Of a DNA stretch of 64,000 nt, positions 1-64,000 are shown piece by piece (position 1 is the first letter of the stretch; each line of letters starts with the position of its first letter). The stretch is from Actinomycetes bacterium. GTDB taxonomy: Bacteria; Actinomycetota; Thermoleophilia; BMS3ABIN01. The stretch spans positions 1-64,000 of the forward strand of contig JAJYOG010000001.1 in the NCBI GenBank assembly GCA_021785935.1, written 5' to 3'. The translations under genes and the position numbers were made by a program. Under the pieces are notes generated by a model. The model had not been told where the DNA came from, did not search any database, and worked only from the letters and a program-made list of their open reading frames with translations.

Positions 1-968
1 ATCCGCCCGACATCCACTGAACCAGAATCCGCCGTTCCGTTGCCTGTCGCAAGGCCACCTTCCTCTGCCTCACCGCTTTTTCCCCAGCCGCTGTTTTCCA
101 GAACTGCGACGCCCTCAAAAAAATCATCCACTTCATTGTAGGTCAGCCGGCGGCGACTGTTGATAACACTGCGGTAGAAACGAACCTTCCGCGGAAACAT
201 CGAGTCCAGCGCCAGAGCCTTGTCCTTGTCGGCGACATCTCCCTTCCCACCCTTTTTGCTCTTCCCGCTTTTCCCCGAGTCAGCCCTGTCACCGCCATTT
301 AATTTAGTATTGTGTCCCCGAAATTCCCCCCGAAATTCCTCTGTGCCATCGTCGACTTCTTCCCAATCGAAGATCAGCTCCACCGTCACGCATTTGCGGT
401 CGACGCCGGCCTTCAGGCTGCAGGCGTCATTCGAGAGCGGCAGCGGCAGCATTGGCTCAACGGATACCGGCAGGTAGACGCTGCAGGCCTTGCTCTGCGC
501 TTCCCGATCTACCGCCGAACCGGGCGGCACAAAATAGGCGACATCGGCGATGTGCACATATAGAGTGACCTCGCCGGCGCCGGGCCCATCCACCAAAGAG
601 ATGGCGTCGTCGAAGTCCTTGGCCTCATCTGGATCGATGGTAAATGTATAAAGTCCGGTGAGATCGCGCCGGCCCTCGTCATCGACCGCGGTCAGACCGC
701 TCTGCGCCTCCGCTTCCTCCAGCGCGGCCGGCGAAAACCCTCGGGGGACCTGATAATAGGTAAGGATTCCCTCCATCAGCACCTTAAGCGATCCCGCCTT
801 ACCCAGCCTCTTGATTACTTCGCCGCGGCCGCGCCCGTCAGGCCGGAGTACCACCAGATCGCCCGGGCGCGCTCCATTGAGCGCCTTGCGCCCGACAAAC
901 AGTTCCTTGATATTGTCAAAGAGAGGATCGGCGCGGTAAATTTTTCCGCTCTTGGAGAGGACGGCCAC
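1..968 (-). CDS. rnr: RNase R / RNase II family exoribonuclease (5' part)
   Basis: This gene is cut by the left window edge and about 320 codons are visible. It encodes a 3'-5' exoribonuclease of the RNB family. The metal-binding signature TIDPDEAKDFDDAISL lies near residues 110-125, followed by the RNB pattern of a cold-shock-like entry region, HIADV, and the Asn-Asp/Cys-Ser-Leu stretch. A Gly/Lys/Ser-rich low-complexity insertion of roughly 45 residues interrupts the RNB domain near residue 200 (about 230-360). The frame has no ATG after the upstream stop; GTG at 968 is the first standard start, lacks a clear Shine-Dalgarno, and a CTG a little upstream is possible. It follows the S41 protease gene on the same strand, an order usual in actinobacteria, where smpB often comes next. 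The family call is secure; the exact start is not. Confidence 0.85.
   Translation of the reverse strand, partial: MAVLSKSGKIYRADPLFDNIKELFVGRKALNGARPGDLVVLRPDGRGRGEVIKRLGKAGSLKVLMEGILTYYQVPRGFSPAALEEAEAQSGLTAVDDEGRRDLTGLYTFTIDPDEAKDFDDAISLVDGPGAGEVTLYVHIADVAYFVPPGSAVDREAQSKACSVYLPVSVEPMLPLPLSNDACSLKAGVDRKCVTVELIFDWEEVDDGTEEFRGEFRGHNTKLNGGDRADSGKSGKSKKGGKGDVADKDKALALDSMFPRKVRFYRSVINSRRRLTYNEVDDFFEGVAVLENSGWGKSGEAEEGGLATGNGTADSGSVDVGR
301..338. repeat. REP-like AT-rich motif with direct repeat inside the RNase R gene
   Basis: An 11-base unit, CCCCGAAATTC, occurs at 316-326 and again at 328-338, next to an AT-rich stretch ending in TTGTGTCCCC. The block stays in frame with the exonuclease and encodes part of its low-complexity insertion. 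A related word, GGGGACACGAT, forms the terminator stem at 5344-5372. The resemblance to REP-type repeats is from memory of such sequences and was not searched. Confidence 0.4.
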
Positions 969-1006
969 ATAAGGACCGGAACGGATGTCCGGGGACTTTG
1001 CCAGAA

Positions 1007-2191
1007 TCAGCGGGCCAGTTCCGCCAGCCCGCGGTCAAGAACTTCGTCAGCCGGGGTGGCCGGATCATCGACAACCGGAATATCTGGTTCGATGCCAATT
1101 TTGTTGATATCGATGCCCTTTGGTGTGTAATAACTTCCAGATGTGAACTTGAGGCCACCGCCATTACTGAGGGGGACTATATTCTGAACCACACCCTTGC
1201 CGAAGGTCTTCTCACCAATAAGCACCCCGCGGGCGTCGTCCTTGATGGCCCCGGAAACGATCTCCGACGCGCTCGCCGTGTAACCATTGACGAGCACAGC
1301 CAGCGGGATGGTCTCATTGGCGTCGCCGCGAGTGTCATATACCTGGCTCTTGCCATCGCGGCCGACGACTGAAACGATGGTCCCATTCTGGATGAAGACG
1401 CTGGCGACATTGATCGATTCTTCCAGCAGACCGCCGCCGTTATTGCGCAGATCGAGCACGATTCCCTGGGCTCCCTGCCCCACCAGCTTGTCAACAGAGG
1501 CCTTGAACTTGACGCCGGAGTCCAACGAGAACTGATCGAGGCGGACATAACCTATCTTCTTGTTGTTGACGTCCATCATTTTGTCGGTGACGATGGGAAG
1601 CTCTATCTCCCGCCTCGTCATCGTGAACTCCAGTTCGCCAGAGCCGCGGCGCACCTTCAGTATCACCGACGACCCAGCTGGACCGCGAATAAGCGCCGAG
1701 GTCTCTTCTTCAGTCATGCTCGCGACGGGCTTGCCGTCGACCCCGACAATCACGTCGCCCTCCATGATTCCGGCCTCCCGGGCCGGAGAGTTATCGAATA
1801 CCTGGACCACCTTGAGCTGTCTGTCTTTCTGCTCCATCAACACACCGATGCCGGTGAACTGCCCGTTGGAATGGTCGTTGAACATCCGGAAGTCGTCCGG
1901 AGTGAAGTAAGTTGTGTAAGGATCCTTGAGGCTGCCGACCATGCCCTCCATGGCCCCATTTTCAAGTGTGGCGGGATCGACCGGCTGATAAAAACCCTCC
2001 TCGAGGATGCCCTCGATTTCCCGTTCCAGCTGCAAGGTATTATCGCCGGGAAAGAAAGCGCCGCGGAGGGCTTCCGGAAAAAGATTTATCAGCGGAGACA
2101 CGCGGTAGTAATGCCCGCCGAAATAGATGCCGGACAGAAAGGCCACCGAAATCGCCAGAATGATGAAGAATACCCTAAAAATGCGTGGCAT
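1007..2191 (-). CDS. ctpA: S41 family C-terminal processing peptidase
   Basis: A 394-residue serine protease that cleaves exported or membrane proteins near their C-termini, probably anchored facing the cell exterior. Residues 6-28 form one N-terminal membrane segment. A PDZ domain covers about 110-190, with GIGV and the turn GDVIVGVDG. The S41 core follows, with LDLRNNGGG near 247-254, the TASASE nucleophile region at 305-310 and the catalytic lysine in FGKG at about 332. Length is normal for the family. It lies just upstream of the RNase R gene on the same strand and probably shares its transcript. ATG at 2191 has no strong ribosome-binding site, but the membrane segment starts right after it. 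Confidence 0.93.
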   Translation of the reverse strand: MPRIFRVFFIILAISVAFLSGIYFGGHYYRVSPLINLFPEALRGAFFPGDNTLQLEREIEGILEEGFYQPVDPATLENGAMEGMVGSLKDPYTTYFTPDDFRMFNDHSNGQFTGIGVLMEQKDRQLKVVQVFDNSPAREAGIMEGDVIVGVDGKPVASMTEEETSALIRGPAGSSVILKVRRGSGELEFTMTRREIELPIVTDKMMDVNNKKIGYVRLDQFSLDSGVKFKASVDKLVGQGAQGIVLDLRNNGGGLLEESINVASVFIQNGTIVSVVGRDGKSQVYDTRGDANETIPLAVLVNGYTASASEIVSGAIKDDARGVLIGEKTFGKGVVQNIVPLSNGGGLKFTSGSYYTPKGIDINKIGIEPDIPVVDDPATPADEVLDRGLAELAR

Positions 2192-2563
2192 GATCGTAGG
2201 TTAGCTGCTTTCATGAGCAAGCGCAATGCGGTTCAATAATGAACGCAAAAACGGCGTTTTTCTTCTTGACAGCCTCTGCCGTTCATGTATTTAATTACTT
2301 CGTCGCCGCCTGGGGATTTACTTTTCCCGAGGTGGTGGGGGCGCGGGCGGCAGCTGCGGAAGAAATCGCTGACCTTTGCTGATTTCACGATGCTTATCCT
2401 GACCATCCCACTTTCGACCATTGCGCCTGCGGTTGCGAGTGGGCAGGTGGACCCGCGGCTGGAATGGAAAAGGAGAACCCAACAACGTATTTCCGGGCAA
2501 GGACAAGAAGACTTGTTCGTCGATTTGCAAACAGGTTGCAAACTGAAGTATTGAGGAGGAAAA
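2192..2563. other. 372-base intergenic region between divergent genes
   Basis: No convincing gene is visible. The stretch separates the minus-strand protease gene from the plus-strand sulfur importer. It holds a likely plus-strand promoter at its left end, leaving a leader of about 265 bases before the importer start. The leader contains a G-rich segment near 2335-2360 and several possible stems, but I recognise no riboswitch class. An AGGAGG-like site lies immediately before the ATG at 2564. Confidence 0.5.
2266..2295 (+). promoter_or_regulatory. Putative promoter for the sulfur importer gene
   Basis: TTGACA at 2266-2271 is a perfect -35 match. Candidate -10 boxes are TATTTA at 2288-2293 (16-base spacer) or TTTAAT at 2290-2295 (18-base spacer). 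The predicted transcript would have an unusually long leader of about 265 bases before the importer. Confidence 0.4.
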
Positions 2564-4066
2564 ATGGCTGAAGCCAAGAATGATCGGAACAAAATTTATG
2601 CTGCGGGAGTGGTTGTTTTCCTGGCAATCATTTCGCTCCTGTACTACCTCTCCGCACCGGTATATTTATACATTGTGGCTTATATGTGGTTTGGATTCCT
2701 TTATGGTATTTTGCAGCAGTACGGGCGTTTTTGCATGGCCAGCGCCTGGCGGGACCTGATCATGGTGAAAGTGCCGCGTATGTTTGTAGGCGTAATGATT
2801 GGCATGATAGCGCTCAGCTTCATCGCGGTGTTTATCTTCAACCAATATCCCGAGCGTTATCACACAACCCAGATAGGCCTGCACGGGCTCATCGGCGGCC
2901 TGCTGTTTGGCCTGGGTATGGTCTTCGCCGGAGGTTGCGCAACAGGCAGCCTTTACAAGACCGGTGAAGGTAACATGATTTCGCTTACGGTTCTACTCAG
3001 CCTGTCATTCGCACAGGCGATCTTTGCGGTGACTATCTTTGATTCCATTTTCCAAAGATTCATAGAGTTCCTGCCAAGGACTTCCATGGTAGAGCTGATT
3101 TTCGGGAAGCCGGCGGTACCGGCGGGAACCGAATATCATCTGAATTATGCGGACTATAGTTTCTGGCAGCACATGATCGCCGATGCCGGCGTCAATGCTT
3201 TGTTGATCAGCGCCATACTGCTGATCGGCGTCTATGTCATCGTTGTGCGAAAAGGCTTCCTCCGCCGCCGCGCCGCTGCTATCACGGCTAAATCTGGAGC
3301 CGCCGCAGATGGCGGAGAAGCCAAAATGGGTTTCAAGGACGAAGTGGCTGGTTTCTGGTCCATGATCACTTCCTCCAGGCGTACGTCCATCGCCGCGATT
3401 TTAATCGCCCTCGTCGCCGCCGGTCAGGTCTTCAGCCTCGCCTGGATGGCCGACAAATTCGATTTCATCAACTTCGGAAATGTGCTGGTACATCAGACAG
3501 CCTCCAAAAATGCGCCGCCATCGACCTGGCCGGATGAGACCTATCCAAACGATGTCGCGGTTCGTAGTGGCAATACCGTTTTCGATCCCGGGTACTGGTA
3601 CATCACAACCCAGGAAGCCATGTTCGCCGGCTGGTCGATGAAGACAGTCGGCCTCGACAGCCATCCAGCTGACGGTTCGCCAGGGTATCTGGAAAATAAC
3701 CATTACTTTGGTGATTACAACGGACTTCCCCGGCCATGGCTCAGCCCGGCGATGCTTCTTTCTTTCGGCCTGATCCTCGGAGCATCATTCAAGGCCTTGC
3801 TCGCCAGGGAATTCAAATGGAAGTTCCCCACAAGGGAGTTGTTCATATACGCCGTGATCGGTGGCACGCTTATGGGCATTGGCGCCCGAATCGCGCTCGG
3901 TTGTAACATCGGTGCTTTCTATGCCCCGGTGGCGTTTGGCGATCCCAGTGGATGGGTCTTCTTCGTCGGCATGGGCCTCGGCGCCTATATCTCAGCCAAA
4001 TTCGTGAATTGGATCGCCAACCGCAAGATGGCCGACATGGACATGGATTTCGACATCGAGCTGTAA
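2564..4066 (+). CDS. YeeE/YedE family sulfur (thiosulfate) transporter
   Basis: A 500-residue polytopic membrane protein of the YeeE/YedE (TsuA) family, whose characterised members import thiosulfate. The sequence shows about ten hydrophobic segments. The conserved Cys motifs of the family are present: GRFCMAS (Cys57), GGCATGS (Cys125) and ALGCNIGAFY (Cys447). A hydrophilic, Pro-rich loop of about 100 residues (roughly 305-400) separates two halves. GAGGAGG sits just before the ATG and fixes the start. It is followed after about 50 bases by the TusA gene, which fits delivery of imported sulfur to a carrier. The substrate is inferred; YedE proteins also occur with selenium genes, but none are seen here. 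Confidence 0.88.
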   Translation: MAEAKNDRNKIYAAGVVVFLAIISLLYYLSAPVYLYIVAYMWFGFLYGILQQYGRFCMASAWRDLIMVKVPRMFVGVMIGMIALSFIAVFIFNQYPERYHTTQIGLHGLIGGLLFGLGMVFAGGCATGSLYKTGEGNMISLTVLLSLSFAQAIFAVTIFDSIFQRFIEFLPRTSMVELIFGKPAVPAGTEYHLNYADYSFWQHMIADAGVNALLISAILLIGVYVIVVRKGFLRRRAAAITAKSGAAADGGEAKMGFKDEVAGFWSMITSSRRTSIAAILIALVAAGQVFSLAWMADKFDFINFGNVLVHQTASKNAPPSTWPDETYPNDVAVRSGNTVFDPGYWYITTQEAMFAGWSMKTVGLDSHPADGSPGYLENNHYFGDYNGLPRPWLSPAMLLSFGLILGASFKALLAREFKWKFPTRELFIYAVIGGTLMGIGARIALGCNIGAFYAPVAFGDPSGWVFFVGMGLGAYISAKFVNWIANRKMADMDMDFDIEL

Positions 4067-4114
4067 TCAAGCTAAACTTATATTGGCTGGAAGCAACACT
4101 AGGAGGTGAAAGAC

Positions 4115-4360
4115 ATGAAATTCAACAAGAAAGACGACGGCACTTACGAGTTGGACGTGCGCGGTTATGTCTGCCCGCACCCGCAGCTATATACGCTCAA
4201 GTCCCTGGAGAAGATGCAGGACGGCATGATTCTTGAAGTCCTGATTGACAACCCCTCCTCGGTGGAGTCGGTTACCCAGGCCTGTAATGGCAGGGGATAC
4301 GCGATCCTGGAGCAGAACTCACCGAAGGCTGGTGTTACCGCCATCAAGATCCAGAAGTAA
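4115..4360 (+). CDS. tusA: TusA family sulfur carrier protein
   Basis: An 81-residue sulfur carrier that holds a persulfide on a conserved cysteine and passes it to partner proteins in the cytoplasm. The CPHP motif (C20-P21-x-P23) is the family signature, followed by the usual LEKMQDG helix and a VESVTQACNGRGY segment. The GTG at 4106 is rejected as the start because it lies inside the ribosome-binding site AGGAGGTGA; ATG at 4115 has ideal spacing. It follows the YeeE/YedE importer in the same direction and ends just before a very strong terminator, so the two form one unit. Confidence 0.9.
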   Translation: MKFNKKDDGTYELDVRGYVCPHPQLYTLKSLEKMQDGMILEVLIDNPSSVESVTQACNGRGYAILEQNSPKAGVTAIKIQK

Positions 4361-4380
4361 TTGGTTTTTCCGAAGTCTGA

Positions 4381-4430
4381 CAAGGCACGGGACATACAGG
4401 AAGCATCCTGTATGTCCCGTGCCTTGTTCT
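4381..4430 (+). terminator. Strong Rho-independent terminator after tusA
   Basis: A perfect 21-base-pair stem pairs 4381-4401 with 4406-4426 around the loop AGCA and is followed by TTCTTGCTCT. Such a long perfect stem could work in either direction. It separates the importer-TusA unit from the DsrE-like trio. Confidence 0.8.
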
Positions 4431-4443
4431 TGCTCTATGTTTC

Positions 4444-4472
4444 TTGAGTTACTCTTCGGGCAATAATATAAT
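4444..4472 (+). promoter_or_regulatory. Promoter for the DsrE-like trio
   Basis: TTGAGT at 4444-4449 and a perfect TATAAT at 4467-4472 are separated by exactly 17 bases. It lies 18 bases past the upstream terminator, so the trio is transcribed independently. The leader of about 68 bases contains a small stem (CACCCCT...AGGGGG) before the ribosome-binding site GGAGG. Confidence 0.62.
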
Positions 4473-4546
4473 CGCGGCTGCACCCCTGAATGAAGGGGGC
4501 CGTAACAACGACGATTATGGAGGTGCGTGCGCATGGAGGTTGGATC

Positions 4547-4834
4547 ATGAGTAAACTAGGGATTCTCCTTAACTCGGACAAGTATCGCGATGATGTCGTC
4601 GGCATCATCAAGGCAGCCAAGGCTGCCGGCCATGATGTGTCTGTCTTTATGATGGACGATGGCACCCTGCTGGCTTCGGATATCAGCAGCGAGTGCAGCG
4701 GCGATGCTGAATTCGCTTATTGCGACCATAGTGCCGAGCCCCGCGGCGTCAAGGATGTTCAGGGCGCTTCCGCGGGAAGCCAGTACCAGAACGCAGTCAT
4801 GGTGCATGATGCAGACAAGGTGGTGGTCTTCTAA
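4547..4834 (+). CDS. DsrE-like sulfur relay protein (first of trio)
   Basis: A 95-residue protein of the DsrE/DsrF-like fold, whose members pass persulfide sulfur between carriers such as TusA. It begins with a GILLNSD strand, an amphipathic helix and VSVFMMDDGT, typical of the family. Two cysteines, C50 and C59, lie where family members carry the active or structural cysteine. ATG at 4547 is preferred to the upstream in-frame starts because GGAGG lies seven bases before it. The stop overlaps the start of the next gene (TAATG), indicating translational coupling. Assignment to DsrE rather than another subfamily is by order and length. Confidence 0.75.
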   Translation: MSKLGILLNSDKYRDDVVGIIKAAKAAGHDVSVFMMDDGTLLASDISSECSGDAEFAYCDHSAEPRGVKDVQGASAGSQYQNAVMVHDADKVVVF

Positions 4835-5115
4835 TGGGTGACGATCAGAAAAAACTAGCTGTCGTCGTCAGGGACCGCCAGGGCGAGGCCCTACGCATGT
4901 CACTCGGACTTGTGCTCGCGGATGATCAGGTTACAGTTTTCAACCTCGGCGCTCCGATTGAGAAGAACGACGACAATGACCTGAATGTCGAGAGCCTGGC
5001 CATGATGGATTGCATACTCTATTCGGTCAACCAGAACGACGAGGGCTTTGAGCAGATGGCTATGCAGCAGGTCCCGCTGAAGCTGCTCGAGTACGATCAC
5101 GTCATCGCCTATTAA
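4834..5115 (+). CDS. DsrF/TusC-like sulfur relay protein (second of trio)
   Basis: A 93-residue protein of the DsrE/F superfamily. It shows an N-terminal LAVVVRD strand, a helix with EALRMSLGLVLAD, and a VTVFNLG strand. One cysteine, C60 (MMDCILY), is a candidate persulfide residue. Its start overlaps the stop of the preceding gene by one base and no separate ribosome-binding site is seen, so translation is probably coupled. In known systems DsrE, DsrF and DsrH (or TusD, TusC, TusB) form a heterohexamer; the same arrangement is inferred here from gene order. Similarity is recognisable but distant. Confidence 0.68.
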   Translation: MGDDQKKLAVVVRDRQGEALRMSLGLVLADDQVTVFNLGAPIEKNDDNDLNVESLAMMDCILYSVNQNDEGFEQMAMQQVPLKLLEYDHVIAY

Positions 5116-5129
5116 TAGAGGAGCAATCC

Positions 5130-5306
5130 ATGAAGATACTTCACATCATCAAAGAACGCACACCCTCGGGAAACGCCGAGACCATCATCCAGGACCAGTC
5201 TGAGGGTACGGACAATGACGTAACTGTCGTCAATGTTTATGAAGACAAGGACTACGCCAAGCTGGTAGACCTCATCTTTGCCAGCGACAAGGTTTTCACC
5301 TGGTAA
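5130..5306 (+). CDS. Very short DsrH/TusB-like protein (third of trio)
   Basis: A 58-codon gene: MKILHIIKERTPSGNAE at the N-terminus, then acidic loops, and an end in IFASDKVFTW. The N-terminal LHI strand and the C-terminal DKV..W resemble DsrH/TusB proteins, which are usually 90-100 residues. GAGGAG lies six bases before the ATG, and the gene follows 14 bases after the DsrF-like gene and ends before a clean terminator, all of which supports it as real. It has no cysteine, so it cannot itself carry a persulfide and may be structural. The family assignment is partly by position. Confidence 0.62.
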   Translation: MKILHIIKERTPSGNAETIIQDQSEGTDNDVTVVNVYEDKDYAKLVDLIFASDKVFTW

Positions 5307-5343
5307 AGAACGGCTGCATTAACCCGCATGGGGACATAACCGC

Positions 5344-5375
5344 AAGGGGACACGATGAAATCGTGTCCCCTTTCT
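5344..5375 (+). terminator. Terminator after the DsrE-like trio
   Basis: A perfect 13-base-pair stem pairs 5344-5356 with 5360-5372 around the loop GAA; the right arm ends in a short T run (TTTCT). Confidence 0.7.
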
Positions 5376-5389
5376 CCGAAAAGAACTAT

Positions 5390-5416
5390 AAAAAAGGCCC
5401 TCGCATGAGGGCCTTT
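5390..5416 (-). terminator. Terminator of the cold-shock gene
   Basis: AAAGGCCCTC (5393-5402) pairs with GAGGGCCTTT (5407-5416) around a four-base loop. On the minus strand the stem is followed by a T run (TTTTTTAT), as expected downstream of the cold-shock gene. Confidence 0.75.
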
Positions 5417-5435
5417 CAATTTACCCAAGTGGGTG

Positions 5436-5639
5436 CTATGCGACAGGACGCACGTTCGTAGCCTGGGGACCCTTGGGGCCCTCCGCCGGCTCGAAAGTCA
5501 CTTTCTGCCCTTCAGCGAGGGTTTTGAAGCCATCCGACTGAATCTCAGAAAAGTGAACGAACAGGTCACTGCCGTTCTCCTGCTCAATAAAGCCGTAGCC
5601 TTTTTGATCGGAGAACCATTTGACTGTTCCTTCTGGCAA
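5436..5639 (-). CDS. Cold-shock domain protein (CspA family)
   Basis: A 67-residue single-stranded nucleic acid-binding protein that melts RNA structure. It has the RNP1 motif KGYGFI and RNP2 motif DLFVHFS, and its length is exactly typical of bacterial cold-shock proteins. The start is TTG at 5639: AGGAGG lies seven bases upstream and the mature family begins at LPEGTVKWF. Longer in-frame starts would add a tail unlike any family member. A good promoter (5754-5782) gives a leader of about 105 bases, in line with the long leaders of cold-regulated mRNAs. The gene is monocistronic, ending at its own terminator. Confidence 0.92.
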
Positions 5640-5753
5640 GGTAATTCCTCCTCTCACCATTCCCGTGGCAAAAGTACTCGAACCATGCCAAAAGCAAACC
5701 GCCAAGCACTTCAAACCAGATTACCGCCCCGCTCATACTGCATGAGCAATTTA

Positions 5754-5782
5754 ACTATACTTCCACCTGCGAGATAAGGCAA
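5754..5782 (-). promoter_or_regulatory. Promoter of the cold-shock gene
   Basis: Read on the minus strand, TTGCCT (5782-5777) and TATAGT (5759-5754) are separated by exactly 17 bases. The predicted leader of about 105 bases contains no obvious T-rich terminator. Confidence 0.6.
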
Positions 5783-5831
5783 ACATTTTTTCACGCGGAA
5801 ATAGCCCCGGTTTCGGCTTGGTTACGGCCCT

Positions 5832-6242
5832 TTAGCGACCCCGGGCTTCCGCGCGCGAGGTTTTCTTCGGCCACAAACGGAAAATTATCAAACCCGTCAC
5901 GACGATGCCAATGAAATCGATGGCGACGTCGCGCGGAGTTCCCTGCCGCCCGGATACGAAGTGCTGATGAAATTCATCGGAGCAAGCGTATAAAAATGCC
6001 GCGATTCCTGCAATCGCGATGGTCAGGCCCGGCCTCTTCCCACGTTGCTTAAGCGCATTCCAGATCAAGAAGAACAGCACCGCGTACTCGCCAACGTGGG
6101 CCGACTTGCGAAGGAAAAAATCCCAGGCGCCCAGATTCGAGCCAATGCTTGGTTGCGCTGAGAGAACGAAGATGATCACTGTCCAAATCAGAACAGCCAG
6201 CCAGGACAGTTTCTGACGGTGGGCGGAGGACACAGCTGGCAT
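5832..6242 (-). CDS. VanZ family membrane protein
   Basis: A 136-residue protein with about four membrane segments. It carries the VanZ signatures: SAHVGEY before the second segment and DEFHQHFVSGRQGTPRD followed by a D-x-x-x-N/G-like segment (residues about 92-112). VanZ proteins are associated with teicoplanin resistance in one setting, but most members have no known role; no antibiotic function is claimed. GGGAGGAT before the ATG fixes the start. It follows the DUF4272 gene after four bases, so it is likely the end of the ftsE-ftsX-DUF4272-vanZ transcript. Confidence 0.85.
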   Translation of the reverse strand: MPAVSSAHRQKLSWLAVLIWTVIIFVLSAQPSIGSNLGAWDFFLRKSAHVGEYAVLFFLIWNALKQRGKRPGLTIAIAGIAAFLYACSDEFHQHFVSGRQGTPRDVAIDFIGIVVTGLIIFRLWPKKTSRAEARGR

Positions 6243-6246
6243 CCGG

Positions 6247-6981
6247 CTATCCTCCCAGCGGTACGGCGTCCCAGTCCTCGGAATAACCGCAGATCCAGTT
6301 CAGCGCGTACAGGCGCTCGACGGCGATGGAATTCGCTTCGCGGTATTCGTCAGCTGTGATTTCGGCATAGGCTCTACCGAAGACAGGAAAATCGCCATTT
6401 ATCGGTTCGGGAATATCTCCGGCGCTGAATGCTTTTTGAGCAGCCGCCGCGATCGTTTCGGCGCGATTGCGGCTTTCACTGGCCTGGGCGCTCTCGGCAT
6501 AGCTCTCTTTTTCCTGCCGCGAACGCCAGTACCACAACCCTGCCAGATCACGCATTTTCTCGATTTCGGCGGCGGGCCTCAACCGGGCCTTCTCCAGAAA
6601 GGCCGTGATTGACGCGAAAAGATTAAGCGGTTTGATCGTCTCTTGGGGAGTAAACTGTTTGTCCCAGGATGGCATCGTCTCGAAGAATGACAGCGCCCAG
6701 AGGATAGCTCCCAGTGAATTTGCCCGCCAGGCCGAATCTATAAGCTCCTGACGGTTCCACGAACCCAGCGCCTTGCTAACCAGAGGTTTTTCATTAGTCG
6801 ACTGTGAAGCGATCAACCCTTCATCGGCGATCCACATATTAAGCTGGGTGGCGAGTTCTTCGTGAACGGTCATCATCGGTTCGGAAGCCGTGGGCACGAT
6901 GGACTCGAACTTGCTGCGCATGACTACAGCTCCCAGGCAGAGGGCGCGCCGCGCGATCTCGTTCTGGTCCCGGTGTTTCAC
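6247..6981 (-). CDS. DUF4272 domain protein
   Basis: A 244-residue soluble protein of unknown function. The N-terminal EIARRALCLGAVVMRSKFE and the C-terminal LNWICGYSEDWDAVPL are the recognisable ends of DUF4272. No catalytic motif or membrane segment is visible. The start is GTG at 6981, three bases after the ftsX stop, so it is probably translated from the ftsEX transcript. Its link with cell division is by position only. Confidence 0.75.
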   Translation of the reverse strand: MKHRDQNEIARRALCLGAVVMRSKFESIVPTASEPMMTVHEELATQLNMWIADEGLIASQSTNEKPLVSKALGSWNRQELIDSAWRANSLGAILWALSFFETMPSWDKQFTPQETIKPLNLFASITAFLEKARLRPAAEIEKMRDLAGLWYWRSRQEKESYAESAQASESRNRAETIAAAAQKAFSAGDIPEPINGDFPVFGRAYAEITADEYREANSIAVERLYALNWICGYSEDWDAVPLGG

Positions 6982-6984
6982 GGG

Positions 6985-7881
6985 CTAGATTTTGAGGAAG
7001 CGCCTTAGAGCCAGGCCGCTGCCCACGGAGCCGAGCAGCGTGCCGCCGATGACGACCAGCAGCACCAGCCAGAACATCGGTACCGCTTCCGAGTTGAAGG
7101 GCAGGAACGGCATTTTGTTGACGACGCTTTCAATAATAAAGCGGTTGGTGAGCATTACCATGATGGCCGCGATCGCGGCGCCCACCATGCCCGTGAATAT
7201 ACCTTCCATGATGAAAGGCCAGCGGATGAACCAGTTGGTCGCGCCCACGAGCCGCATGATCTCCACTTCGCGGCGGCGCGCGAAAATTGACAGCCTAGTC
7301 GTATTGGAGATGAGCAGCACCGATGCCACCGTCAGCAGCATCACAAAGCTGGCGCCGCCTATGAGGAAGTACGTGGTTACCTTCAGCAGGCGTTCGGAGG
7401 TCTCGCCGCCGTATTTAACGCCGTCGTGCGTCCCCGGCGTGTTATCGACAATCGGATTGTCGAAGAAACGGCTGGCCACAGTCTCGATCTGCTGCGGATC
7501 CTTAAGCGTGATCTCGTATGAAGGAGGCAGCGGATTGCCGGAAAGGGCATCCAGAACATCCTCGTGGCCCTTGAGGCTGCCGCGGAGCCGGTCCAGCGCC
7601 TCATCTTTGCTGATGAAGCCGACATCCTTGACCTCGGGCATTGCCCTGATCTCGTCACCGAGACCGTTGATCTCATCCGGGGATGCCGTGTTCTTGATAA
7701 AGACCTCGACTTCAAGCTTGTTGCGCAGATCGCTGATCGCGGTCTGGAAATTGAAAAACATTATCAGCCCGAGGCCCAGAACGAACATGGACACCAGGAC
7801 GGTGACTATTGCGGCCACGCTCATTACCCAGTTGCGCACCAGGGAATTGACGGCCTCATTGAAAAAGAATTTAAAATGCAT
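6985..7881 (-). CDS. ftsX: Cell division protein FtsX
   Basis: A 298-residue membrane subunit of the FtsEX complex, which couples ATP use to control of peptidoglycan hydrolases at the septum. Four membrane segments are visible: residues about 17-42, then 175-200, 225-245 and 265-290, with a large extracytoplasmic domain (about 45-170) between the first two. The cytoplasmic GATNWFIRWPF motif contacting FtsE is present at about 215. It begins one base after the ftsE stop. Length and topology are normal. Confidence 0.95.
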   Translation of the reverse strand: MHFKFFFNEAVNSLVRNWVMSVAAIVTVLVSMFVLGLGLIMFFNFQTAISDLRNKLEVEVFIKNTASPDEINGLGDEIRAMPEVKDVGFISKDEALDRLRGSLKGHEDVLDALSGNPLPPSYEITLKDPQQIETVASRFFDNPIVDNTPGTHDGVKYGGETSERLLKVTTYFLIGGASFVMLLTVASVLLISNTTRLSIFARRREVEIMRLVGATNWFIRWPFIMEGIFTGMVGAAIAAIMVMLTNRFIIESVVNKMPFLPFNSEAVPMFWLVLLVVIGGTLLGSVGSGLALRRFLKI

Positions 7882-8559
7882 TTAGCGGTACAGCCCCTTA
7901 TCTTCGTCTCGTATTACCTTGCCGTCCTCCAGCGCGATAACCCGCTTGCGCATCTTGTCCACCATCTCGCGGTCGTGAGTGGCCATGAGCACGGTGGTCC
8001 CCGTACGATTAATGCGGTAAAGAAGCTGCATGATACCCACCGAAGTGTCCGGGTCCAGGTTTCCTGTGGGTTCATCCGCCACCAGAAGCGAGGGATGATT
8101 CACAAAAGCCCTGGCCACGCTTACGCGCTGTTGTTCGCCGGCGGAAAGCTCGTCAGGGAGATTATTCATCTTGTCGCCAAGGCCGACCAGGTTCAGGATC
8201 TCAGGCACCTTGCGCCGGATAGCCCGCGCCGGCTGGCCGGTAACCCTGAGGGCGTAGGCCACATTGTCCGCTACCGTTTTATTGGGCAGCAGCTTGAAAT
8301 CCTGAAAGACGCAGCCAAGGTTGCGGCGATGATAGGGGAGAGCCGAACGCCGCATGCGCTGGAGGTTGCGGCCGGCTACCGTGATCGAACCTTCGGTCGG
8401 CTCGAATTCCTTGAGCAGCAACCGGATGAAGGTCGATTTTCCCGAACCGCTGTGTCCCACCAGGAAGCAGAACTCGCCACGCTCGATGTGAATATTGACA
8501 TCCTCAAGCCCGACGATGTTGGGATCGTATGTTTTTGCTACATTTTCAAAACGTATCAA
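7882..8559 (-). CDS. ftsE: Cell division ATP-binding protein FtsE
   Basis: A 225-residue ABC ATPase that drives FtsX. Walker A is GHSGSGKST (about 33-41), the signature is LSAGEQQRVSVARA (about 139-152), and Walker B is LLVADEPTGNLD (about 159-170); the H-loop ATHD lies near 195. Its N-terminal VAKTYDPNIVGLEDVNIHIERGEF-like region is characteristic of FtsE rather than LolD. It abuts ftsX. In many actinobacteria ftsEX directly follows prfB; here about 7 kb of other genes intervene. Confidence 0.95.
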   Translation of the reverse strand: MIRFENVAKTYDPNIVGLEDVNIHIERGEFCFLVGHSGSGKSTFIRLLLKEFEPTEGSITVAGRNLQRMRRSALPYHRRNLGCVFQDFKLLPNKTVADNVAYALRVTGQPARAIRRKVPEILNLVGLGDKMNNLPDELSAGEQQRVSVARAFVNHPSLLVADEPTGNLDPDTSVGIMQLLYRINRTGTTVLMATHDREMVDKMRKRVIALEDGKVIRDEDKGLYR

Positions 8560-8671
8560 TTTATTACCTCTGGTCCGCTTTTAAATCGTTGCCGGCCTTT
8601 TTGCCGGCTGGCCTTCAACATGCACGCCAGATTTCTAGTTATTTTAAACAGGCAGGAAAAACCGGAAGGTG

Positions 8672-8709
8672 CAAAAGTATGGCTGCCGCCGGATGAAACC
8701 GTCGGCAGC
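8672..8709 (-). terminator. Probable terminator of the transketolase genes
   Basis: GCTGCCGCCGG (8682-8692) and CCGTCGGCAGC (8699-8709) form an 11-base-pair stem with one mismatch. On the minus strand it is followed by CATACTTTTGC, so the T run is short. Confidence 0.42.
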
Positions 8710-8722
8710 GCCTGACGCCGTG

Positions 8723-9673
8723 TTACTTGCCGCTGGCCAAAACCTGTTCGGCTAGCCCCACCATATGCTCGGTCGTCAGGTGAAATTCCTCTAAAAGCTG
8801 GTCCGGCGTACCGGATTTTCCAAACACATCCTTAATTCCAAGGCGGCCTATCCTCACGGGGCAATATTCCGCGGCGACTTCCTGCACCGCGTCACCCAGA
8901 CCACCGATTATACTGTGCTCTTCTGCCGTAACCGCGCAACCGGTCTTAGCCAGGCTGGCCGCTACGGTGTCCACATCGATCGGCTTGATGATACTGACGT
9001 TTACCACCTCGGCGCTGATATCCCTTTTTTTCAACTCTTCAGCCGCCTCGAGCGCGCGCACTACCATTATGCCACAGGCCAGCAGGGAAATGTCGGAACC
9101 CTCCCTGAGGACATCCGCGCCCCGGCCCAGCGTTGCCGGCGGCTCCGGATAAAGAAACGGCGTTTTGGGCCTGCCGGTACGGATGTACATCGGCCCTTCC
9201 GTCTTATAACTCTCCAGTACGGCTCCGTAGGTCTGATTGAAATCCGCCGGGACCACCACCTTCATATTGGGCAGCAGCCGCATGAGGCCGATGTCTTCGA
9301 TCGACTGGTGCGTACAGCCGTCCTCCCCTACCGTCAGCCCCCCGTGGCTGGCACAGACCCGGACCGGCAAACGCGGCTGAGCTATACTCTGCCGGACCTG
9401 GTCGTAAGCCCTGCCGGTGGCAAAAACGGCGAAGGTCGAAGCATAAGGAACTTTGCCACCGATGGCAAATCCGGCCGCCATGGCCATCATATTGGCCTCG
9501 GCGACGCCGACGTTAAAAAATCTTTCCGGGAAAGCCTTGGCGAACTGGCCACTCTTGGTTGAGCCTGCCAGATCGGCATCAAGGGCCACGACGTTATCGT
9601 GCCGTTTTCCAAGCTCCAGCAGCGCCTCGCCGTATGCTTCCCGGGTGGCACGGGGTTTAAGTTCAGCCGCCAA
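8723..9673 (-). CDS. Transketolase, C-terminal subunit
   Basis: A 316-residue half of a split transketolase, carrying the pyrimidine-binding and C-terminal domains. Visible family features are GVAEANMMAMAAGFA (about 56-70), the phenylalanine/tyrosine loop STFAVF, CASHGGLTVGEDGCTHQ (about 107-123) and a C-terminal SIIKPID segment. With the adjacent N-terminal half it would form the thiamine-diphosphate enzyme of the non-oxidative pentose phosphate pathway. It overlaps the upstream gene by 11 bases, so the halves are made together. Split enzymes are common in archaea and some Gram-positive anaerobes. Confidence 0.9.
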   Translation of the reverse strand: MAAELKPRATREAYGEALLELGKRHDNVVALDADLAGSTKSGQFAKAFPERFFNVGVAEANMMAMAAGFAIGGKVPYASTFAVFATGRAYDQVRQSIAQPRLPVRVCASHGGLTVGEDGCTHQSIEDIGLMRLLPNMKVVVPADFNQTYGAVLESYKTEGPMYIRTGRPKTPFLYPEPPATLGRGADVLREGSDISLLACGIMVVRALEAAEELKKRDISAEVVNVSIIKPIDVDTVAASLAKTGCAVTAEEHSIIGGLGDAVQEVAAEYCPVRIGRLGIKDVFGKSGTPDQLLEEFHLTTEHMVGLAEQVLASGK

Positions 9674-10466
9674 CTGTTTCCCCTTCCGCCGGTGTTTCGC
9701 TCCCGGGGACAGCCTCGCCCCTCAATTCCATGATAGCCTGCTCCGCTTCTTTCACCGTCGGCGCCTTGCCATGCCAACCGGCCTGGTTCTCCATGAAAGA
9801 TACGCCCTTGCCCTTGACCGTTTTGGCGATGATGGCGACGGGCCCATCAACCGACCGGCTCCAGTCGAGCACCTCGACTGTCTGCGCCATGTCATGGCCG
9901 TCAATAGCCTTGGCGGTCCAGCCAAATGCCTCAAACTTGGCCGGCAACGGCTCGACGTTCATGACATCCCTGGTAAATCCGTCGATTTGCAGGCCGTTCG
10001 CGTCTACAATCGCGGTTAAATTGCTGAGTTTGTAATGAGCCCCGGCCATGACCGCTTCCCAGACTTCGCCCTCCTGCGACTCGCCGTCGCCCATGAGGGT
10101 GAAGATCTGGCCCGGGAGGCCGTCCAGCCTCATGGCCAACGCCATCCCTACCGAGACCGACAGCCCCTGCCCCAGGGAGCCAGAAGAAATCTCGACACCG
10201 CGGGTCTTGTTCATGTCGGGGTGTCCCTGAAGATGGCAGTCGATTTTTCGAAGATTTAAAAGATCGCAGACGGGGAAATAGCCGCTCCGCGCCAGTGCCG
10301 CATACAGAACGGGAGCGCAATGACCCTTGCTGAGGATGAACCGGTCTCGATCGGGCCACTTGGGCTCGTCGGGCCTGTGATTCATGGTATGGAAAAAAAG
10401 CGCCGTAACGATGTCGGCCGATGAAAGCGAGCCCCCGGGGTGGCCGGAACCGGCCTCGGTGACCAT
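9663..10466 (-). CDS. Transketolase, N-terminal subunit
   Basis: The thiamine-diphosphate-binding half of split transketolase, 267 residues from the ATG at 10466. SGHPGGSLS (residues 7-15), HNRPDEPKWPDRDRFILSKGH-like spacing, and the GDGESQEGEVWEA motif (about 124-136) bind the cofactor and metal. Family members usually begin about 20 residues before the GSGHPGG motif. Here the frame stays open upstream to a TGA and the extra residues look real (ETASTLRQDVIRM), but the only available start there is CTG at 10525, with AAAGGG nine bases before it. ATG at 10466 is given as the conservative start. A good promoter lies at 10595-10623. Confidence 0.88.
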   Translation of the reverse strand: MVTEAGSGHPGGSLSSADIVTALFFHTMNHRPDEPKWPDRDRFILSKGHCAPVLYAALARSGYFPVCDLLNLRKIDCHLQGHPDMNKTRGVEISSGSLGQGLSVSVGMALAMRLDGLPGQIFTLMGDGESQEGEVWEAVMAGAHYKLSNLTAIVDANGLQIDGFTRDVMNVEPLPAKFEAFGWTAKAIDGHDMAQTVEVLDWSRSVDGPVAIIAKTVKGKGVSFMENQAGWHGKAPTVKEAEQAIMELRGEAVPGSETPAEGETVGG

Positions 10467-10594
10467 GCGGATGACGTCCTGGCGCAGCGTGCTGGCTGTT
10501 TCTTTAAGTTCCTGGATTTCCAGAGAAAAAGGCCCTTTGCGTAGAAACTGACCTCAAAGCGGACTTCAAGGCCAAGGGTAAACCCTACTGACTG

Positions 10595-10623
10595 ATTATC
10601 TAATGAAATTGGGCAAGGTGCAA
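10595..10623 (-). promoter_or_regulatory. Promoter of the transketolase genes
   Basis: On the minus strand TTGCAC (10623-10618) and GATAAT (10600-10595) are spaced by 17 bases. Transcription would begin near 10588, about 60 bases before the CTG candidate start and 120 before the ATG. Confidence 0.55.
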
Positions 10624-10640
10624 GAAACGTCCAATTTTGT

Positions 10641-11324
10641 TCACATCCTGCCCTCTTCGCCAGGATAAAGGCCCTGGCACACATCGGACTGCCAGAAATG
10701 CTTGGTGTCCACATCCATGATGGTCAGCTTGCCATACCAGCCGGCGCCCGTATCGACCCGCCAGATGTTGTCAGCGTTTCCGTAATTGAGTGGCTGATTC
10801 GCACCGGCGAGGATGGTGGGCGTATGCCCGATGTAGATTTCGCTGTATTCCTCAACTCCCTGGACGTGATCGAACAGTTCGCGATCCCACATGAAAGTTT
10901 CGTCTTCCTGCAGATCCAGGGGCACGCCCAGTTCGATGCCGCCGTGAACAAACAATCGGTTCTGACGATCGTGATAGTAAAAAACTGCGTGGCGGAGAAA
11001 CTCGAAGTGATCCGCCTGTTTAACAGCATTGTCTATACTTTCGTAAGCCTTAATCGTCGCCTTCCCGCCTTGACTAAGCCATAGCTGCGGCTTCTCACGA
11101 AAAATAAGCCACTTCATGACCCAGAAATCGTGGTTTCCCAGCAGGTAGATGAGATTCTTTACTTTGCGCAGCTCTTCGACGCACTGGGGCGACTGAGACC
11201 AGCCATCGACGGCATCGCCGAGGAATATGAGCTTATCTTTTTCATAATCGAAGCTGCTGCGCTCGAAACATTGCAGCAGGGCTTTGTAGCCACCGTGTAT
11301 GTCACCGAGGACGAGGGTTCTCAT
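10641..11324 (-). CDS. Calcineurin-like metallophosphoesterase
   Basis: A 227-residue metallophosphatase of the PPP-like group. The metal-binding motifs are in order: LGDIHG (about 5-10), FLGDAVDGW (about 35-43), LLGNHD (about 63-68), and later histidines in FVHGG and YIGHTPT. ATG at 11324 starts right at the conserved MRTLVLGDIHG; an ATG 18 codons upstream would add a tail of no recognisable origin. Neither start has a strong ribosome-binding site. It stands alone upstream of the transketolase promoter. The substrate (phosphoprotein, nucleotide or other) cannot be read from the sequence. Confidence 0.87.
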   Translation of the reverse strand: MRTLVLGDIHGGYKALLQCFERSSFDYEKDKLIFLGDAVDGWSQSPQCVEELRKVKNLIYLLGNHDFWVMKWLIFREKPQLWLSQGGKATIKAYESIDNAVKQADHFEFLRHAVFYYHDRQNRLFVHGGIELGVPLDLQEDETFMWDRELFDHVQGVEEYSEIYIGHTPTILAGANQPLNYGNADNIWRVDTGAGWYGKLTIMDVDTKHFWQSDVCQGLYPGEEGRM

Positions 11325-11512
11325 GCTGTGTTCGGATCTCTGGGTTTCCGTGAAGCTGCTGGGGTCGAGCCGCGTCATTCACGCCCGGCCCTATTGTATC
11401 GGATTACACGGCTACTGCCACTCTACCGCGAGTCTATTGAAGCCTGGGTGTCCTCACCCGGCTGCGAGCTCTCGAGTGTTTGGGAGTCCTCACGTGACTC
11501 CGGCGCCGCCTC

Positions 11513-12073
11513 TCAGCAGCCAGGCTCACCGGGATGACCGCAACACCTCTGACGTTTGCTGATCTTGATCCAGGTGTTGCCCATCGCCAGCTTCAGCTTT
11601 TTACCGTAGGGAAGATCCGAGTTGCGCCAGTTTTCAATAGCGGGATTGGCGTGGTGCGCATGATCGTGTGAATGGGGATGTGCGGGTGTGCCCTGATGAA
11701 ACACAATTTGCCAGCTGCCATCCACCTTTATCCACAATGAGCTGTGCAGCGTAGCCGTTTCTTTGTCCACCTGCGGACGCCAAGATGCATAGTAAGTAGC
11801 AAGGATAATCCCGGGCGTCAACTCTCGGGCCTGAAAATTAGAAATTGTCCACGACGCGGCGTGGTCCGGGCTATCTCCTCCAGGCGCCGCGCTCTCCGCT
11901 GCGAGGCTCGCGAGCACCTCCTTCTTAGTATAAATCATGCCGGAGCTTCCGTATTCGATGAATTCATCCGCGAGCAATTTCGAAACTTCAGCTTTTGAGC
12001 GGCGCGTTTCGGGTAACCGCAGTCTCCCTTCGAGTTCGCGAATTACTTCAATGACAGATGGATTTATGATCAT
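11513..12073 (-). CDS. DUF4440 / SnoaL-like (NTF2-fold) protein
   Basis: A 186-residue protein whose first 130 residues look like the DUF4440 branch of the NTF2 fold: LLADEFIEYGSSGMIYTKKEV (about 33-53), a central ATYYASW strand and SSLWIKVDGSWQIVFHQGTP (about 110-129). A His-rich segment, HPHSHDHAHHAN, follows (about 131-143) and may bind metal; it leads into a C-terminal tail with CCGHPGEPGC. The tail from about 144 is not part of the fold and may derive from read-on into neighbouring sequence. Function unknown. Confidence 0.65.
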   Translation of the reverse strand: MIINPSVIEVIRELEGRLRLPETRRSKAEVSKLLADEFIEYGSSGMIYTKKEVLASLAAESAAPGGDSPDHAASWTISNFQARELTPGIILATYYASWRPQVDKETATLHSSLWIKVDGSWQIVFHQGTPAHPHSHDHAHHANPAIENWRNSDLPYGKKLKLAMGNTWIKISKRQRCCGHPGEPGC

Positions 12074-12111
12074 GAGATTTCTGTACCTACCAAGCCGCGG
12101 GGCGCTGAACC

Positions 12112-12269
12112 CTAGCGGCGCCTGCCGGCCGGCTTCCCGGCAATCGCGTTAAGAACAAGGAGAAGGAGTACCGCGCCAACTGTGGCAGTGCCGACCCGCC
12201 GGCTCTGGTGATGATTCCCGCCAACCAGCCTGCGATCAGGCCTGTGATTATGAAAGTAAGCCAGTCCAC
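12112..12269 (-). pseudogene. GlsB/YeaQ/YmgE family remnant, internally deleted and frameshifted
   Basis: The first 25 codons read MDWLTFIITGLIAGWLAGII plus TRAGG, a clear start of the small transglycosylase-associated (GlsB/YeaQ/YmgE) membrane protein family. About 80 residues are expected. Instead, after GG the reading must change frame to give VGTATVGAVLLLLVLNAI and a basic tail ending at the TAG at 12112, which looks like the family's C-terminal membrane segment. Roughly 35-40 central residues are missing. The parts lie directly next to each other, so a single deletion explains both losses. The call depends on recognising short hydrophobic segments. Confidence 0.5.
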
Positions 12270-12386
12270 TGGTGTCTAAATTCCATAGAACCGTCCGGCG
12301 TCCTGCTTTCAGGGATGAGTGACAGCCCCAACCTCCGCGGGGAACTTGTCCCAATCGCCGGGAGCCAAGCGGTGGTTCCTCCCGTT

Positions 12387-12830
12387 CTAATTGGTTACCG
12401 TGACGTTGTAAGAAACTGTTTTTGCCGGAGCCACGCCGGTTTCCCAGGGCCTTTTGTACTCCAGCTTCAGAATTTGCTGCCCGATAGCATCCGCTGTGAA
12501 AGAGCTGACCTCCGTGCCGCCGGCGCCGACAGGCGGCGGATTGCCCTGTGACAGATCCTGCTCGAAAAAGGTGGGATCCGCCACCTGCAGTACGACGTTG
12601 GGAGTATCGCCCATCTGCAACCAGGTGTAACCGGTGGATGGATTGGCTGGGAGGCGGACCATTAGCTCCTGACCAAGCAGCAGTTGAATGCTTTCACCGG
12701 AGTTTTGATCCGTGACAGTTACGGGGGCCGGCTTATCTACGGATTCTGATTCGCAGGCAAGACCGCCCATAAGTATCAGAAGGCAGATTGCGGCCAGCCC
12801 GGGAAGAATCTTCATCAGTCGGAAATTCAT
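12387..12830 (-). CDS. Chagasin-like (I42) protease inhibitor lipoprotein
   Basis: A 147-residue exported protein. Residues 1-26 form a lipoprotein signal ending in MGGLAC, so the mature protein is probably anchored to the outer face of the membrane. The I42 (chagasin) motifs follow in order: NPSTGYTW (about 65-72), the glycine-rich loop PPVGAGGTE (about 99-107) and a C-terminal YKRPWE (about 125-130). These loops insert into the active site of papain-like cysteine proteases in characterised members. The target here is unknown; no cysteine protease is encoded nearby. AAAGGGGAG precedes the ATG. Confidence 0.9.
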   Translation of the reverse strand: MNFRLMKILPGLAAICLLILMGGLACESESVDKPAPVTVTDQNSGESIQLLLGQELMVRLPANPSTGYTWLQMGDTPNVVLQVADPTFFEQDLSQGNPPPVGAGGTEVSSFTADAIGQQILKLEYKRPWETGVAPAKTVSYNVTVTN

Positions 12831-12942
12831 TTCTCCCCTTTGTGCAATTGCAATGCCTTTATTCTTTCGGAGAGCATTCCCAATTGATCAAATAAATATG
12901 TTAATTCGCCTGGAGCTTGGTCATGGTCGCCCTGCCGTCGCT

Positions 12943-13623
12943 TTACGCCCGATATTCTTTTGGCGCTTCCATCAACCTCATCTGCGAATCTGCATGGGCA
13001 TTTCGTTTAGCCACACCGTGAAATGAATTTTTTTCCACATCTTCGTTGCCCCATTGGTCCCATCCCGGGCGGCTAAACCGAGCGAATAGTTCGAGGTATG
13101 GTCCAGGTGAACAGCCTTCTATCAGGTCATAAATCTCGTCGGGCTTACGTGAATGTTCCCTTTTTCGGGTAGAGAGTAGATTTACCTGTGTCCTGCCGGG
13201 TTGTAGCGTGCGCATGCGCCCCTTGACACCAAAAAGTATCAACTCTGTAACATTTCGAAAATAGAATCCGACCCCCCTGCCGTCGGGACCGCCATCTTTA
13301 CGTATCTTGTACCAGACCATGTTTGTTTTGTACGTAAATCCCCAGGCCTCCATCACTTTGAGGCCCTCTTGCAGCAAAGCATTGGGCACCCACAGGTATA
13401 GGTGTGATTGAGCTGCCGCCAGTTTGGCCACCGGCAATTCCACAATTTCTTTTATTTCCATGGTCGGATATCTAAGCAATCGTTTGTGCTCAGGCGCCAT
13501 TTTGCCAGTGCGATTTTGGAATTGCCAAGGAGGATCGGCCAATATTGTTGAATATGGACCTTGCGCTTTAACAAGAAGATCTTCGGATGGATTTGGCTCC
13601 GCAATGCTGTAAATTTTCGGCAT
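12943..13623 (-). CDS. MT-A70 family adenine methyltransferase (R-M modification)
   Basis: A 226-residue S-adenosylmethionine-dependent methyltransferase of the MT-A70 family, most likely making N6-methyladenine in DNA. The catalytic DPPW motif is at residues 30-33 and the family segments YLWVPNALLQEGL, MVWYKI and ELFAR follow in the usual order. ATG at 13623 is chosen because GGAGG lies eight bases upstream; a longer frame would overlap the preceding gene. It lies 23 bases after the endonuclease gene on the same strand. Its base composition is visibly lower in G+C than the neighbours. It presumably protects the site cut by the endonuclease. Confidence 0.85.
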   Translation of the reverse strand: MPKIYSIAEPNPSEDLLVKAQGPYSTILADPPWQFQNRTGKMAPEHKRLLRYPTMEIKEIVELPVAKLAAAQSHLYLWVPNALLQEGLKVMEAWGFTYKTNMVWYKIRKDGGPDGRGVGFYFRNVTELILFGVKGRMRTLQPGRTQVNLLSTRKREHSRKPDEIYDLIEGCSPGPYLELFARFSRPGWDQWGNEDVEKNSFHGVAKRNAHADSQMRLMEAPKEYRA

Positions 13624-13646
13624 AATTCTTGCCTCCATAATTAGCG

Positions 13647-14375
13647 CTAAACTTTGACAACTTCTTTGGGAATGCCAATCAAGAGCAATGGACACGGATT
13701 GCCAACACCTCGTTGGACACGATCCTCGAGTTTTCTCCAGTGGGTAGTAGCTTCACCAAATTTATCTGAAACGAATGCGTGAGCCCATCCTGCTTCAAAA
13801 GATCCCTTGGATTCTTTTGCTCTTTGGATAAGCTCAATTTGACGTTTGGTAGGGGTGTAGTAACCGGATGCTTTGTTAATGTCATCAATTCCTTCTTTTC
13901 GCGCAAATGTCTCAATTAGCTCACGCATTCCATCATGCAATGAAGCACCCCGAGTAATAATTGCTCCTATCGAAATGACTCCGTCAGCATGAAGCCGCTT
14001 GAAATTCTCCAGATCGCGATCAAAAAAAGGATCTTTATTATTCCACTCTATTTCGAGTGCGAACGTGCTACCTGAAAATTTCTTCACGTGATCGATTTCG
14101 TGAGAAATTGATTCTTTTTCCTCACCGTCGACTATTTTTTTGATCTCAAAGCAGTGCTTTTCCCAGCCATGATCCTCAGCGAGAGCTTTCCGCAGCCTTT
14201 GAGTCATCTCTCCTTCGCCGCCACCCCCGCGTACAAGTTCTTCAATCGGAATTCTGATATTAAGAAGTGCTTCTTTAAGTTCCTCGGCGGCAGTACTCAT
14301 GTCATGCTCAAGTATTGCTTCTGCATGATGAAGCGCAAGAATTTGAAAACCTTCTTTTTTAATTCTTTCGAACAT
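13647..14375 (-). CDS. BglII/BstYI family type II restriction endonuclease
   Basis: A 242-residue endonuclease. The core HEIDHVKKFSG..FALEIEWNNKDPFFDRDLENFKRL (about 91-128) is typical of the BglII/BstYI family, whose nuclease centre is a variant PD-(D/E)xK fold. VISIGAIITRG follows at about 133. The recognition site cannot be read off; BglII itself cuts AGATCT and BstYI RGATCY. AAGGAAA lies before the ATG. The gene is A+T-richer than its surroundings and sits with its methyltransferase between housekeeping genes, which suggests horizontal gain. Confidence 0.82.
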   Translation of the reverse strand: MFERIKKEGFQILALHHAEAILEHDMSTAAEELKEALLNIRIPIEELVRGGGGEGEMTQRLRKALAEDHGWEKHCFEIKKIVDGEEKESISHEIDHVKKFSGSTFALEIEWNNKDPFFDRDLENFKRLHADGVISIGAIITRGASLHDGMRELIETFARKEGIDDINKASGYYTPTKRQIELIQRAKESKGSFEAGWAHAFVSDKFGEATTHWRKLEDRVQRGVGNPCPLLLIGIPKEVVKV

Positions 14376-14403
14376 CCGATTTCCTTATCTTACAAAACTG
14401 GTA

Positions 14404-14427
14404 GGACGGCTTTACTTAAAGCTGTCC
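14404..14427 (-). terminator. Possible terminator between hisG-side and R-M genes
   Basis: GGAC-GGCTTT and AAAGCT-GTCC arms pair around a short loop with one mismatch; on the minus strand TACCAGTTTTG follows. It lies between the hisG stop and the endonuclease start. Confidence 0.35.
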
Positions 14428-14440
14428 TTTGCACTTACGA

Positions 14441-15340
14441 TCATCGCACAATCTTCGAGATTCCCTGTTCGAGGATGTCCTCGGCTCCCATCTCCTTGAG
14501 CCGGGGGATGATGACGTTGACGGTATCCTTGTCGACGACCGTCGTAATTTCGAAGTAGTCACTATTGTAGAGCGGGGCGACCGTCGGGCGTTTCATCGCC
14601 GGCAGCACGCCGACGACGTCATCAAGCCTGTCCTTGGCCACGTTCATCGATAGCAGCACCCGGCCGCGAGCATCGATCACGCCCAGAAGCAGCGTGCGGA
14701 TCTCATCCATCGCCTTGCGCTTTGACACGTCTTCCCAGGAGACCTTGTTGGCGATTAGCTTCGTGGTCGACTCCATGATCACGTCGATGATCTTGAGCCG
14801 GTTGCGCCTGAGGGTGGAGCCGGTCTCGGTCAGGTCCACGACCACATCCATGATCTCGGGCACCTTGGCCTCGGTGGCGCCGAAGGAGTAGAAAACTTTT
14901 ACAGGGATGCCCAGTTTCTTAAAGTACTTCTTGGTGATGTTGGGGAATTCCGTGGTTACGCGGCTGCCGGGTTTGATGTCCGCCGCCTTCTTGATCCTGG
15001 AATCCTCGGGGACGGCGACGACCATCTTCATGACGCCGGTACCGGTCTTGGCATAAGGCATGCCGGCGACCTCGACGACACGGGCGCCTGCCTCGGTGAT
15101 ACAGTCCATCCCGGAGATGCCGAGATCGAAGTAGCCTTCCTCGACGTATTTGGGAATCTCCTGCGGCCTCAGAATCTTGACGGCGCTGATACGCTCATCG
15201 TCGATTGTTACCGAATATTCCCGGGCGCTCCGCTTGACCGGCAGATCGGCTTCGGCAAAGAGCTTGAGCGTCTGCTCCTGCAGGCTTCCCTTTGGCAGGG
15301 CGATGCTTAGCACGTTTGGCTCCTCACTTGGTTGATGCAA
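14441..15340 (-). CDS. hisG: ATP phosphoribosyltransferase, long form
   Basis: A 299-residue enzyme for the first step of histidine synthesis, joining PRPP and ATP. It is the long form: a periplasmic-binding-protein-like catalytic part (about 10-215), with DLGISGMDCI, the PRPP loop DVVVDLTETGSTLRRNRL (about 167-184), and a C-terminal ACT-like regulatory domain (about 220-299) that mediates histidine inhibition in known members. Long-form HisG does not need HisZ. No other histidine gene is in the window. It sits 64 bases after prfB on the same strand. Confidence 0.95.
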   Translation of the reverse strand: MHQPSEEPNVLSIALPKGSLQEQTLKLFAEADLPVKRSAREYSVTIDDERISAVKILRPQEIPKYVEEGYFDLGISGMDCITEAGARVVEVAGMPYAKTGTGVMKMVVAVPEDSRIKKAADIKPGSRVTTEFPNITKKYFKKLGIPVKVFYSFGATEAKVPEIMDVVVDLTETGSTLRRNRLKIIDVIMESTTKLIANKVSWEDVSKRKAMDEIRTLLLGVIDARGRVLLSMNVAKDRLDDVVGVLPAMKRPTVAPLYNSDYFEITTVVDKDTVNVIIPRLKEMGAEDILEQGISKIVR

Positions 15341-15404
15341 TTTCCTGGCAATTCTATCGGAAATCTTGCCTCGGGATAAGGATCAACTTCCTTTACGCCT
15401 TCGT

Positions 15405-16554
15405 TTATGCCTTCCCAGCCCTTAAAACCAGATACTCGTGAATGAACTCGTCGATGCCGCCATCAAGCACGCCCTGGGCGTTACCGGCCTCGTGACTGGT
15501 GCGGTGGTCTTTGACCATCTGGTAGGGAGCCAGTACATAGGAGCGGATCTGGCTGCCCCAGGCGATTTCCATCACCTCGCCGCGCTCTTTCTCCATCTCC
15601 TCCAGTCGCTTGCGCTCCTCGAGCTCAAGCAGCTTGCCCTTGAGCAGCTTCATGGCGGTGTTCTTGTTGGAAAGCTGGGAGCGTTCGTTCTGGCATTGCA
15701 CTACCAGGCCCGTAGGAACGTGAGTAATGCGCACCGCCGAGTCGGTTTTATTGACATGCTGGCCGCCGGCGCCGCTGGCGCGGTAGGTGTCGATCTTCAA
15801 ATCTTTCTCGTCGATCTCGAACTCGACATCATCCTCGACCAGCGGGCTCACCTCGACGGCGGCGAAACTGGTATGGCGGCGTTTGGCGGCATCGTATGGG
15901 GAAATGCGCACCAGCCGGTGCACTCCCCGCTCGGCGGAGAGCAGGCCGTAAGCATTTTCCCCATGGAATGTGACCGTGGCGCTCTTGAGGCCGGCCTCGT
16001 CACCAGCAGTCGCCTCGTTGATCTCGGCCTTGAATCCGCGGCGGTCGGCCCATCGCAGGTACATGCGCAGGAGCATCTCAGCCCAGTCCTGGGATTCGGT
16101 GCCGCCGGCGCCGGGATGGATGGTCATGGTGGCGTCGCCGTCATCGTATTCACCGCTGAAGAGGCGTTCTTCTTCCAGCTGCGCCAGGCGCGAAAGGGTA
16201 GTGTTGAGGGATCTCCAGGATTCCGAGAGGAAATCGGCGGCGCCCTCGAGGCCGTTTTCAGCGACATCCTCGCGGGCCATCTCCATCATCGCTCCGGCGT
16301 CACCGACCTCGGCTTCCATGCGCCGGAAGCGCTCAAGCCGCCGTTTGGCGCGGCGGTACTCAGAACTTACCCTGGCCGCACCGGCCTTGTCTGACCAGAA
16401 ATCCGGCTGCTGCATGCGGCCTTCGAGCCCCTCCGCCTGTTTTTCCAGTGAAGCCGGGTCAAAGGTAATCACCAAGCCACTGGAACTTACCCTGGATCTG
16501 GGCAAGCAGATCCTCGATGTCTTCCAAAGTGTGAGTCTGAGCAGATTTGGCCAT
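15405..16554 (-). CDS. prfB: Peptide chain release factor 2 (programmed +1 frameshift)
   Basis: Release factor 2 ends translation at UGA and UAA. The gene is read in two frames. ATG at 16554 opens a 31-codon segment (MAKSAQTHTLEDIEDLLAQI and on) ending in CTT TGA; after a +1 shift at 16464-16458 reading continues with DPASLEKQ to the stop at 15405, giving about 382 residues. The GGQ hydrolysis motif is present (SGAGGQHVNKTDSAVR). The stop-codon-reading tripeptide is SPY (in RISPYDAAKRRHTSF) instead of the usual SPF. The frame without the shift would begin with unrelated sequence, so the shift is needed. It follows secA, the usual order. Confidence 0.95.
16458..16473 (-). promoter_or_regulatory. 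prfB programmed frameshift site
   Basis: On the minus strand GGTGAT (16473-16468) is followed by TAC and then CTT TGA C. The first word matches the 5' part of the anti-Shine-Dalgarno complement (GGAGGTGAT), placed three bases before the slippery CTT, the spacing known to provoke the +1 shift. The in-frame TGA lets scarce release factor 2 raise its own synthesis. Confidence 0.88.
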
Positions 16555-16651
16555 GACAGCGACATCTTAGCAGGTTGAAGGGCGAGCGGGAAATATGACA
16601 GCGCTGGTGACGTTGCCGATGCTGCTGATATTCGTTGCCGGTTGCGGCGGC

Positions 16652-19279
16652 TCAGGCTCCGCAGCACTTTTTATACTTCTTGCCCGAGCCGCAGGGGCAG
16701 GGATCGTTGCGGCCGACTTTATCACTGACGTGCCGTGTGGTCACCGACGGCAGCGGCTCTTTTTCACCCTTGGCTCCGGCAGCCTGTGCGCCCGCTCCGG
16801 CTCCTGCGACAGCTCCCGCGCCGGCGCCCACAGCGGCCGGTTCCGTGGCTTGAGGCAACCTCGAAGTGGTGCCGTCATCATAGGAATACTGTAGCTCCCG
16901 CTCGCGCCGGTCGGCCAGGTCATCCTGGGGCACCCGGTTCATGTGGAAAATAGTGCGGGTGAAATCCTCCTTGATCGAGTCCAGCAGCTCCTGGAACATC
17001 GTGAAGCCCTCGGACTTGTATTCCACCAGGGGGTCCTTCTGGGCCATCCCCCGCCAGTGAATGCCCTCGCGCAGGTAATCCATGTCATAAAGATGTTCGC
17101 GCCAGCGGTTATCAATGACTCCCATCATCACCAGCCGCTCGAGTTGGCGCATGTGTTCGGGACTGAAATCCGCTTCCTTGCCGGCGTAGATGGCATGGGC
17201 GTCATCCAGCACTTTCTCAACGATCTCATCCTGCGTGGCTTCCTCGATCTCAATGTCATCCTTGCTGAAGGTAACTTCATACAGTGATTTCAGGGCAGCG
17301 AAGAGGCTGTCCCAATCCCAATCCTCGGGATAGGTTCCGCTCTCGCAATAGGTTTCAACCACGGCGGTCAGCACATCATCGACAATCCCCCGGCAATCCT
17401 CGCCGAGGTCGCCGCCTTCGAGGATCTTGCGGCGCTGTTCGTAAATAACCTTCCGCTGCATGTTCATAACGTCATCGTACTCAAGCACTCTTTTGCGAGT
17501 CTGAAAGTTCTGCTGCTCGACCTTGTGCTGCGCGCTCTCAACCGTCTTGCTCAGCATCTTGTGCTGGATGGGCACGTCGTCACCTGGGGAGAGCTTGTCG
17601 AGAATGTTATAGATGCGGTCGCCGGCGAACAGACGGATGACGTCGTCCTCGGCGGAGAGATAGAAGCGCGAGGCCCCAGGATCGCCCTGGCGTCCCGAAC
17701 GGCCACGCAGCTGGTTATCGATCCGCCGGCTCTCATGACGCTCGGTGCCGAGCACGTACAGGCCTCCGAGGTCGATAACGCCCTCGCCCAGCTTGATATC
17801 GACACCACGGCCGGCCATGTTGGTGGCGATGGTCACCTGGCCCGCCTCGCCGGCGTGCTGGATGATCTCCGCTTCCTTCTCATGATGCTTGGCGTTGAGG
17901 ACGGCGTGTGATACTCCGCGGCGGGTGAGCATGTCGCTCAAATATTCACTGGTTTCGATTGAGACGGTTCCTACCAGGACCGGCTGGCCCTTTTTGTGGC
18001 TTTCGACGATGTCCTCGGCGGCGGCGCGGAACTTCGCCTTCTTGGTCTTGAAGATAAAATCGTTGCGGTCGTCCCGGACCATCGGGCGGTTTGAGGGGAT
18101 GGTGACTACCTCGAGTTTGTAAATGTGCATGAATTCGTCGGCCTCGGTAGCCGCCGTGCCGGTCATGCCGGCGAGCTTGTCGTACATGCGGAAATAGTTC
18201 TGCAGGGTAATGGTGGCAAGCGTCTGATTCTCCTCGCGGATGCGCACCTTTTCCTTGGCTTCGATTGCCTGATGCAGACCCTCGGAGTAACGGCGGCCCT
18301 CCATGATGCGGCCGGTGAACTCGTCGACGATGAGAACCTCGCCATCCTTGACGACGTACTCGACATCCTTCTTGAAGAGGGCATGGGCGCGCAGCGCCTG
18401 CATCAGATGGTTGACTAACTGGCCGTTCTTTGACTCATAAAGGTTTTCGATCCCCAGTGCCTTCTCGACCTTGGCCACGCCCGTTTCGTTGACGGCGACG
18501 GTGCGGTGCTTCTCGTCGATCTCGTAATCGTCCTCGGCGCGCAGGAGCGGCACGATCGAGGCAAACTTGTAGTAGGTGGAAGCGGCCTCCTCGGGGGCGC
18601 CGGAGATGATCAGCGGCGTCCTCGCCTCGTCGATGAGGATGCTGTCAACTTCATCGACTATGGCAAAGGCGTGGTCGCGCTGAACCAGGGTCTCGATCCT
18701 GACCGACATGTTGTCGCGCAGGTAGTCGAAGCCGAATTCGGAATTGGTGCCGTAGATGACATCGCAGTTGTAAGCGATCTGACGTTCCGGCGGATGCATG
18801 TTGTCCTGGAGGATGCCGACCTGCAGACCCAGAAACTCATAGATGGGACTCATCCATTCGGCGTCACGCTTGGCCAGGTAATCGTTGACCGTGACCACAT
18901 GGACGCTCTTTCCCGAAAGGGCATTGAGGTAGACGGGAAGAGTGGCGACCAGGGTCTTGCCTTCGCCTGTCTTCATCTCCGCTATCTTTCCCTGATGCAG
19001 GACGATGCCGCCCATGAGCTGGACGTCAAAGTGACGCATGCCCATGGTCCGGCGCGAAGCTTCGCGCACGACGGCAAACGCTTCGGTCATGAGGTCGTCA
19101 AGGTCCTCGCCTTCTTCCAGGCGAGACTTGAATTCATCCGTTTTGGCCTTGAGAGCGTCGTCGTCGAGGGCCTTGAGGTCATCCTCAAAGACATTGATCG
19201 CCTCGACCAACTCCTCGAGCTGCTTGAATTTTTTCCCTTCGCCCATGCGAAGGGCTTTTTGGATGAATTTAGGAGGCAT
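16652..19279 (-). CDS. secA: Protein translocase ATPase SecA
   Basis: An 875-residue ATPase that drives preproteins through SecYEG. Visible are MKTGEGKTLVATLP (Walker A, about 101-114), VDEVDSILIDEARTPLIISG-type Walker B region (about 206-225), the helicase motif TNMAGRGVDIKLG (about 490-502), and the zinc-binding tail CPCGSGKKYKKCC at the very C-terminus. An Ala/Gly-rich linker (about 820-842) precedes the tail. Length and domain order are standard. It is followed by prfB after about 100 bases and preceded by hpf after 14 bases. Confidence 0.97.
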   Translation of the reverse strand: MPPKFIQKALRMGEGKKFKQLEELVEAINVFEDDLKALDDDALKAKTDEFKSRLEEGEDLDDLMTEAFAVVREASRRTMGMRHFDVQLMGGIVLHQGKIAEMKTGEGKTLVATLPVYLNALSGKSVHVVTVNDYLAKRDAEWMSPIYEFLGLQVGILQDNMHPPERQIAYNCDVIYGTNSEFGFDYLRDNMSVRIETLVQRDHAFAIVDEVDSILIDEARTPLIISGAPEEAASTYYKFASIVPLLRAEDDYEIDEKHRTVAVNETGVAKVEKALGIENLYESKNGQLVNHLMQALRAHALFKKDVEYVVKDGEVLIVDEFTGRIMEGRRYSEGLHQAIEAKEKVRIREENQTLATITLQNYFRMYDKLAGMTGTAATEADEFMHIYKLEVVTIPSNRPMVRDDRNDFIFKTKKAKFRAAAEDIVESHKKGQPVLVGTVSIETSEYLSDMLTRRGVSHAVLNAKHHEKEAEIIQHAGEAGQVTIATNMAGRGVDIKLGEGVIDLGGLYVLGTERHESRRIDNQLRGRSGRQGDPGASRFYLSAEDDVIRLFAGDRIYNILDKLSPGDDVPIQHKMLSKTVESAQHKVEQQNFQTRKRVLEYDDVMNMQRKVIYEQRRKILEGGDLGEDCRGIVDDVLTAVVETYCESGTYPEDWDWDSLFAALKSLYEVTFSKDDIEIEEATQDEIVEKVLDDAHAIYAGKEADFSPEHMRQLERLVMMGVIDNRWREHLYDMDYLREGIHWRGMAQKDPLVEYKSEGFTMFQELLDSIKEDFTRTIFHMNRVPQDDLADRRERELQYSYDDGTTSRLPQATEPAAVGAGAGAVAGAGAGAQAAGAKGEKEPLPSVTTRHVSDKVGRNDPCPCGSGKKYKKCCGA

Positions 19280-19293
19280 GATTCAGACTCAAA

Positions 19294-19848
19294 TTATTTT
19301 GGTTCTATCAGCCCGTAATTTCCGTCGCGGCGGCGATAGATAACGCTGGTGTCATTTGACTCGGAGTTGCGAAATACAAAGAAATCGTGTCCGATCAACT
19401 CCAGTTGCAGCGCTGCTTCTTCGGCGGACATCGGCTTGATGTCGAACGATTTTAGTTTCACGATCTGCGGCCCCTCTTCTTCCTCCTCCACCCTCTCCGG
19501 CAGCGGCATGATCGCATCGGGTGGAATGCTGCCGCGCACACGAGAATCGTGGCTTACCAGCTTGCTGCGATATTTCTTGACCTGACGGCCCAGTTTGTCG
19601 GCAACCAGATCGATGGAGGCGTACATATCCGCGGAAGCCCCCTTGGCTCTGAGCACCGGACCCTTGGTGAAAATCGTCGCCTCAGCGACCTGGTTGTCGG
19701 CGATGCTGGGATTCTTCTCACAAAAAAGCTCCACCTCCATGGTGCTGGCGCTGTTTAAGTTCTTGCCCAGTTTGGTCAGCTTCTCATCAACATAAGAGCG
19801 GAGCGCCTCGGTGACGGCTATGTTTCTTCCCTTAACCTGTAAGTTCAT
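19294..19848 (-). CDS. hpf: Ribosome hibernation promoting factor, long form
   Basis: A 184-residue ribosome-associated protein that drives dimerisation of idle 70S ribosomes. The N-terminal S30AE domain (about 1-105) has the usual MNLQVKGRNIAVTEALRSYV opening; an acidic linker (EEEEEG) leads to the C-terminal dimerisation domain (about 125-184), with HDFFVFRNSESNDTSVIYRR. GGGGAAGGAT precedes the ATG. The order hpf-secA-prfB is common in actinobacteria. Confidence 0.95.
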   Translation of the reverse strand: MNLQVKGRNIAVTEALRSYVDEKLTKLGKNLNSASTMEVELFCEKNPSIADNQVAEATIFTKGPVLRAKGASADMYASIDLVADKLGRQVKKYRSKLVSHDSRVRGSIPPDAIMPLPERVEEEEEGPQIVKLKSFDIKPMSAEEAALQLELIGHDFFVFRNSESNDTSVIYRRRDGNYGLIEPK

Positions 19849-19923
19849 ATCTATCCTTCCCCGCTGGGTTGCGTATACTTTATTACCCTGTCGGCATCGG
19901 CCGCTAAACTTGATTGTTTTCGG

Positions 19924-20742
19924 TCAGAACCGCTGCCAGCTCTGACGTCTCACCGCCCTGGCAAAAGTCCAAACCTGCACGTCTACCCCCAAGCCTTCCT
20001 TTAGCACCCGCGCGCACTCCGAAGCCGTCGATCCCGTAGTGTAGACATCATCCACCAGCACCAGCCGGTTGGCGGCCCCAGGCCTTCTGGCTGCGCGAAG
20101 CAGGGTGATGCTTCCCTTCAGATTGCCGCGCCGCTCGTCGAAACCAAGCCGGTTCTGCGCAAAAGTGGGATGTTCCTTGCAGAGGAGTGTCTGCAGCGGC
20201 AAGTTCAGGCGCCGGGAAAGAGCCTTGGCTAAAAGGCCCGCCTGGTTGTATCCGCGGACTAACCGTTTCGATCTGTGCATGGGCACATATGTTAGCGTAA
20301 CTGCTTTGTTACTGTCAGTCAAACCGACCTCAGCCATTGATAATTGGGCCTGATTGCAGGCAAGTTCCACCATAAAAGCCGCCAGCCGGCGCTGACCTGA
20401 ATACTTGAGCCGGTGCACAAGGCTGCGTACCGGGCCATTGAAGCCGAAAGCGGCGCGGGCCTTCGAGAAATGGAGTTCGCGGCCACGGCACTCGGGGCAG
20501 CTGTCTGCGTTCGCGGAAGGCCGGCCACACCAGTGGCAATGCTCCGGGGCGATCGGCTTGATGGCCGCGTGGCAATCCACGCATAACCAGTTGCAGCCTC
20601 CGCCACAATGTACGCATCGCAAGGGGAAAACAACAGAGAGCAGATTATCGAGAATGCCGGGTTCCGGCATTCGGGCGTCGGGTTTTTGGGCCTCGGGGAC
20701 CGGAAATATAAGTTTGCCATCGTCCACGGCAACCGCTTCCAC
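19924..20742 (-). CDS. ComF family phosphoribosyltransferase-like protein
   Basis: A 272-residue ComF-type protein, which in competent bacteria takes part in DNA uptake but is also widespread without competence. N-terminal cysteine pairs (RCVHC, WLCVDC, HCHWCG, SCPEC; about 42-85) form zinc fingers, and the C-terminal part has a type I phosphoribosyltransferase fold with LVDDVYTTGSTASE (about 232-245). GTG at 20742 is the first start and has no good ribosome-binding site; the ATG 24 codons on (MPEPGILDN) is closer to where homologues begin. No other competence gene is in view. Confidence 0.87.
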   Translation of the reverse strand: MEAVAVDDGKLIFPVPEAQKPDARMPEPGILDNLLSVVFPLRCVHCGGGCNWLCVDCHAAIKPIAPEHCHWCGRPSANADSCPECRGRELHFSKARAAFGFNGPVRSLVHRLKYSGQRRLAAFMVELACNQAQLSMAEVGLTDSNKAVTLTYVPMHRSKRLVRGYNQAGLLAKALSRRLNLPLQTLLCKEHPTFAQNRLGFDERRGNLKGSITLLRAARRPGAANRLVLVDDVYTTGSTASECARVLKEGLGVDVQVWTFARAVRRQSWQRF

Positions 20743-20878
20743 AAGAGATTAGAGCCAGCTTCGATAGAACTTATCCGGATACAACTCTTCGGATGCCACT
20801 TATCCTAGAACATGAAATTATGGGAAGGCAAGTCAGCTCGGAGGTTGATTGAAAAATTGATCTAATAGAAGCGGCTTG

Positions 20879-21994
20879 TTACCTGACGTGGCTATCGGCT
20901 TCGATGACGGTAAACGGTTCAAGATGCACTTCCTCATCCAGGACGCTGCCGGCGCCAACGACGCAACGGTCACCGACTACTACCCGGTCGTGAATGTGGA
21001 CCTCGTCGCGAATATAGGCGCCCCGGCCGATAATGCCGCCTTCGACCTTGGCTCCGGCGCCGGTTTGCGCCGCCCGCCACTTGATGACGCCTTCGAGCGC
21101 CGCGCCTTTCTCAATGACGCTGTGATCGCCGATAACCAGCGGTCCGGTTAGCTTTACCTCTTCCCCCACACGGCAATAATCGCCCAGCAAAATCGGGGGC
21201 GTCAGTTTGGCCGTTCGCGAGATCCTCGTTCCCTTCCCGACAAAGATGCCTGGCGAGCGCTCCTTGCCTGGAATCTCCACTTTGACCTTGCCGGTAAGGG
21301 CGTCAAAATTGCCGATACGGTACTGGTCAAGACTGCCAACGTCGTTCCAGTAGCCGTCAATCTCAAACCCGTAAAAGGGGATGTCCTTGGTGACAAACTC
21401 GGGGAACATCTGGGTGCCAAAATCGTAAAAGGAATCCTTGGGGATGTAATCGAAGACGGTCGGCTCAAAGATATAAATGCCGCAATTGCAGAGATTGCTT
21501 AGCTCCTCACCCGGCGCCGGTTTTTCCTGGAAGCCGAGGATGCGGCCGTCCTTGTCGCTGATAACAACCCCGAATTGGCTGGGATCGTCCACCCGTTTCA
21601 GCGCCAGGGTGGCGATGCCCCGGGATCTCTGGTGCTGCTCCAGCAGTTTTCCCAGATCGATATCGGTGAGGGCGTCGCCGCTGATCACCAAAAAAGTGTC
21701 ATCGGCCAGGAATCGCTGCATGGCTTTGACGCCACCGGCGGTTCCCAGCAACTCTGGTTCCAGCGAATAGCGCAGCTCAATGCCGATACGCTGACCTCGT
21801 CCGAAATAATTGGTGATCGCGTGCGGATGGTAGTGCAGATTGGCGACGGCTTCATCGAATCCGTGCTTCTTGACCAACCGCAGGATGTGGTACATGACCG
21901 GCCGGTTGACGATGGGCGCCATTGGTTTGGAGATGGAGCCGGTAAGCGGCCTCAGACGCGTTCCCAGACCCGCTGCCAATACCATGGCTTTCAA
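20879..21994 (-). CDS. NDP-sugar pyrophosphorylase (mannose-1-phosphate guanylyltransferase-like)
   Basis: A 371-residue enzyme with an N-terminal nucleotidyltransferase domain (LAAGLGTRLRPLT at 6-18; SGDALTDID near 100; EKP near 155; DGYWNDVG near 215) and a C-terminal left-handed beta-helix of hexapeptide repeats (about 250-371). This layout fits GDP-mannose or glucose-1-phosphate nucleotidyltransferases. The start is TTG at 21994, with AAAGG seven bases before, directly after the mtnA stop. GDP-mannose is favoured because a phosphohexomutase and PGI/PMI lie in the same cluster; the nucleotide cannot be fixed from sequence alone. Confidence 0.82.
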   Translation of the reverse strand: MKAMVLAAGLGTRLRPLTGSISKPMAPIVNRPVMYHILRLVKKHGFDEAVANLHYHPHAITNYFGRGQRIGIELRYSLEPELLGTAGGVKAMQRFLADDTFLVISGDALTDIDLGKLLEQHQRSRGIATLALKRVDDPSQFGVVISDKDGRILGFQEKPAPGEELSNLCNCGIYIFEPTVFDYIPKDSFYDFGTQMFPEFVTKDIPFYGFEIDGYWNDVGSLDQYRIGNFDALTGKVKVEIPGKERSPGIFVGKGTRISRTAKLTPPILLGDYCRVGEEVKLTGPLVIGDHSVIEKGAALEGVIKWRAAQTGAGAKVEGGIIGRGAYIRDEVHIHDRVVVGDRCVVGAGSVLDEEVHLEPFTVIEADSHVR

Positions 21995-23047
21995 TTATTT
22001 ACCTTTCTTCGCCGCGGCCAGGCTTTCGTCGTACGGTTCGCGGTGGACGCCCATCTCGGTAATGATGGCGGCGACGTTCTGGTGCGGAGTAACATCGAAC
22101 GCCGGATTACGAACGCCGATGCCTGTCGGCGCTATCTGCCTGGAGCCGCAATGTGTAACCTCGGAGGGATCACGCTCCTCGATGGGAATCTGGGACCCGT
22201 CGGTCAGACTCAAATCGACCGTTGAAGTCGGCGCCGCCACATAAAAGGGAACGCCGTGCTCCTTGGCCAGCACCGAAACCGTGTAGGTGCCGATCTTGTT
22301 GGCCACATCGCCGTTTCCTGCTATCCGGTCGGACCCGACGACAACCGCGTCGATCTCACCGGCCTTGAAGAAATATCCCGACATGTTATCTGTAATCAGA
22401 GTACAGGGAATGCCTTCCTGCCGCAGCTCCCAGGCGGTCAAGCGGGCGCCCTGCAGAAACGGCCGGGTCTCGTCGGCGAACACATGGATGGAAGAATCTC
22501 GCTTGAATACCGAGCGGATAACGCCCAAAGCTGTGCCATAACCGGCGGTAGCCAGCGCCCCGGCATTACAGTGCGTGAGGATGCGCGCTCCCTTGGGGAA
22601 TAACGGCGCCGCGTGCTCGCCCATGGCCACGCACATGGCCACGTCCTCGTCCAAGATCTCCTGGGAACGGGCCTTGAGCCTCACCCGGATTTCGTCAACA
22701 TCGCCGGGCTGGTTGTAGACCGAAGCCATCTGCTCCAGGGCCCAGCCGAGATTGTATGCGGTCGGCCGGGTTGCGAATAATCCCTTTGCCGCCTCGTCGA
22801 GGTCCCGCTTCAGTTCTTCCTGGGTCTGAGCGCCTGACTTCTTGGCGGCCAGCGCCATGCCCATCGCCGTCGCCACACCGATGGCCGGCGCCCCGCGGAT
22901 GACCATTGTCTTGATCGAGTCGCCGACTTCCTGCCAGGTTGTATGGTGGATGTACTTCTCTTCCAGCGGCAGGATGCGCTGATCGATCATGACAACTTCG
23001 TCACCCTGCCACTCAATGGTTTTAATTGAGTAACTGCTATCGCTCAT
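21995..23047 (-). CDS. mtnA: Methylthioribose-1-phosphate isomerase
   Basis: A 350-residue enzyme of methionine salvage, converting methylthioribose-1-phosphate to the ribulose form. Family motifs include VIRGAPAIGVATAMGMALA (about 49-67), THCNAGALATAGYGTALGV (about 157-175, with the catalytic cysteine) and VVGSDRIAGNGDVANKIGTY (about 235-254, catalytic aspartate). It is a normal-length member related to eIF2B subunits. It lies 23 bases after ahcY; the two genes both recycle products of S-adenosylmethionine. Confidence 0.94.
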   Translation of the reverse strand: MSDSSYSIKTIEWQGDEVVMIDQRILPLEEKYIHHTTWQEVGDSIKTMVIRGAPAIGVATAMGMALAAKKSGAQTQEELKRDLDEAAKGLFATRPTAYNLGWALEQMASVYNQPGDVDEIRVRLKARSQEILDEDVAMCVAMGEHAAPLFPKGARILTHCNAGALATAGYGTALGVIRSVFKRDSSIHVFADETRPFLQGARLTAWELRQEGIPCTLITDNMSGYFFKAGEIDAVVVGSDRIAGNGDVANKIGTYTVSVLAKEHGVPFYVAAPTSTVDLSLTDGSQIPIEERDPSEVTHCGSRQIAPTGIGVRNPAFDVTPHQNVAAIITEMGVHREPYDESLAAAKKGK

Positions 23048-23070
23048 TCTCTGCTCCTTGAAGCGCGATA

Positions 23071-24474
<1,404 letters not shown>

Positions 24475-24542
24475 CTAAAAGCGCGCGTTACAGTGTAGCG
24501 ACGCGGTTTCCAAGCTACGCCGGCACTGGAATTTGGTATCGC

Positions 24543-25622
24543 TCAGGCCAGCTGTTTCTTGAGATTCTCGATACGCTCCACTGGCGAAGGGTCTATCCCC
24601 TTTAGGATCGCCAGATAGAGGGAGAGATAATCGCCGAGGTTTACGCTTGAAAGCAGGCGCGCCAGGCGGCAATTCCCGGTACCCGCGTAGCGTTTGATCT
24701 CCCCGACATAATTTTCCAGGAGGCTGGCGGTGACGTTCATGCGCTTCACGTTCTGCGGATGCAGTTTTTCGTCGGTCAAATAGATGACCCTAAAACGCTC
24801 CATGTCCGCAGCCGGGTATTCCCAGCCGACGATCTCATTATGGTTTAGCTCGGGAAACTGATTGCAGAATGCCAGCGCCTTGGCATTCTCATTGATCTGG
24901 CATTTCCAGCGCAGAGCAGCCACCGCTGTCACTTCAGAACCGTAGATGACAGGGATGCGCTCGAAGAGATCCGCCGCCAGCTGTTTGGCCGGATTGGCGG
25001 CCGCCGGGTTTTCCGGACCGTAAAGCTCGATGCATTTCCCCAAAACCGAGGCGGTTTCGTTGACGTCGTCGGCGACGGCCTCGACCAGGCCCAGGTTCTC
25101 CAGGCAGGCCGCGATCGGCACCGACAACCAGCCCATGGCGGCGCGCGGCTGCAGGCTGCTGGGTACAGTAATCAGCGGCAGATTCTTTTCGGCGGCAATC
25201 TGGCCGACCTTGCCGCCCGTGCTCAGGCAAATGACCCGGCAGCCGCGATCGAGCGCCTCATGAAGGCAGGAGTTTGTTTCTTCGGTATTCCCTGAATAAC
25301 TGACAATGAAGACGAGGCTGCGATTGCTGATCCAGTGAGGAAGATTATAACCCCGGACGGTCACCATGGGGCTCGGCAGCTCGGCGTCGTAGACGGAAGC
25401 AATAACGTCGCCGCCGATGGCTGACCCGCCCATGCCGGCAACCGCGACGCCTCCGACTTCACCGCCGGCTTCCAGAGCGACGTCGCCGCCGGCCGCATAT
25501 GCACCGAAGAGCTGGCCCGGCAGTCCCGCGACCATGCCAAACTGATCCTGTGAGTCGAGACGGCGGATGGCCACCACGTCATCGAGCTTTTCGAGCAATC
25601 TCTGTCTGTCTGGTTCCGGCAA
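24543..25622 (-). CDS. Bifunctional phosphoglucose/phosphomannose isomerase
   Basis: A 359-residue SIS-domain isomerase of the PGI/PMI type, interconverting fructose-6-phosphate with glucose-6- or mannose-6-phosphate. The N-terminal AVAGMGGSAIGGD (about 59-71) and FIVSYSGNTEET (about 107-118) bind the sugar phosphate; ELNHNEIVGWE (about 253-263) holds a catalytic Glu/His pair. Start is TTG at 25622 with AGGAAAAG upstream. It follows the phosphohexomutase gene by 12 bases, fitting a route from fructose-6-phosphate to mannose-1-phosphate. Confidence 0.9.
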   Translation of the reverse strand: MPEPDRQRLLEKLDDVVAIRRLDSQDQFGMVAGLPGQLFGAYAAGGDVALEAGGEVGGVAVAGMGGSAIGGDVIASVYDAELPSPMVTVRGYNLPHWISNRSLVFIVSYSGNTEETNSCLHEALDRGCRVICLSTGGKVGQIAAEKNLPLITVPSSLQPRAAMGWLSVPIAACLENLGLVEAVADDVNETASVLGKCIELYGPENPAAANPAKQLAADLFERIPVIYGSEVTAVAALRWKCQINENAKALAFCNQFPELNHNEIVGWEYPAADMERFRVIYLTDEKLHPQNVKRMNVTASLLENYVGEIKRYAGTGNCRLARLLSSVNLGDYLSLYLAILKGIDPSPVERIENLKKQLA

Positions 25623-25634
25623 AGTCTTTTCCTG

Positions 25635-27008
25635 CTAGAGATTGGCTGCGACCGAGGGAAACTGGCGCAGCTTAGAGATGATCATTTCCTGAATTTCGTC
25701 GCGGCGCTCGGGCGTTTTTGCCTCGCAACGAACCACGACCACGGGGGAAGTGTTCGAGGCACGCACCAGTCCCCAGCCATCGGGGAAAACAACGCGGGCG
25801 CCGTCTATATCGATTACCTCATGATCCTTGGAAAATTCTTGCTTCACGGTCTCTACAATCTTGAACTTCTCTTCATCGGTAGCTTCAATGCGCAGCTCTG
25901 GCGTCGCGTAATACCGGGGGATGCCGGCCAATAGCTCTGAAAGCTTGATTCCCTTGCGTGCGATGTATTCTACCAGGCGGCAGGCGGAATAAATGGCGTC
26001 GTCATAACCGAAATACCGATCGGCAAAGTAGATGTGGCCGCTCATCTCGCCCGCAAGCAGCGCTTTTTCCTCACGGATTTTGGCTTCGATTAGTGAATGC
26101 CCGGTTTTCCACATCAGCGGTTTACCGCCATGGGCCTCGATGTCATCGATCAGCGCCTGCGAGCATTTCACTTCGAAGATAATGGTGCCGCCGGGATGGA
26201 ACTCAAGAATGTCTCGCGAGAACAGGATCATCAGCTGATCCCCCCAGATAATGGCCCCATCGTCGGAAACAGCTCCGATGCGATCGGCATCGCCATCAAA
26301 GGAGACACCCAGGTCGGCCTTCTCACTTGCTACTGCCGCAATCAGGTCTTCGAGATTTGCGGGAACCGTAGGGTCCGGAAAATGGTTGGGGAAATTGCCG
26401 TCCAGTTCACAATATAGCTCGACCACTTCGCAACCGAGCTTCCTCAGAAGCTCGGGCGCCACCTTGCCGCCAACGCCGTTGCCGGCATCGACAACGACTT
26501 TGAGCGGCCGCTCCACCTCGATGTTGCCGGCGATGTAGTCAACGAAGGCGGGGATGGGATCTGCGGCCGTGACCCTGCCTGTGCCCTCCGGAAAATTTCC
26601 CGCCTCGATAATTCCCCGCAGCTTCTGGATTTCCTCACCATAGATGGTGCCATGTCCCCGGCAGAGTTTGAAGCCGTTGTACTGTGGAGGATTGTGACTT
26701 CCGGTGATCATAACCCCGGCCTGCTTGCCGTATTCCTGTAAGGAAAAATAGAATGCGGGAGTGGGCACTTCGCCGACGTCGATGACGTCACAACCGGTTG
26801 AGACGATGCCCTTGATGAGCGCGTCGCGGAACGGCTCCGAGCTGGGACGATTGTCACGTCCGACAATGGCCTCCGAGTAGCCAAACGACTTCGCGTAAAC
26901 GCCATATCCTTTTCCCAGCAACTCGACGGTCTCGATATCCAGGTCCTGGTCTACAAGGCCCCTGACATCATACTCGCGAAAGATGTGGGGATTAACGCTT
27001 TTCGTCAC
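25635..27008 (-). CDS. Phosphomannomutase/phosphoglucomutase
   Basis: A 457-residue alpha-D-phosphohexomutase. It has the phosphoserine loop MITGSHNPPQYNGFK (about 98-112), the metal loop FDGDADRIG (about 235-243), the sugar-specificity loop GEMSGH (about 318-323) and the phosphate loop RASNTSPVVVVR (about 420-431). GEMSGH is usual in PMM/PGM enzymes, unlike GlmM (GEQSGH, seen at 34708-34725). GTG at 27008 is preferred: GGAGG lies five bases before, and the protein then opens close to FREYDVRG. It stands first in the run towards mtnA. Confidence 0.93.
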   Translation of the reverse strand: MTKSVNPHIFREYDVRGLVDQDLDIETVELLGKGYGVYAKSFGYSEAIVGRDNRPSSEPFRDALIKGIVSTGCDVIDVGEVPTPAFYFSLQEYGKQAGVMITGSHNPPQYNGFKLCRGHGTIYGEEIQKLRGIIEAGNFPEGTGRVTAADPIPAFVDYIAGNIEVERPLKVVVDAGNGVGGKVAPELLRKLGCEVVELYCELDGNFPNHFPDPTVPANLEDLIAAVASEKADLGVSFDGDADRIGAVSDDGAIIWGDQLMILFSRDILEFHPGGTIIFEVKCSQALIDDIEAHGGKPLMWKTGHSLIEAKIREEKALLAGEMSGHIYFADRYFGYDDAIYSACRLVEYIARKGIKLSELLAGIPRYYATPELRIEATDEEKFKIVETVKQEFSKDHEVIDIDGARVVFPDGWGLVRASNTSPVVVVRCEAKTPERRDEIQEMIISKLRQFPSVAANL

Positions 27009-27156
27009 GCTGTCCTCCAGCTCCGAACGATATTTTGCAGGCGCCGACAGGCGCCGCAACTAGGTGTAACCAAGCCAAGCTAAGTGAAGTACTATAACGA
27101 AAGAGGGCGGAGCGGGCAATCGCCGCGGGGCGGCGGCCCGCCGGAATGTCTACGCG

Positions 27157-27570
27157 CTACTGATCGATCTTCCAGGTATCGTCTTCCTTGACCAGGGTGA
27201 ACTTGTCATCGAGCGGCTGTTCGTCCACATTGGGCATTTTCACTTTGGCCGACCAGGATACCGTTGCCTTGTCGCCGTCTATCTGCTCGTTGCTGGCGTT
27301 GAACTCAGTGATCGTCGTGCCATCCGGCAGGGAAGTTTGCATCTTGGAGATAAAGGTGTCGCGATCGATTTGCGCGCGAACCGGGGATGAAGATGAAAAT
27401 GAGTCATAGGCGCCGCCGAAATCCCGGCTTGAAAGTTTCTCGATCATTTCCTGCGAAGCCGAAGTCGGCGTGTTGCCGCCGCAGCCGGCCACCACAAGCG
27501 CCAAAATGGCAACAGCTGCCATGAAAGCCACGACGATAGCCATGACCCCGGTTGTCCGGGATTTTTTCAT
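27157..27570 (-). CDS. Lipoprotein with NTF2-like / DUF4878-type domain
   Basis: A 137-residue predicted lipoprotein. An N-terminal Lys/Arg segment and hydrophobic core end in the lipobox LVVAGC (Cys at about 30). The rest, about 105 residues, has an alpha plus beta pattern with DKFTLVKEDDTWKID at the end, as in DUF4878 and related NTF2-fold proteins. The start is ATG at 27570, with AAAGGGG before it; longer starts lack a signal peptide at the N-terminus. Function unknown. Confidence 0.72.
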   Translation of the reverse strand: MKKSRTTGVMAIVVAFMAAVAILALVVAGCGGNTPTSASQEMIEKLSSRDFGGAYDSFSSSSPVRAQIDRDTFISKMQTSLPDGTTITEFNASNEQIDGDKATVSWSAKVKMPNVDEQPLDDKFTLVKEDDTWKIDQ

Positions 27571-27626
27571 CGATACCCCTTTCTTATGGGCCCTGAAATT
27601 AATTGTTGGTTCGCCATTATAGCGGT

Positions 27627-28346
27627 TCATCTATTTTTGTTCTTAGCCCAGGATTTCCTCTTTATTACCGCCAGGCCGCGAACGCAAACCGTGAAGAAGC
27701 CCTCAGTTCGAAGCAAATAGCGGGTTCGATGCCAATAATATTTGATTCCAGTCGCATGTTTCTGCACACGGGGCATGTCGGCACGACTCAGCCCGGTGCC
27801 CCGATCCGGTGCATAGCGCGGTATGGCACAGAAATCAACCAGGGGCTGAACCTGGCCGGGTATCAGAACGACATCCAGCAGCTGCCTGAGACCGCTATCG
27901 CCAGCAAGAGTATACTCATTGATTCGCCCGCACTCCTTCAACGCCGCCAGCCAGAAGTAACGATCGTCCTCGCCGGCGCAGAAAAAAAAGTCAGCCGTGG
28001 TAAGCACATCGAGGGTTTCATCATTAATCGTGACGCCAAAACCGTCCAGATCGACGGCCAGAGGTTTGCCGGCATCCAGCAACAGTGGATTACGGACCAG
28101 CGCCTCCGCGTCACAGACAACACAGTCCGAATCCCGGGCCACTAGCGGGATGTTGCGTCCAACATAATAGACCACAGCGAAATTCTCGTGAGAAAGCTGA
28201 CTGATGAAAGGCAAGGCCAGGATGACATCATGGCTGTCGGCCAGCGCTTCAGCCAGAAGCCAGCAGCGGCTGCCCGTATTTATTTCTTCCTGGTTCTCGA
28301 AATTGCCGCTGATAACCAGCACCCTGCTTGTCAGCTCGCTATTCAT
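27627..28346 (-). CDS. Glycosyltransferase-like protein, apparently incomplete
   Basis: A 239-residue protein I can only partly place. RVLVISGNFENQEEINTGSRCWLLAEALADSHDVILAL at the N-terminus resembles the first Rossmann domain of some GT4-type glycosyltransferases (a Gly-rich loop followed by a helix with an acidic residue). No second, nucleotide-sugar-binding domain with the E-x7-E motif is present, so the protein is about half the usual length. C-terminal residues from about 195 are basic. It lies upstream of the NTF2-type lipoprotein, divergent from rplM. The start is ATG at 28346; the upstream TTG is less likely. Confidence 0.5.
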   Translation of the reverse strand: MNSELTSRVLVISGNFENQEEINTGSRCWLLAEALADSHDVILALPFISQLSHENFAVVYYVGRNIPLVARDSDCVVCDAEALVRNPLLLDAGKPLAVDLDGFGVTINDETLDVLTTADFFFCAGEDDRYFWLAALKECGRINEYTLAGDSGLRQLLDVVLIPGQVQPLVDFCAIPRYAPDRGTGLSRADMPRVQKHATGIKYYWHRTRYLLRTEGFFTVCVRGLAVIKRKSWAKNKNR

Positions 28347-28416
28347 AGCTCTTCTACTGTAGCAAAGGCGCTTCAACGCCGCAGCCCGGGTGATTTTTTA
28401 TGAGGCGGCCCATTAT

Positions 28417-28445
28417 TTGACACCTGTGTTTTTTTGCTCTAGTAT
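28417..28445 (+). promoter_or_regulatory. Promoter of rplM-rpsI
   Basis: A perfect TTGACA at 28417-28422 and TAGTAT at 28440-28445 are separated by 17 bases. The leader to the rplM start is about 67 bases. Confidence 0.66.
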
Positions 28446-28453
28446 CCATCTTT

Positions 28454-28469
28454 GCGCCAGAAATGGCGC
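28454..28469 (+). promoter_or_regulatory. Stem-loop in the rplM leader
   Basis: GCGCCA (28454-28459) pairs with TGGCGC (28464-28469) around a GAAA tetraloop, an especially stable type. Ribosomal leaders of this kind can bind their own protein product, but no experimental family is recognised here. Confidence 0.32.
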
Positions 28470-28518
28470 GGTTTCGAGCACGCCTGGAATCAATATAATT
28501 CGACAGGTTAATACATAT

Positions 28519-28950
28519 ATGAAAACTTACGTAGCCAAACCATCAAATATCGAGCGCAACTGGCTCATCGTCGATGCCAAGGACCAGCGCCTGGGGCGCC
28601 TGGCCACACGTATTGCCGACAACTTGCGTGGCAAGACCAAGCCAACTTACACACCCAATATAGACACCGGGGATTTTGTGGTTGTGGTAAACGCCGCCCG
28701 CATCGCCGTCACCGGCCGCAAGATGGAGAACAAGATTTATTACCGGCACACAGGCTATCCCGGCGGGCTCAAGCAACGCACTCTGGCCGAGATGATGGAA
28801 AAGAAGCCGGAAGAGGTTATACGCCTGGCAGTCAAAGGAATGCTGCCCAAGAATCGGCTCGGCCGGGCGCAGCTCAGGAAATTAAAGATTTATGCCGGCC
28901 CCGAGCATCCGCACGAGGCCCAGAATCCGGAGGAGATGAACCTTGGTTAG
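28519..28950 (+). CDS. rplM: 50S ribosomal protein L13
   Basis: A 143-residue early-assembly protein of the large ribosomal subunit. The start is ATG at 28519, giving the family's MKTYVAKP opening and the conserved [18 protein letters not shown] (about 12-29). [11 protein letters not shown] and [10 protein letters not shown] are also present. The longer frame upstream runs through the promoter and leader. It overlaps rpsI by eight bases, the nearly universal L13-S9 pair. Confidence 0.97.
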
Positions 28951-29329
28951 GTATACAGCCACAGGCAAGCGCAAGACATCGATCGCCCGCGTGATCCTTA
29001 CGCCAGGCGACGGCCAGATCACCGTAAACAATCGTCCGGTGGATGAGTATTTCGGCCGGCCGCGGTTGCGGACAGAAGTGCGCATGCCCTTGACGAGTAC
29101 CGGCACTGAGAGCCGTTTCAACGTAAGCGCCAACATCTGTGGCGGCGGTGTCGGCGGCCAGGCGGGGGCGCTCAAACACGGGATCGCGAAAGCCCTGCTG
29201 GAAGCCGATGACTCGCTGCGCAAGGAATTGCGCGTCGGTGGCTTCCTCACCCGCGACTCCCGAAAGGTGGAGCGGAAAAAGGCCGGCCTCAAGAGCGCTC
29301 GCAAGAAGCCGCAGTTCTCAAAGCGTTAA
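28943..29329 (+). CDS. rpsI: 30S ribosomal protein S9
   Basis: A 128-residue small-subunit protein near the P site. [14 protein letters not shown] at the start and the basic C-terminal tail ending in KKPQFSKR are diagnostic; the final Ser-Lys-Arg contacts tRNA. The start is TTG at 28943, overlapping rplM, with GGAGG upstream of it in the end of rplM. A strong terminator follows. Confidence 0.97.
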
Positions 29330-29364
29330 GGAAGCTGAGCCAGGTCGGCTCAAAGTGCAATTCC

Positions 29365-29398
29365 AGGAGATGGCGGTTTCCGCCGTCTCCTTTTTATT
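29365..29398 (+). terminator. Terminator of rplM-rpsI
   Basis: AGGAGATGGCGG (29365-29376) pairs with CCGCCGTCTCCT (29380-29391), one wobble pair, loop TTT, followed by TTTTATTT. Confidence 0.76.
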
Positions 29399-29458
29399 TG
29401 GCCGATCGCTTTCGGCCGGACGGGTTGTGTATTTCCCAATCGAGCCGAAAAAACAGCT

Positions 29459-30508
29459 ATGCCTCGCCTGACAATTAACCTCGCCAAGATTGAGCACAAC
29501 ACCCGGCTGATCGCGGAGATCTTAAAACCGCACCGGGTGCGGTTGGTAGGCGTCACCAAGGGCTGTATCGGTCACGACCTGGTAGCCGAAGCCATGATCG
29601 CTGGCGGCGCCGGCGCCCTCGCCGACTCGCGGTCGGGGAACATCCGCAACCTGCGGCGCCATTTTCCGCAGGCGGAGATCGAATTCCTGCGCTCTCCCGT
29701 GACTTCCGATGAAGCCTGTTACGATGCGGATATCTACTTCGTGTCCTCTCATGCCCAGGTTCTCCAGCTACTGAAAATGAATCCCCGGGCGACGCTCAGG
29801 CTTTGTCTCGTGATCGAAACCGGCGATGGCCGTGAGGGAGTACCGCTAGAATTGGCTTCCCAGGAGGCCGCGAGGATAGCCGGCATCAAGGAAGCTTCTC
29901 TGGTCGGAATGGCGACAAACGCCGCCTGCGCCCGGGCCGGAGCCCCCCTGGGCGAGGCGTTGTCCGCGTTCAATGGTGCGGCGGCAAAGATCGCCTGGCG
30001 TCTAGGCAGGGGCTCGGGAGATCTCTTGCCGGTGATGTCAGTCGGCGGTTCAGGGTTATTGCGGCTTCTAACCGGACCGGAAGAACCCTCGGATAAACAT
30101 CCAGGATGGGGCATGTCGCTTTTTGCTCCCATTACCGAGCTACGTTGCGGCGAGACTATCCTTCTGGGACGGATTCCTTCGGGGTCAGCCTCTGACCTGT
30201 ATCTGCAAGGCGCTCGTCGCGACGCTTTCACGCTGGATGGTCCAGTCCTGGAGGTCTTCGAGAAAAACGGGATTACTCAGGCGCTGGTGGGGTTCGGCAT
30301 TCAGGACACCGGCCGCGGAAGGCTCATCCCCCGCCAACCGGGTATAACCGCTTTATCGGCGACCAGCGATTATTTTGCTGTTTCCTGCGCGTCTCCCGAG
30401 CTGAAGGCGCATCCGCTCCGGGTGGGTGAAACTATCAGCTTCATCCCTACTTACCATACGCTCCTGGCAGCAATGACCTCGCCGTATGTTTCAAAAAGCT
30501 TTGTTTGA
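29459..30508 (+). CDS. Alanine/ornithine racemase family PLP enzyme
   Basis: A 349-residue PLP-dependent protein with an alanine racemase-like TIM barrel. LVGVTKGCIGH (about 29-39) carries the predicted PLP lysine, and GGSGLL near 195 contacts the cofactor phosphate. It belongs with the ornithine racemase/YhfX-type group rather than the classical alanine racemases, because the C-terminal domain is short and the barrel lacks the usual KADGYGHG text found in the alr gene at 39476. Substrate is uncertain. It stands between the ribosomal terminator and yqeK. Confidence 0.8.
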   Translation: MPRLTINLAKIEHNTRLIAEILKPHRVRLVGVTKGCIGHDLVAEAMIAGGAGALADSRSGNIRNLRRHFPQAEIEFLRSPVTSDEACYDADIYFVSSHAQVLQLLKMNPRATLRLCLVIETGDGREGVPLELASQEAARIAGIKEASLVGMATNAACARAGAPLGEALSAFNGAAAKIAWRLGRGSGDLLPVMSVGGSGLLRLLTGPEEPSDKHPGWGMSLFAPITELRCGETILLGRIPSGSASDLYLQGARRDAFTLDGPVLEVFEKNGITQALVGFGIQDTGRGRLIPRQPGITALSATSDYFAVSCASPELKAHPLRVGETISFIPTYHTLLAAMTSPYVSKSFV

Positions 30509-30538
30509 TATTGACGTCAGGTTCCAAATGAGACGAAA

Positions 30539-31117
30539 ATGGGTGTAATGGAATCCGAATTAAAAATCTGGCTTCAGGCGCGCGTGTCAGACGGCCGCTA
30601 CCAACACAGTGTTGGCGTACTTGAAACCGTAACCGCACTGGCGCGCTTTCACGAAGTGGATGACGCGCCGCTGAGGTTAGCGGCGCTATTGCACGATTGC
30701 GCCCGGGAGTATTCCAACGAGGACCTGGTTGCCCACGCTGAGGAGTGGGGAATTGAGGTTCGCAGTGTCGACCGCCAGAGCCCGGTTTTGCTCCACGGCA
30801 AACTTGCGGTGATTATCGCCGAGCGGGAACTGGGATTGTCCGAGCCGGCAATGGTGAGCGCCGTTCGCTGGCATACAGCAGGACATCCGCAGATGACTCT
30901 TTCCGACAAACTCTTTTATCTTGCCGATGTCCTGGAACCTACCAGGCCGGAGGGCTGGGTTTTAGAGTTGAGAGCCATCGCCCATGAAGATGTCGACCGT
31001 GCCGTTCTCACGGCGATTGACATTAACGTGGGTCATCTCAACCGCACAGGCCGTACCGTGGATCCCGTCACTTATTTATTCAGGGATCTGCTGCTTCGCG
31101 CGGATTCTACCGGGTAA
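30539..31117 (+). CDS. yqeK: HD-domain nucleotide phosphohydrolase YqeK-like
   Basis: A 192-residue HD-domain protein like YqeK, which in studied bacteria cleaves diadenosine tetraphosphate to ADP. The metal ligands are in RYQHSVGV (His at about 22), AALLHDCARE (HD at about 49-50), the histidine in VRWHTAG (about 107) and the aspartate in YLADVLEP (about 125). YqeK usually lies next to nadD and rsfS; neither is present here. The last 11 bases overlap the convergent radical SAM gene. Confidence 0.86.
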   Translation: MGVMESELKIWLQARVSDGRYQHSVGVLETVTALARFHEVDDAPLRLAALLHDCAREYSNEDLVAHAEEWGIEVRSVDRQSPVLLHGKLAVIIAERELGLSEPAMVSAVRWHTAGHPQMTLSDKLFYLADVLEPTRPEGWVLELRAIAHEDVDRAVLTAIDINVGHLNRTGRTVDPVTYLFRDLLLRADSTG

Positions 31118-32552
31118 CTTTCCAGCCCGTCTTGATGTAGCTCTTGAGCGTGGATAGCGAAGTAGCCCGCCGCAGATAAAACCACAACCTCTTCGGCGCC
31201 AGATAAAACCCGCGATTGGCGCGCTTGACCGCTTTCTCCAAATCCTCCTTGGTCAGATTGGGATATGAAACCAGCGCCTTGTCCGTAGGTGAGAGGTTCT
31301 TCTCCAGATCGTTAATCTCGGGCTCAACGGTCCAGCCCTCTTTTTTGGCGATTCGATAAAATTCCGTGCCGGGAAACGGGGTGGCGATACTGAACATGCA
31401 ATAGTTAAGGGGCGACGACGACAGCTCCTTGACGGTGTGATCGATGGTATCCCTGGTCTCGAGCGGCGAGGCGCCCAGGAGGATATTGGCTTTGGGCTCT
31501 ATGCCGTGCTTGCACAAAAGCGCGATCGCTTCACGAATTTCCTCAACCTTAACGCCCTTCTTGATGTCGTCAAGGACTGCCTGGTCCATCGACTCGATAC
31601 CAAGGTCAACGTACCTGCAACCGGCGGCGGCAAGAGCCTCGACCACCTCTTCATCCAGAATCATGTCGCACCTGGCCAACATGCCGAAAGGGAGCCCAAC
31701 TTTTTCCAGGCGCCGGCAGATTTCGATGATGCGTTTCTTGCCGCCGTAGAGGAACATATCGTCACCGATCGATACACCGCGATAACCCTCATCGCGTATG
31801 GCCTCGAATTCAGCGGCGACACTTTCCGGCGAGCGCAGCCTGACCGGCGGCTTCTTGCCGTCGTGGAAACGCTTCCATTCGATCTCCCGGGCCCAGCTGA
31901 TGGCATTCGGCACACAGTAATAGCATTTGAAGCTGCAACCCCTCGAGGTCAGGGCCAGGGTTACAGGCTCATCCGGCAGCTTGGGATTAAAAGCCCCGTG
32001 AAGCTCATCCAGATGCCTGGCGGGAATCGGCAGGGAATCGAGGTCTTCGATAATACCGTAGGTCTCGGCTTCAACCATCTGCCCTTCCTTTAAACAGGAA
32101 ACACCCTTGACCAGGCTGTCGGCTCCGGTTTTAAAGGTTTCGATCAGATCCCTGATCACAAATTCAGCTTCACCCCTGGCTACGAAGCACCGTTCGTCGA
32201 GCAGGAAGGAAGAAGGCTCTTTCGTCGGCTGCGGGCCAAAGAAGATTATCCGCGCGCGAGTTTTATCCAGAATATAACGGGCCGCTTTGACATCGATGCT
32301 TTCGGCCAGCAGAACCGTGTGAAAAACATAAACGTCAAAATCATCGGAATCGACCGTCTTATGAAAATCGCTCCAGGCCTCGCCGTTGGTATAGTCGTGA
32401 AGCTCGACTGTATGGCCATCATTCTCGAGCACGGCGGCGGCGTAGAGGATCGGCAGCTCCGGCTGCCGGTAGTAAGTGAAGGTGCAGCCGTAAACACGCT
32501 CGGGCGTACGATCCTTGGTCTTTGGAGGCGGTACGACAAAACAGACTTTCAT
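31107..32552 (-). CDS. B12-binding-domain radical SAM protein
   Basis: A 481-residue enzyme with an N-terminal cobalamin-binding-like domain (about 1-140) and a radical SAM barrel. The iron-sulfur motif is GCSFKCYYC (about 207-215). GDDMFLYGG and LGIESMDQAVLDDIKKG (about 300-316) are typical of the class B-type methyltransferases or cyclases, a group with many unassigned members. A C-terminal extension of about 90 residues is rich in basic and aromatic residues. Its start overlaps the stop of the GT2 gene by four bases (ATGA), so the two act together; modification of a glycolipid is one possibility. The substrate is unknown. Confidence 0.88.
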   Translation of the reverse strand: MKVCFVVPPPKTKDRTPERVYGCTFTYYRQPELPILYAAAVLENDGHTVELHDYTNGEAWSDFHKTVDSDDFDVYVFHTVLLAESIDVKAARYILDKTRARIIFFGPQPTKEPSSFLLDERCFVARGEAEFVIRDLIETFKTGADSLVKGVSCLKEGQMVEAETYGIIEDLDSLPIPARHLDELHGAFNPKLPDEPVTLALTSRGCSFKCYYCVPNAISWAREIEWKRFHDGKKPPVRLRSPESVAAEFEAIRDEGYRGVSIGDDMFLYGGKKRIIEICRRLEKVGLPFGMLARCDMILDEEVVEALAAAGCRYVDLGIESMDQAVLDDIKKGVKVEEIREAIALLCKHGIEPKANILLGASPLETRDTIDHTVKELSSSPLNYCMFSIATPFPGTEFYRIAKKEGWTVEPEINDLEKNLSPTDKALVSYPNLTKEDLEKAVKRANRGFYLAPKRLWFYLRRATSLSTLKSYIKTGWKVTR

Positions 32553-33565
32553 CGCGGCTTCACGCTCCAGCGGACAATGGCAAAACTCCAGACAACATTC
32601 CTGAGAAGATGGATAAAAGGCAAGCAGGATGCGGCAACGTCGCGCTGCTTTTTGTAGATGCCCAGGGCAAAAGCAATCCGGTCGACCAGCATTATGGCCA
32701 TAGCCGCGGCGGCTGTCAGGAGCGGCACGAGCCCCAGCCTCGAAAACGGATAGATCGCGATTGCCGCAATCAGCAGCACCTCAATAAGCAGGGTGAGTGG
32801 CGCCTGTGCCATCATCCGCACGCCGGAGACGCTGTCGCCGATGACCTTGTTTTTATGTCTTTTTAACAACAGCATGCGCCCATAAGCCGATCGATATTGC
32901 TGTTTGAGATAATCCGACAGCTTTTCCTTCCAAAAATGATCGCAAAGAGCGTCCTTGCGAATGACAAGTTTGTAGCCCGCCGCCGATAGCTTGTAGCTCA
33001 TGTCGTTGTCATAGCCATATTTGAATGCAGGATCGAAATAACCGGCCTTCTCGACTGCAACCTTCCTGTAAGCAGTGTCGCCAGTGCAGACCTGGGTCAC
33101 ATATTTTGAGGCTATGGCATCGTATCTGGCTTCGACATCGTAGCCCATCATCCTCGCCCAGAACGACACACCCGCGGGAGTCTGATAATAACCCTGAACC
33201 GCCCCTACCTGGGGATCGTCCAGCTCGGGCACGATCAGGCTCAGCCAGTTTTTCTGGAGCACCACGTCCGCGTCGACGCTGACTACGATCTCGTTGGCCG
33301 CCGCCCTGAAACCAGTGTTGGTGGCCGCAGCCGCTCCCTGATTTTCCTGGTTGATCAGGGTCAGGTTCAGCCAGTCCCTCGATCCTGCCGCAAGCTTCGC
33401 CTTGAAATCTTCCACAATCTTCGCGGTGTCATCGATACTGCCGTCGTTGACAACGATCAGCTCTACCCGCCCGGTATAATCCTGGCCGGCGATGCCTCCC
33501 AGCACGTCCGCGATCAGATTCTGGGCATTATAGGCGGGGATGACAATGCTGACCGGCAGGCTCAT
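32549..33565 (-). CDS. Membrane-anchored glycosyltransferase, family 2
   Basis: A 338-residue GT2 enzyme. The N-terminal domain has VSIVIPAYNAQNLI, VNDGSIDDT (about 38-46) and the metal motif VSVDADVVLQKNW (about 94-106). FWKEKLSD near 225 matches the QxxRW-type acceptor region only loosely. Two or three membrane segments lie at about 265-320, so the enzyme acts on a membrane acceptor. The next gene is the radical SAM protein, overlapping by four bases. Confidence 0.9.
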   Translation of the reverse strand: MSLPVSIVIPAYNAQNLIADVLGGIAGQDYTGRVELIVVNDGSIDDTAKIVEDFKAKLAAGSRDWLNLTLINQENQGAAAATNTGFRAAANEIVVSVDADVVLQKNWLSLIVPELDDPQVGAVQGYYQTPAGVSFWARMMGYDVEARYDAIASKYVTQVCTGDTAYRKVAVEKAGYFDPAFKYGYDNDMSYKLSAAGYKLVIRKDALCDHFWKEKLSDYLKQQYRSAYGRMLLLKRHKNKVIGDSVSGVRMMAQAPLTLLIEVLLIAAIAIYPFSRLGLVPLLTAAAAMAIMLVDRIAFALGIYKKQRDVAASCLPFIHLLRNVVWSFAIVRWSVKPR

Positions 33566-33746
33566 TTCTGACAGGATTCCATGATTTTGTGTATGCCAAT
33601 CAAAAGGGTATGGCCGGAGCGTTCGTGGGCTCCGGCAGCGATGATTATAGCATCAAAGGAGGCAGGAGAGGGAACCGGGATAACCGGCGACCCAGGGATT
33701 TTTCCGGTATAATCTTTTCCTCAACGGATTTGATGAAAGGTTAGCT

Positions 33747-35093
33747 TTGACTCGTAAATTCTTCGGTACCGACGGCATCCGCGGCGTTGCCAACCAGGCG
33801 CTTTCCGCCGACCTGGCGCTGGCTGTGGGCCGTGCCGCCGTCGCCGTATTGCCATCCGAGAGCCCATTGGTTCTCATTGGGCGTGACACACGCATGTCCG
33901 GTCCTATGCTGGAGGCAGCGCTGGTGGCAGGTGTGAGTTCTGCCGGCGGGCGGGTACTGCAGGCAGGCGTAATTCCCACACCGGCCGTGGCCTCGCTGGT
34001 GCTCGAAACAGGCGCCGATGCCGGAGTGGTTATCTCGGCTTCGCATAATCCTTATCAGGATAACGGCATCAAATTTTTCGGCTCGTCGGGGTTTAAGCTT
34101 ACCGACGGCCAGGAGCGTGAAATGGAGCTCTGCCTGGAAGGTGTGGAAGCGACAGAGACCCCTTCCAATCCCGGTCCCGTCGACATGCTGAACGGCGCCG
34201 TCGATGCGTACGTAGACAAACTTGTCACGCGTTTCGACCTCGACTTGTCCGGACTGCGTATTCTCGCTGACTGCGCCAACGGAGCTACTTACAGGAGTTC
34301 GCCTCTGGCCTTCAGCCGACTGGGGGCTGATGTCAGCGTCATCAACAACGAGCCCGACGGTTTCAATATCAACGACAATTGCGGCTCCACGCATATGGAG
34401 CAGATCTGCCGGCTGGTCAGGGAAGACGGCTACGACCTCGGGCTGGCCTATGACGGCGACGGGGACCGGGTTCTGGCAGTCGACGCCGACGGCCGGCTGG
34501 TCGACGGTGATTTCATCATGGCCATCTGCGCCAAATATCTTCTGGACCAGGGGAAGCTGCCCAAAAACACGATCGTGACCACAGTCATGACAAACCTGGG
34601 CTTTCATCTGGCGCTCGGCGCACTGGGAATTGACATTAAAACCGCCGCCGTCGGCGACCGTTATGTGCTCGAGGAGATGCTTGCCGGGGGTTACGGCTTT
34701 GGTGGGGAACAATCGGGGCATTTAATCAATCTTGAGACGGGGACAACCGGCGACGGGCTGGGGACGTCACTGCTTCTGCTCGAAGTCATGACGAAAACCG
34801 GGGTGCCGCTGGCGGAGCTGGCGCGAGTGATGAAGCGGTTGCCACAGAAGCTCGTCAATGTGCGTGTCGAGAACATGGACGGCCTTGAATCGGCGGCTGC
34901 AGTTTGGGACAAAATCGGCGAGGAAACCGCGCGTCTGGGTGATTCCGGCCGCATCCTGGTGCGGCCTTCGGGCACCGAACCCGTCGTCCGCGTCATGGTC
35001 GAAGCCGCATCCAGCGAGCTATGTGACGAGGTTTGCGGTAGAATCGTAACCGTAGTTGAGCAAACCCTCGGCGCCATCAATTGTGATATCTGA
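33747..35093 (+). CDS. glmM: Phosphoglucosamine mutase
   Basis: A 448-residue phosphohexomutase making glucosamine-1-phosphate for UDP-GlcNAc. FFGTDGIRGVAN at the start, ISASHNPYQDNGIKFF (about 97-112, phosphoserine), YDGDGDRV (about 235-242), GEQSGH (about 320-325) and RPSGTEPVVRVM (about 411-422) are the GlmM signatures. The start is TTG at 33747 with AAAGG before it. It begins a long run of closely spaced plus-strand genes, and glmS follows after 12 bases, so both steps are expressed together. Confidence 0.96.
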   Translation: MTRKFFGTDGIRGVANQALSADLALAVGRAAVAVLPSESPLVLIGRDTRMSGPMLEAALVAGVSSAGGRVLQAGVIPTPAVASLVLETGADAGVVISASHNPYQDNGIKFFGSSGFKLTDGQEREMELCLEGVEATETPSNPGPVDMLNGAVDAYVDKLVTRFDLDLSGLRILADCANGATYRSSPLAFSRLGADVSVINNEPDGFNINDNCGSTHMEQICRLVREDGYDLGLAYDGDGDRVLAVDADGRLVDGDFIMAICAKYLLDQGKLPKNTIVTTVMTNLGFHLALGALGIDIKTAAVGDRYVLEEMLAGGYGFGGEQSGHLINLETGTTGDGLGTSLLLLEVMTKTGVPLAELARVMKRLPQKLVNVRVENMDGLESAAAVWDKIGEETARLGDSGRILVRPSGTEPVVRVMVEAASSELCDEVCGRIVTVVEQTLGAINCDI

Positions 35094-35105
35094 TATTTTC
35101 AATCC

Positions 35106-36935
35106 ATGTGCGGGATAATCGCCTATACCGGCCGGCGGCAATGTAAAGACCTTCTTTATCAGGGTCTGCGGAAGCTGGAGTACCGCGGTTACGACTCAGC
35201 CGGCCTGGCGGTTCTCGCTGACGGCCGGATTGAAGTAGTCCGCGCTGTCGGCAATCTCGACAGTCTGGAAAAAGAACTGGCCGGCAATGGTTGCACGGGC
35301 GCCAGTATCGGCCTCGGGCATACACGTTGGGCAACACACGGGCGGCCCTCCACAAAAAACGCCCACCCCCACCTCGACTGCACCGGCAAAATTTCGATTG
35401 TGCTCAATGGCATCATCGAAAATTACCAGGAGCTGCGCGACCAGCTGGCCTCCGAGGGGCACAAGTTTGCTTCCGAAACCGACGCCGAAGTCGTTTCTCA
35501 CCTGGTGGAGAAACACTACGATGACGATCTGGTCGATGCGGTGCGCCGGAGCATAGACGTTATCAGCGGCCATTTCGCTTTCTGCGTTATCCACGGGGAT
35601 CATCCCGAACTTATCGTCGGCGCCCGCAAGGAGTGCCCGTTGCTGATCGGCGTCGGCGAAGGTGAGAATTTCATAGCCTCGGCCATCCCCGCCTTCCTTT
35701 CCGAAACTCGCGATGTGATGGTCATCGAAGATGGCGAGATGGTTGTCGTTACGCCCGAGAGCATCAAGATCATTGATCTCGATCTTCAGCCTGTCGAACG
35801 GGAAGTGACCCGGGTGAGCTGGAATGCGGAAGCCGCCGAGAAAGGCGGATTCGAAACTTTCATGCGCAAGGAGATCTTCGAGCAGCCGGACGCGCTAGCC
35901 GATACAATGGCCGGGCGCCTTCCGGAAAGCGGCGGTATCGTGCTTGAAGAGCTGGCCATTCCCAATGAAGAGCTGGCGCAGATCGACAAGGTTTACATCG
36001 TCGCCTGCGGGACCTCCTATCATGCCGGGCTGGTTGGCCGTTACGTGCTGGAGAATTGGTCGCGGGTGGCGGTCGAACTTGACGTGGCTTCCGAGTTTCG
36101 TTATCGCGACCCGGTGCTTTCACCAACGACGCTGGTCGTCGGCATCTCCCAGTCGGGAGAAACCGCCGACACTCTGGCAGCCATGCGCCAGGCACGCAGC
36201 CAGGGCGCCAAGGTAATTGCCATCACCAATATCATGGGCAGCCAGGCAACCCGCGACGCCGACGGCATCCTCTATACCCGCGCCGGCCTCGAGATAGGCG
36301 TGGCCGCGACCAAGACCCACGTGGCACAGATAGCCGCCATTCAACTGCTGGCTCTCTACCTGGCGCAGATTAAAAAGACACTCGGCAGCGAGGAGCTGGA
36401 GGCGATTATCGCCGAGCTTAAAACCATTCCGGACCTAATGCGCGAATATCTGAAGAACGAGTCAGCGACTCATGAAATAGCCAAACGCTATTATCAGCAG
36501 CCCTTCTTCCTTTACCTGGGACGCGGCGTCGGGTTGCCGGTCTGTCTTGAGGGCGCGCTCAAGCTGAAGGAGATTTCTTACATTCCCACCGAGGCGTATG
36601 CCGCTGGTGAGATGAAACACGGGCCTATCGCCCTGCTGGACAAAGGCTCGCCGGTCGTGGTGGTTGCCACCGACGGCCACGTATACGACAAGGTCGTGTC
36701 CAACATCGAGGAAGTCCGCGCCCGGGATGCTTCAGTCATTGCCGTCGCCACCGAAGGCAACGAACGAATCAACTCGCTCAGCGAAGACGTGATGTATATT
36801 CCCGAAACTTCAGAGATGCTCTCACCGCTGCTTTCGGTGGTGCCTTTGCAGCTGCTGGCATATCACATCGCCCAGCTTAAGGGCTGCAATGTCGATCAAC
36901 CGCGCAACCTGGCCAAAACCGTTACTGTAGAATAG
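35106..36935 (+). CDS. glmS: Glucosamine-6-phosphate synthase
   Basis: A 609-residue amidotransferase that makes glucosamine-6-phosphate from fructose-6-phosphate and glutamine. Cys2 of MCGIIAYTG is the glutaminase nucleophile; two SIS domains follow (about 290-420 and 460-600) and the protein ends in the conserved KTVTVE. The 12 bases to glmM leave no room for a glmS ribozyme. Length and motif order are standard. Confidence 0.97.
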   Translation: MCGIIAYTGRRQCKDLLYQGLRKLEYRGYDSAGLAVLADGRIEVVRAVGNLDSLEKELAGNGCTGASIGLGHTRWATHGRPSTKNAHPHLDCTGKISIVLNGIIENYQELRDQLASEGHKFASETDAEVVSHLVEKHYDDDLVDAVRRSIDVISGHFAFCVIHGDHPELIVGARKECPLLIGVGEGENFIASAIPAFLSETRDVMVIEDGEMVVVTPESIKIIDLDLQPVEREVTRVSWNAEAAEKGGFETFMRKEIFEQPDALADTMAGRLPESGGIVLEELAIPNEELAQIDKVYIVACGTSYHAGLVGRYVLENWSRVAVELDVASEFRYRDPVLSPTTLVVGISQSGETADTLAAMRQARSQGAKVIAITNIMGSQATRDADGILYTRAGLEIGVAATKTHVAQIAAIQLLALYLAQIKKTLGSEELEAIIAELKTIPDLMREYLKNESATHEIAKRYYQQPFFLYLGRGVGLPVCLEGALKLKEISYIPTEAYAAGEMKHGPIALLDKGSPVVVVATDGHVYDKVVSNIEEVRARDASVIAVATEGNERINSLSEDVMYIPETSEMLSPLLSVVPLQLLAYHIAQLKGCNVDQPRNLAKTVTVE

Positions 36936-36966
36936 CGGCCCGGGGTAGCCGGATAGGAGTAAGCGG

Positions 36967-37332
36967 ATGTTCATCGGGGTAGACATTATCGATAATGAAA
37001 GGTTCGCCCGGGCTCTGGAGCGGTGGCCCCGGCTTGCCCAGCGGCTGTTCACAACCGCGGAGCGGGAATATTGCCTTTCCCGCCCCAATCCGGTGCAACA
37101 TTTTGCCGCCCGCTTTGCCGCCAAGGAGGCGGTGGGCAAAGCATTGGGCACGGGAGTTCGCTCCTGGCGCGAGATCGAGATCATTTCGGGAGGCAAGCCG
37201 GAGGTCCATATGACCGGCATGACACAGCGTGACGCCGCCCGGTTGGGCGTCGCCTCGCTGACTGTCTCCTTAAGCCATTGCGGCCCGGTCTCGGTCGCTG
37301 TAGCGGCAGGGCTTAGCTGCGGAAACGTGTAA
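36967..37332 (+). CDS. acpS: Holo-[acyl-carrier-protein] synthase
   Basis: A 121-residue phosphopantetheinyl transferase that activates acyl carrier protein. GVDIIDNERF (4-13) and RFAAKEAVGKALGTG (about 49-63) bind magnesium and CoA. It ends with the SLSHCGPVSVAVA strand. It is followed by nnr, a frequent pair in actinobacteria and firmicutes. Confidence 0.95.
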   Translation: MFIGVDIIDNERFARALERWPRLAQRLFTTAEREYCLSRPNPVQHFAARFAAKEAVGKALGTGVRSWREIEIISGGKPEVHMTGMTQRDAARLGVASLTVSLSHCGPVSVAVAAGLSCGNV

Positions 37333-37394
37333 CCGGGAACACGCTGCCATCATGCCGGCGGCTGCACGCAAAAAAATTCAACTCGGGGAGGCTC

Positions 37395-38990
37395 ATGGCT
37401 GAGCAATCAGAATCCGGCCACCACAAATCGGGCACTATCTATGGGCTGCCGGTTTATACCTCAGCCCAGATGCGGCGCACTGACGGCGCGGCAATCAAGG
37501 GCATAGGAATTCCCGGAGCGGTCCTCATGGAACGGGCCGGTCTGTCCGTGGCCGAACACTTGCTTGAGCATTATTGCGAGCACCACTGCTTCGTTATACT
37601 TGCCGGCAAAGGCAACAATGGCGGCGACGGTTTCGTCCTTGCACGCCATCTTTGGGAGGCCGACGCCAATGTCCGCGTCCTGACAGCCGCGGCAGCCAAG
37701 GATTATCGCGGTGACGCTCTGGTCAATTTGAAGATTCTTGGCAAGCTTGGCGTGAAGGTCGCGCATTCTCCCTCTCCGGCAATTATTTCGCGCACACTCG
37801 CGGGGGATTGCATCATCGTCGATGCGATCTTCGGCACTGGTTTTTCCGGCGAGCCGCGGGGGAAAGCGGCCGCTTTGATCAAAGCGGCCGCCGGAGCTGC
37901 CGGCCGCTACGGTACTCCTGTCGTAGCCGTCGACATCGCTTCGGGCATAGACGCATCTACCGGTGAAGCCGCGCGCACGAGCCTTCCCGCGGACACCACG
38001 GTTACCTTTCACGCGCCCAAGGTAGGTCACTTTGTTCCTCCCGGCAGCTACCTCACCGGCGATCTCATTCTGGCGGACATTGGCATTCCGGCCGAGCTGT
38101 CCGCAGACGCCGATCATTTCCTTGCCGACAGGGAGGAAACAGCCCTGCTGATCCCGCCGAAGATGGACTACGACAATAAGTTCAGCGTCGGCCGCGTCCT
38201 CGTCGCCGGTGGTTCCACCGGCCTGACCGGCGCTGCCTGCCTGGCCTCAATGTCGGCGCTCCGCGCGGGAGCCGGCGTAGTCACGGCAGCGGTGCCCGCC
38301 AGTCTTAACCCGATATTCGAGCAGCGGCTCCTCGAGGTCATGACCCTGCCTCTCGCAGATACCGGTTCCGGCAACCTGGCGGAAAAGGCCCTCGACCGCC
38401 TGCTGGCGGCAGCCGAAGACTTTGATTGCGTCGCCCTGGGGCCCGGCCTCGGGCGCGATCATGAGAGCGCCGCGCTTGTCGCTAAATTTCTAGCCAAATC
38501 GAACTCGCCGGTCGTGCTGGACGCGGATGGGCTGAACGCCATCTCCGGTAAACTGGGAATTCTAAAGAAGCGTGAGGCGCCCACAATCCTTACTCCCCAT
38601 ACGGGAGAGCTTGCCCGGCTTCTTGCGGTAGACGACGCGGAAGTCAAGACCCGCGGCCTCGCCGCCGCAAAGAGCGCGGCTAAAAAATCCGGCGCTGTTA
38701 TCCTGCTGAAGGGATCCTCGACCATTGTTACGGATGGGGCCGAGACCGTGCTTTGCCCGACCGGCAATCCCGGTCTGGCCACGGCCGGAGCCGGCGACGT
38801 TCTCACCGGTATCATTGCGACCCTCATGGCCAAGGGCCTGCAGCCTATCGATGCCGCGGCCGCTGGCGCTTTCATCCATGGACTCGCCGCCGACCTGGCC
38901 GCAAAAGACAGCGGTGAGGGAAACCTCATCTCCTCAGACCTGATAAACTATCTCGCGCCGGTTCTCGCCGGTTTGCGGGAAGAAGAATAA
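37395..38990 (+). CDS. nnr: Bifunctional NAD(P)H-hydrate repair enzyme
   Basis: A 531-residue fusion that repairs damaged NADH and NADPH. The N-terminal YjeF-type epimerase (about 15-230) contains AGKGNNGGDGFVLARHL and VDAIFGTGFSG; the C-terminal ADP-dependent dehydratase (about 250-525) contains ALGPGLGRD and TAGAGDVLTGIIA. GGGGAGG lies before the ATG. It is a normal-length bifunctional member, next to acpS and alr as is common. Confidence 0.95.
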   Translation: MAEQSESGHHKSGTIYGLPVYTSAQMRRTDGAAIKGIGIPGAVLMERAGLSVAEHLLEHYCEHHCFVILAGKGNNGGDGFVLARHLWEADANVRVLTAAAAKDYRGDALVNLKILGKLGVKVAHSPSPAIISRTLAGDCIIVDAIFGTGFSGEPRGKAAALIKAAAGAAGRYGTPVVAVDIASGIDASTGEAARTSLPADTTVTFHAPKVGHFVPPGSYLTGDLILADIGIPAELSADADHFLADREETALLIPPKMDYDNKFSVGRVLVAGGSTGLTGAACLASMSALRAGAGVVTAAVPASLNPIFEQRLLEVMTLPLADTGSGNLAEKALDRLLAAAEDFDCVALGPGLGRDHESAALVAKFLAKSNSPVVLDADGLNAISGKLGILKKREAPTILTPHTGELARLLAVDDAEVKTRGLAAAKSAAKKSGAVILLKGSSTIVTDGAETVLCPTGNPGLATAGAGDVLTGIIATLMAKGLQPIDAAAAGAFIHGLAADLAAKDSGEGNLISSDLINYLAPVLAGLREEE

Positions 38991-39013
38991 AGGGCCCGAA
39001 AGGAAGGACCACT

Positions 39014-39472
39014 TTGAACGATATAACCGCCTCAGATATCATGACATCCGCAGTCGCCACCGTAAGGGAAGATTCATCCGTGCAGGATCTGGCAAAACTG
39101 CTGACCCGGAAGAAAATCAGCGGCGCCCCCGTGATCGACGATGAAAATCGCGTGGTTGGCATCGTTTCGGAGGGCGACCTGGTTTCCCAGGATGCAGATA
39201 TTCACTTCCCCCACTACATCGAACTCCTCGGAAATATCATCTACCTCGAGAGCGTCAAGAAATACGAAGAACGGCTGGAGAAAGCCGCTGCCTCTCTAGT
39301 GGGCGAGATCATGACAACCGACGTGGTCACCGTGCAAAAAGATGCGCCGCTCCATGAAATCGCGACCGTAATGACCGAAAAGAAGGTAAACCGCCTGCCG
39401 GTGGTCGACGGTGACATTCTTGTCGGGATCATTACCCGTGGTGACGTGGTGCGGGCGATGGCCAAAGGATAA
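39014..39472 (+). CDS. CBS-domain pair protein
   Basis: A 152-residue protein made of two CBS domains: ASDIMTSAVATVREDSSVQDL (about 5-25) with GAPVIDDENRVVGIVSEGDL, then VGEIMTTDVVTVQKDAPLHEI (about 94-114) with RLPVVDGDILVGIITRGD. A 20-residue helix separates them. Such pairs bind adenine nucleotides and act as sensors, but the partner is unknown. The start is TTG at 39014 with GGAAGGA upstream. It lies 23 bases after nnr and four bases before alr. Confidence 0.9.
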   Translation: MNDITASDIMTSAVATVREDSSVQDLAKLLTRKKISGAPVIDDENRVVGIVSEGDLVSQDADIHFPHYIELLGNIIYLESVKKYEERLEKAAASLVGEIMTTDVVTVQKDAPLHEIATVMTEKKVNRLPVVDGDILVGIITRGDVVRAMAKG

Positions 39473-39475
39473 TCC

Positions 39476-40585
39476 ATGCACCGGGCGCTGGCAACGATCG
39501 ACCTCGATTGCGTGCGCCACAACGTGCAAACGCTCCGCCAGCGGCTCCTTCCCAAATGTAATCTGATGGCGGTAGTCAAGGCTGACGGCTACGGTCATGG
39601 CGCCGAGCCGGTCGCGCGCGCCGCCCTCGAAGCAGGCGCGACGACGCTGGGAGTCGCTACGATTGAGGAGGCGGCGGCGCTCCGGGCGCTCGGGTTCGAA
39701 GCTCCCATCGTTATTTTGGGTCCGCTGACCGGCGCGGAAATGGGCCGGGCAATTGACGTCAATGCTGAAATCCTCATCTGGACCCTTCCCTTCCTCAAGA
39801 ACCTGGTAACCGTCGCTCATGATCTGGGCGCGGCGATTCGCTGTCATATCAAGATCGATACCGGCATGCGACGCCTTGGACTTTATCCCCGTCATCTGGT
39901 TGATTTCCTGGACATGGTCGAGCCCTCGCCGGAGGTTGTGCTCTCGGGTGTCATGACCCACTTCGCCACCGCTGACGAAGATGATGCCGATTTCTTCAAC
40001 TTTCAGCTGCATGCTTTCGAGGATGTAGTGCAGACAGTTCTGACGACCGGGCTGACGCCCGCCTTCCACGCCGCCAACAGCGCCGCCACCCTGCGCTACC
40101 GCGAGTCCCATTTCAACATGGTGCGCTGCGGCATCGCCATTTACGGCCTCTCCCCCTTCCAGGGGGATTCGGCCGCCGACAACCTGAAGCCGGCGTTGAG
40201 GCTGACCTCATACCTCGCCGACGTCAAGGAGATTGCCGAGGGCGACTCGGTCGGATACGGCTGCTCCTGGACTGCGCCGCGCCGGACTTCGATCGGGGTC
40301 ATACCCATCGGCTATGGTGATGGATTCAGCCGCAGGCTCTCCAACCGGGGCAGGGTTCTCATAGGTGGCAATTCTTACCCGGTCGTCGGCCGTGTCTCCA
40401 TGGACCAGATCACTGTGGATCTTGGCCCGCGGCCCGCGGCCAGGACCGGCGATGAGACCGTGATCATCGGCGAACAGGGCGGCGAGGCCATAACCGCGGA
40501 GGAAATCGCGGCCTCGCTGGAAACAATCAATTACGAAGTGACCTGCAATCTCTCCGGCCGAGTGGAAAGAAGGTACAAGGGATAG
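39476..40585 (+). CDS. alr: Alanine racemase
   Basis: A 369-residue PLP enzyme that makes D-alanine for peptidoglycan. VVKADGYGHG (about 32-41) carries the PLP lysine, and IPIGYGDGFSRRLSNRG (about 278-294) the catalytic tyrosine of the second domain. GRVSMDQITVDLG is also present. It shares a single-gene-length operon position after the CBS protein, and its end overlaps the open frame of the next gene. Confidence 0.95.
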   Translation: MHRALATIDLDCVRHNVQTLRQRLLPKCNLMAVVKADGYGHGAEPVARAALEAGATTLGVATIEEAAALRALGFEAPIVILGPLTGAEMGRAIDVNAEILIWTLPFLKNLVTVAHDLGAAIRCHIKIDTGMRRLGLYPRHLVDFLDMVEPSPEVVLSGVMTHFATADEDDADFFNFQLHAFEDVVQTVLTTGLTPAFHAANSAATLRYRESHFNMVRCGIAIYGLSPFQGDSAADNLKPALRLTSYLADVKEIAEGDSVGYGCSWTAPRRTSIGVIPIGYGDGFSRRLSNRGRVLIGGNSYPVVGRVSMDQITVDLGPRPAARTGDETVIIGEQGGEAITAEEIAASLETINYEVTCNLSGRVERRYKG

Positions 40586-40659
40586 CAATCCGCCTCGGGA
40601 CACCGGCGATTACAGCCGTCAGTGAATTCCTGGCGGAAGCCGGTCAGAAAGCCTGGCTG

Positions 40660-42390
40660 GTGGGCGGAACGGTGCGCGACCTGCTGCTGGGCCTGGATCC
40701 CCACGACATCGACCTGGTAACCGCGGAGGATCCTGTCTCATTGGCCAGAAATTTTGCCGACGCCATCAAGGGCAATTTCTTTATCATGTCCGAAGAATTC
40801 ATGACCTGCCGGGTCATCAGCGCCGATGGACTCCTTAATTATGATTTTTCGCTTCGCCGTGGCGAACACATAGTCGAGGACCTGCGGGAGCGGGATTTTA
40901 CTGTCAACGCCATGGCTGTGGAGCTTCCCGGCCACGGAAAATCCGCCGAAACGCGCGGCGCCGCTCTTTTAAGTCCCGGTGAATCCGCTGAACCTGTAGG
41001 CCTTGAGCTGATCGACCCCTTCGGCGGGGCAGCCCACCTGGCCGGCCACGAGCTTGTGCCGGTCGAGGACGACATTTTCGATCGGGACCCGCTGCGACTG
41101 CTAAGAGCGGTTCGCCTGGAAAAGCAAAGTGCCATGACCATCGGTCCGGAGTTGGCCCGCCGTATCCTGTCCAAGTCAGAGTTGGCATCCAAACCATCGG
41201 CAGAGCGGACATTCACCGAACTGTCGCGCGTCCTCGAGGCGCCCGGCTGTGGCGCCGGCGCCAGACGCCTGGATGAGCTGGGACTGCTGGACGTCCTTAT
41301 CCCCGAACTTTCCGCTCTTAAGGGAATCACTCAAAACGAGTTTCATCATCTGGATGTATTCGAGCACACCCTGGCATTTTTAGACGCGCTTGATAATGAG
41401 ATCGCCAACCCCGAAAGCTTTTTCCCCGGAATGGAAAAAAAGATCCGCGAGCGGCTCGAGCGGCGCCTTGCCGGCGGCATCAGCTGCAGGCTGGTGCTTG
41501 GTCTTGCGGGTCTGTTTCACGACATCGCCAAACCATATTGCCGGTTTACCGACACGGATGGGCTCGTGCGTTTCTTCGAACACGACCGCCTCGGCGCCGA
41601 TATGGCCGGCGAAATTCTGACCAGATTCAAGGCCAGCAGCGAGTCCCGGCGCGCCGTTATCCAGCTTGTGCGCCGGCATATGCGCTTCGAGGGGCTTATT
41701 CAGGAAAATGAGCCGAGCGATCGCGCCCGTCTGCGCTATCTCAGAGCTACCGAGCCGTTCTCGCAGGAGTCGATAATGCTGTCGGTGTCAGACCGGCTGG
41801 CAGTTCGAGGGATCAGGGTTTCCGAGGCCGACATCGAACACCATCTTGAGCTGGCCCGTAGCATGATGGCGCAGGCTTTTGCCAGAGACGAAGCCGTGCC
41901 GCTGCCGAAGCTGACAGATGGTGAAGAACTCATGAAAGAACTAAAGCTTAAGCCCGGCCCGCTGCTCGGAAAAATCCTGGACCAAATCCATGAGGAGCAG
42001 CAATTAGGCCAGATCGATACCAGGGATCAGGCCTTGCTGCTGGCGCGTGCTGTTCTGGAGGACGAAGCGGCCCCACCTGGCTCTCCGGAGGATGACCCGG
42101 CCTCTACTTCTGGCTCTGTGGAGGACAACCCGGACTCTGCTTCTGACTCTCCGGAGGATGACCCGGCCGCGCCGGCTGTCAGTGTTTACCGGATCCGGGT
42201 CCTGCCGTCGGGCCGAAACGACAAGGTAGTGGAAATCTCCGATCTTAAGGGCAACATCCTCAAGTATGTGCACTCGAGGTATCACCTGGGCAACTCTCTG
42301 GAGCATCTCGCGCCCGAGCAGGTGAAGCAGGACCTGGCAAATCTCTCCGCGGAGAACTTCACGCGTAAATACCGGATCGGGGACTCGTGA
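40660..42390 (+). CDS. cca: CCA-adding tRNA nucleotidyltransferase with HD domain and unusual C-terminus
   Basis: A protein of at least 576 residues that repairs the CCA end of tRNA. The nucleotidyltransferase signature VGGTVRDLLLG..DIDLVT sits at the N-terminus; RERDFTVNAMA (about 77-87) and the HD motif LAGLFHDIAKP (about 283-293) follow. GTG at 40660 would remove the strand just before the GG motif, yet the frame is open and looks coding from 40582 with no ATG, GTG or TTG between. A 33-base repeat (42082-42180) encodes an acidic linker; then comes a 65-residue basic domain of unknown type (KYVHSRYHLGNSLEHL). The next gene overlaps by four bases. Confidence 0.87.
   Translation: MGGTVRDLLLGLDPHDIDLVTAEDPVSLARNFADAIKGNFFIMSEEFMTCRVISADGLLNYDFSLRRGEHIVEDLRERDFTVNAMAVELPGHGKSAETRGAALLSPGESAEPVGLELIDPFGGAAHLAGHELVPVEDDIFDRDPLRLLRAVRLEKQSAMTIGPELARRILSKSELASKPSAERTFTELSRVLEAPGCGAGARRLDELGLLDVLIPELSALKGITQNEFHHLDVFEHTLAFLDALDNEIANPESFFPGMEKKIRERLERRLAGGISCRLVLGLAGLFHDIAKPYCRFTDTDGLVRFFEHDRLGADMAGEILTRFKASSESRRAVIQLVRRHMRFEGLIQENEPSDRARLRYLRATEPFSQESIMLSVSDRLAVRGIRVSEADIEHHLELARSMMAQAFARDEAVPLPKLTDGEELMKELKLKPGPLLGKILDQIHEEQQLGQIDTRDQALLLARAVLEDEAAPPGSPEDDPASTSGSVEDNPDSASDSPEDDPAAPAVSVYRIRVLPSGRNDKVVEISDLKGNILKYVHSRYHLGNSLEHLAPEQVKQDLANLSAENFTRKYRIGDS
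42082..42180 (+). repeat. Three 33-base in-frame repeats in the cca gene
   Basis: Three units, at 42082-42114, 42115-42147 and 42148-42180, encode the 11-residue pattern SPEDDPASTSG, SVEDNPDSASD and SPEDDPAAPAV. The first and third share CCGGAGGATGACCCGGCC. They form an acidic, probably disordered linker. Confidence 0.85.
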
Positions 42391-43304
42391 GTGCCGCTTC
42401 TTCTACACCACCAGCGATCGCCATCGAGACACTCGAAAAGAGGTACGGTGACATTCGAGCTTTGAAGGGCGCCCGTCTCACGGTGGCTCCGGGGCAGATA
42501 TTTGGCTTGGTCGGCCCGAACGGATCGGGGAAGACAACCCTGATAAAGGCAATCTGCGGAATCCTCAAACCGGATCGCGGCAGCGTGCGGGTTCTCGGAC
42601 TCGATGCGGGTCACGACCGTTATGCGGTACGAAAGCGTCTTGGTTACATGCCCCAGACTCCCGCCCTCTACGACGATCTGAGCCCTGCTGAAAACCTGCA
42701 ATTCTTTGGCGGTGGTTTCCGCCTCCCTGATCTGAATGACCGGCTGCGCGCCGTGCTCGAATTCGTCCAGTTATGGGACCGCCGCAATGATCCCCTATTC
42801 ACTTTTTCAGGAGGCATGCGGCAAAGGATTTCTCTGGCTTGCGCTCTGCTGCATGACCCCGAACTTCTAATTCTCGACGAGCCCACGGCGTGGGTCGATC
42901 CCGCGCTCAGGCAGGATTTCTGGGATCACTTCTCCGAGCTGAGGTCTCGCGGCCGCACAATCTTCCTGAGCACCAACCAGATGGATGAGGCAATGCGCTG
43001 CGATCAGGTGACAATAATCCTTAATGGGAAGGTATTAGTCACTGAGACACCTGAGTCCATTCATGACCGCGGCAAGGCGAAGGTGACGCTAGACCTTTCC
43101 GATGCCCGCCGCACCGAGGAGTTCGCGAACTATGAAGAGGAGCTGCCGCGGCTGCTGACGGAGTACGGGTTGGGACCGCAAGTCAAGCGCATCTCCCTGA
43201 AAAGACAAACCCTGGAAGAGGTTATCCTCAGCCTGATCGGAGAATCGATCGCTGGCGAAGAACAGTCCACTGAAAGCCAGAGCGGAAAGCAGGCGCAGCC
43301 TTGA
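42387..43304 (+). CDS. ABC transporter ATP-binding protein
   Basis: A 305-residue ATPase of the ABC-2 (drug or lipid exporter) type. Walker A is GPNGSGKTT (about 42-50), the signature TFSGGMRQRISLA (about 138-150), Walker B LLILDEPTAWVD (about 158-169). A C-terminal extension of about 90 residues ends in a Gln-rich tail. GTG at 42387 overlaps the cca stop, and the last four bases overlap the permease gene. Substrate unknown. Confidence 0.92.
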   Translation: MSAASSTPPAIAIETLEKRYGDIRALKGARLTVAPGQIFGLVGPNGSGKTTLIKAICGILKPDRGSVRVLGLDAGHDRYAVRKRLGYMPQTPALYDDLSPAENLQFFGGGFRLPDLNDRLRAVLEFVQLWDRRNDPLFTFSGGMRQRISLACALLHDPELLILDEPTAWVDPALRQDFWDHFSELRSRGRTIFLSTNQMDEAMRCDQVTIILNGKVLVTETPESIHDRGKAKVTLDLSDARRTEEFANYEEELPRLLTEYGLGPQVKRISLKRQTLEEVILSLIGESIAGEEQSTESQSGKQAQP

Positions 43305-44050
43305 TCCGCAACGTTCACCTGATCGCCGTTCGTATCAATCGCCAGTTCCTGCGCGATCGGCGCTTCCTGGGGCTGTCATTGATAGTGCCGCTGCTGCTGA
43401 TGCTGCTGATCAAGTATGTTTTCGAGTCGCTGCCCGGGCTGGCGCGTCTGGGCGTGCACATTTCCGATTACTCAATCCTGCTCGCTGCTTACCTGGTCCA
43501 TTTCCTGGCGTATATCCTCTCAACAATTGTTTTGGTACGGGACCGCGTGACAGGAACACTGGCGCGAATGTTTGTCTATGGTTACCGGCGTCGCGAGATT
43601 GTTCTCGGTTATGTTGCCGGCTATTCAACCATCGCGGCCGTGCAGACCGCGCTCGTCCTTATCCTTACCAAGTATCTGTTTGATATCAAGCTGGCTTCGG
43701 ATATCGTCGCCATCGTCATGACCGTGCTGGCGCTGGCGGTGGTATCGGTCGGCCTTGGTGTTTTCATCTCCAACTTCGCACGCAACGAGGGTCAGGTTTT
43801 TCCCTTTGTCCCCATGGTCATCATCCCTTCGGCCCTACTTTCCGGCATCGCCATTCCGATCCCGGATCTTCCCCAGGTGTTACAGTGGTGCAGTTACCTG
43901 GTGCCATTGAGATACGCGGTGGATGTTCTGCGCGGCGTCGTTCTGGAAAACCGGTCTTTCTTTGACGAGCTGACGCCGTTTTTTGTCCTCGTGGGAGTGG
44001 GAGCTGCGCTGCTGGCCTCGGCGAGCCTCAGCCTGCGGGAAAGGGAGTAA
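43301..44050 (+). CDS. ABC-2 type permease
   Basis: A 249-residue membrane protein with six hydrophobic segments (about 22-40, 55-80, 100-125, 135-160, 170-190, 225-245). The pattern VRDRVTGTLARMFVYGYRRREIVLGY before the third segment is the ABC-2 coupling region. The start is TTG at 43301, overlapping the ATPase gene, so the pair forms one exporter. Its cargo cannot be told. Confidence 0.9.
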   Translation: MIRNVHLIAVRINRQFLRDRRFLGLSLIVPLLLMLLIKYVFESLPGLARLGVHISDYSILLAAYLVHFLAYILSTIVLVRDRVTGTLARMFVYGYRRREIVLGYVAGYSTIAAVQTALVLILTKYLFDIKLASDIVAIVMTVLALAVVSVGLGVFISNFARNEGQVFPFVPMVIIPSALLSGIAIPIPDLPQVLQWCSYLVPLRYAVDVLRGVVLENRSFFDELTPFFVLVGVGAALLASASLSLRERE

Positions 44051-44073
44051 TCCCGGCGGAAAAGCCCCGGCTG

Positions 44074-46509
44074 TTAGCCGACCTTTTCCTGACGATTTTG
44101 GAAAAGGGAAAAGAAAACGTCGACCACATCCGGATCAAACTGGGTTCCAGCGCTCATCTGCAGTTCGGCCAGGGCTTCATCGGTGGTCAGCGCCCGGCGG
44201 TAGGGGCGCTCGCTGATCATGGCCTGAAAAGCGTCAGCCACGGCAAGAATGCGGGCGCCGAGCGGGATATTTTCCATAGCCAGACCGTCAGGATAACCAG
44301 CGCCGTCATAATGCTCGTGATGGTGGCGGACAACCGGCAGGAAGCTGGCCAGGCTGGAGATGTGCCTTAGAATGGTTTCTCCCACCTCAGGGTGTTGCTT
44401 GATCCGTGACCACTCTTCGGCGCTCAGGTGATCGCGCTTATTGATGATTTCTTCCGGTACGGTGACCAGGCCGATGTCGTGAAGAAGGCCGGCGACCCTG
44501 ATGTTGTGAACCTCCTCGTCTTCCATCCTCATCTCGGCGGCAATGACGGAGGCCAGCCGGGCAACCGATTCGGCGTGACGCTGATCGTGAGCGCTTCGCT
44601 GGTCTACAGAAGCGGCAATAGCCTGTGCCGCCGCCAGATGAAGCTCTTCCCTGACCAGGTCTTCGAGATTTACATGGCCATAATCTTTAGATTCTTCATG
44701 GAAGAGTGTAACCCGGTTGCCCCCCTGACGTTTGCTGTAATACATCGACCAGTCAGACTTGTCAACCAGGTCGCTGGCATGGTTTGCGTCTTCAGGGAAG
44801 CTGGCAACACCGATGCTTGTTGTGAGTGGAGAGCCATTGCGCGCCTTGGTGTTAAAGGCAAAACCAGCGACGCGTCGACGGATGCGATGGGCGATTATCT
44901 GGGCGCCGGAAGAGTCGGTCTCGGGCAGAATGATGGCAAATTCCTCGCCTCCGTAACGCGCGGCGATATCGATTGCGCGCTTCGACTCGGTCATAATGCG
45001 CGCCACTTCCCTGAGTGCTTGGTCTCCCATGGCATGCCCGTTGACATCGTTGAAACTCTTGAAGCGGTCAAGGTCGCAGAAGATGACCGACAGTGTTTTT
45101 TGGTTGCGCCCCGCCCGCTCCATCTCCTCACGCAACCGCGAGAAAAAATATCGTTGATTGTAAAGTCCGGTTAGACCGTCAGTCACCGCTTCTTCCTGAC
45201 TTTGCTCGAACATTATTGCATTCTGAATGGCTATTGCCGCCTGGTTTGAGAGGATCGAGAGTACCGAAAGCTCCTCCCGCCCATAAGCTTCGACTTCTTT
45301 GCTGTAAACGTAGAAAACCCCCAGCCTCTTTTTGCGAACCTTGAGCGGCAGGCAAATGAATGCCTTGATTTCCTCGTCCCGAACCAGTCCGCTCAGTCGA
45401 TGCTCGGACTGCTCGTCATCGCTAAAGACAACCTGATCGCCAAGCAGCACTTTTTCTGCCAGCCCACCCGGGCGAAATTTCATTTTGCCGACAAAGTTAT
45501 CGCTGAGCCCCCTGGTGTAGGTGTCCGTAAACTCGCCACGCTCTTCGTCGTAAAGTGTTATCGCCGCCGCCTGTGAGTCGGTTATCTCCATCCCCTTTTC
45601 CATAACCGTATCTACTACCCGCTCCCAATCGAGTTCGGAGCTGACCGCCAGGGCAATGTCTGACAGGTACGTCAGCTGCCCGATTTTGTGTTGGACGGAA
45701 TCCGCCATGCGGTTGAATGAATCTCCCAGTTCCGCGATTTCATCATTGGTGCTGACCTCTACCCGGCGGTTGAGGTCTCCGTGAGTCATGGCGAGGCTCG
45801 CCTCGTTGAGTTCCCTAACCGGACGGCTCAGACGGCGGGCCGCAACCACTCCGATGAGCAGACTCAAACTGACACCGGCCAGGACAGAAAATATCAGGTA
45901 CGATTTCGCCTGTGTCGCGGCAACATCAGCTGCATCCTGCGCGGACTGATAACGAGCCTTGAAGTCCGAGGCCAGCAGGTTGCTGTAATTAATCACCGAT
46001 TGCAGCAATTCGTCGGATCGCTTCTCGGTGGTGAGTGCTAGGGTCTGATTTCCCGATCTCCAGGCGGGCACAAGTATGTTGAGAAAATTATCATCAAACT
46101 GGTTTCCGTACGCCTCCAGCTGGTTAAACCATTCGGCTTCCTGAGGAGTCTCCGCATGTTGCCGGGCCTGGGCCACCGCTTCCTGACGGCGTTGGCGGGC
46201 TTCTTCAAACGCGGGTATCTTGCTGGAGTTATTCTCGAGGATCAGCTCGTAGTGGTCCTGGATCTGTTCACCGGCTACCGCCTTGGCCTCTTCCATGTGT
46301 TGCACGGCCTCGGCGCGGTCCAGGGCCTCATCGGCCCTTGCCCTGGTTTCCGCGACCTGCCGGGACACGACCAGGCCCAGGGCGGAGAAGATGAAGACGA
46401 TGACAACGAAGCCGGCAACCATTTTGGTGCTCAGCCGGCGAAAAATGGGAGTCCCCCAAATTTTTTTCACAACGCCCTCTGCCCTCGCTCGCACGCTTGC
46501 ATCCCGCAT
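44074..46509 (-). CDS. Sensor protein with HAMP, GAF, GGDEF and HD-GYP domains
   Basis: An 811-residue protein with both synthesis and degradation modules for cyclic di-GMP. Two membrane segments (about 30-50 and 205-225) flank an extracytoplasmic helical sensor region; a HAMP domain follows (about 226-280), then a GAF domain (about 295-440), a GGDEF domain with an intact GGEEF active site, a product-inhibition motif RAID five residues upstream, and an HD-GYP domain with LLHDIG and HHEHYDGAGYPDG. GGGAGGGAT precedes the ATG. All catalytic motifs look intact, so both activities may be real. Confidence 0.92.
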   Translation of the reverse strand: MRDASVRARAEGVVKKIWGTPIFRRLSTKMVAGFVVIVFIFSALGLVVSRQVAETRARADEALDRAEAVQHMEEAKAVAGEQIQDHYELILENNSSKIPAFEEARQRRQEAVAQARQHAETPQEAEWFNQLEAYGNQFDDNFLNILVPAWRSGNQTLALTTEKRSDELLQSVINYSNLLASDFKARYQSAQDAADVAATQAKSYLIFSVLAGVSLSLLIGVVAARRLSRPVRELNEASLAMTHGDLNRRVEVSTNDEIAELGDSFNRMADSVQHKIGQLTYLSDIALAVSSELDWERVVDTVMEKGMEITDSQAAAITLYDEERGEFTDTYTRGLSDNFVGKMKFRPGGLAEKVLLGDQVVFSDDEQSEHRLSGLVRDEEIKAFICLPLKVRKKRLGVFYVYSKEVEAYGREELSVLSILSNQAAIAIQNAIMFEQSQEEAVTDGLTGLYNQRYFFSRLREEMERAGRNQKTLSVIFCDLDRFKSFNDVNGHAMGDQALREVARIMTESKRAIDIAARYGGEEFAIILPETDSSGAQIIAHRIRRRVAGFAFNTKARNGSPLTTSIGVASFPEDANHASDLVDKSDWSMYYSKRQGGNRVTLFHEESKDYGHVNLEDLVREELHLAAAQAIAASVDQRSAHDQRHAESVARLASVIAAEMRMEDEEVHNIRVAGLLHDIGLVTVPEEIINKRDHLSAEEWSRIKQHPEVGETILRHISSLASFLPVVRHHHEHYDGAGYPDGLAMENIPLGARILAVADAFQAMISERPYRRALTTDEALAELQMSAGTQFDPDVVDVFFSLFQNRQEKVG

Positions 46510-46598
46510 ATCCCTCCCGTAGAGGAATAGGATGCAAGCGAAATCATCTGAATTTATGGATTAATGGAGTAATCGGCAGAGGGGGATGGATGCTTGAT

Positions 46599-46882
46599 TT
46601 ACCAGTAACCTTCCTGTTTGATGCGGAGATCCGGGGCGCCGCAACGGGGGCAATCATGTGATTGCGCACTCTCGAAAAAAAGGATCGGGCTGGAGCACTT
46701 GCCGCAGGTAAATTCATCGATAAGGACATCGCGGTCAGTCAGGTCTGTCTCCACCAGTTCCTTGCAATTATGGCAAACGCCTGGGAGAAATCTCAGGCGT
46801 GAATTGTCCTCACCCACCCCCCACGTATGCGGGCACTTTTATAGCCGCAGGCATCGCACTCAAACGTGCTGCACTCACCCAA
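46599..46882 (-). pseudogene. Small zinc-ribbon protein interrupted by a homopolymer frameshift
   Basis: A short gene opens at TTG 46882 (AAAGGAG seven bases before) and reads MGECSTFECDACGYKSARI, then hits a run of six G on the minus strand (46822-46817). Beyond the run the coding sense continues in another frame (GEDNSRLRF, then zinc-type pairs CHNC, CGKC, CPRC) to the stop at 46599. One extra G would join them into a protein of about 94 residues with four Cys pairs. The break may be a mutation, a sequencing or assembly error, or slippage. The downstream part alone has a GTG start at 46817. Confidence 0.6.
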
Positions 46883-46901
46883 AATGAAGCTCCTTTGAGA
46901 T

Positions 46902-47756
46902 TCAGCCTACCGGATAAGATCCCAGCAGTTTGACCCGGGCCAGCTTGCATTCCAGGCATTTGATGGCCGCGGCTACCTGCTCGTCGTCTTTTCTGCCCTC
47001 GACATCGATAAAGAAAACGTAATCGCCGAGGCCTTTTTTAGAGGGACGAGACTCGATTTTGGTGAGGTTAACGTAACGGTGGGCGAACTCTTGCAGGATC
47101 TGCAAAAGGCTGCCCGGCTGGTCATGCGCGATAGTGCAGACGATGGACGTTTTATATGTCGCTTCCAGGTCCTGCGGCGCGGCCTTTGTTGACAACATGA
47201 CAAATCTTGTTTGGTTACCGGGGTGGTCTTCGATATCGTCCGCAAGGATGACGCAACCGTAACTTCTGGCAGCCAGGCTGCTGCCAATGGCGGTCCATTT
47301 TTCGTTCGCGAGGCTGACGATGCGTACTGCTTCCGCGGTGCTGTTGGCGGCAACCACTTCTGCCTGTGGCAGCATGTCTCTGATATACCGCCGGCATTGG
47401 GCGCTCGCGTGAGGCAAGGAGATCACCTTTTCGATCTGACTCAGATCCAGGGGAGCGCGCGCAATCAGCTTGAGGTGAATCGGGTGGTCTATCTCCCTGG
47501 TTATCGAAAGATTGTCCACCTCGAAAGCCAGCATATCCAGCGTGACGGGAATCGAACCCTCGAGTGCGTTTTCCATCGGTACGATTCCCTCATCCACATC
47601 GCCCGAAGCGACCGCGGCGATCACATCAGCGATCGAAGGAAAAGGCACCGTATCGTCGATGGTCAAATCCGTATTTGCCATCAGGGCTTCATCTGACCAG
47701 GTGCCCGAAGGTCCGAGGTAACCTACTTTGTGGTTCCCGCCACTAGTCACCTTCAC
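46902..47756 (-). CDS. pheA: Prephenate dehydratase
   Basis: A 284-residue enzyme of phenylalanine synthesis. The catalytic domain covers about 10-190, with GYLGPSGTWSDEA, VPMENALEGSI (about 59-69) and NQTRFVML (about 179-186, Thr-Arg-Phe active site). A regulatory ACT domain follows (about 200-280), with LTKIESRPSKK that binds phenylalanine in the family. The start is GTG at 47756, overlapping the previous gene by 14 bases. It ends about 20 bases before the zinc-ribbon gene start. Confidence 0.95.
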   Translation of the reverse strand: MKVTSGGNHKVGYLGPSGTWSDEALMANTDLTIDDTVPFPSIADVIAAVASGDVDEGIVPMENALEGSIPVTLDMLAFEVDNLSITREIDHPIHLKLIARAPLDLSQIEKVISLPHASAQCRRYIRDMLPQAEVVAANSTAEAVRIVSLANEKWTAIGSSLAARSYGCVILADDIEDHPGNQTRFVMLSTKAAPQDLEATYKTSIVCTIAHDQPGSLLQILQEFAHRYVNLTKIESRPSKKGLGDYVFFIDVEGRKDDEQVAAAIKCLECKLARVKLLGSYPVG

Positions 47757-48273
47757 TACCGCCTACGCCGGCAAGCTTTCTGGATTTAATCCCCATCGCT
47801 TCTTTAAGTACCTCTATCTCTTCCGGCGACAGCTTCTCTTTGCTTTCACCATGGCGAACTTCCTTGACATAGATGCGGGCATGGTCCCGGGACTGGATCG
47901 AGCTGATGATAATGCCCGAGAACCGCACATCCAGCAATGCTACCGAGGTGCTCTGCATGCCACTTAAATCATTGTAGGCGTCATAGCGCATAACGCTACG
48001 GTAGGTAAAGCAATCGTCAAGACGCTTGCGTGTATCTTCCAGGCGGGCGGAAAGGGCTCCAATGTCATGCGCCAACCCGTCAACACTTGTCTGTACGGCC
48101 CGCGCATGGGCAATAAGATCCCGCTCCCTGCCTTCACCCATTATCACTTTCTGGTCGCGGCGGTAGCGGCGAATAATCAGGAGTAAATAGCCGGAAAAGA
48201 AAATCGCCAGGATAGCCAGCGCCACAGGCGCCAGCACGGCGAGGGTAAGGTTGTCTTCAATGAACGTGCTCAT
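47743..48273 (-). CDS. DUF4446 family membrane protein
   Basis: A 176-residue protein with a single N-terminal membrane segment (about 10-35), a helical region (about 45-85) that may form a coiled coil, and the C-terminal DUF4446 pattern RYDAYNDLSGMQSTSVALLD (about 95-114) with SSIQSRDHARIYVKEVRHG. Family members are widespread in Gram-positive bacteria but have no known function. It lies in the same strand run as pheA and the larger membrane protein. Confidence 0.85.
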   Translation of the reverse strand: MSTFIEDNLTLAVLAPVALAILAIFFSGYLLLIIRRYRRDQKVIMGEGRERDLIAHARAVQTSVDGLAHDIGALSARLEDTRKRLDDCFTYRSVMRYDAYNDLSGMQSTSVALLDVRFSGIIISSIQSRDHARIYVKEVRHGESKEKLSPEEIEVLKEAMGIKSRKLAGVGGSEGD

Positions 48274-48301
48274 GACAGGAGCCGCCGTTACGGCCGGAAT
48301 C

Positions 48302-49492
48302 CTAGCTAAAGGCTATCTTGTATTCCCCGACGTTGTTCTGGGTATTGGCTTCTCCCGGGACAGGTCCGACTTCAGCGCGAAGCAGAGCCGGCTGTCCGCC
48401 CGCATCCGCAGCCAGGCCTGTCAACTCTATGGTCCGCCGTTCTCCAGGCGCAATCGTCGGAATGCGTCCATCGACCTTTTGCGGCGTGGGGCGTCCCGGC
48501 GCCGTCAGCGTCAGGGCGACCAGCACATCGCTTTCCGTAGCCTCTCCCTGGTTTTCAACCTCGACCTCGAAGGTTAACGAATCCGATGCCTTGAGGCTGT
48601 TGTCGCTATCCGCGGCCAGTGTCATCCCGCTTGGTTTGGCCTTGACGCCTACCAGTGATACTCCGTGCAGGCCGGAAACCTGTGTGGTGCCGCCCTTGAG
48701 GCGGTCGAGCACCGAAACAGCGGTCTGTTGGCTGGCCAGGGCCGGGTCTTTTAAAAACTTGGCCTGGGGGACCTTGATGTCTGTGATATCCTCGTCCTTG
48801 AGGACCTGCTGCGCGGGCTGGTAATAAAATTCGTCATAGGAGACATCGCTGGTAAGAAGGATCAGCATCTCGTGTGAAACCTGGGCGGCGCCTGCCTGGT
48901 TGTCCCGGGCCTCCAGCGCATTCAGCATGGCCGGCTGCAAGCCCTTCAGGCCCCGCGCACGAATTTGCATGCTGGCGACGAACCACTCATTTTCTTTCTT
49001 GAACTGGTCCGGAGCCTTGACCGCCTTGGCTCTTTCCAGAATTTGGTCTGACGATGCCTGGAATTCGCCCAGTTTGCCCTCAAGTGACTGGCGAACGGTT
49101 TCGTCCGGCTTCATGAACATGTCGGAGAGTTGTGCCCCGATTGCATCCGAATCCTTGACCACGCCATCGACAGCGGCAAAGTAGTCGCGATATTCGCCTA
49201 CCCGTTTGCTGTTGAGGCAGCTTTTGATACCCAGGCTGGTGATCAAAACGAGCACAACAACGGCTACCAGGATTATTAGAACACGGGCCAGGGGAGATTG
49301 GCCGAAAGTCGGTCCGCCACCACGAGGTTTATGCTCCTTGGGCTCGCGTTCCTTCCTTGGCTTGCGCTCTTTGGGCTTGCGTTCCTTGGATTTACGCGCC
49401 CCGGATTTGCGCCGGCCAGGCCTGCGTTTTTCAGTTACCTCTTCTTCTGCGTCGATCCGCTCTTCGTCATCATCGAAGAAAGACACGGGCAT
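48302..49492 (-). CDS. Membrane protein with Lys/Arg-rich N-terminus and CARDB-like C-terminus
   Basis: A 396-residue protein I do not recognise as a whole. Residues 1-55 are acidic and then strongly basic, with KERKP-type repeats; one membrane segment follows (about 68-90). A helical extracytoplasmic region covers about 95-260. The last 110 residues resemble a CARDB-type beta domain (SLTFEVEVENQGEATESDV..GERRTIEL), often found in surface proteins. ATG at 49492 is chosen because a longer frame would run into the tRNA gene. No catalytic motif is visible. Confidence 0.68.
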   Translation of the reverse strand: MPVSFFDDDEERIDAEEEVTEKRRPGRRKSGARKSKERKPKERKPRKEREPKEHKPRGGGPTFGQSPLARVLIILVAVVVLVLITSLGIKSCLNSKRVGEYRDYFAAVDGVVKDSDAIGAQLSDMFMKPDETVRQSLEGKLGEFQASSDQILERAKAVKAPDQFKKENEWFVASMQIRARGLKGLQPAMLNALEARDNQAGAAQVSHEMLILLTSDVSYDEFYYQPAQQVLKDEDITDIKVPQAKFLKDPALASQQTAVSVLDRLKGGTTQVSGLHGVSLVGVKAKPSGMTLAADSDNSLKASDSLTFEVEVENQGEATESDVLVALTLTAPGRPTPQKVDGRIPTIAPGERRTIELTGLAADAGGQPALLRAEVGPVPGEANTQNNVGEYKIAFS

Positions 49493-49529
49493 GTCCTTTC
49501 GTCCGGCGAATTTCAAGAAGTCCCGGAGT

Positions 49530-49616
49530 TGGTGGGCGAGGGGGGATTTGAACCCCCATGCTCGCAAGAGCACTAGACCCTGAACCTAGCGTGTCTACCA
49601 GTTCCACCACTCGCCC
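49530..49616 (-). tRNA. tRNA-Leu (anticodon CAG)
   Basis: The acceptor arms GGGCGAG and CTCGCCC pair; the D arm GGTGGAACTGGTAGACAC, a five-base-pair anticodon stem with loop TTCAGGG (anticodon CAG), a long variable arm (TGCTCTTGCGAGCA) and the T arm with GTTCAAATC are all present. The long variable arm and G-rich D loop confirm leucine. The CCA end is encoded in the genome at 49530-49532. Confidence 0.95.
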
Positions 49617-49719
49617 GTACAACCAAAGCTGAAAAACTATTCGCCGTAAGCTTAGGTAAAATCCCTGCAACCGGGCGTTTTCAGCAAAGATTCAGGCTCC
49701 CTGTCTTCAGAGCGCCTGT

Positions 49720-49728
49720 ATTATAACA
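49720..49728 (-). promoter_or_regulatory. Extended -10 promoter element upstream of tRNA-Leu
   Basis: On the minus strand TGTTATAAT (49728-49720) is an extended -10 box (TGn plus a perfect TATAAT). No good -35 was found at the normal distance. It lies about 100 bases upstream of tRNA-Leu. Confidence 0.45.
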
Positions 49729-49840
49729 CAGGCACCCGTGAATGAGCGCAACAAGCATGAGCGGAAGGGCGCGACAGACGCCTGTGGCGGGAGGCAAGTT
49801 CACGAGGCATCCGCGCGGGCTCTATGCGGTTTCCTGGCGC

Positions 49841-50401
49841 TCAAGAATTGGGCCATTCGTCGGAGTTTTGCTGAGCGATACCGTTGGCCTCGTCTTCGGC
49901 CACGTTCCGCTGGGCGGCCTGTCCGGCTGCTTTTGTTTCAAGTTCGGTAACCTTGGAAAGCGTGTCCGGCTTCTCCACCGTGGGATCAGCAAGCAGTACC
50001 ACCGTGATTTCCCTGGTTGTCTGTGTCAACCCCAGCGCCTGCTCCAGCGCCCGGCCTTTAGCCTGTAGATACTGACGGTAAGTGTCGCTGATGTCGAGCA
50101 CCGCGGCCTCGTCGGTTTTGGACTTGGCGGTGTCGATCTGGGCGATGATTTCATCAATTAGTGCCTGGGCCTGGGAAAGGGAACTCTTTTCTTCTTCGGT
50201 CTTTCCCTGGGACAGCTGGTCTGTGGCCTGCACAAGCAGCTTGTCCGCCTGGTCAAGCTTGGGTTGGACCTGCGCGGCTATGTTATTTACATCATCAACA
50301 AGCTGATTGGCCTGCTCGGTCTGTTTGCCGCAGCCAGCAGCAAGGCTTGCCAGCGCAATTACAAGTGCCAGGAAGAGAAAAGACCGTGTGTATCGTTTCA
50401 T
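49841..50401 (-). CDS. Helical lipoprotein of unknown function
   Basis: A 186-residue protein with a lipoprotein signal: basic residues, a hydrophobic core and the lipobox LAAGC (Cys at about 24). The rest is Gln-, Asp- and Ala-rich and almost wholly helical, with no Cys after the lipobox, and could form a coiled coil (about 40-170). GGAGG lies before the ATG. It is divergent from the kinase cluster. No family was recognised. Confidence 0.68.
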   Translation of the reverse strand: MKRYTRSFLFLALVIALASLAAGCGKQTEQANQLVDDVNNIAAQVQPKLDQADKLLVQATDQLSQGKTEEEKSSLSQAQALIDEIIAQIDTAKSKTDEAAVLDISDTYRQYLQAKGRALEQALGLTQTTREITVVLLADPTVEKPDTLSKVTELETKAAGQAAQRNVAEDEANGIAQQNSDEWPNS

Positions 50402-50453
50402 GTTCCTCCAATTAGCCGTGGACCTGGATGGTCGTTTTTTCGGCGTTTAGGCG

Positions 50454-50481
50454 TTGATCTGCCTGAATTATATTCTAATCT
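50454..50481 (+). promoter_or_regulatory. Weak promoter candidate for the kinase cluster
   Basis: TTGATC at 50454-50459 and TAATCT at 50476-50481 are 16 bases apart. The intervening stretch is AT-rich and another TATATT lies inside it. Confidence 0.33.
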
Positions 50482-50591
50482 ATCCGTTGGAACGGTTCCT
50501 CGCAACGGCTCAGCCTCCAAATTCCGTAAAGGAATCGTTATCCTAGTACAGAACTGGTTTTTATCCAACTACAACCCCTGATCGGCACGGT

Positions 50592-52322
50592 ATGTCTTCA
50601 ACCATGACCTACGAAAACAGGAATGGTCCCCTGGTGCTGGGCCGCTACGAGCTTATCGAGCGGATCGGCCATGGCGGCTTCTCGACCGTGTACCGCGCCC
50701 GCGACCACAAGATGGGCCGCGAGGTGGCGATCAAGGCCGTGCGGCGTACCGAGGAACTTTCTGACCGGGCTACCCTTGAAGCCAAAGCGGCGGCAAAGCT
50801 CGGCCACGAGCATATCGTCACTGTCTTCGAGCTGGCCGAGGATGAGCATGAGGTCTATCTGGTCTCGGAGCTGGTCCGGGGCGAGACGCTGACCGACCGT
50901 ATTCAGTCAGGCAGCCTTTCCGACCGCGACTGCGTCGAGACGGCGCTGCAGACCCTGGATGCGCTTGACCACGCCCACGGGCGTGGCGTCATCCACCGGG
51001 ATATCAAGCCGGATAACATCATGCTAACCGGCGGCGACCCTCCCCGGGTCAAGGTCATGGATTTCGGTATCGCCCAACTTGAAAACTCCCAGCGGCTGAC
51101 CAGACAGGGTGACGTGGTCGGAACCATTGCCTACATGTCGCCGGAACAGGCCGATGGACACACTGTGGATTGGGCAACCGACGTTTATTCTGCAGCACTA
51201 ACCCTGTATGAAAGTCTGACGGGTTCGAATCCTTTCTGTGGCAGCACCGCGGCTGAGAGCATCGGCAGGATAAAGGCAGGCGCCATATCGCTGAGTCGGG
51301 CGCGCCCCGATCTTCCAGGCGAGCTTTCTGACCTTGTCGAGGAGGCTATGGACCCGGATCCCCGCACACGGCTGGATCTCGGCAGCCTCCGTGAGGGGCT
51401 GAAACAAATACTTCCGGAGCTTGCGCCCGGCGACCAGGCTACTACTGTGCTCCGGCGAGCGGATCGGCCACACCCTTCCGTGTATGAGGACCTGGCGGAC
51501 CGTTATGGTTTCATTGCGGCGCGGATAGCCAACGGATCGCTGGCGGCCCTGGTCGCTGCCGCGGCCGCCTATGGTTTTGACCTTTACCCGGCGCCCTGGA
51601 AGCTGCCCATCATTATCGTCGCTGCGCTTGCCGTGGGGTTGCTTCCCCGGGTTGGCCTGGCAGCGCTGGCCGTGATAGCGCTGGCACCAGTTTTCGATTT
51701 TTCCGTCGCCACCGGGGTTCTTGTAGGCGCAGCGGTTGTCTTATATTTCATGACCCTTGGATTGATCTGGCCCGGGAAGGCGCTGCTTCCCGTCCTTGCG
51801 ACCATGCTGGGCGCCCTCGGTCTTGGCCTCGCCTATCCGGCCATTGCCGGAGCCGTTGGACGGTTGCGTAGCGGTCTTTTGTTTGCCGCGGCCGGTGCGG
51901 TTTCTTTCGGCCTTTTTCAGCTGCTAACAGGGGCAACACCCCTGGATTATCTGGGGCTAGCCGATAATTATGACGTCGCCGGCAAGCTCGCGGGCGAATA
52001 TAATCCCTGGACGGCTTTGCTGGCCATCATCAAGCCCCTCCAGGCACAGCCGGTTTTATTACTGCAGCCGGCTATCTGGCTGGCAGCTTCTCTGCCGGCA
52101 GCCCTGCTCATCCGCCGGCGGCGCCTTTATCTGGATCTGACCGGGCTCGTTCTGGCAAACGCAGTGATTGCCGCCGGTTATCTTTCAATACCAAAATTTT
52201 TCCCGGATTACAGTCTGCCCGTCGCCTCGTTTATGAAAACGCTGACCGTTTGCGTTATAATCCAGGTCGGGCTTCTCCTTTTATCTCCCAGAAACAGACT
52301 GCAGCCTCTTTCCCCCCCGTGA
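50592..52322 (+). CDS. Ser/Thr protein kinase with polytopic membrane C-terminus
   Basis: A 576-residue Hanks-type kinase fused to a large membrane part. The kinase domain (about 17-275) has IGHGGFSTVYRA (glycine loop), VAIKAV (catalytic Lys), VIHRDIKPDNIML (catalytic loop) and VMDFGIAQL (magnesium motif). After a short juxtamembrane stretch, eight or so hydrophobic segments follow (about 305-565) with no PASTA or other extracytoplasmic domain. PknA and PknB usually have one membrane segment. It heads the cluster fhaA-fhaB-pstP-ftsW-pbpA-pknB, and its stop overlaps the fhaA start (GTGA). Confidence 0.88.
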   Translation: MSSTMTYENRNGPLVLGRYELIERIGHGGFSTVYRARDHKMGREVAIKAVRRTEELSDRATLEAKAAAKLGHEHIVTVFELAEDEHEVYLVSELVRGETLTDRIQSGSLSDRDCVETALQTLDALDHAHGRGVIHRDIKPDNIMLTGGDPPRVKVMDFGIAQLENSQRLTRQGDVVGTIAYMSPEQADGHTVDWATDVYSAALTLYESLTGSNPFCGSTAAESIGRIKAGAISLSRARPDLPGELSDLVEEAMDPDPRTRLDLGSLREGLKQILPELAPGDQATTVLRRADRPHPSVYEDLADRYGFIAARIANGSLAALVAAAAAYGFDLYPAPWKLPIIIVAALAVGLLPRVGLAALAVIALAPVFDFSVATGVLVGAAVVLYFMTLGLIWPGKALLPVLATMLGALGLGLAYPAIAGAVGRLRSGLLFAAAGAVSFGLFQLLTGATPLDYLGLADNYDVAGKLAGEYNPWTALLAIIKPLQAQPVLLLQPAIWLAASLPAALLIRRRRLYLDLTGLVLANAVIAAGYLSIPKFFPDYSLPVASFMKTLTVCVIIQVGLLLLSPRNRLQPLSPP

Positions 52323-53116
52323 GCGTATTAAAGAAACTAGAGGAAAAAATCCAGGGCCTGTTTGAGGGTGGTTTCGGCCGTGCCTTCAAATCGCCGGTGC
52401 AACCTGTGGAGCTGGCGCGCAAGCTGGTCAAGGAGATGGTGGACAATAAGGTGATCAGCATCTCACGTGTCTATGTCCCCAACGAATATTCCCTGTTTCT
52501 ATCATCCGAGGACTACCAGCAATTCGAAGCATATGAGGAGCAGCTGAAAGCGGACCTGGCGGATTATTTGATTGAACACGCCCGGAAGGAAAAGTATGAG
52601 CTGCTCAGCCGCCCAATCGTTATAATCAAGACGGACGAGGATCTGGTGGTGGGTGAATTCGGTATTGCCACCAGGATGGTTTCGGCGCCCGGCCCCTCAG
52701 CGCCGGAAGCGCCGGCCGTGCCGGCTGACGCGGAACAAGGGCCCGGCCAGACAGTAGTTTATCGGCCACAGGCGCAGCCTGACGGGACGATGGCCGTTAG
52801 TGCTGACGACGCTCGTGAGATGGGACTTACCCGTGAGTGTATAACTCTTACCGTGGGTGATTTTGTCTACGAGGTTAAGAAGCACAGGGTTCTTCTCGGC
52901 CGCAGCCGTCAGTGTGATCTGGTTCTAACCGATTCGAACGTGTCCCGGCGGCATGCAGAGGTCAGGCAGCGTGGCAACGACTATCTCGTAGTCGACCTGG
53001 ACAGTACTAATGGCATCGAGGTAAATGGCCAGAAAGTCAAGACAAAAGCCCTGCAAAACGGCGATTTGCTAACCATTGGGACAACGAGAGTGAGGTTCGA
53101 GCGACAACTATGTTAG
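52319..53116 (+). CDS. fhaA: FhaA-like protein (DUF3662 plus FHA domain)
   Basis: A 265-residue cytoplasmic protein. GTG at 52319 overlaps the kinase stop; the longer frame upstream is an accident of overlap. The N-terminal DUF3662 domain (about 1-115) opens with VLKKLEEKIQGLFEGGFGRAF; an Ala/Pro linker leads to a C-terminal FHA domain (about 175-260) with the phosphothreonine pocket GRSRQCDLVLTDSNVSRRHA and the STNGIEVNG loop. In mycobacteria FhaA binds a phosphorylated partner of the division machinery. It overlaps fhaB by seven bases. Confidence 0.92.
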   Translation: MSVLKKLEEKIQGLFEGGFGRAFKSPVQPVELARKLVKEMVDNKVISISRVYVPNEYSLFLSSEDYQQFEAYEEQLKADLADYLIEHARKEKYELLSRPIVIIKTDEDLVVGEFGIATRMVSAPGPSAPEAPAVPADAEQGPGQTVVYRPQAQPDGTMAVSADDAREMGLTRECITLTVGDFVYEVKKHRVLLGRSRQCDLVLTDSNVSRRHAEVRQRGNDYLVVDLDSTNGIEVNGQKVKTKALQNGDLLTIGTTRVRFERQLC

Positions 53117-53760
53117 AGCCAATCCTGTTCGGCTCCAAAATCCTGTTTCTTGTCCTTCTGTATCTGTTCATTTTCATGATTGCGCGGCGGATGTCTCGAG
53201 ACCTTGGCCGCGCGGAAGAGCCGATCGGCATGCCCTCGCGGCCAATGGAGGCCGCCGTTGCTCCAAGACGGACACCCGCGGCGACACCCGGCGTGCAGCC
53301 GGCGGCGCCTACCGCTCCAGGAGCAGCCCCTGCGGCCATGGGCCCGTTAGGCGGGCCGGCAACCAAACCGGCGCCGCGTCATGAGCGCGTGCGTGAACCG
53401 GAAAAACCGGCGGCCCCACCCGAGGTTGATTCGTCGACCCGTGAATTTGATTTCCTGGTTTCCAAGCTGAATCCGCGCCTGGTTGTGCAACATAGCAAGG
53501 TCATCGAGGACGGCAAGATGTTCGCACTTAAGGGGGGCGCTACCATCGGCCGCTCTCCGCGCAGTCAGATCGTTCTGGAAGATGATTATGTTTCGTCTAC
53601 CCATGCCCGCATTTTTGCCCGCAAACAGTTTCTCTTCCTGGAGGATCTGGGCAGCACCAACGGCACCTTCATCGACGGCCGGCGCATCGAAGGCGAACAT
53701 CAGATCAAGCCAGGGCAGGAGATCGTGATCGGCGATACGATCTTCCGTTACGAAGAATGA
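53110..53760 (+). CDS. fhaB: FhaB-like membrane-anchored FHA protein
   Basis: A 216-residue protein with one N-terminal membrane segment (about 5-25), a Pro/Ala-rich linker (about 40-110) and a C-terminal FHA domain (about 130-212) containing TIGRSPRSQIVLEDDYVSSTHA and STNGTFIDG. FhaB in mycobacteria binds phosphorylated division proteins. The linker is longer than in the classical FhaB but the overall plan matches. It lies between fhaA and the phosphatase gene. Confidence 0.9.
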   Translation: MLEPILFGSKILFLVLLYLFIFMIARRMSRDLGRAEEPIGMPSRPMEAAVAPRRTPAATPGVQPAAPTAPGAAPAAMGPLGGPATKPAPRHERVREPEKPAAPPEVDSSTREFDFLVSKLNPRLVVQHSKVIEDGKMFALKGGATIGRSPRSQIVLEDDYVSSTHARIFARKQFLFLEDLGSTNGTFIDGRRIEGEHQIKPGQEIVIGDTIFRYEE

Positions 53761-53812
53761 TGAGATCCTTCACCGCAGCCGCCGGCCACCGGCCGAACCG
53801 TACAATTTTTTA

Positions 53813-55060
53813 ATGCCTGCCACTTTCGCCACAGCAACCCATACGGGCCTGGTCCGCAAGTCCAACGAGGACTCGCTTTTCGCGCGTCCCCCGGTATTTG
53901 TGGTGGCCGACGGCATGGGCGGCGCCCAGGCAGGAGAGGTCGCTTCGGGAACGGCTGTCAGCGCCTTCGAGGGTTACGTACCCCAGGCCAAATCACCCGA
54001 GGATGAACTCAAAAGGGTTATTGCCGGCGTTAACGCCAATATTTACGAACTTGCTTCGTCCGAGGCTTCACGGTCGGGAATGGGCACAACTCTTACTGCC
54101 GCCGTGGTTCGCGGCAACTCCGTGAGTATTGCTCATGTCGGCGATAGCCGCGCCTACCTCTGGCGCGATGGCGTCCTTGATCAGCTCACCGAAGACCATT
54201 CGCTGGTTGGCGAGATGGTGCGGTCGGGCCAGATCACTCCGGAGGAGGCAGAGGGGCATCCCCAAAGAAGCATTATCACCCGCGCGCTGGGCGTCGATTC
54301 AGCGGTCGAGATCGATACTCGAGCACTGGAATGGAAGCCCGGCGACATAATCCTGCTTTGTTCTGACGGCCTATACTCAATGGTTGATGATGGGACTATC
54401 GCCGCGATACTGGCCAAACGCGACAACCTTTACGTCAGCGCCTGGGCTCTCGTGGAGGCCGCTAACGCCGGTGGCGGCCGGGATAATATCTCTGTTGTGC
54501 TGGTGTCTCCCGATGGCGGGATCGAGACTGGTCTCGATGACGATACGGCTCAGATCGCTACCATGGCCCCGGGGCAAGATACTGCCAATGCCGCCAGCAA
54601 TGCGAGCGCGCTTTCAGGCACTCCCGCCCCCCCGGAGGGGTTCTTCACCCGGATCAAGCGGTGGCTAGCCTCGGTGCCCGGGCGCATAACTATTGGCCTG
54701 GCCCTGGTTATTGTGGTTTTTTCGGCCGCCTGGTTCATAACCCGGCAGGTATACTTTATTGGCGTCGAAGGTGACCATGTGGTCATCTACCGCGGAGTGC
54801 CGTACGACCTGGGGCCGTTGTCGCTTTCTTCTGTATATCGCAACAGCATCGTCACCTTTAGCGATCTGGAACCATTCGAACAGGATCGGGTCTTGAAGGG
54901 GGAGTTGCAGAGCAAGAGTGGCGCCGAAACAATGCTCGACAACTACACCGCTCAGGCCCGTGATCGCAAGCAGGAAGCTGAACGCCAGGCCGCCGAAGCT
55001 GAAGCGCGCGCCAAGTCGGCTTCAAAAAACCTCGTCGTTCCGCCGGGAGGACTGCCCTGA
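53813..55060 (+). CDS. pstP: PP2C-type Ser/Thr phosphatase with membrane anchor
   Basis: A 415-residue phosphatase that reverses the kinases of this cluster. The PP2C domain (about 1-240) has VADGMGGAQAGEVAS, IAHVGDSRAYLW, LLCSDGLYSMVDD and GGGRDNISVV, the metal-binding motifs. A linker (about 245-290), one membrane segment (about 291-312) and an extracytoplasmic part with a charged helical tail follow. Its last base overlaps the next gene's start. The layout matches mycobacterial PstP. Confidence 0.94.
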   Translation: MPATFATATHTGLVRKSNEDSLFARPPVFVVADGMGGAQAGEVASGTAVSAFEGYVPQAKSPEDELKRVIAGVNANIYELASSEASRSGMGTTLTAAVVRGNSVSIAHVGDSRAYLWRDGVLDQLTEDHSLVGEMVRSGQITPEEAEGHPQRSIITRALGVDSAVEIDTRALEWKPGDIILLCSDGLYSMVDDGTIAAILAKRDNLYVSAWALVEAANAGGGRDNISVVLVSPDGGIETGLDDDTAQIATMAPGQDTANAASNASALSGTPAPPEGFFTRIKRWLASVPGRITIGLALVIVVFSAAWFITRQVYFIGVEGDHVVIYRGVPYDLGPLSLSSVYRNSIVTFSDLEPFEQDRVLKGELQSKSGAETMLDNYTAQARDRKQEAERQAAEAEARAKSASKNLVVPPGGLP

Positions 55061-56343
55061 TGCAACGAAACCGCGAGCTGGTTAACTTCCTGCCAGTAGT
55101 CATACTGATGATTGTCGGCTTCGCCAGTGTGTATATGGCGCGGTCATCGCAAATCGACGCCAGCTCTCTCAGCTATGGGCTACTTTTCGTCGGACTTTTC
55201 CTGCTGGTGCATCTTTTCCTGAGGATCGCCACGCCGGACGCCGATCCCTTCCTGTTGCCGCTGGCGGCACTAATGTCCGCAATCGGCATCATGTTGATTT
55301 ACCGGATCGACCCGGACCTGGCGGCGGCGCAGGCCACCTGGCTCATGGCCGGGCTGGGGTTGCTCATTGCGGTCATCGCTTTTTTGCGGAACTACCGGAA
55401 GCTCGATGATTATATCTATCTGTGTGGAATCGTCGGAGTGCTGCTTCTGGTGGTAGCCATCGTCGCCGGACAGGAAATAAACGGCGCTCGCCTGTGGCTG
55501 AAGATCGGCGGCTTTTCCATCCAGCCGGGAGAGTTCTCCAAAGTCTTGATAACAATTTTCCTGGCGGGATATCTCAACAGCAAGCGAGAGCTTCTGGCGA
55601 CCTCTACCTGGCATCTGTTGGGCGTACCCATGCCGGCGCTCAAACATCTCGGTCCGCTCGTCACTATGTGGGGCATGTCGTTCGCCCTGCTCTTGCTCAT
55701 GAACGACCTGGGGACATCATTGCTGTTTTTTGGTATTTTCCTGGCGATGACCTATGTGGCCACCAACCGGCTCGCTTATCCCATTATCGGCGGCATCCTC
55801 TTTAGTGGTGGCGCCCTGCTCGCCTATCACATCAAGGGGACTGTCCATACACGCGTCGATATCTGGATTAATCCCTGGCCGGACGCCATGGATAAGGGCT
55901 ACCAGCTCGTGCAGTCGCTTTTCGCCATTGGCGACGGGGGGCTTTTCGGCACCGGGCTGGGCAAGGGATACCTGCTCTTTCAGAATGGCGATCCAATCAT
56001 TCCGGCACTCCACACGGATTTCATCTTTTCGGCCATCGCCGAAGAGCTGGGGTTGGCTGGGGCCACCGCCCTCATCGTGATCTTCATGATCTTTTGCTAT
56101 CGCGTCTTTAAAATCGCAGCCGAATCCGACGACGGCTTTTCGAAGCTGCTGGCGGCGGGCCTGGGAGCCGGATTTGCTCTCCAGACTTTTGTCATTATTG
56201 GCGGCGTCATGAAACTCATACCGCTCACGGGAATCACCTTACCGTTCGTAAGCTATGGTGGATCTTCCATGGTCGCTAACTTCGGCGGACTGGCGCTGCT
56301 CCTGCTTATCAGCAACCGCACCAACAAGGCCAGACGCTCGTGA
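55060..56343 (+). CDS. SEDS family peptidoglycan polymerase (FtsW/RodA)
   Basis: A 427-residue membrane protein with about ten segments and the SEDS hallmark GFSIQPGEFSKVLITIFLA (about 149-167) and LPFVSYGGSSMVANFGGLALLLLISN (about 395-420). It polymerises lipid II with a class B penicillin-binding protein. FtsW versus RodA is not certain from sequence; the partner pbpA and the PknB cluster are found with FtsW-type proteins in mycobacteria (named RodA there). It overlaps pbpA by four bases. Confidence 0.94.
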   Translation: MQRNRELVNFLPVVILMIVGFASVYMARSSQIDASSLSYGLLFVGLFLLVHLFLRIATPDADPFLLPLAALMSAIGIMLIYRIDPDLAAAQATWLMAGLGLLIAVIAFLRNYRKLDDYIYLCGIVGVLLLVVAIVAGQEINGARLWLKIGGFSIQPGEFSKVLITIFLAGYLNSKRELLATSTWHLLGVPMPALKHLGPLVTMWGMSFALLLLMNDLGTSLLFFGIFLAMTYVATNRLAYPIIGGILFSGGALLAYHIKGTVHTRVDIWINPWPDAMDKGYQLVQSLFAIGDGGLFGTGLGKGYLLFQNGDPIIPALHTDFIFSAIAEELGLAGATALIVIFMIFCYRVFKIAAESDDGFSKLLAAGLGAGFALQTFVIIGGVMKLIPLTGITLPFVSYGGSSMVANFGGLALLLLISNRTNKARRS

Positions 56344-57773
56344 ATAAACCAATCAAGAGGCTGTTTATTGTTAGCGTACTGATGTTCGCAAGCTTGATCG
56401 CGATGCTTGGCTACCGCCAGGTGATCGAGGCCCAGGATCTGGCCGACAATCCCCAAAACACACGCAAGGTCTTTGCCCAGATGCGGATCGAGCGGGGGCT
56501 CATCCTCGGCAGTGACAAGTCTGAGCTGGCCAAGAACCGTAAGGAGGATGACCTTTATTACCGTGTCTACCCCAAGGGTGACCTGGTGCCTCATCTCGTC
56601 GGCTACAGCGACCCCACTTACGGCCAGGTCGGGCTGGAGCATTCACAGAACAGTTATCTCACCGGTACCGCCGACGAAGTTGAGCTGGTTAACCTTTTCG
56701 ATACGCTGACCGGCAAACAGAAGCGTGGCGCCGATTTGAAGCTGACGATAAATCTACAGGTACAGAGGACTGCCCAGGAAGAGTTGCAGAAAATCGGCAA
56801 GCGTGGCGCTGTGGTCGTGATCGATGTTAAGACGGGTGCGGTTACCGCCATGGTCTCGAATCCGACCTACGATCCCAACCAGCTGGGCGCGAACTGGCAA
56901 CAGCTTAATTCAGACCCTGACTCGCCGCTGTTCAATCGCGCCACCCAGGGGCTTTATACGCCGGGATCGGTCTTTAAGATGATCACTGCGTCCGCCGCTC
57001 TCGAAAGCGGCGCTTTTACCCCCCAAAGCCGTTTCCGTGATGACAGGGGTACGGTGGACATCGGTGGTTTTACAGTCCATAACTACCGCGCCGAACCTTT
57101 TGGGGAGCACAGCCTGGCCGAGGCCTTTTCCCAATCAATCAATACTACCTTTGCCCAGGTTGGAGACCAGCTGGGCAAGGACAAGCTGATAGAATACATG
57201 CAGAAATACGGCTTCTACGAAAAACCGCCGTTCGATCTGCCATCCGATGAGATTGCGGCCAGCGGCCGTTATGAAAATGGCGAACTGCTATCTCCGGGCG
57301 ATTCCATGGATCGGGCTCAGGTTGCTTCCATGGCATTCGGTCAGGAACAGCTGCAGGTAACTCCTCTGGAGATGGCTTTGGTCGCCGAGTCGATTGCCAA
57401 CGGCGGCAAGATGATGAAGCCTTACTCGGTTGACTCAGTGTCCGATTACAACGGCACTGTCGTCAAGCAGGCCAAGCCGGAGGTATGGAAGACGCCGATT
57501 CGGCCGGACATGGCCAATGAATTGAAGGATATGATGGTCAAGGTGGTTAATGAAGGAACGGGTGGCAAAGCCAAGACTGGCAAGGTTCAGATTGCCGCCA
57601 AGACTGGTACGGCGGAAGTAACCGGTCGCGGCCCTAACGCCTGGTTCGTTGGTTTTGCTCCGGCCGAAAGTCCGAGATATGCCATTGCCGTTGTCGTTGA
57701 GGACTCCGATGCCGGTGGCGGCATCGCCGGCCCGGTAATGCGCGAAACACTTTTGGCGGCATTGGGACTATAA
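56340..57773 (+). CDS. pbpA: Class B penicillin-binding protein (PbpA)
   Basis: A 477-residue transpeptidase that crosslinks peptidoglycan. A single N-terminal membrane segment (about 6-25) leads to a dimerisation-type region and the transpeptidase domain (about 155-470). Its motifs are in order: YTPGSVFKM (SxxK), SQSINTTF (SxN) and AKTGTAEVTG (KTG). This matches PbpA of the mycobacterial cluster. It is the SEDS protein's partner and its start overlaps the preceding gene. Confidence 0.95.
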   Translation: MNKPIKRLFIVSVLMFASLIAMLGYRQVIEAQDLADNPQNTRKVFAQMRIERGLILGSDKSELAKNRKEDDLYYRVYPKGDLVPHLVGYSDPTYGQVGLEHSQNSYLTGTADEVELVNLFDTLTGKQKRGADLKLTINLQVQRTAQEELQKIGKRGAVVVIDVKTGAVTAMVSNPTYDPNQLGANWQQLNSDPDSPLFNRATQGLYTPGSVFKMITASAALESGAFTPQSRFRDDRGTVDIGGFTVHNYRAEPFGEHSLAEAFSQSINTTFAQVGDQLGKDKLIEYMQKYGFYEKPPFDLPSDEIAASGRYENGELLSPGDSMDRAQVASMAFGQEQLQVTPLEMALVAESIANGGKMMKPYSVDSVSDYNGTVVKQAKPEVWKTPIRPDMANELKDMMVKVVNEGTGGKAKTGKVQIAAKTGTAEVTGRGPNAWFVGFAPAESPRYAIAVVVEDSDAGGGIAGPVMRETLLAALGL

Positions 57774-57779
57774 AAATAT

Positions 57780-59669
57780 TTGACTGTGACTGAACTACTT
57801 GACAACCGATATGAGATCATCCGCCGCCTGGGCAGCGGCGGCATGGCCGATGTTTACCTGGCCCGCGATATACAGCTTGGGCGCCAGGTGGCAATCAAGG
57901 TGCTCTATAAGCGCTACGCCAGCGACGACGAGTTTGTCGCCCGTTTTCGTCACGAGGCCCAGTCGGCCGCCGCCCTCAACCATCCCCATATAGTCAGCAT
58001 CTTCGACCGCGGCGAGGCAGAGGGCAGCTACTACATCGCCATGGAGTACCTCGAGGGAGAAAGCCTCAAGGAAGTGATCACCAAGGAAGGACCGCTGGCG
58101 CCGGCGCGGGCTATTGAATTTTCCGAACAAATCCTGCAGGCGCTTCAATTCGCTCATGAGCATAATGTCATCCATCGGGACATCAAGCCCCACAACATTG
58201 TCATTAACGGCCGCGGCCAGGTAAAGGTCACCGACTTCGGCATCGCCCGCGCGGGGACCTCACCGGCCATGACCGAGACCGGCTCCATTATCGGGACCGC
58301 GCAATATTTATCCCCCGAGCAGGCCAAGGGCAAGGCTGTCGAGCAGAGCTCCGACCTGTACTCCCTGGGCGTCGTCCTTTACGAGATGCTCACCGGCCGG
58401 GTGCCCTTTGAGGGAGAAAATCCGGTAGCGATCGCCCTGAAACATTTAAGCGACGAGCCCGTGCCTCCTCAGGCTCTGGTGCCGGAAATTCCCAATAATC
58501 TCAACGCCGTGGTGATGCGCGCCCTTGCCAAGGATCCGCGCGACCGTTATCCCACCGCCGAGGAGTTCCTGGCTGACCTGGAACGCTGCCGGCAGGATCT
58601 GCCGGTAACGGCGCCGCCGCCCGCCTCGGACGCAGCCCTGACAAGCGTGATCGCGGCCGGCGATGTCGCGGCCTTTGGGGATGAAACCCAGCGTACGGCC
58701 GTGAGGCGGCCTCCTGGCGGCCCGGCCAGGCCGAAGATGAGCAACAAGAAAAAAGCGCTATTCGCGGTCCTGGCCCTTGCCGTAATGATCGCCCTTGCCG
58801 CGGGTATCTATTTTCTGGCTTTCGCTCAAGAACGCGGCAATATTGACGTCCCGGATGTCGTGGGCCTGGATCAGGCTCAGGCAGAAACTACGATCCGCGG
58901 CCTTGGTCTTCAGCCGCAGATCGAGGCGGAGGAATTCAGTGACACCGTGCCCACGGGCAAGGTAATAAGACAGAATCCGGAAAAGGGCGCCAGGCTTAAG
59001 CAGGACGGCACCGTTCGTCTCGTCATCAGCAAGGGCAGCAGCAAGGTCGCCGTTCCCGACGTGCGCGGAATGGAAGCAACAGCAGCCGATGCCAAGATCA
59101 AAGAGGCGGGCCTCAGCCCGGATCGTCAGCCGGATGCATTTTCCGACACGGTCCCGTCCGGCGCTGTCATCAGCCAGGACCCGGCTCCCGGCTCGCAGGC
59201 GCAGAAGGGTTCATCGGTTAAATATGTGGTCAGCAAGGGCGCAGAGCCGCCCAGGCAGGTTTCGGTACCCGATCTTCAGAACCTGACCGTCGACCAGGCC
59301 TCCAGCCGGTTATCGCAGGCCGGGCTGGGCCTCGGCACAACAACCGAGCAGTTTTCGTCTTCAGTCGGTACCGGCAAGGTAATCAGCCAGAGTCCGGGTT
59401 CCGGCCAGTCGGTAAAGGTGGGGTCACTAGTGAATATTGTTGTCAGCAAGGGATCGGAGCCAGCCAAGGTTTCTGTGCCCAAATTGGTTGGGATGAACAA
59501 AACCGATGCGCAAAACGCCGTTACTGCCCAAGGCCTGGTGCCCCTTCTGATCGAGAAATCAGACCCGAATCCGGCCAATGTTGATCTTGTCTACGATCAG
59601 GATCCCGCAAACGGAACCAAAGTCGACCCGGGCAGCACCGTAACAATCTACGCTTACAAGGCTCCTTGA
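57780..59669 (+). CDS. pknB: Ser/Thr protein kinase PknB with four PASTA domains
   Basis: A 629-residue receptor kinase. The kinase domain (about 8-270) has LGSGGMADVYLARD, VAIKVLYK, VIHRDIKPHNIVI and VTDFGIARAG. One membrane segment lies at about 323-345, then four extracytoplasmic PASTA repeats (about 355-420, 425-490, 495-560, 565-628), each opening with V-P-x-[VL]. PASTA domains bind muropeptides and link wall growth to signalling. Start is TTG at 57780 (GTG two codons on is an alternative). A likely terminator follows. Confidence 0.96.
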   Translation: MTVTELLDNRYEIIRRLGSGGMADVYLARDIQLGRQVAIKVLYKRYASDDEFVARFRHEAQSAAALNHPHIVSIFDRGEAEGSYYIAMEYLEGESLKEVITKEGPLAPARAIEFSEQILQALQFAHEHNVIHRDIKPHNIVINGRGQVKVTDFGIARAGTSPAMTETGSIIGTAQYLSPEQAKGKAVEQSSDLYSLGVVLYEMLTGRVPFEGENPVAIALKHLSDEPVPPQALVPEIPNNLNAVVMRALAKDPRDRYPTAEEFLADLERCRQDLPVTAPPPASDAALTSVIAAGDVAAFGDETQRTAVRRPPGGPARPKMSNKKKALFAVLALAVMIALAAGIYFLAFAQERGNIDVPDVVGLDQAQAETTIRGLGLQPQIEAEEFSDTVPTGKVIRQNPEKGARLKQDGTVRLVISKGSSKVAVPDVRGMEATAADAKIKEAGLSPDRQPDAFSDTVPSGAVISQDPAPGSQAQKGSSVKYVVSKGAEPPRQVSVPDLQNLTVDQASSRLSQAGLGLGTTTEQFSSSVGTGKVISQSPGSGQSVKVGSLVNIVVSKGSEPAKVSVPKLVGMNKTDAQNAVTAQGLVPLLIEKSDPNPANVDLVYDQDPANGTKVDPGSTVTIYAYKAP

Positions 59670-59716
59670 TCTCCAGATGCCCGCTCTTGCGACGCCGGCC
59701 AATGCCCGGTGCTCAT

Positions 59717-59747
59717 GCGGTGGCGCGCTGCCGCCGCTTTCTGTTAG
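59717..59747 (+). terminator. Probable terminator after pknB
   Basis: GCGGTGGC (59717-59724) pairs with GCCGCCGC (59730-59737), one wobble pair, followed by TTTCTGTT. Confidence 0.5.
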
Positions 59748-59794
59748 AATCTCCCCCAACCGGCCGCTAACGGCCGATCACAGGGATTTATCGG

Positions 59795-60427
59795 ATGCTC
59801 TACATCGAAAAGCTGCGGTACTTCTACAGCACTGAAGCCAGGCGGCTCTTCAAGCCACTCACCGCCGCCATCGGCCGGACCCGCATCTCGCCCAACCTGC
59901 TAACGGTAGCTGGACTTGCCATGACGCTGGCCGCGGCGGTTCTGGTCTGGTACAACCATTTCGTTCTCGCCGGCCTTGTCTTTACCCTGGGCAGCGTCTG
60001 CGACATGCTGGATGGCGCCGTGGCGCGGCTTGCCGAGAAAGTGTCGCCCATGGGCGCCTTTCTCGATTCCACGTTCGACCGGGTTGGCGAAGGCGCCGTT
60101 CTTACAGCCATTGCGCTGATTTATGCCAGGGATGGCAATCTGTGGCTTGTCGGCGCTGCCTTTGTGACGATGATCGGTTCTTTTCTGGTCAGCTATACGC
60201 GCGCTCGCGCCGAGGCATTAGGGCTTGATTGCAAGGTCGGCCTCATGACGCGGCCCGAGCGGCTGGTATTACTGGGCGCCGGCCTTTTCTTACAGAAGTT
60301 TGGCGTGCTGGCCGTGGTGATGTATATTCTAGCGGTGCTGACCGCCTATACCGTGCTGCAGCGTATCCTGCACGTGAGAAAGCAGTTCGTTGAAGCGGCC
60401 TCTGAAGGAGAAAAACAGAAGCATTAG
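59795..60427 (+). CDS. CDP-alcohol phosphatidyltransferase (likely phosphatidylinositol phosphate synthase)
   Basis: A 210-residue membrane enzyme with about six segments and the CDP-alcohol motif DMLDGAVARLAEKVSPMGAFLDSTFDR (about 68-94), where the Asp residues bind metal and the Gly-Ala-Arg spacing is right. Family members include PgsA and the actinobacterial phosphatidylinositol-phosphate synthase. The immediate next gene makes inositol phosphate, which favours the latter; no direct evidence of the acceptor alcohol is in the sequence. Confidence 0.88.
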   Translation: MLYIEKLRYFYSTEARRLFKPLTAAIGRTRISPNLLTVAGLAMTLAAAVLVWYNHFVLAGLVFTLGSVCDMLDGAVARLAEKVSPMGAFLDSTFDRVGEGAVLTAIALIYARDGNLWLVGAAFVTMIGSFLVSYTRARAEALGLDCKVGLMTRPERLVLLGAGLFLQKFGVLAVVMYILAVLTAYTVLQRILHVRKQFVEAASEGEKQKH

Positions 60428-60508
60428 GTGCCGGCCGCTTTTTCTCGTTCGTGGCCGCGCATCAACATGACGCGCGCCAATACAAGACTACCTGGAGGTA
60501 ACATTACC

Positions 60509-61660
60509 TTGAGCAGTTCAGTGAGAGTTGCCATCATCGGCGTGGGTAACTGCGCCTCATCGTTCGTACAGGGCGTTGAGTACTATAAAAATGCAAAGGC
60601 AAATGAAGCGGTGCCAGGCCTGATGCACGTCAATCTCGGCGGGTACCATATCAGCGACATCGAGTTCGTGGCCGCTGTCGATATCGACGCCAACAAGGTT
60701 GGCAAGGATCTCGCCGAGGCCATCTACGCACCGCCGAACAATACCGTCAGATTCTGCGATGTTCCGAAGAAGGGTGTTAAGGTCGCCCGTGGCATGACCC
60801 ACGACGGCATCGGCAAGTACATGGCCAAGATCATCAAAAAGGCGCCCGGCCCAACAGACGACATCGTCGGCATCCTCAAGCAGACAAAAGCGGATGTCGT
60901 CGTCAGTTACCTGCCAGTCGGTAGCGAGGAAGCTACCAAGTGGTACACCGAGCAGATCCTTACCGCCGGATGCGCCATGGTCAACTGCATCCCCGTCTTC
61001 ATCGGGCGCGAGGCTTATTGGCAGAACCGCTTCAAGGAGAAGGGGCTGCCGATAATAGGCGATGATATCAAGTCACAAGTCGGCGCAACCATTGTTCACC
61101 GCACCCTGGCAAGCCTCATGCTCGACCGTGGCGTCCGGCTTGAGCGCACCAGCCAACTCAACGTGGGCGGCAATTCTGACTTCATGAATATGCTCGAGCG
61201 CGAGCGCCTCGAGAGCAAGAAGATCTCCAAGACCAACGCTGTCACCTCCCTGATCGACTATGACATCGGCGCCGACAACGTCCACATTGGGCCCAGCGAT
61301 CATGTTGCCTGGCTGCAGGATCGAAAGTGGGCCTATATCCGGCTCGAAGGCCGCTCATTTGGCGACGTACCGCTAAACATCGAACTGAAGCTCGAGGTCG
61401 TGGACTCCCCCAACTCCGCCGGCATCGTCATCGACGCCGTTCGCTGCGCCAAGCTGGCGCTCGACCGCGGCATCGCCGGGACGCTTGAGGGTCCGTCTTC
61501 CTACTTCATGAAATCACCCCCGGTCCAGCATCCGGATGATGTTTGCCGCAATATGACGGAGGCTTTCATCGACGGAACTTCCAACGCGGCCGTGATCGGC
61601 TCGCCGGCCGCGCCGAAGAAGCCCTCCGCTACCGCGAAGAAGAAACCAGCGAAAAAATAG
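60509..61660 (+). CDS. ino1: Myo-inositol-1-phosphate synthase
   Basis: A 383-residue NAD-dependent enzyme converting glucose-6-phosphate to inositol-1-phosphate. [16 protein letters not shown] (about 6-21) is the NAD-binding turn; SYLPVGSE (about 133-140), [11 protein letters not shown] (about 189-199) and LNVGGNSDF (about 220-228) are conserved in the family. TTG at 60509 is chosen because GGAGG lies ten bases upstream and family members begin near here; the longer frame upstream has no support. The Lys-rich tail is unusual. It follows the phosphatidyltransferase gene. Confidence 0.95.
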
Positions 61661-61665
61661 GCTTT

Positions 61666-61687
61666 GGGGCTTTCCCCTTTTTCTTTT
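61666..61687 (+). terminator. Probable terminator after ino1
   Basis: GGGG (61666-61669) and CCCC (61674-61677) form a short stem with loop CTTT, followed by TTTTTCTTTT. Confidence 0.5.
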
Positions 61688-61713
61688 TGCCGCTTTGCAT
61701 TAACCTGTAACGC

Positions 61714-63678
61714 ATGGCAAAGCAGGCGGTAAAACTCAAGGTGGGACTCGTTTCACCGTATGCGTGGACTTCACGATGGGGGGTCAACCGGCACATCCAG
61801 GGACTCGCGGCGGCTCTATCGGCCGACGGGCACGATGTTTGTGTCATCGCCCCTTCTGAGGAGCGGGTCGAGGCGCGCACGGCCAGGCGCCGCGCCAGAG
61901 CCGCCCGGCGCACTGTTAAGGGAGCGCGCAAACTATCCGCTGCGGAATCATCGTTTCATGCCACCGGGCCGGACCACCCTGCTAAAGAAACCGGCGCCAG
62001 CTTCAGCCTCAGAAAAATCACCGGCACCTTCCATTTCCCGTACAGCGAGTCTCTGGCGAACCTCGCCTTGCCGCTGGAAGTTACCGAACAGCTGAATGAG
62101 CTTCTCAACCGCGAGCGCTTCGACATCCTGCACGTGCATGAGCCGTACCCGCCCAGCCTCTCCTTCACGGCTCTGAGGCTGGCGCACAGCCCTACGGTGG
62201 CCACTTTCCATACCGCCGGCGAACGTTTCCTCAGCTATCAACTGATGCGCCCTGTTGTCGAACGGTTTTTTGCCCGCCTCGATGGGCGAATCTGTACTTC
62301 GCACAACACACGGCGCATGGTCTCCAGCCATTTCCCGGGAGAATACCTGGTCGTCGGCGGCGGTGTCGACACCTCCCGGTTTTTTATTCCGGAAGGTCCC
62401 TCGGCCGAGCTGCCTCTGATCGTCTACGCAGCCTGGAGCGAACCGCGCAAAAGCCTCGGCCTGCTGGCGAGAACCTTGCGCCTTTTGCCCGAGGACGTGC
62501 CTCCATTCGAGCTGGCGATCGCCGGCGGGGAAGAGTTGGCCTGGCGGGGCCGTCTGCTGATTCCGCGCCGCCTGCGCGAACGCATCCAGTGGAGCGGAGT
62601 TCTGGGTAAAAAAGAATTGGCGGCCGAATACCGCCGAGCTGAAATATTGTGTGCGCCTTATGCCGCCTCGAGCTTGGCAAGCGCCGTTTTAGAGGCCATG
62701 GCTTCCGGGGTTGCCGTGATAGTTCCGGGGCAGGGCGGCCTTAAGGAGCTTGTAAGCGAGGGCGGAGAAGGCCTGCTGCTGGATCATCCATATTCGAACA
62801 ACCTGGCGGCAAACCTCGTCGATCTGTTGCGCGATAACCGGGAGCGGCGTTCACTCGGAGCAGCCGCAGCACGCAGGGCGGCGCGATATTCATGGGAGAA
62901 GATCATCCCGCAGATGGAGAAAACCTATCTCCGGGCACATGGCCGCACACGCCGCCCCCTGCCCCCGCACAGCGCTCTGGAAACAGTTCGATCCCAGGAC
63001 ACGATCCTCGCCGATCTGCACATGCATACCAATTTCTCGGCGGATTGCGCCACAACCGCGGCGGAGCTGCTGGCGGCATGTGAGGAGTCGGGACTGGAAG
63101 CAATAGCGATCACCGACCATAACACCATCGCCGGCGCTCTTGAGGTTTCGCGGCTGGCGCCCAAGGATATTTGTGTCATAGTCGGCTCAGAGATCAAGAC
63201 TCGGGAGGGCGAGATAATCGGCCTCTTCCTGACTGAGGAGATACCGAAGGGCCTTTCTGCTGAAGAAACGATCGCTATTATCAAACAGCAGGGTGGCCTC
63301 GTATATGTACCTCATCCCTTCGATCCCATGCATTTGACGCCCACCTATGAACTGCTCGCCCGCAACGCCGCCGATATCGACATTCTCGAGGTCTATAACC
63401 CGCGCATCACATTTACGACCTTCAACGAAAAGGCGCGGCGCCTGGCGCGCAAGTATGATATTCCCGGCGCAGCGGGCAGCGATTGCCACGTGATCCAGGG
63501 AATTGGGACGGCGATGATCTCTCTCAGGAAATTTTCAACACCTGCGGAGCTGCTGGCCAGCCTGCGGGAAGCTGACATCATCCGCAGCAGCAAGAGCCCC
63601 CTCTATCTGCATTCGCTGAAGCTGCTAAAAAACAGCCGTGGCGCCAAGGGGATTGGAGGGTCCGGGCGAATCGGTTAG
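61714..63678 (+). CDS. GT4 glycosyltransferase fused to a PHP phosphoesterase domain
   Basis: A 654-residue fusion. Residues about 10-410 form a GT4 (GT-B fold) glycosyltransferase like Pim[26 protein letters not shown] opening, HVHEPYPPS near 145, and a C-terminal acceptor or nucleotide-sugar part with [18 protein letters not shown] (about 324-341). Residues about 430-630 form a PHP domain with [14 protein letters not shown] (about 431-444), AITDHNT (about 467-473), [10 protein letters not shown] and VYVPHPFDP (about 530-538), a metal-binding phosphoesterase. Both domains look complete. It lies after ino1, fitting a phosphatidylinositol mannoside role. Confidence 0.9.
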
Positions 63679-64000
63679 CTGGCTACGGATTCGACATCCG
63701 CTGACCCAGCCGAGGCCGATCTGCCCAGAGCCGCCAAAAAGGCCTCCACGACTCCGGGGTCGAACTGGGTGCCGGAGCAGCGCACCAGCTCATCTACGGC
63801 CTGTTCGTCTGAGAGCGCCTTGCGGTAGGGCCTGTCCGAGGTCATGGCTTCGAAGGAATCGGCCACAGCCAGGACTCTCGCGGCCAGCGGAATCGTCTCT
63901 CCCGCCAGGCCATACGGATAACCCTTGCCGTCGAAGCGTTCGTGATGATGTCTTATGGCCGACTTGATTACGGAAGTGATCGGCACAGGATCCAGTATCC
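63675..64000 (-). CDS. HD-GYP domain protein (C-terminal part)
   Basis: The 3' end of a gene that continues beyond the right window edge; about 108 codons are visible. The HD-GYP motif [15 protein letters not shown] and the following [23 protein letters not shown] are typical of cyclic di-GMP phosphodiesterases. The end (from 63690) is Ala/Ser-rich. The stop overlaps the convergent GT4-PHP gene end by four bases. Domains N-terminal to the HD-GYP region cannot be seen. Confidence 0.88.

Follow-up and report, generated by a model that had tools for sequence, protein, structure and literature searches.

The five genes yeeE, tusA, E', F' and H', in that order on one strand, very probably make up a yeeE-tusA-dsrEFH(type II) sulfur delivery module that feeds DsrC; E', F' and H' are the labels used here for the three small genes 3' of tusA. 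The combination of yeeE/yedE and tusA with DsrEFH type II is reportedly what Umezawa et al. had in 2020 called the "YTD gene cluster", its earlier name. Support comes from gene content, conservation, invariant cysteines, co-occurrence and the promoter of the trio. The window, meaning the whole 64,000-nucleotide stretch of DNA that was analysed, is the first part of contig C42 (287 kb) in an assembly of 1.86 Mb that is 78.6% complete.

The evidence supports well the original prediction of sulfur uptake followed by a persulfide relay, and other phyla have the trio too. Its picture of a minimal unit outside the usual contexts, without an identified final acceptor, has to be given up at genome level: the context is that of the known YTD/DsrEFH type II, and the genome's other genes include two sets of dsrAB, together with dsrL, dsrNMCKJOP and a DsrC that has two cysteines. 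The cluster itself is of a known kind, and what is modestly new is the double DsrEFH equipment, the conserved promoter and a conserved mini-ORF.

Genes, proteins and control signals

All five open reading frames are real and lie on the + strand at the place and in the order predicted (Table 1). The 5' neighbour of yeeE is a divergent gene that we take, from its translation, to encode a ctpA-like protease, and the 3' neighbour of H' is a convergent gene, presumably a cold-shock gene, also named from its translation.

Table 1. Features of the yeeE-tusA-E'-F'-H' cluster (positions in the window)
Feature	Position	Strand	Basis or remark
Sulfur importer of the yeeE/yedE family (500 aa; Cys57, Cys125, Cys447)	2564-4066	+	Pfam Sulf_transp
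tusA, 81 aa, CPHP active-site motif with Cys20	4115-4360	+	Pfam TusA
22-bp perfect inverted repeat 3' of tusA	4380-4427	+	Hairpin scan; might act as a terminator between yeeE-tusA and the trio
Trio promoter, TTGAGT-17 nt-TATAAT within TTGAGTTA-N10-AATAATATAATC	4444-4473	+	10/12 sigma-70 match
Five-codon mini-ORF, ATG GAG GTT GGA TCA TGA (MEVGS)	4532-4549	+	TGA overlaps ATG of E'
E' = dsrE type II, 95 aa, predicted sulfur-carrying Cys59 in YCDHSA	4547-4834	+	Pfam DsrE
F' = dsrF type II (putative), 93 aa	4834-5115	+	Start overlaps E' stop; adjoins E' across loci
H' = dsrH type II (putative), 58 aa, no cysteine, terminal Trp	5130-5306	+	Position, weak alignment
Hairpin between H' and convergent cold-shock gene	5391-5418		Terminator on - strand; weaker T-tract on +

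YeeE and TusA match their Pfam models at 148.7 bits (3.6e-43) and 69.1 bits (3e-19), respectively; a GTG codon 9 nt upstream offers an alternative start for tusA. The conserved cysteine motifs of the importer and the CPHP motif of TusA, both part of the original prediction, are borne out by the homologues. Cys57, Cys125 and Cys447 of YeeE show no variation among 16 members of the source genome's GTDB family (hereafter, the family), an uncultured actinobacterial lineage, and are present in 15/15, 15/15 and 13/15 sequences from outside it, and Cys20 of TusA is kept in 17/17 family sequences and 18/19 others. Among NCBIfam models YeeE matches those of YedE/TsuA, all under cut-off (144 versus 350 bits for the YedE model; 106 versus 400 and 82 versus 645 bits for TsuA models), the best being the YedE/FdhT model; for TusA the best is YedF, also under cut-off (58 versus 79 bits). 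An importer role for YeeE is suggested by its own protein family and by analogy with SoxT1A, which in Hyphomicrobium serves sulfur delivery to the cytoplasm (PMC11582611).

Sequence alone recognises only one of the trio as DsrE. The prediction of three DsrE-superfamily genes stands for E' (29.1 bits against Pfam DsrE, above the cut-off of 22.7) and is weaker for F' and H', which match no Pfam or NCBIfam model. None of the three matches the NCBIfam models of canonical DsrEFH/TusBCD (TIGR03012, TIGR03010 and TIGR03011), and their profiles found no relative among PDB sequences. The cysteine of E' is in register with that of the canonical DsrE of the same genome (hhalign E 5e-10; z 12.6), and Cys59 is invariant in 43/43 aligned E' sequences. 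No cysteine is conserved among the aligned F' homologues, nor among those of H'. The predicted structure of F' is an alpha/beta fold (pLDDT 94), its best PDB match, 2pd2, being under significance (E 0.017, probability 1.00, TM 0.66); that of H' is a single beta-alpha-beta-alpha-beta unit of 58 residues (pLDDT 91) with no significant structural match in the PDB. H' aligns weakly with canonical DsrH, the middle missing (z 4.0), and its last residue is a Trp, as is typical of DsrH/TusB. Comparison of the F' and H' families with the type I DsrF and DsrH of the same genome by hhalign was not significant. As sequence does not tie F' and H' to DsrF and DsrH, they are identified by where they lie, by co-occurrence and by published structures.

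The trio's own promoter, likewise predicted, has counterparts in 17/17 family loci, its -35 half being weaker in L031, L033, L036, L037 and L039. The pattern TTGAGTTA-N10-AATAATATAATC is unique in the window and gave 0 chance matches over 100 shuffles. The mini-ORF is framed by two Shine-Dalgarno motifs, with a GGAGGT of its own upstream, and this arrangement is kept in 17/17 family loci (two of these by eye), a conservation that in part follows from the fixed spacing between the second Shine-Dalgarno motif and the start codon. The flanking terminators fared less evenly. Both hairpins are present, at 4381-4426 and 5392-5417, and the one beyond H' is probably a shared (bidirectional) terminator, but most relatives keep no stem of such length 3' of tusA and the total for the region (11 hairpins observed versus 7.5 +/- 2.2 expected) is barely above chance. 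A search of Rfam with the stretch from tusA to E' found no RNA element, the one sub-threshold microRNA match falling on the hairpin.

Conservation within and beyond the family

E' occurs in every family genome (19/19) and is absent from 80 genomes of other families in the same class (0/80). Failure of the five-gene order to recur in any relative had been set beforehand as refuting the prediction; the order yeeE-tusA-E'-F'-H' was found in the same position in all 16 relatives whose locus was fetched, including one in which yeeE is cut by a contig end. The surroundings are kept as well, with ctpA upstream in 15/15 family loci where that side is visible and the cold-shock gene downstream in 13/16.

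A scan of 84,980 species yielded 61 E' loci, 45 of them outside the family. These are mostly from Nitrospirota, and also from Gammaproteobacteria and Desulfobacterota, with one record each under the names Deferribacteres, Bacteroidetes, Rhodospirillales and archaeon. The trio is complete in 43 of the 45, in the orders F-H-E (25 loci), E-F-H (11) and F-E-H (7). Within the fetched stretches 29 of the 45 have yeeE, 26 have tusA and 24 have both, counts on which the shortness of many of the contigs has a bearing. Four Desulfobacterota loci (L095-L097 and L099) show the order yeeE-tusA-F-H-E, and 14 loci have a gene for a rhodanese close to the trio. When concatenated, the EFH sequence from the window shares 37-45% identity with that of Nitrospirota and 34-36% with that of Desulfobacterota, values that fit type II subtype 1.

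Dsr genes elsewhere and the route of sulfur

The genome carries a second, canonical set of these genes. Contig C15 has dsrA-dsrB-dsrL-dsrE-dsrF-dsrH, and its DsrE, DsrF and DsrH each score above the curated TusD/TusC/TusB cut-offs (type I). On contig C16 the order is dsrN-dsrM-dsrC-dsrK-dsrJ-dsrO-dsrP-dsrA-dsrB-(possible dsrD)-dsrL, where names other than dsrA, dsrB and dsrC come from gene order and a reading of the sequences. The dsrC sought in the genome is thus found on C16; its product ends ...ACKIAGLPKPTGCV, with both C-terminal redox cysteines present (GPALQACKIAGLPKPTGCV). Together, dsrA and DsrC occur in 11/11 family genomes searched. Canonical DsrE is found in 19/19, so that every family genome (19/19) has DsrE of both types, and because the pattern is family-wide, misbinning of C15 or C16 is unlikely. 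AprA was not found in the source assembly (79% complete); 5/6 congeners have it.

Both DsrL, on C15 and on C16, contain the YRR motif of DsrL-2 as read in their sequences, and DsrL-2 is found in oxidisers and reducers alike (Loffler et al., PMC7596348). The same study described in Gaiellales SURF_19 three dsrAB sets, an oxidative-type DsrA adjoining dsrEFH, and DsrL-2; SURF_19 (our L046) is a member of the family and has the same kind of layout as the source genome. It was also reported to have dsrD at the position equivalent to that of an 81-aa ORF between dsrB and dsrL on C16 (PMC7596348). This ORF has no Pfam match, and Pfam DsrD matched in no genome, controls included, which makes it uninformative on absence.

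In the route that we propose, YeeE would bring sulfane sulfur or thiosulfate into the cytoplasm, the candidates for the cargo being thiosulfate, polysulfide or some other sulfane donor. There Cys20 of TusA would take up the sulfur in persulfide form, and TusA would then pass it to Cys59 of DsrE(II) within a DsrE-DsrF-DsrH(II) complex, with F and H as structural subunits; the complex would load DsrC, encoded on another contig, and DsrC would hand the sulfur on to DsrMKJOP and DsrAB. The roles of the cable-bacterium homologues would apply here by analogy, with Cys59 as the carrier. According to Plum-Jensen et al. 2026 (PMC13293266), cable-bacterium DsrE, DsrF and DsrH of type II co-purify 1:1:1, the TusA persulfide moves to DsrE Cys67 of Electronema and not to a Cys67Ser variant, and sulfur goes from the complex to DsrC with no transfer back.

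Sulfur oxidation is the more likely direction in the source organism, and the same study proposes DsrEFH type II as a marker for sulfur oxidation by organisms with reductive DsrAB (PMC13293266). We regard it as unlikely that the cluster serves disproportionation, carrying sulfur for its oxidative half, or the reductive direction, removing sulfur from Dsr, rather than plain oxidation. YTD proteins are indeed commoner in Desulfolithobacter during thiosulfate disproportionation (PMC9751629), transfer between TusA and DsrEFH(II) is bidirectional in vitro (PMC13293266), and both DsrL have the DsrL-2-type motif. However, the cluster is missing from many disproportionators and present in many organisms that do not disproportionate, the in vitro step to DsrC is one-way, as noted above, and a type I DsrEFH adjoining dsrABL points to oxidative capacity.

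The homology of DsrEFH with TusBCD, and the place of E' in the DsrE/TusD family, would also allow a TusBCD-like relay for tRNA 2-thiouridine, running from TusA through TusBCD and TusE to MnmA. Such a role is very improbable, given that the pair of C-terminal cysteines marks the DsrC form and not the TusE form, and that the trio tracks a dsr-bearing family while missing from 80 genomes of the class that must also thiolate tRNA. It is equally hard to credit, and if anything a shade harder, that YeeE and TusA are a selenium pair like YedE/YedF for selenophosphate synthesis, the trio being incidental. The best models for the two proteins do point that way, though both under cut-off, and the genome check for selD found the gene, interrupted in frame by a TGA, on the contig that also carries the cluster. 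But selD lies ~100 kb away, the trio and yeeE-tusA travel together across phyla, and selD scores above cut-off in 3/4 class relatives without the trio.

If the cluster is a delivery module for DsrC, the presence of two DsrEFH types calls for some account. The whole family perhaps keeps type I (with dsrABL) and type II (with importer, own promoter and mini-ORF) as division-of-labour branches, a suggestion that we make tentatively. Were it true, each relay would handle sulfur sources of its own, or the two would run in opposite directions of a single Dsr pathway that works both ways. Family-wide co-existence of type II with canonical DsrEFH receives no discussion in the main text of PMC13293266 as far as it was searched. 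If type I already handles oxidation, the purpose of type II becomes the question, and a family with both DsrE types, in which dsrAB sets can number two or more, lends itself naturally to testing the role of type II. It also suggests caution, as one DsrEFH type alone is a poor guide to the direction of sulfur metabolism.

Comparison with known systems

With the TsuA/YeeE-TsuB/YeeD pair and SoxT, the cluster shares a YeeE-family importer with three conserved cysteines and a TusA-like partner. Unlike them (330-350 aa), the importer here has 500 aa, is linked to a DsrEFH trio and scores far under the TsuA and YedE cut-offs. The canonical (type I) DsrEFH of Allochromatium vinosum (PDB 2HY5/2HYB) resembles the trio in having its DsrE cysteine in register, three subunits, a TusA-to-DsrE-to-DsrC logic and a Trp at the end of H. 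Unlike type I, E', F' and H' do not match the TusD/TusC/TusB models, whose cut-offs the C15 copies exceed, and each is 24-38 residues shorter than its C15 copy; H' is without cysteine, and the trio lies away from dsrAB.

By synteny and cysteine, the cluster is very probably DsrEFH type II/YTD, the system that Plum-Jensen et al. 2026 (PMC13293266), whose HMMs have a cut-off of >80 bits, describe with yeeE/yedE-tusA, listing its subtype 1 in Actinomycetota. The same five gene families are present, with short DsrE, DsrF and DsrH (about 95, 93 and 58 aa here); the trio is syntenic and adjacent to yeeE/yedE and tusA; the one invariant cysteine is in DsrE (Cys59 here, Cys67 in Electronema); and dsrAB and dsrC co-occur. 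The four Desulfobacterota loci named above likewise have the YTD gene content of that study. Unlike the described type II clusters, the one here has the order E-F-H after tusA, and its genome has, in addition, type I (canonical) DsrEFH as well as two sets of dsrAB. The cable-bacterium trio sits with yeeE and tusA and is transcribed with tusA from a shared promoter (PMC13293266), whereas the trio here has a promoter of its own; separate transcriptional control of the trio may thus be a feature of the source genome's family.

Neighbourhood of the type II trio

The conserved promoter is followed by two Shine-Dalgarno motifs and a five-codon mini-ORF that overlaps the dsrE(II) start, an arrangement shared by the 17 family loci. 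Outside the family, in loci from Nitrospirota and others (L057-L092), a rhodanese gene is often found 5' of the trio, and yeeE is frequently separated from the trio genes by one for a PMT_2-type membrane protein. Locus L090, with a type II trio, comes from a Nitrospirae record named CG2-30-53-67, and dsrTMKJOPCEFH has been reported for a genome of that name (PMC7596348); co-existence of the two DsrEFH types may therefore extend to Nitrospirota.

Features of the source genome (G000; C42, contig of the window; C16, a contig with dsrAB)
Feature	Location	Strand	Remark
Promoter, double Shine-Dalgarno, five-codon mini-ORF	window 4444-4549	+	17/17 family loci
GGGGACA repeats, GGGGACAC...GTGTCCCC palindrome	window 5329-5370		directly 3' of trio
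selD	G000:C42:104635-105567		outside window, same contig; score above family cut-off
81-aa ORF between dsrB and dsrL	G000:C16:5400-6100 (L136)		dsrD position

selD and a possible DsrD

A single in-frame TGA interrupts this above-cut-off selD, likewise in most relatives, so the product is probably a selenocysteine-containing SelD. The 81-aa ORF, for which a Pfam search returned no match, is possibly a diverged DsrD.

Repeats 3' of the trio

More GGGGACAC copies occur at other places in the window. The repeats and palindrome beside the trio presumably resemble REP-like elements.
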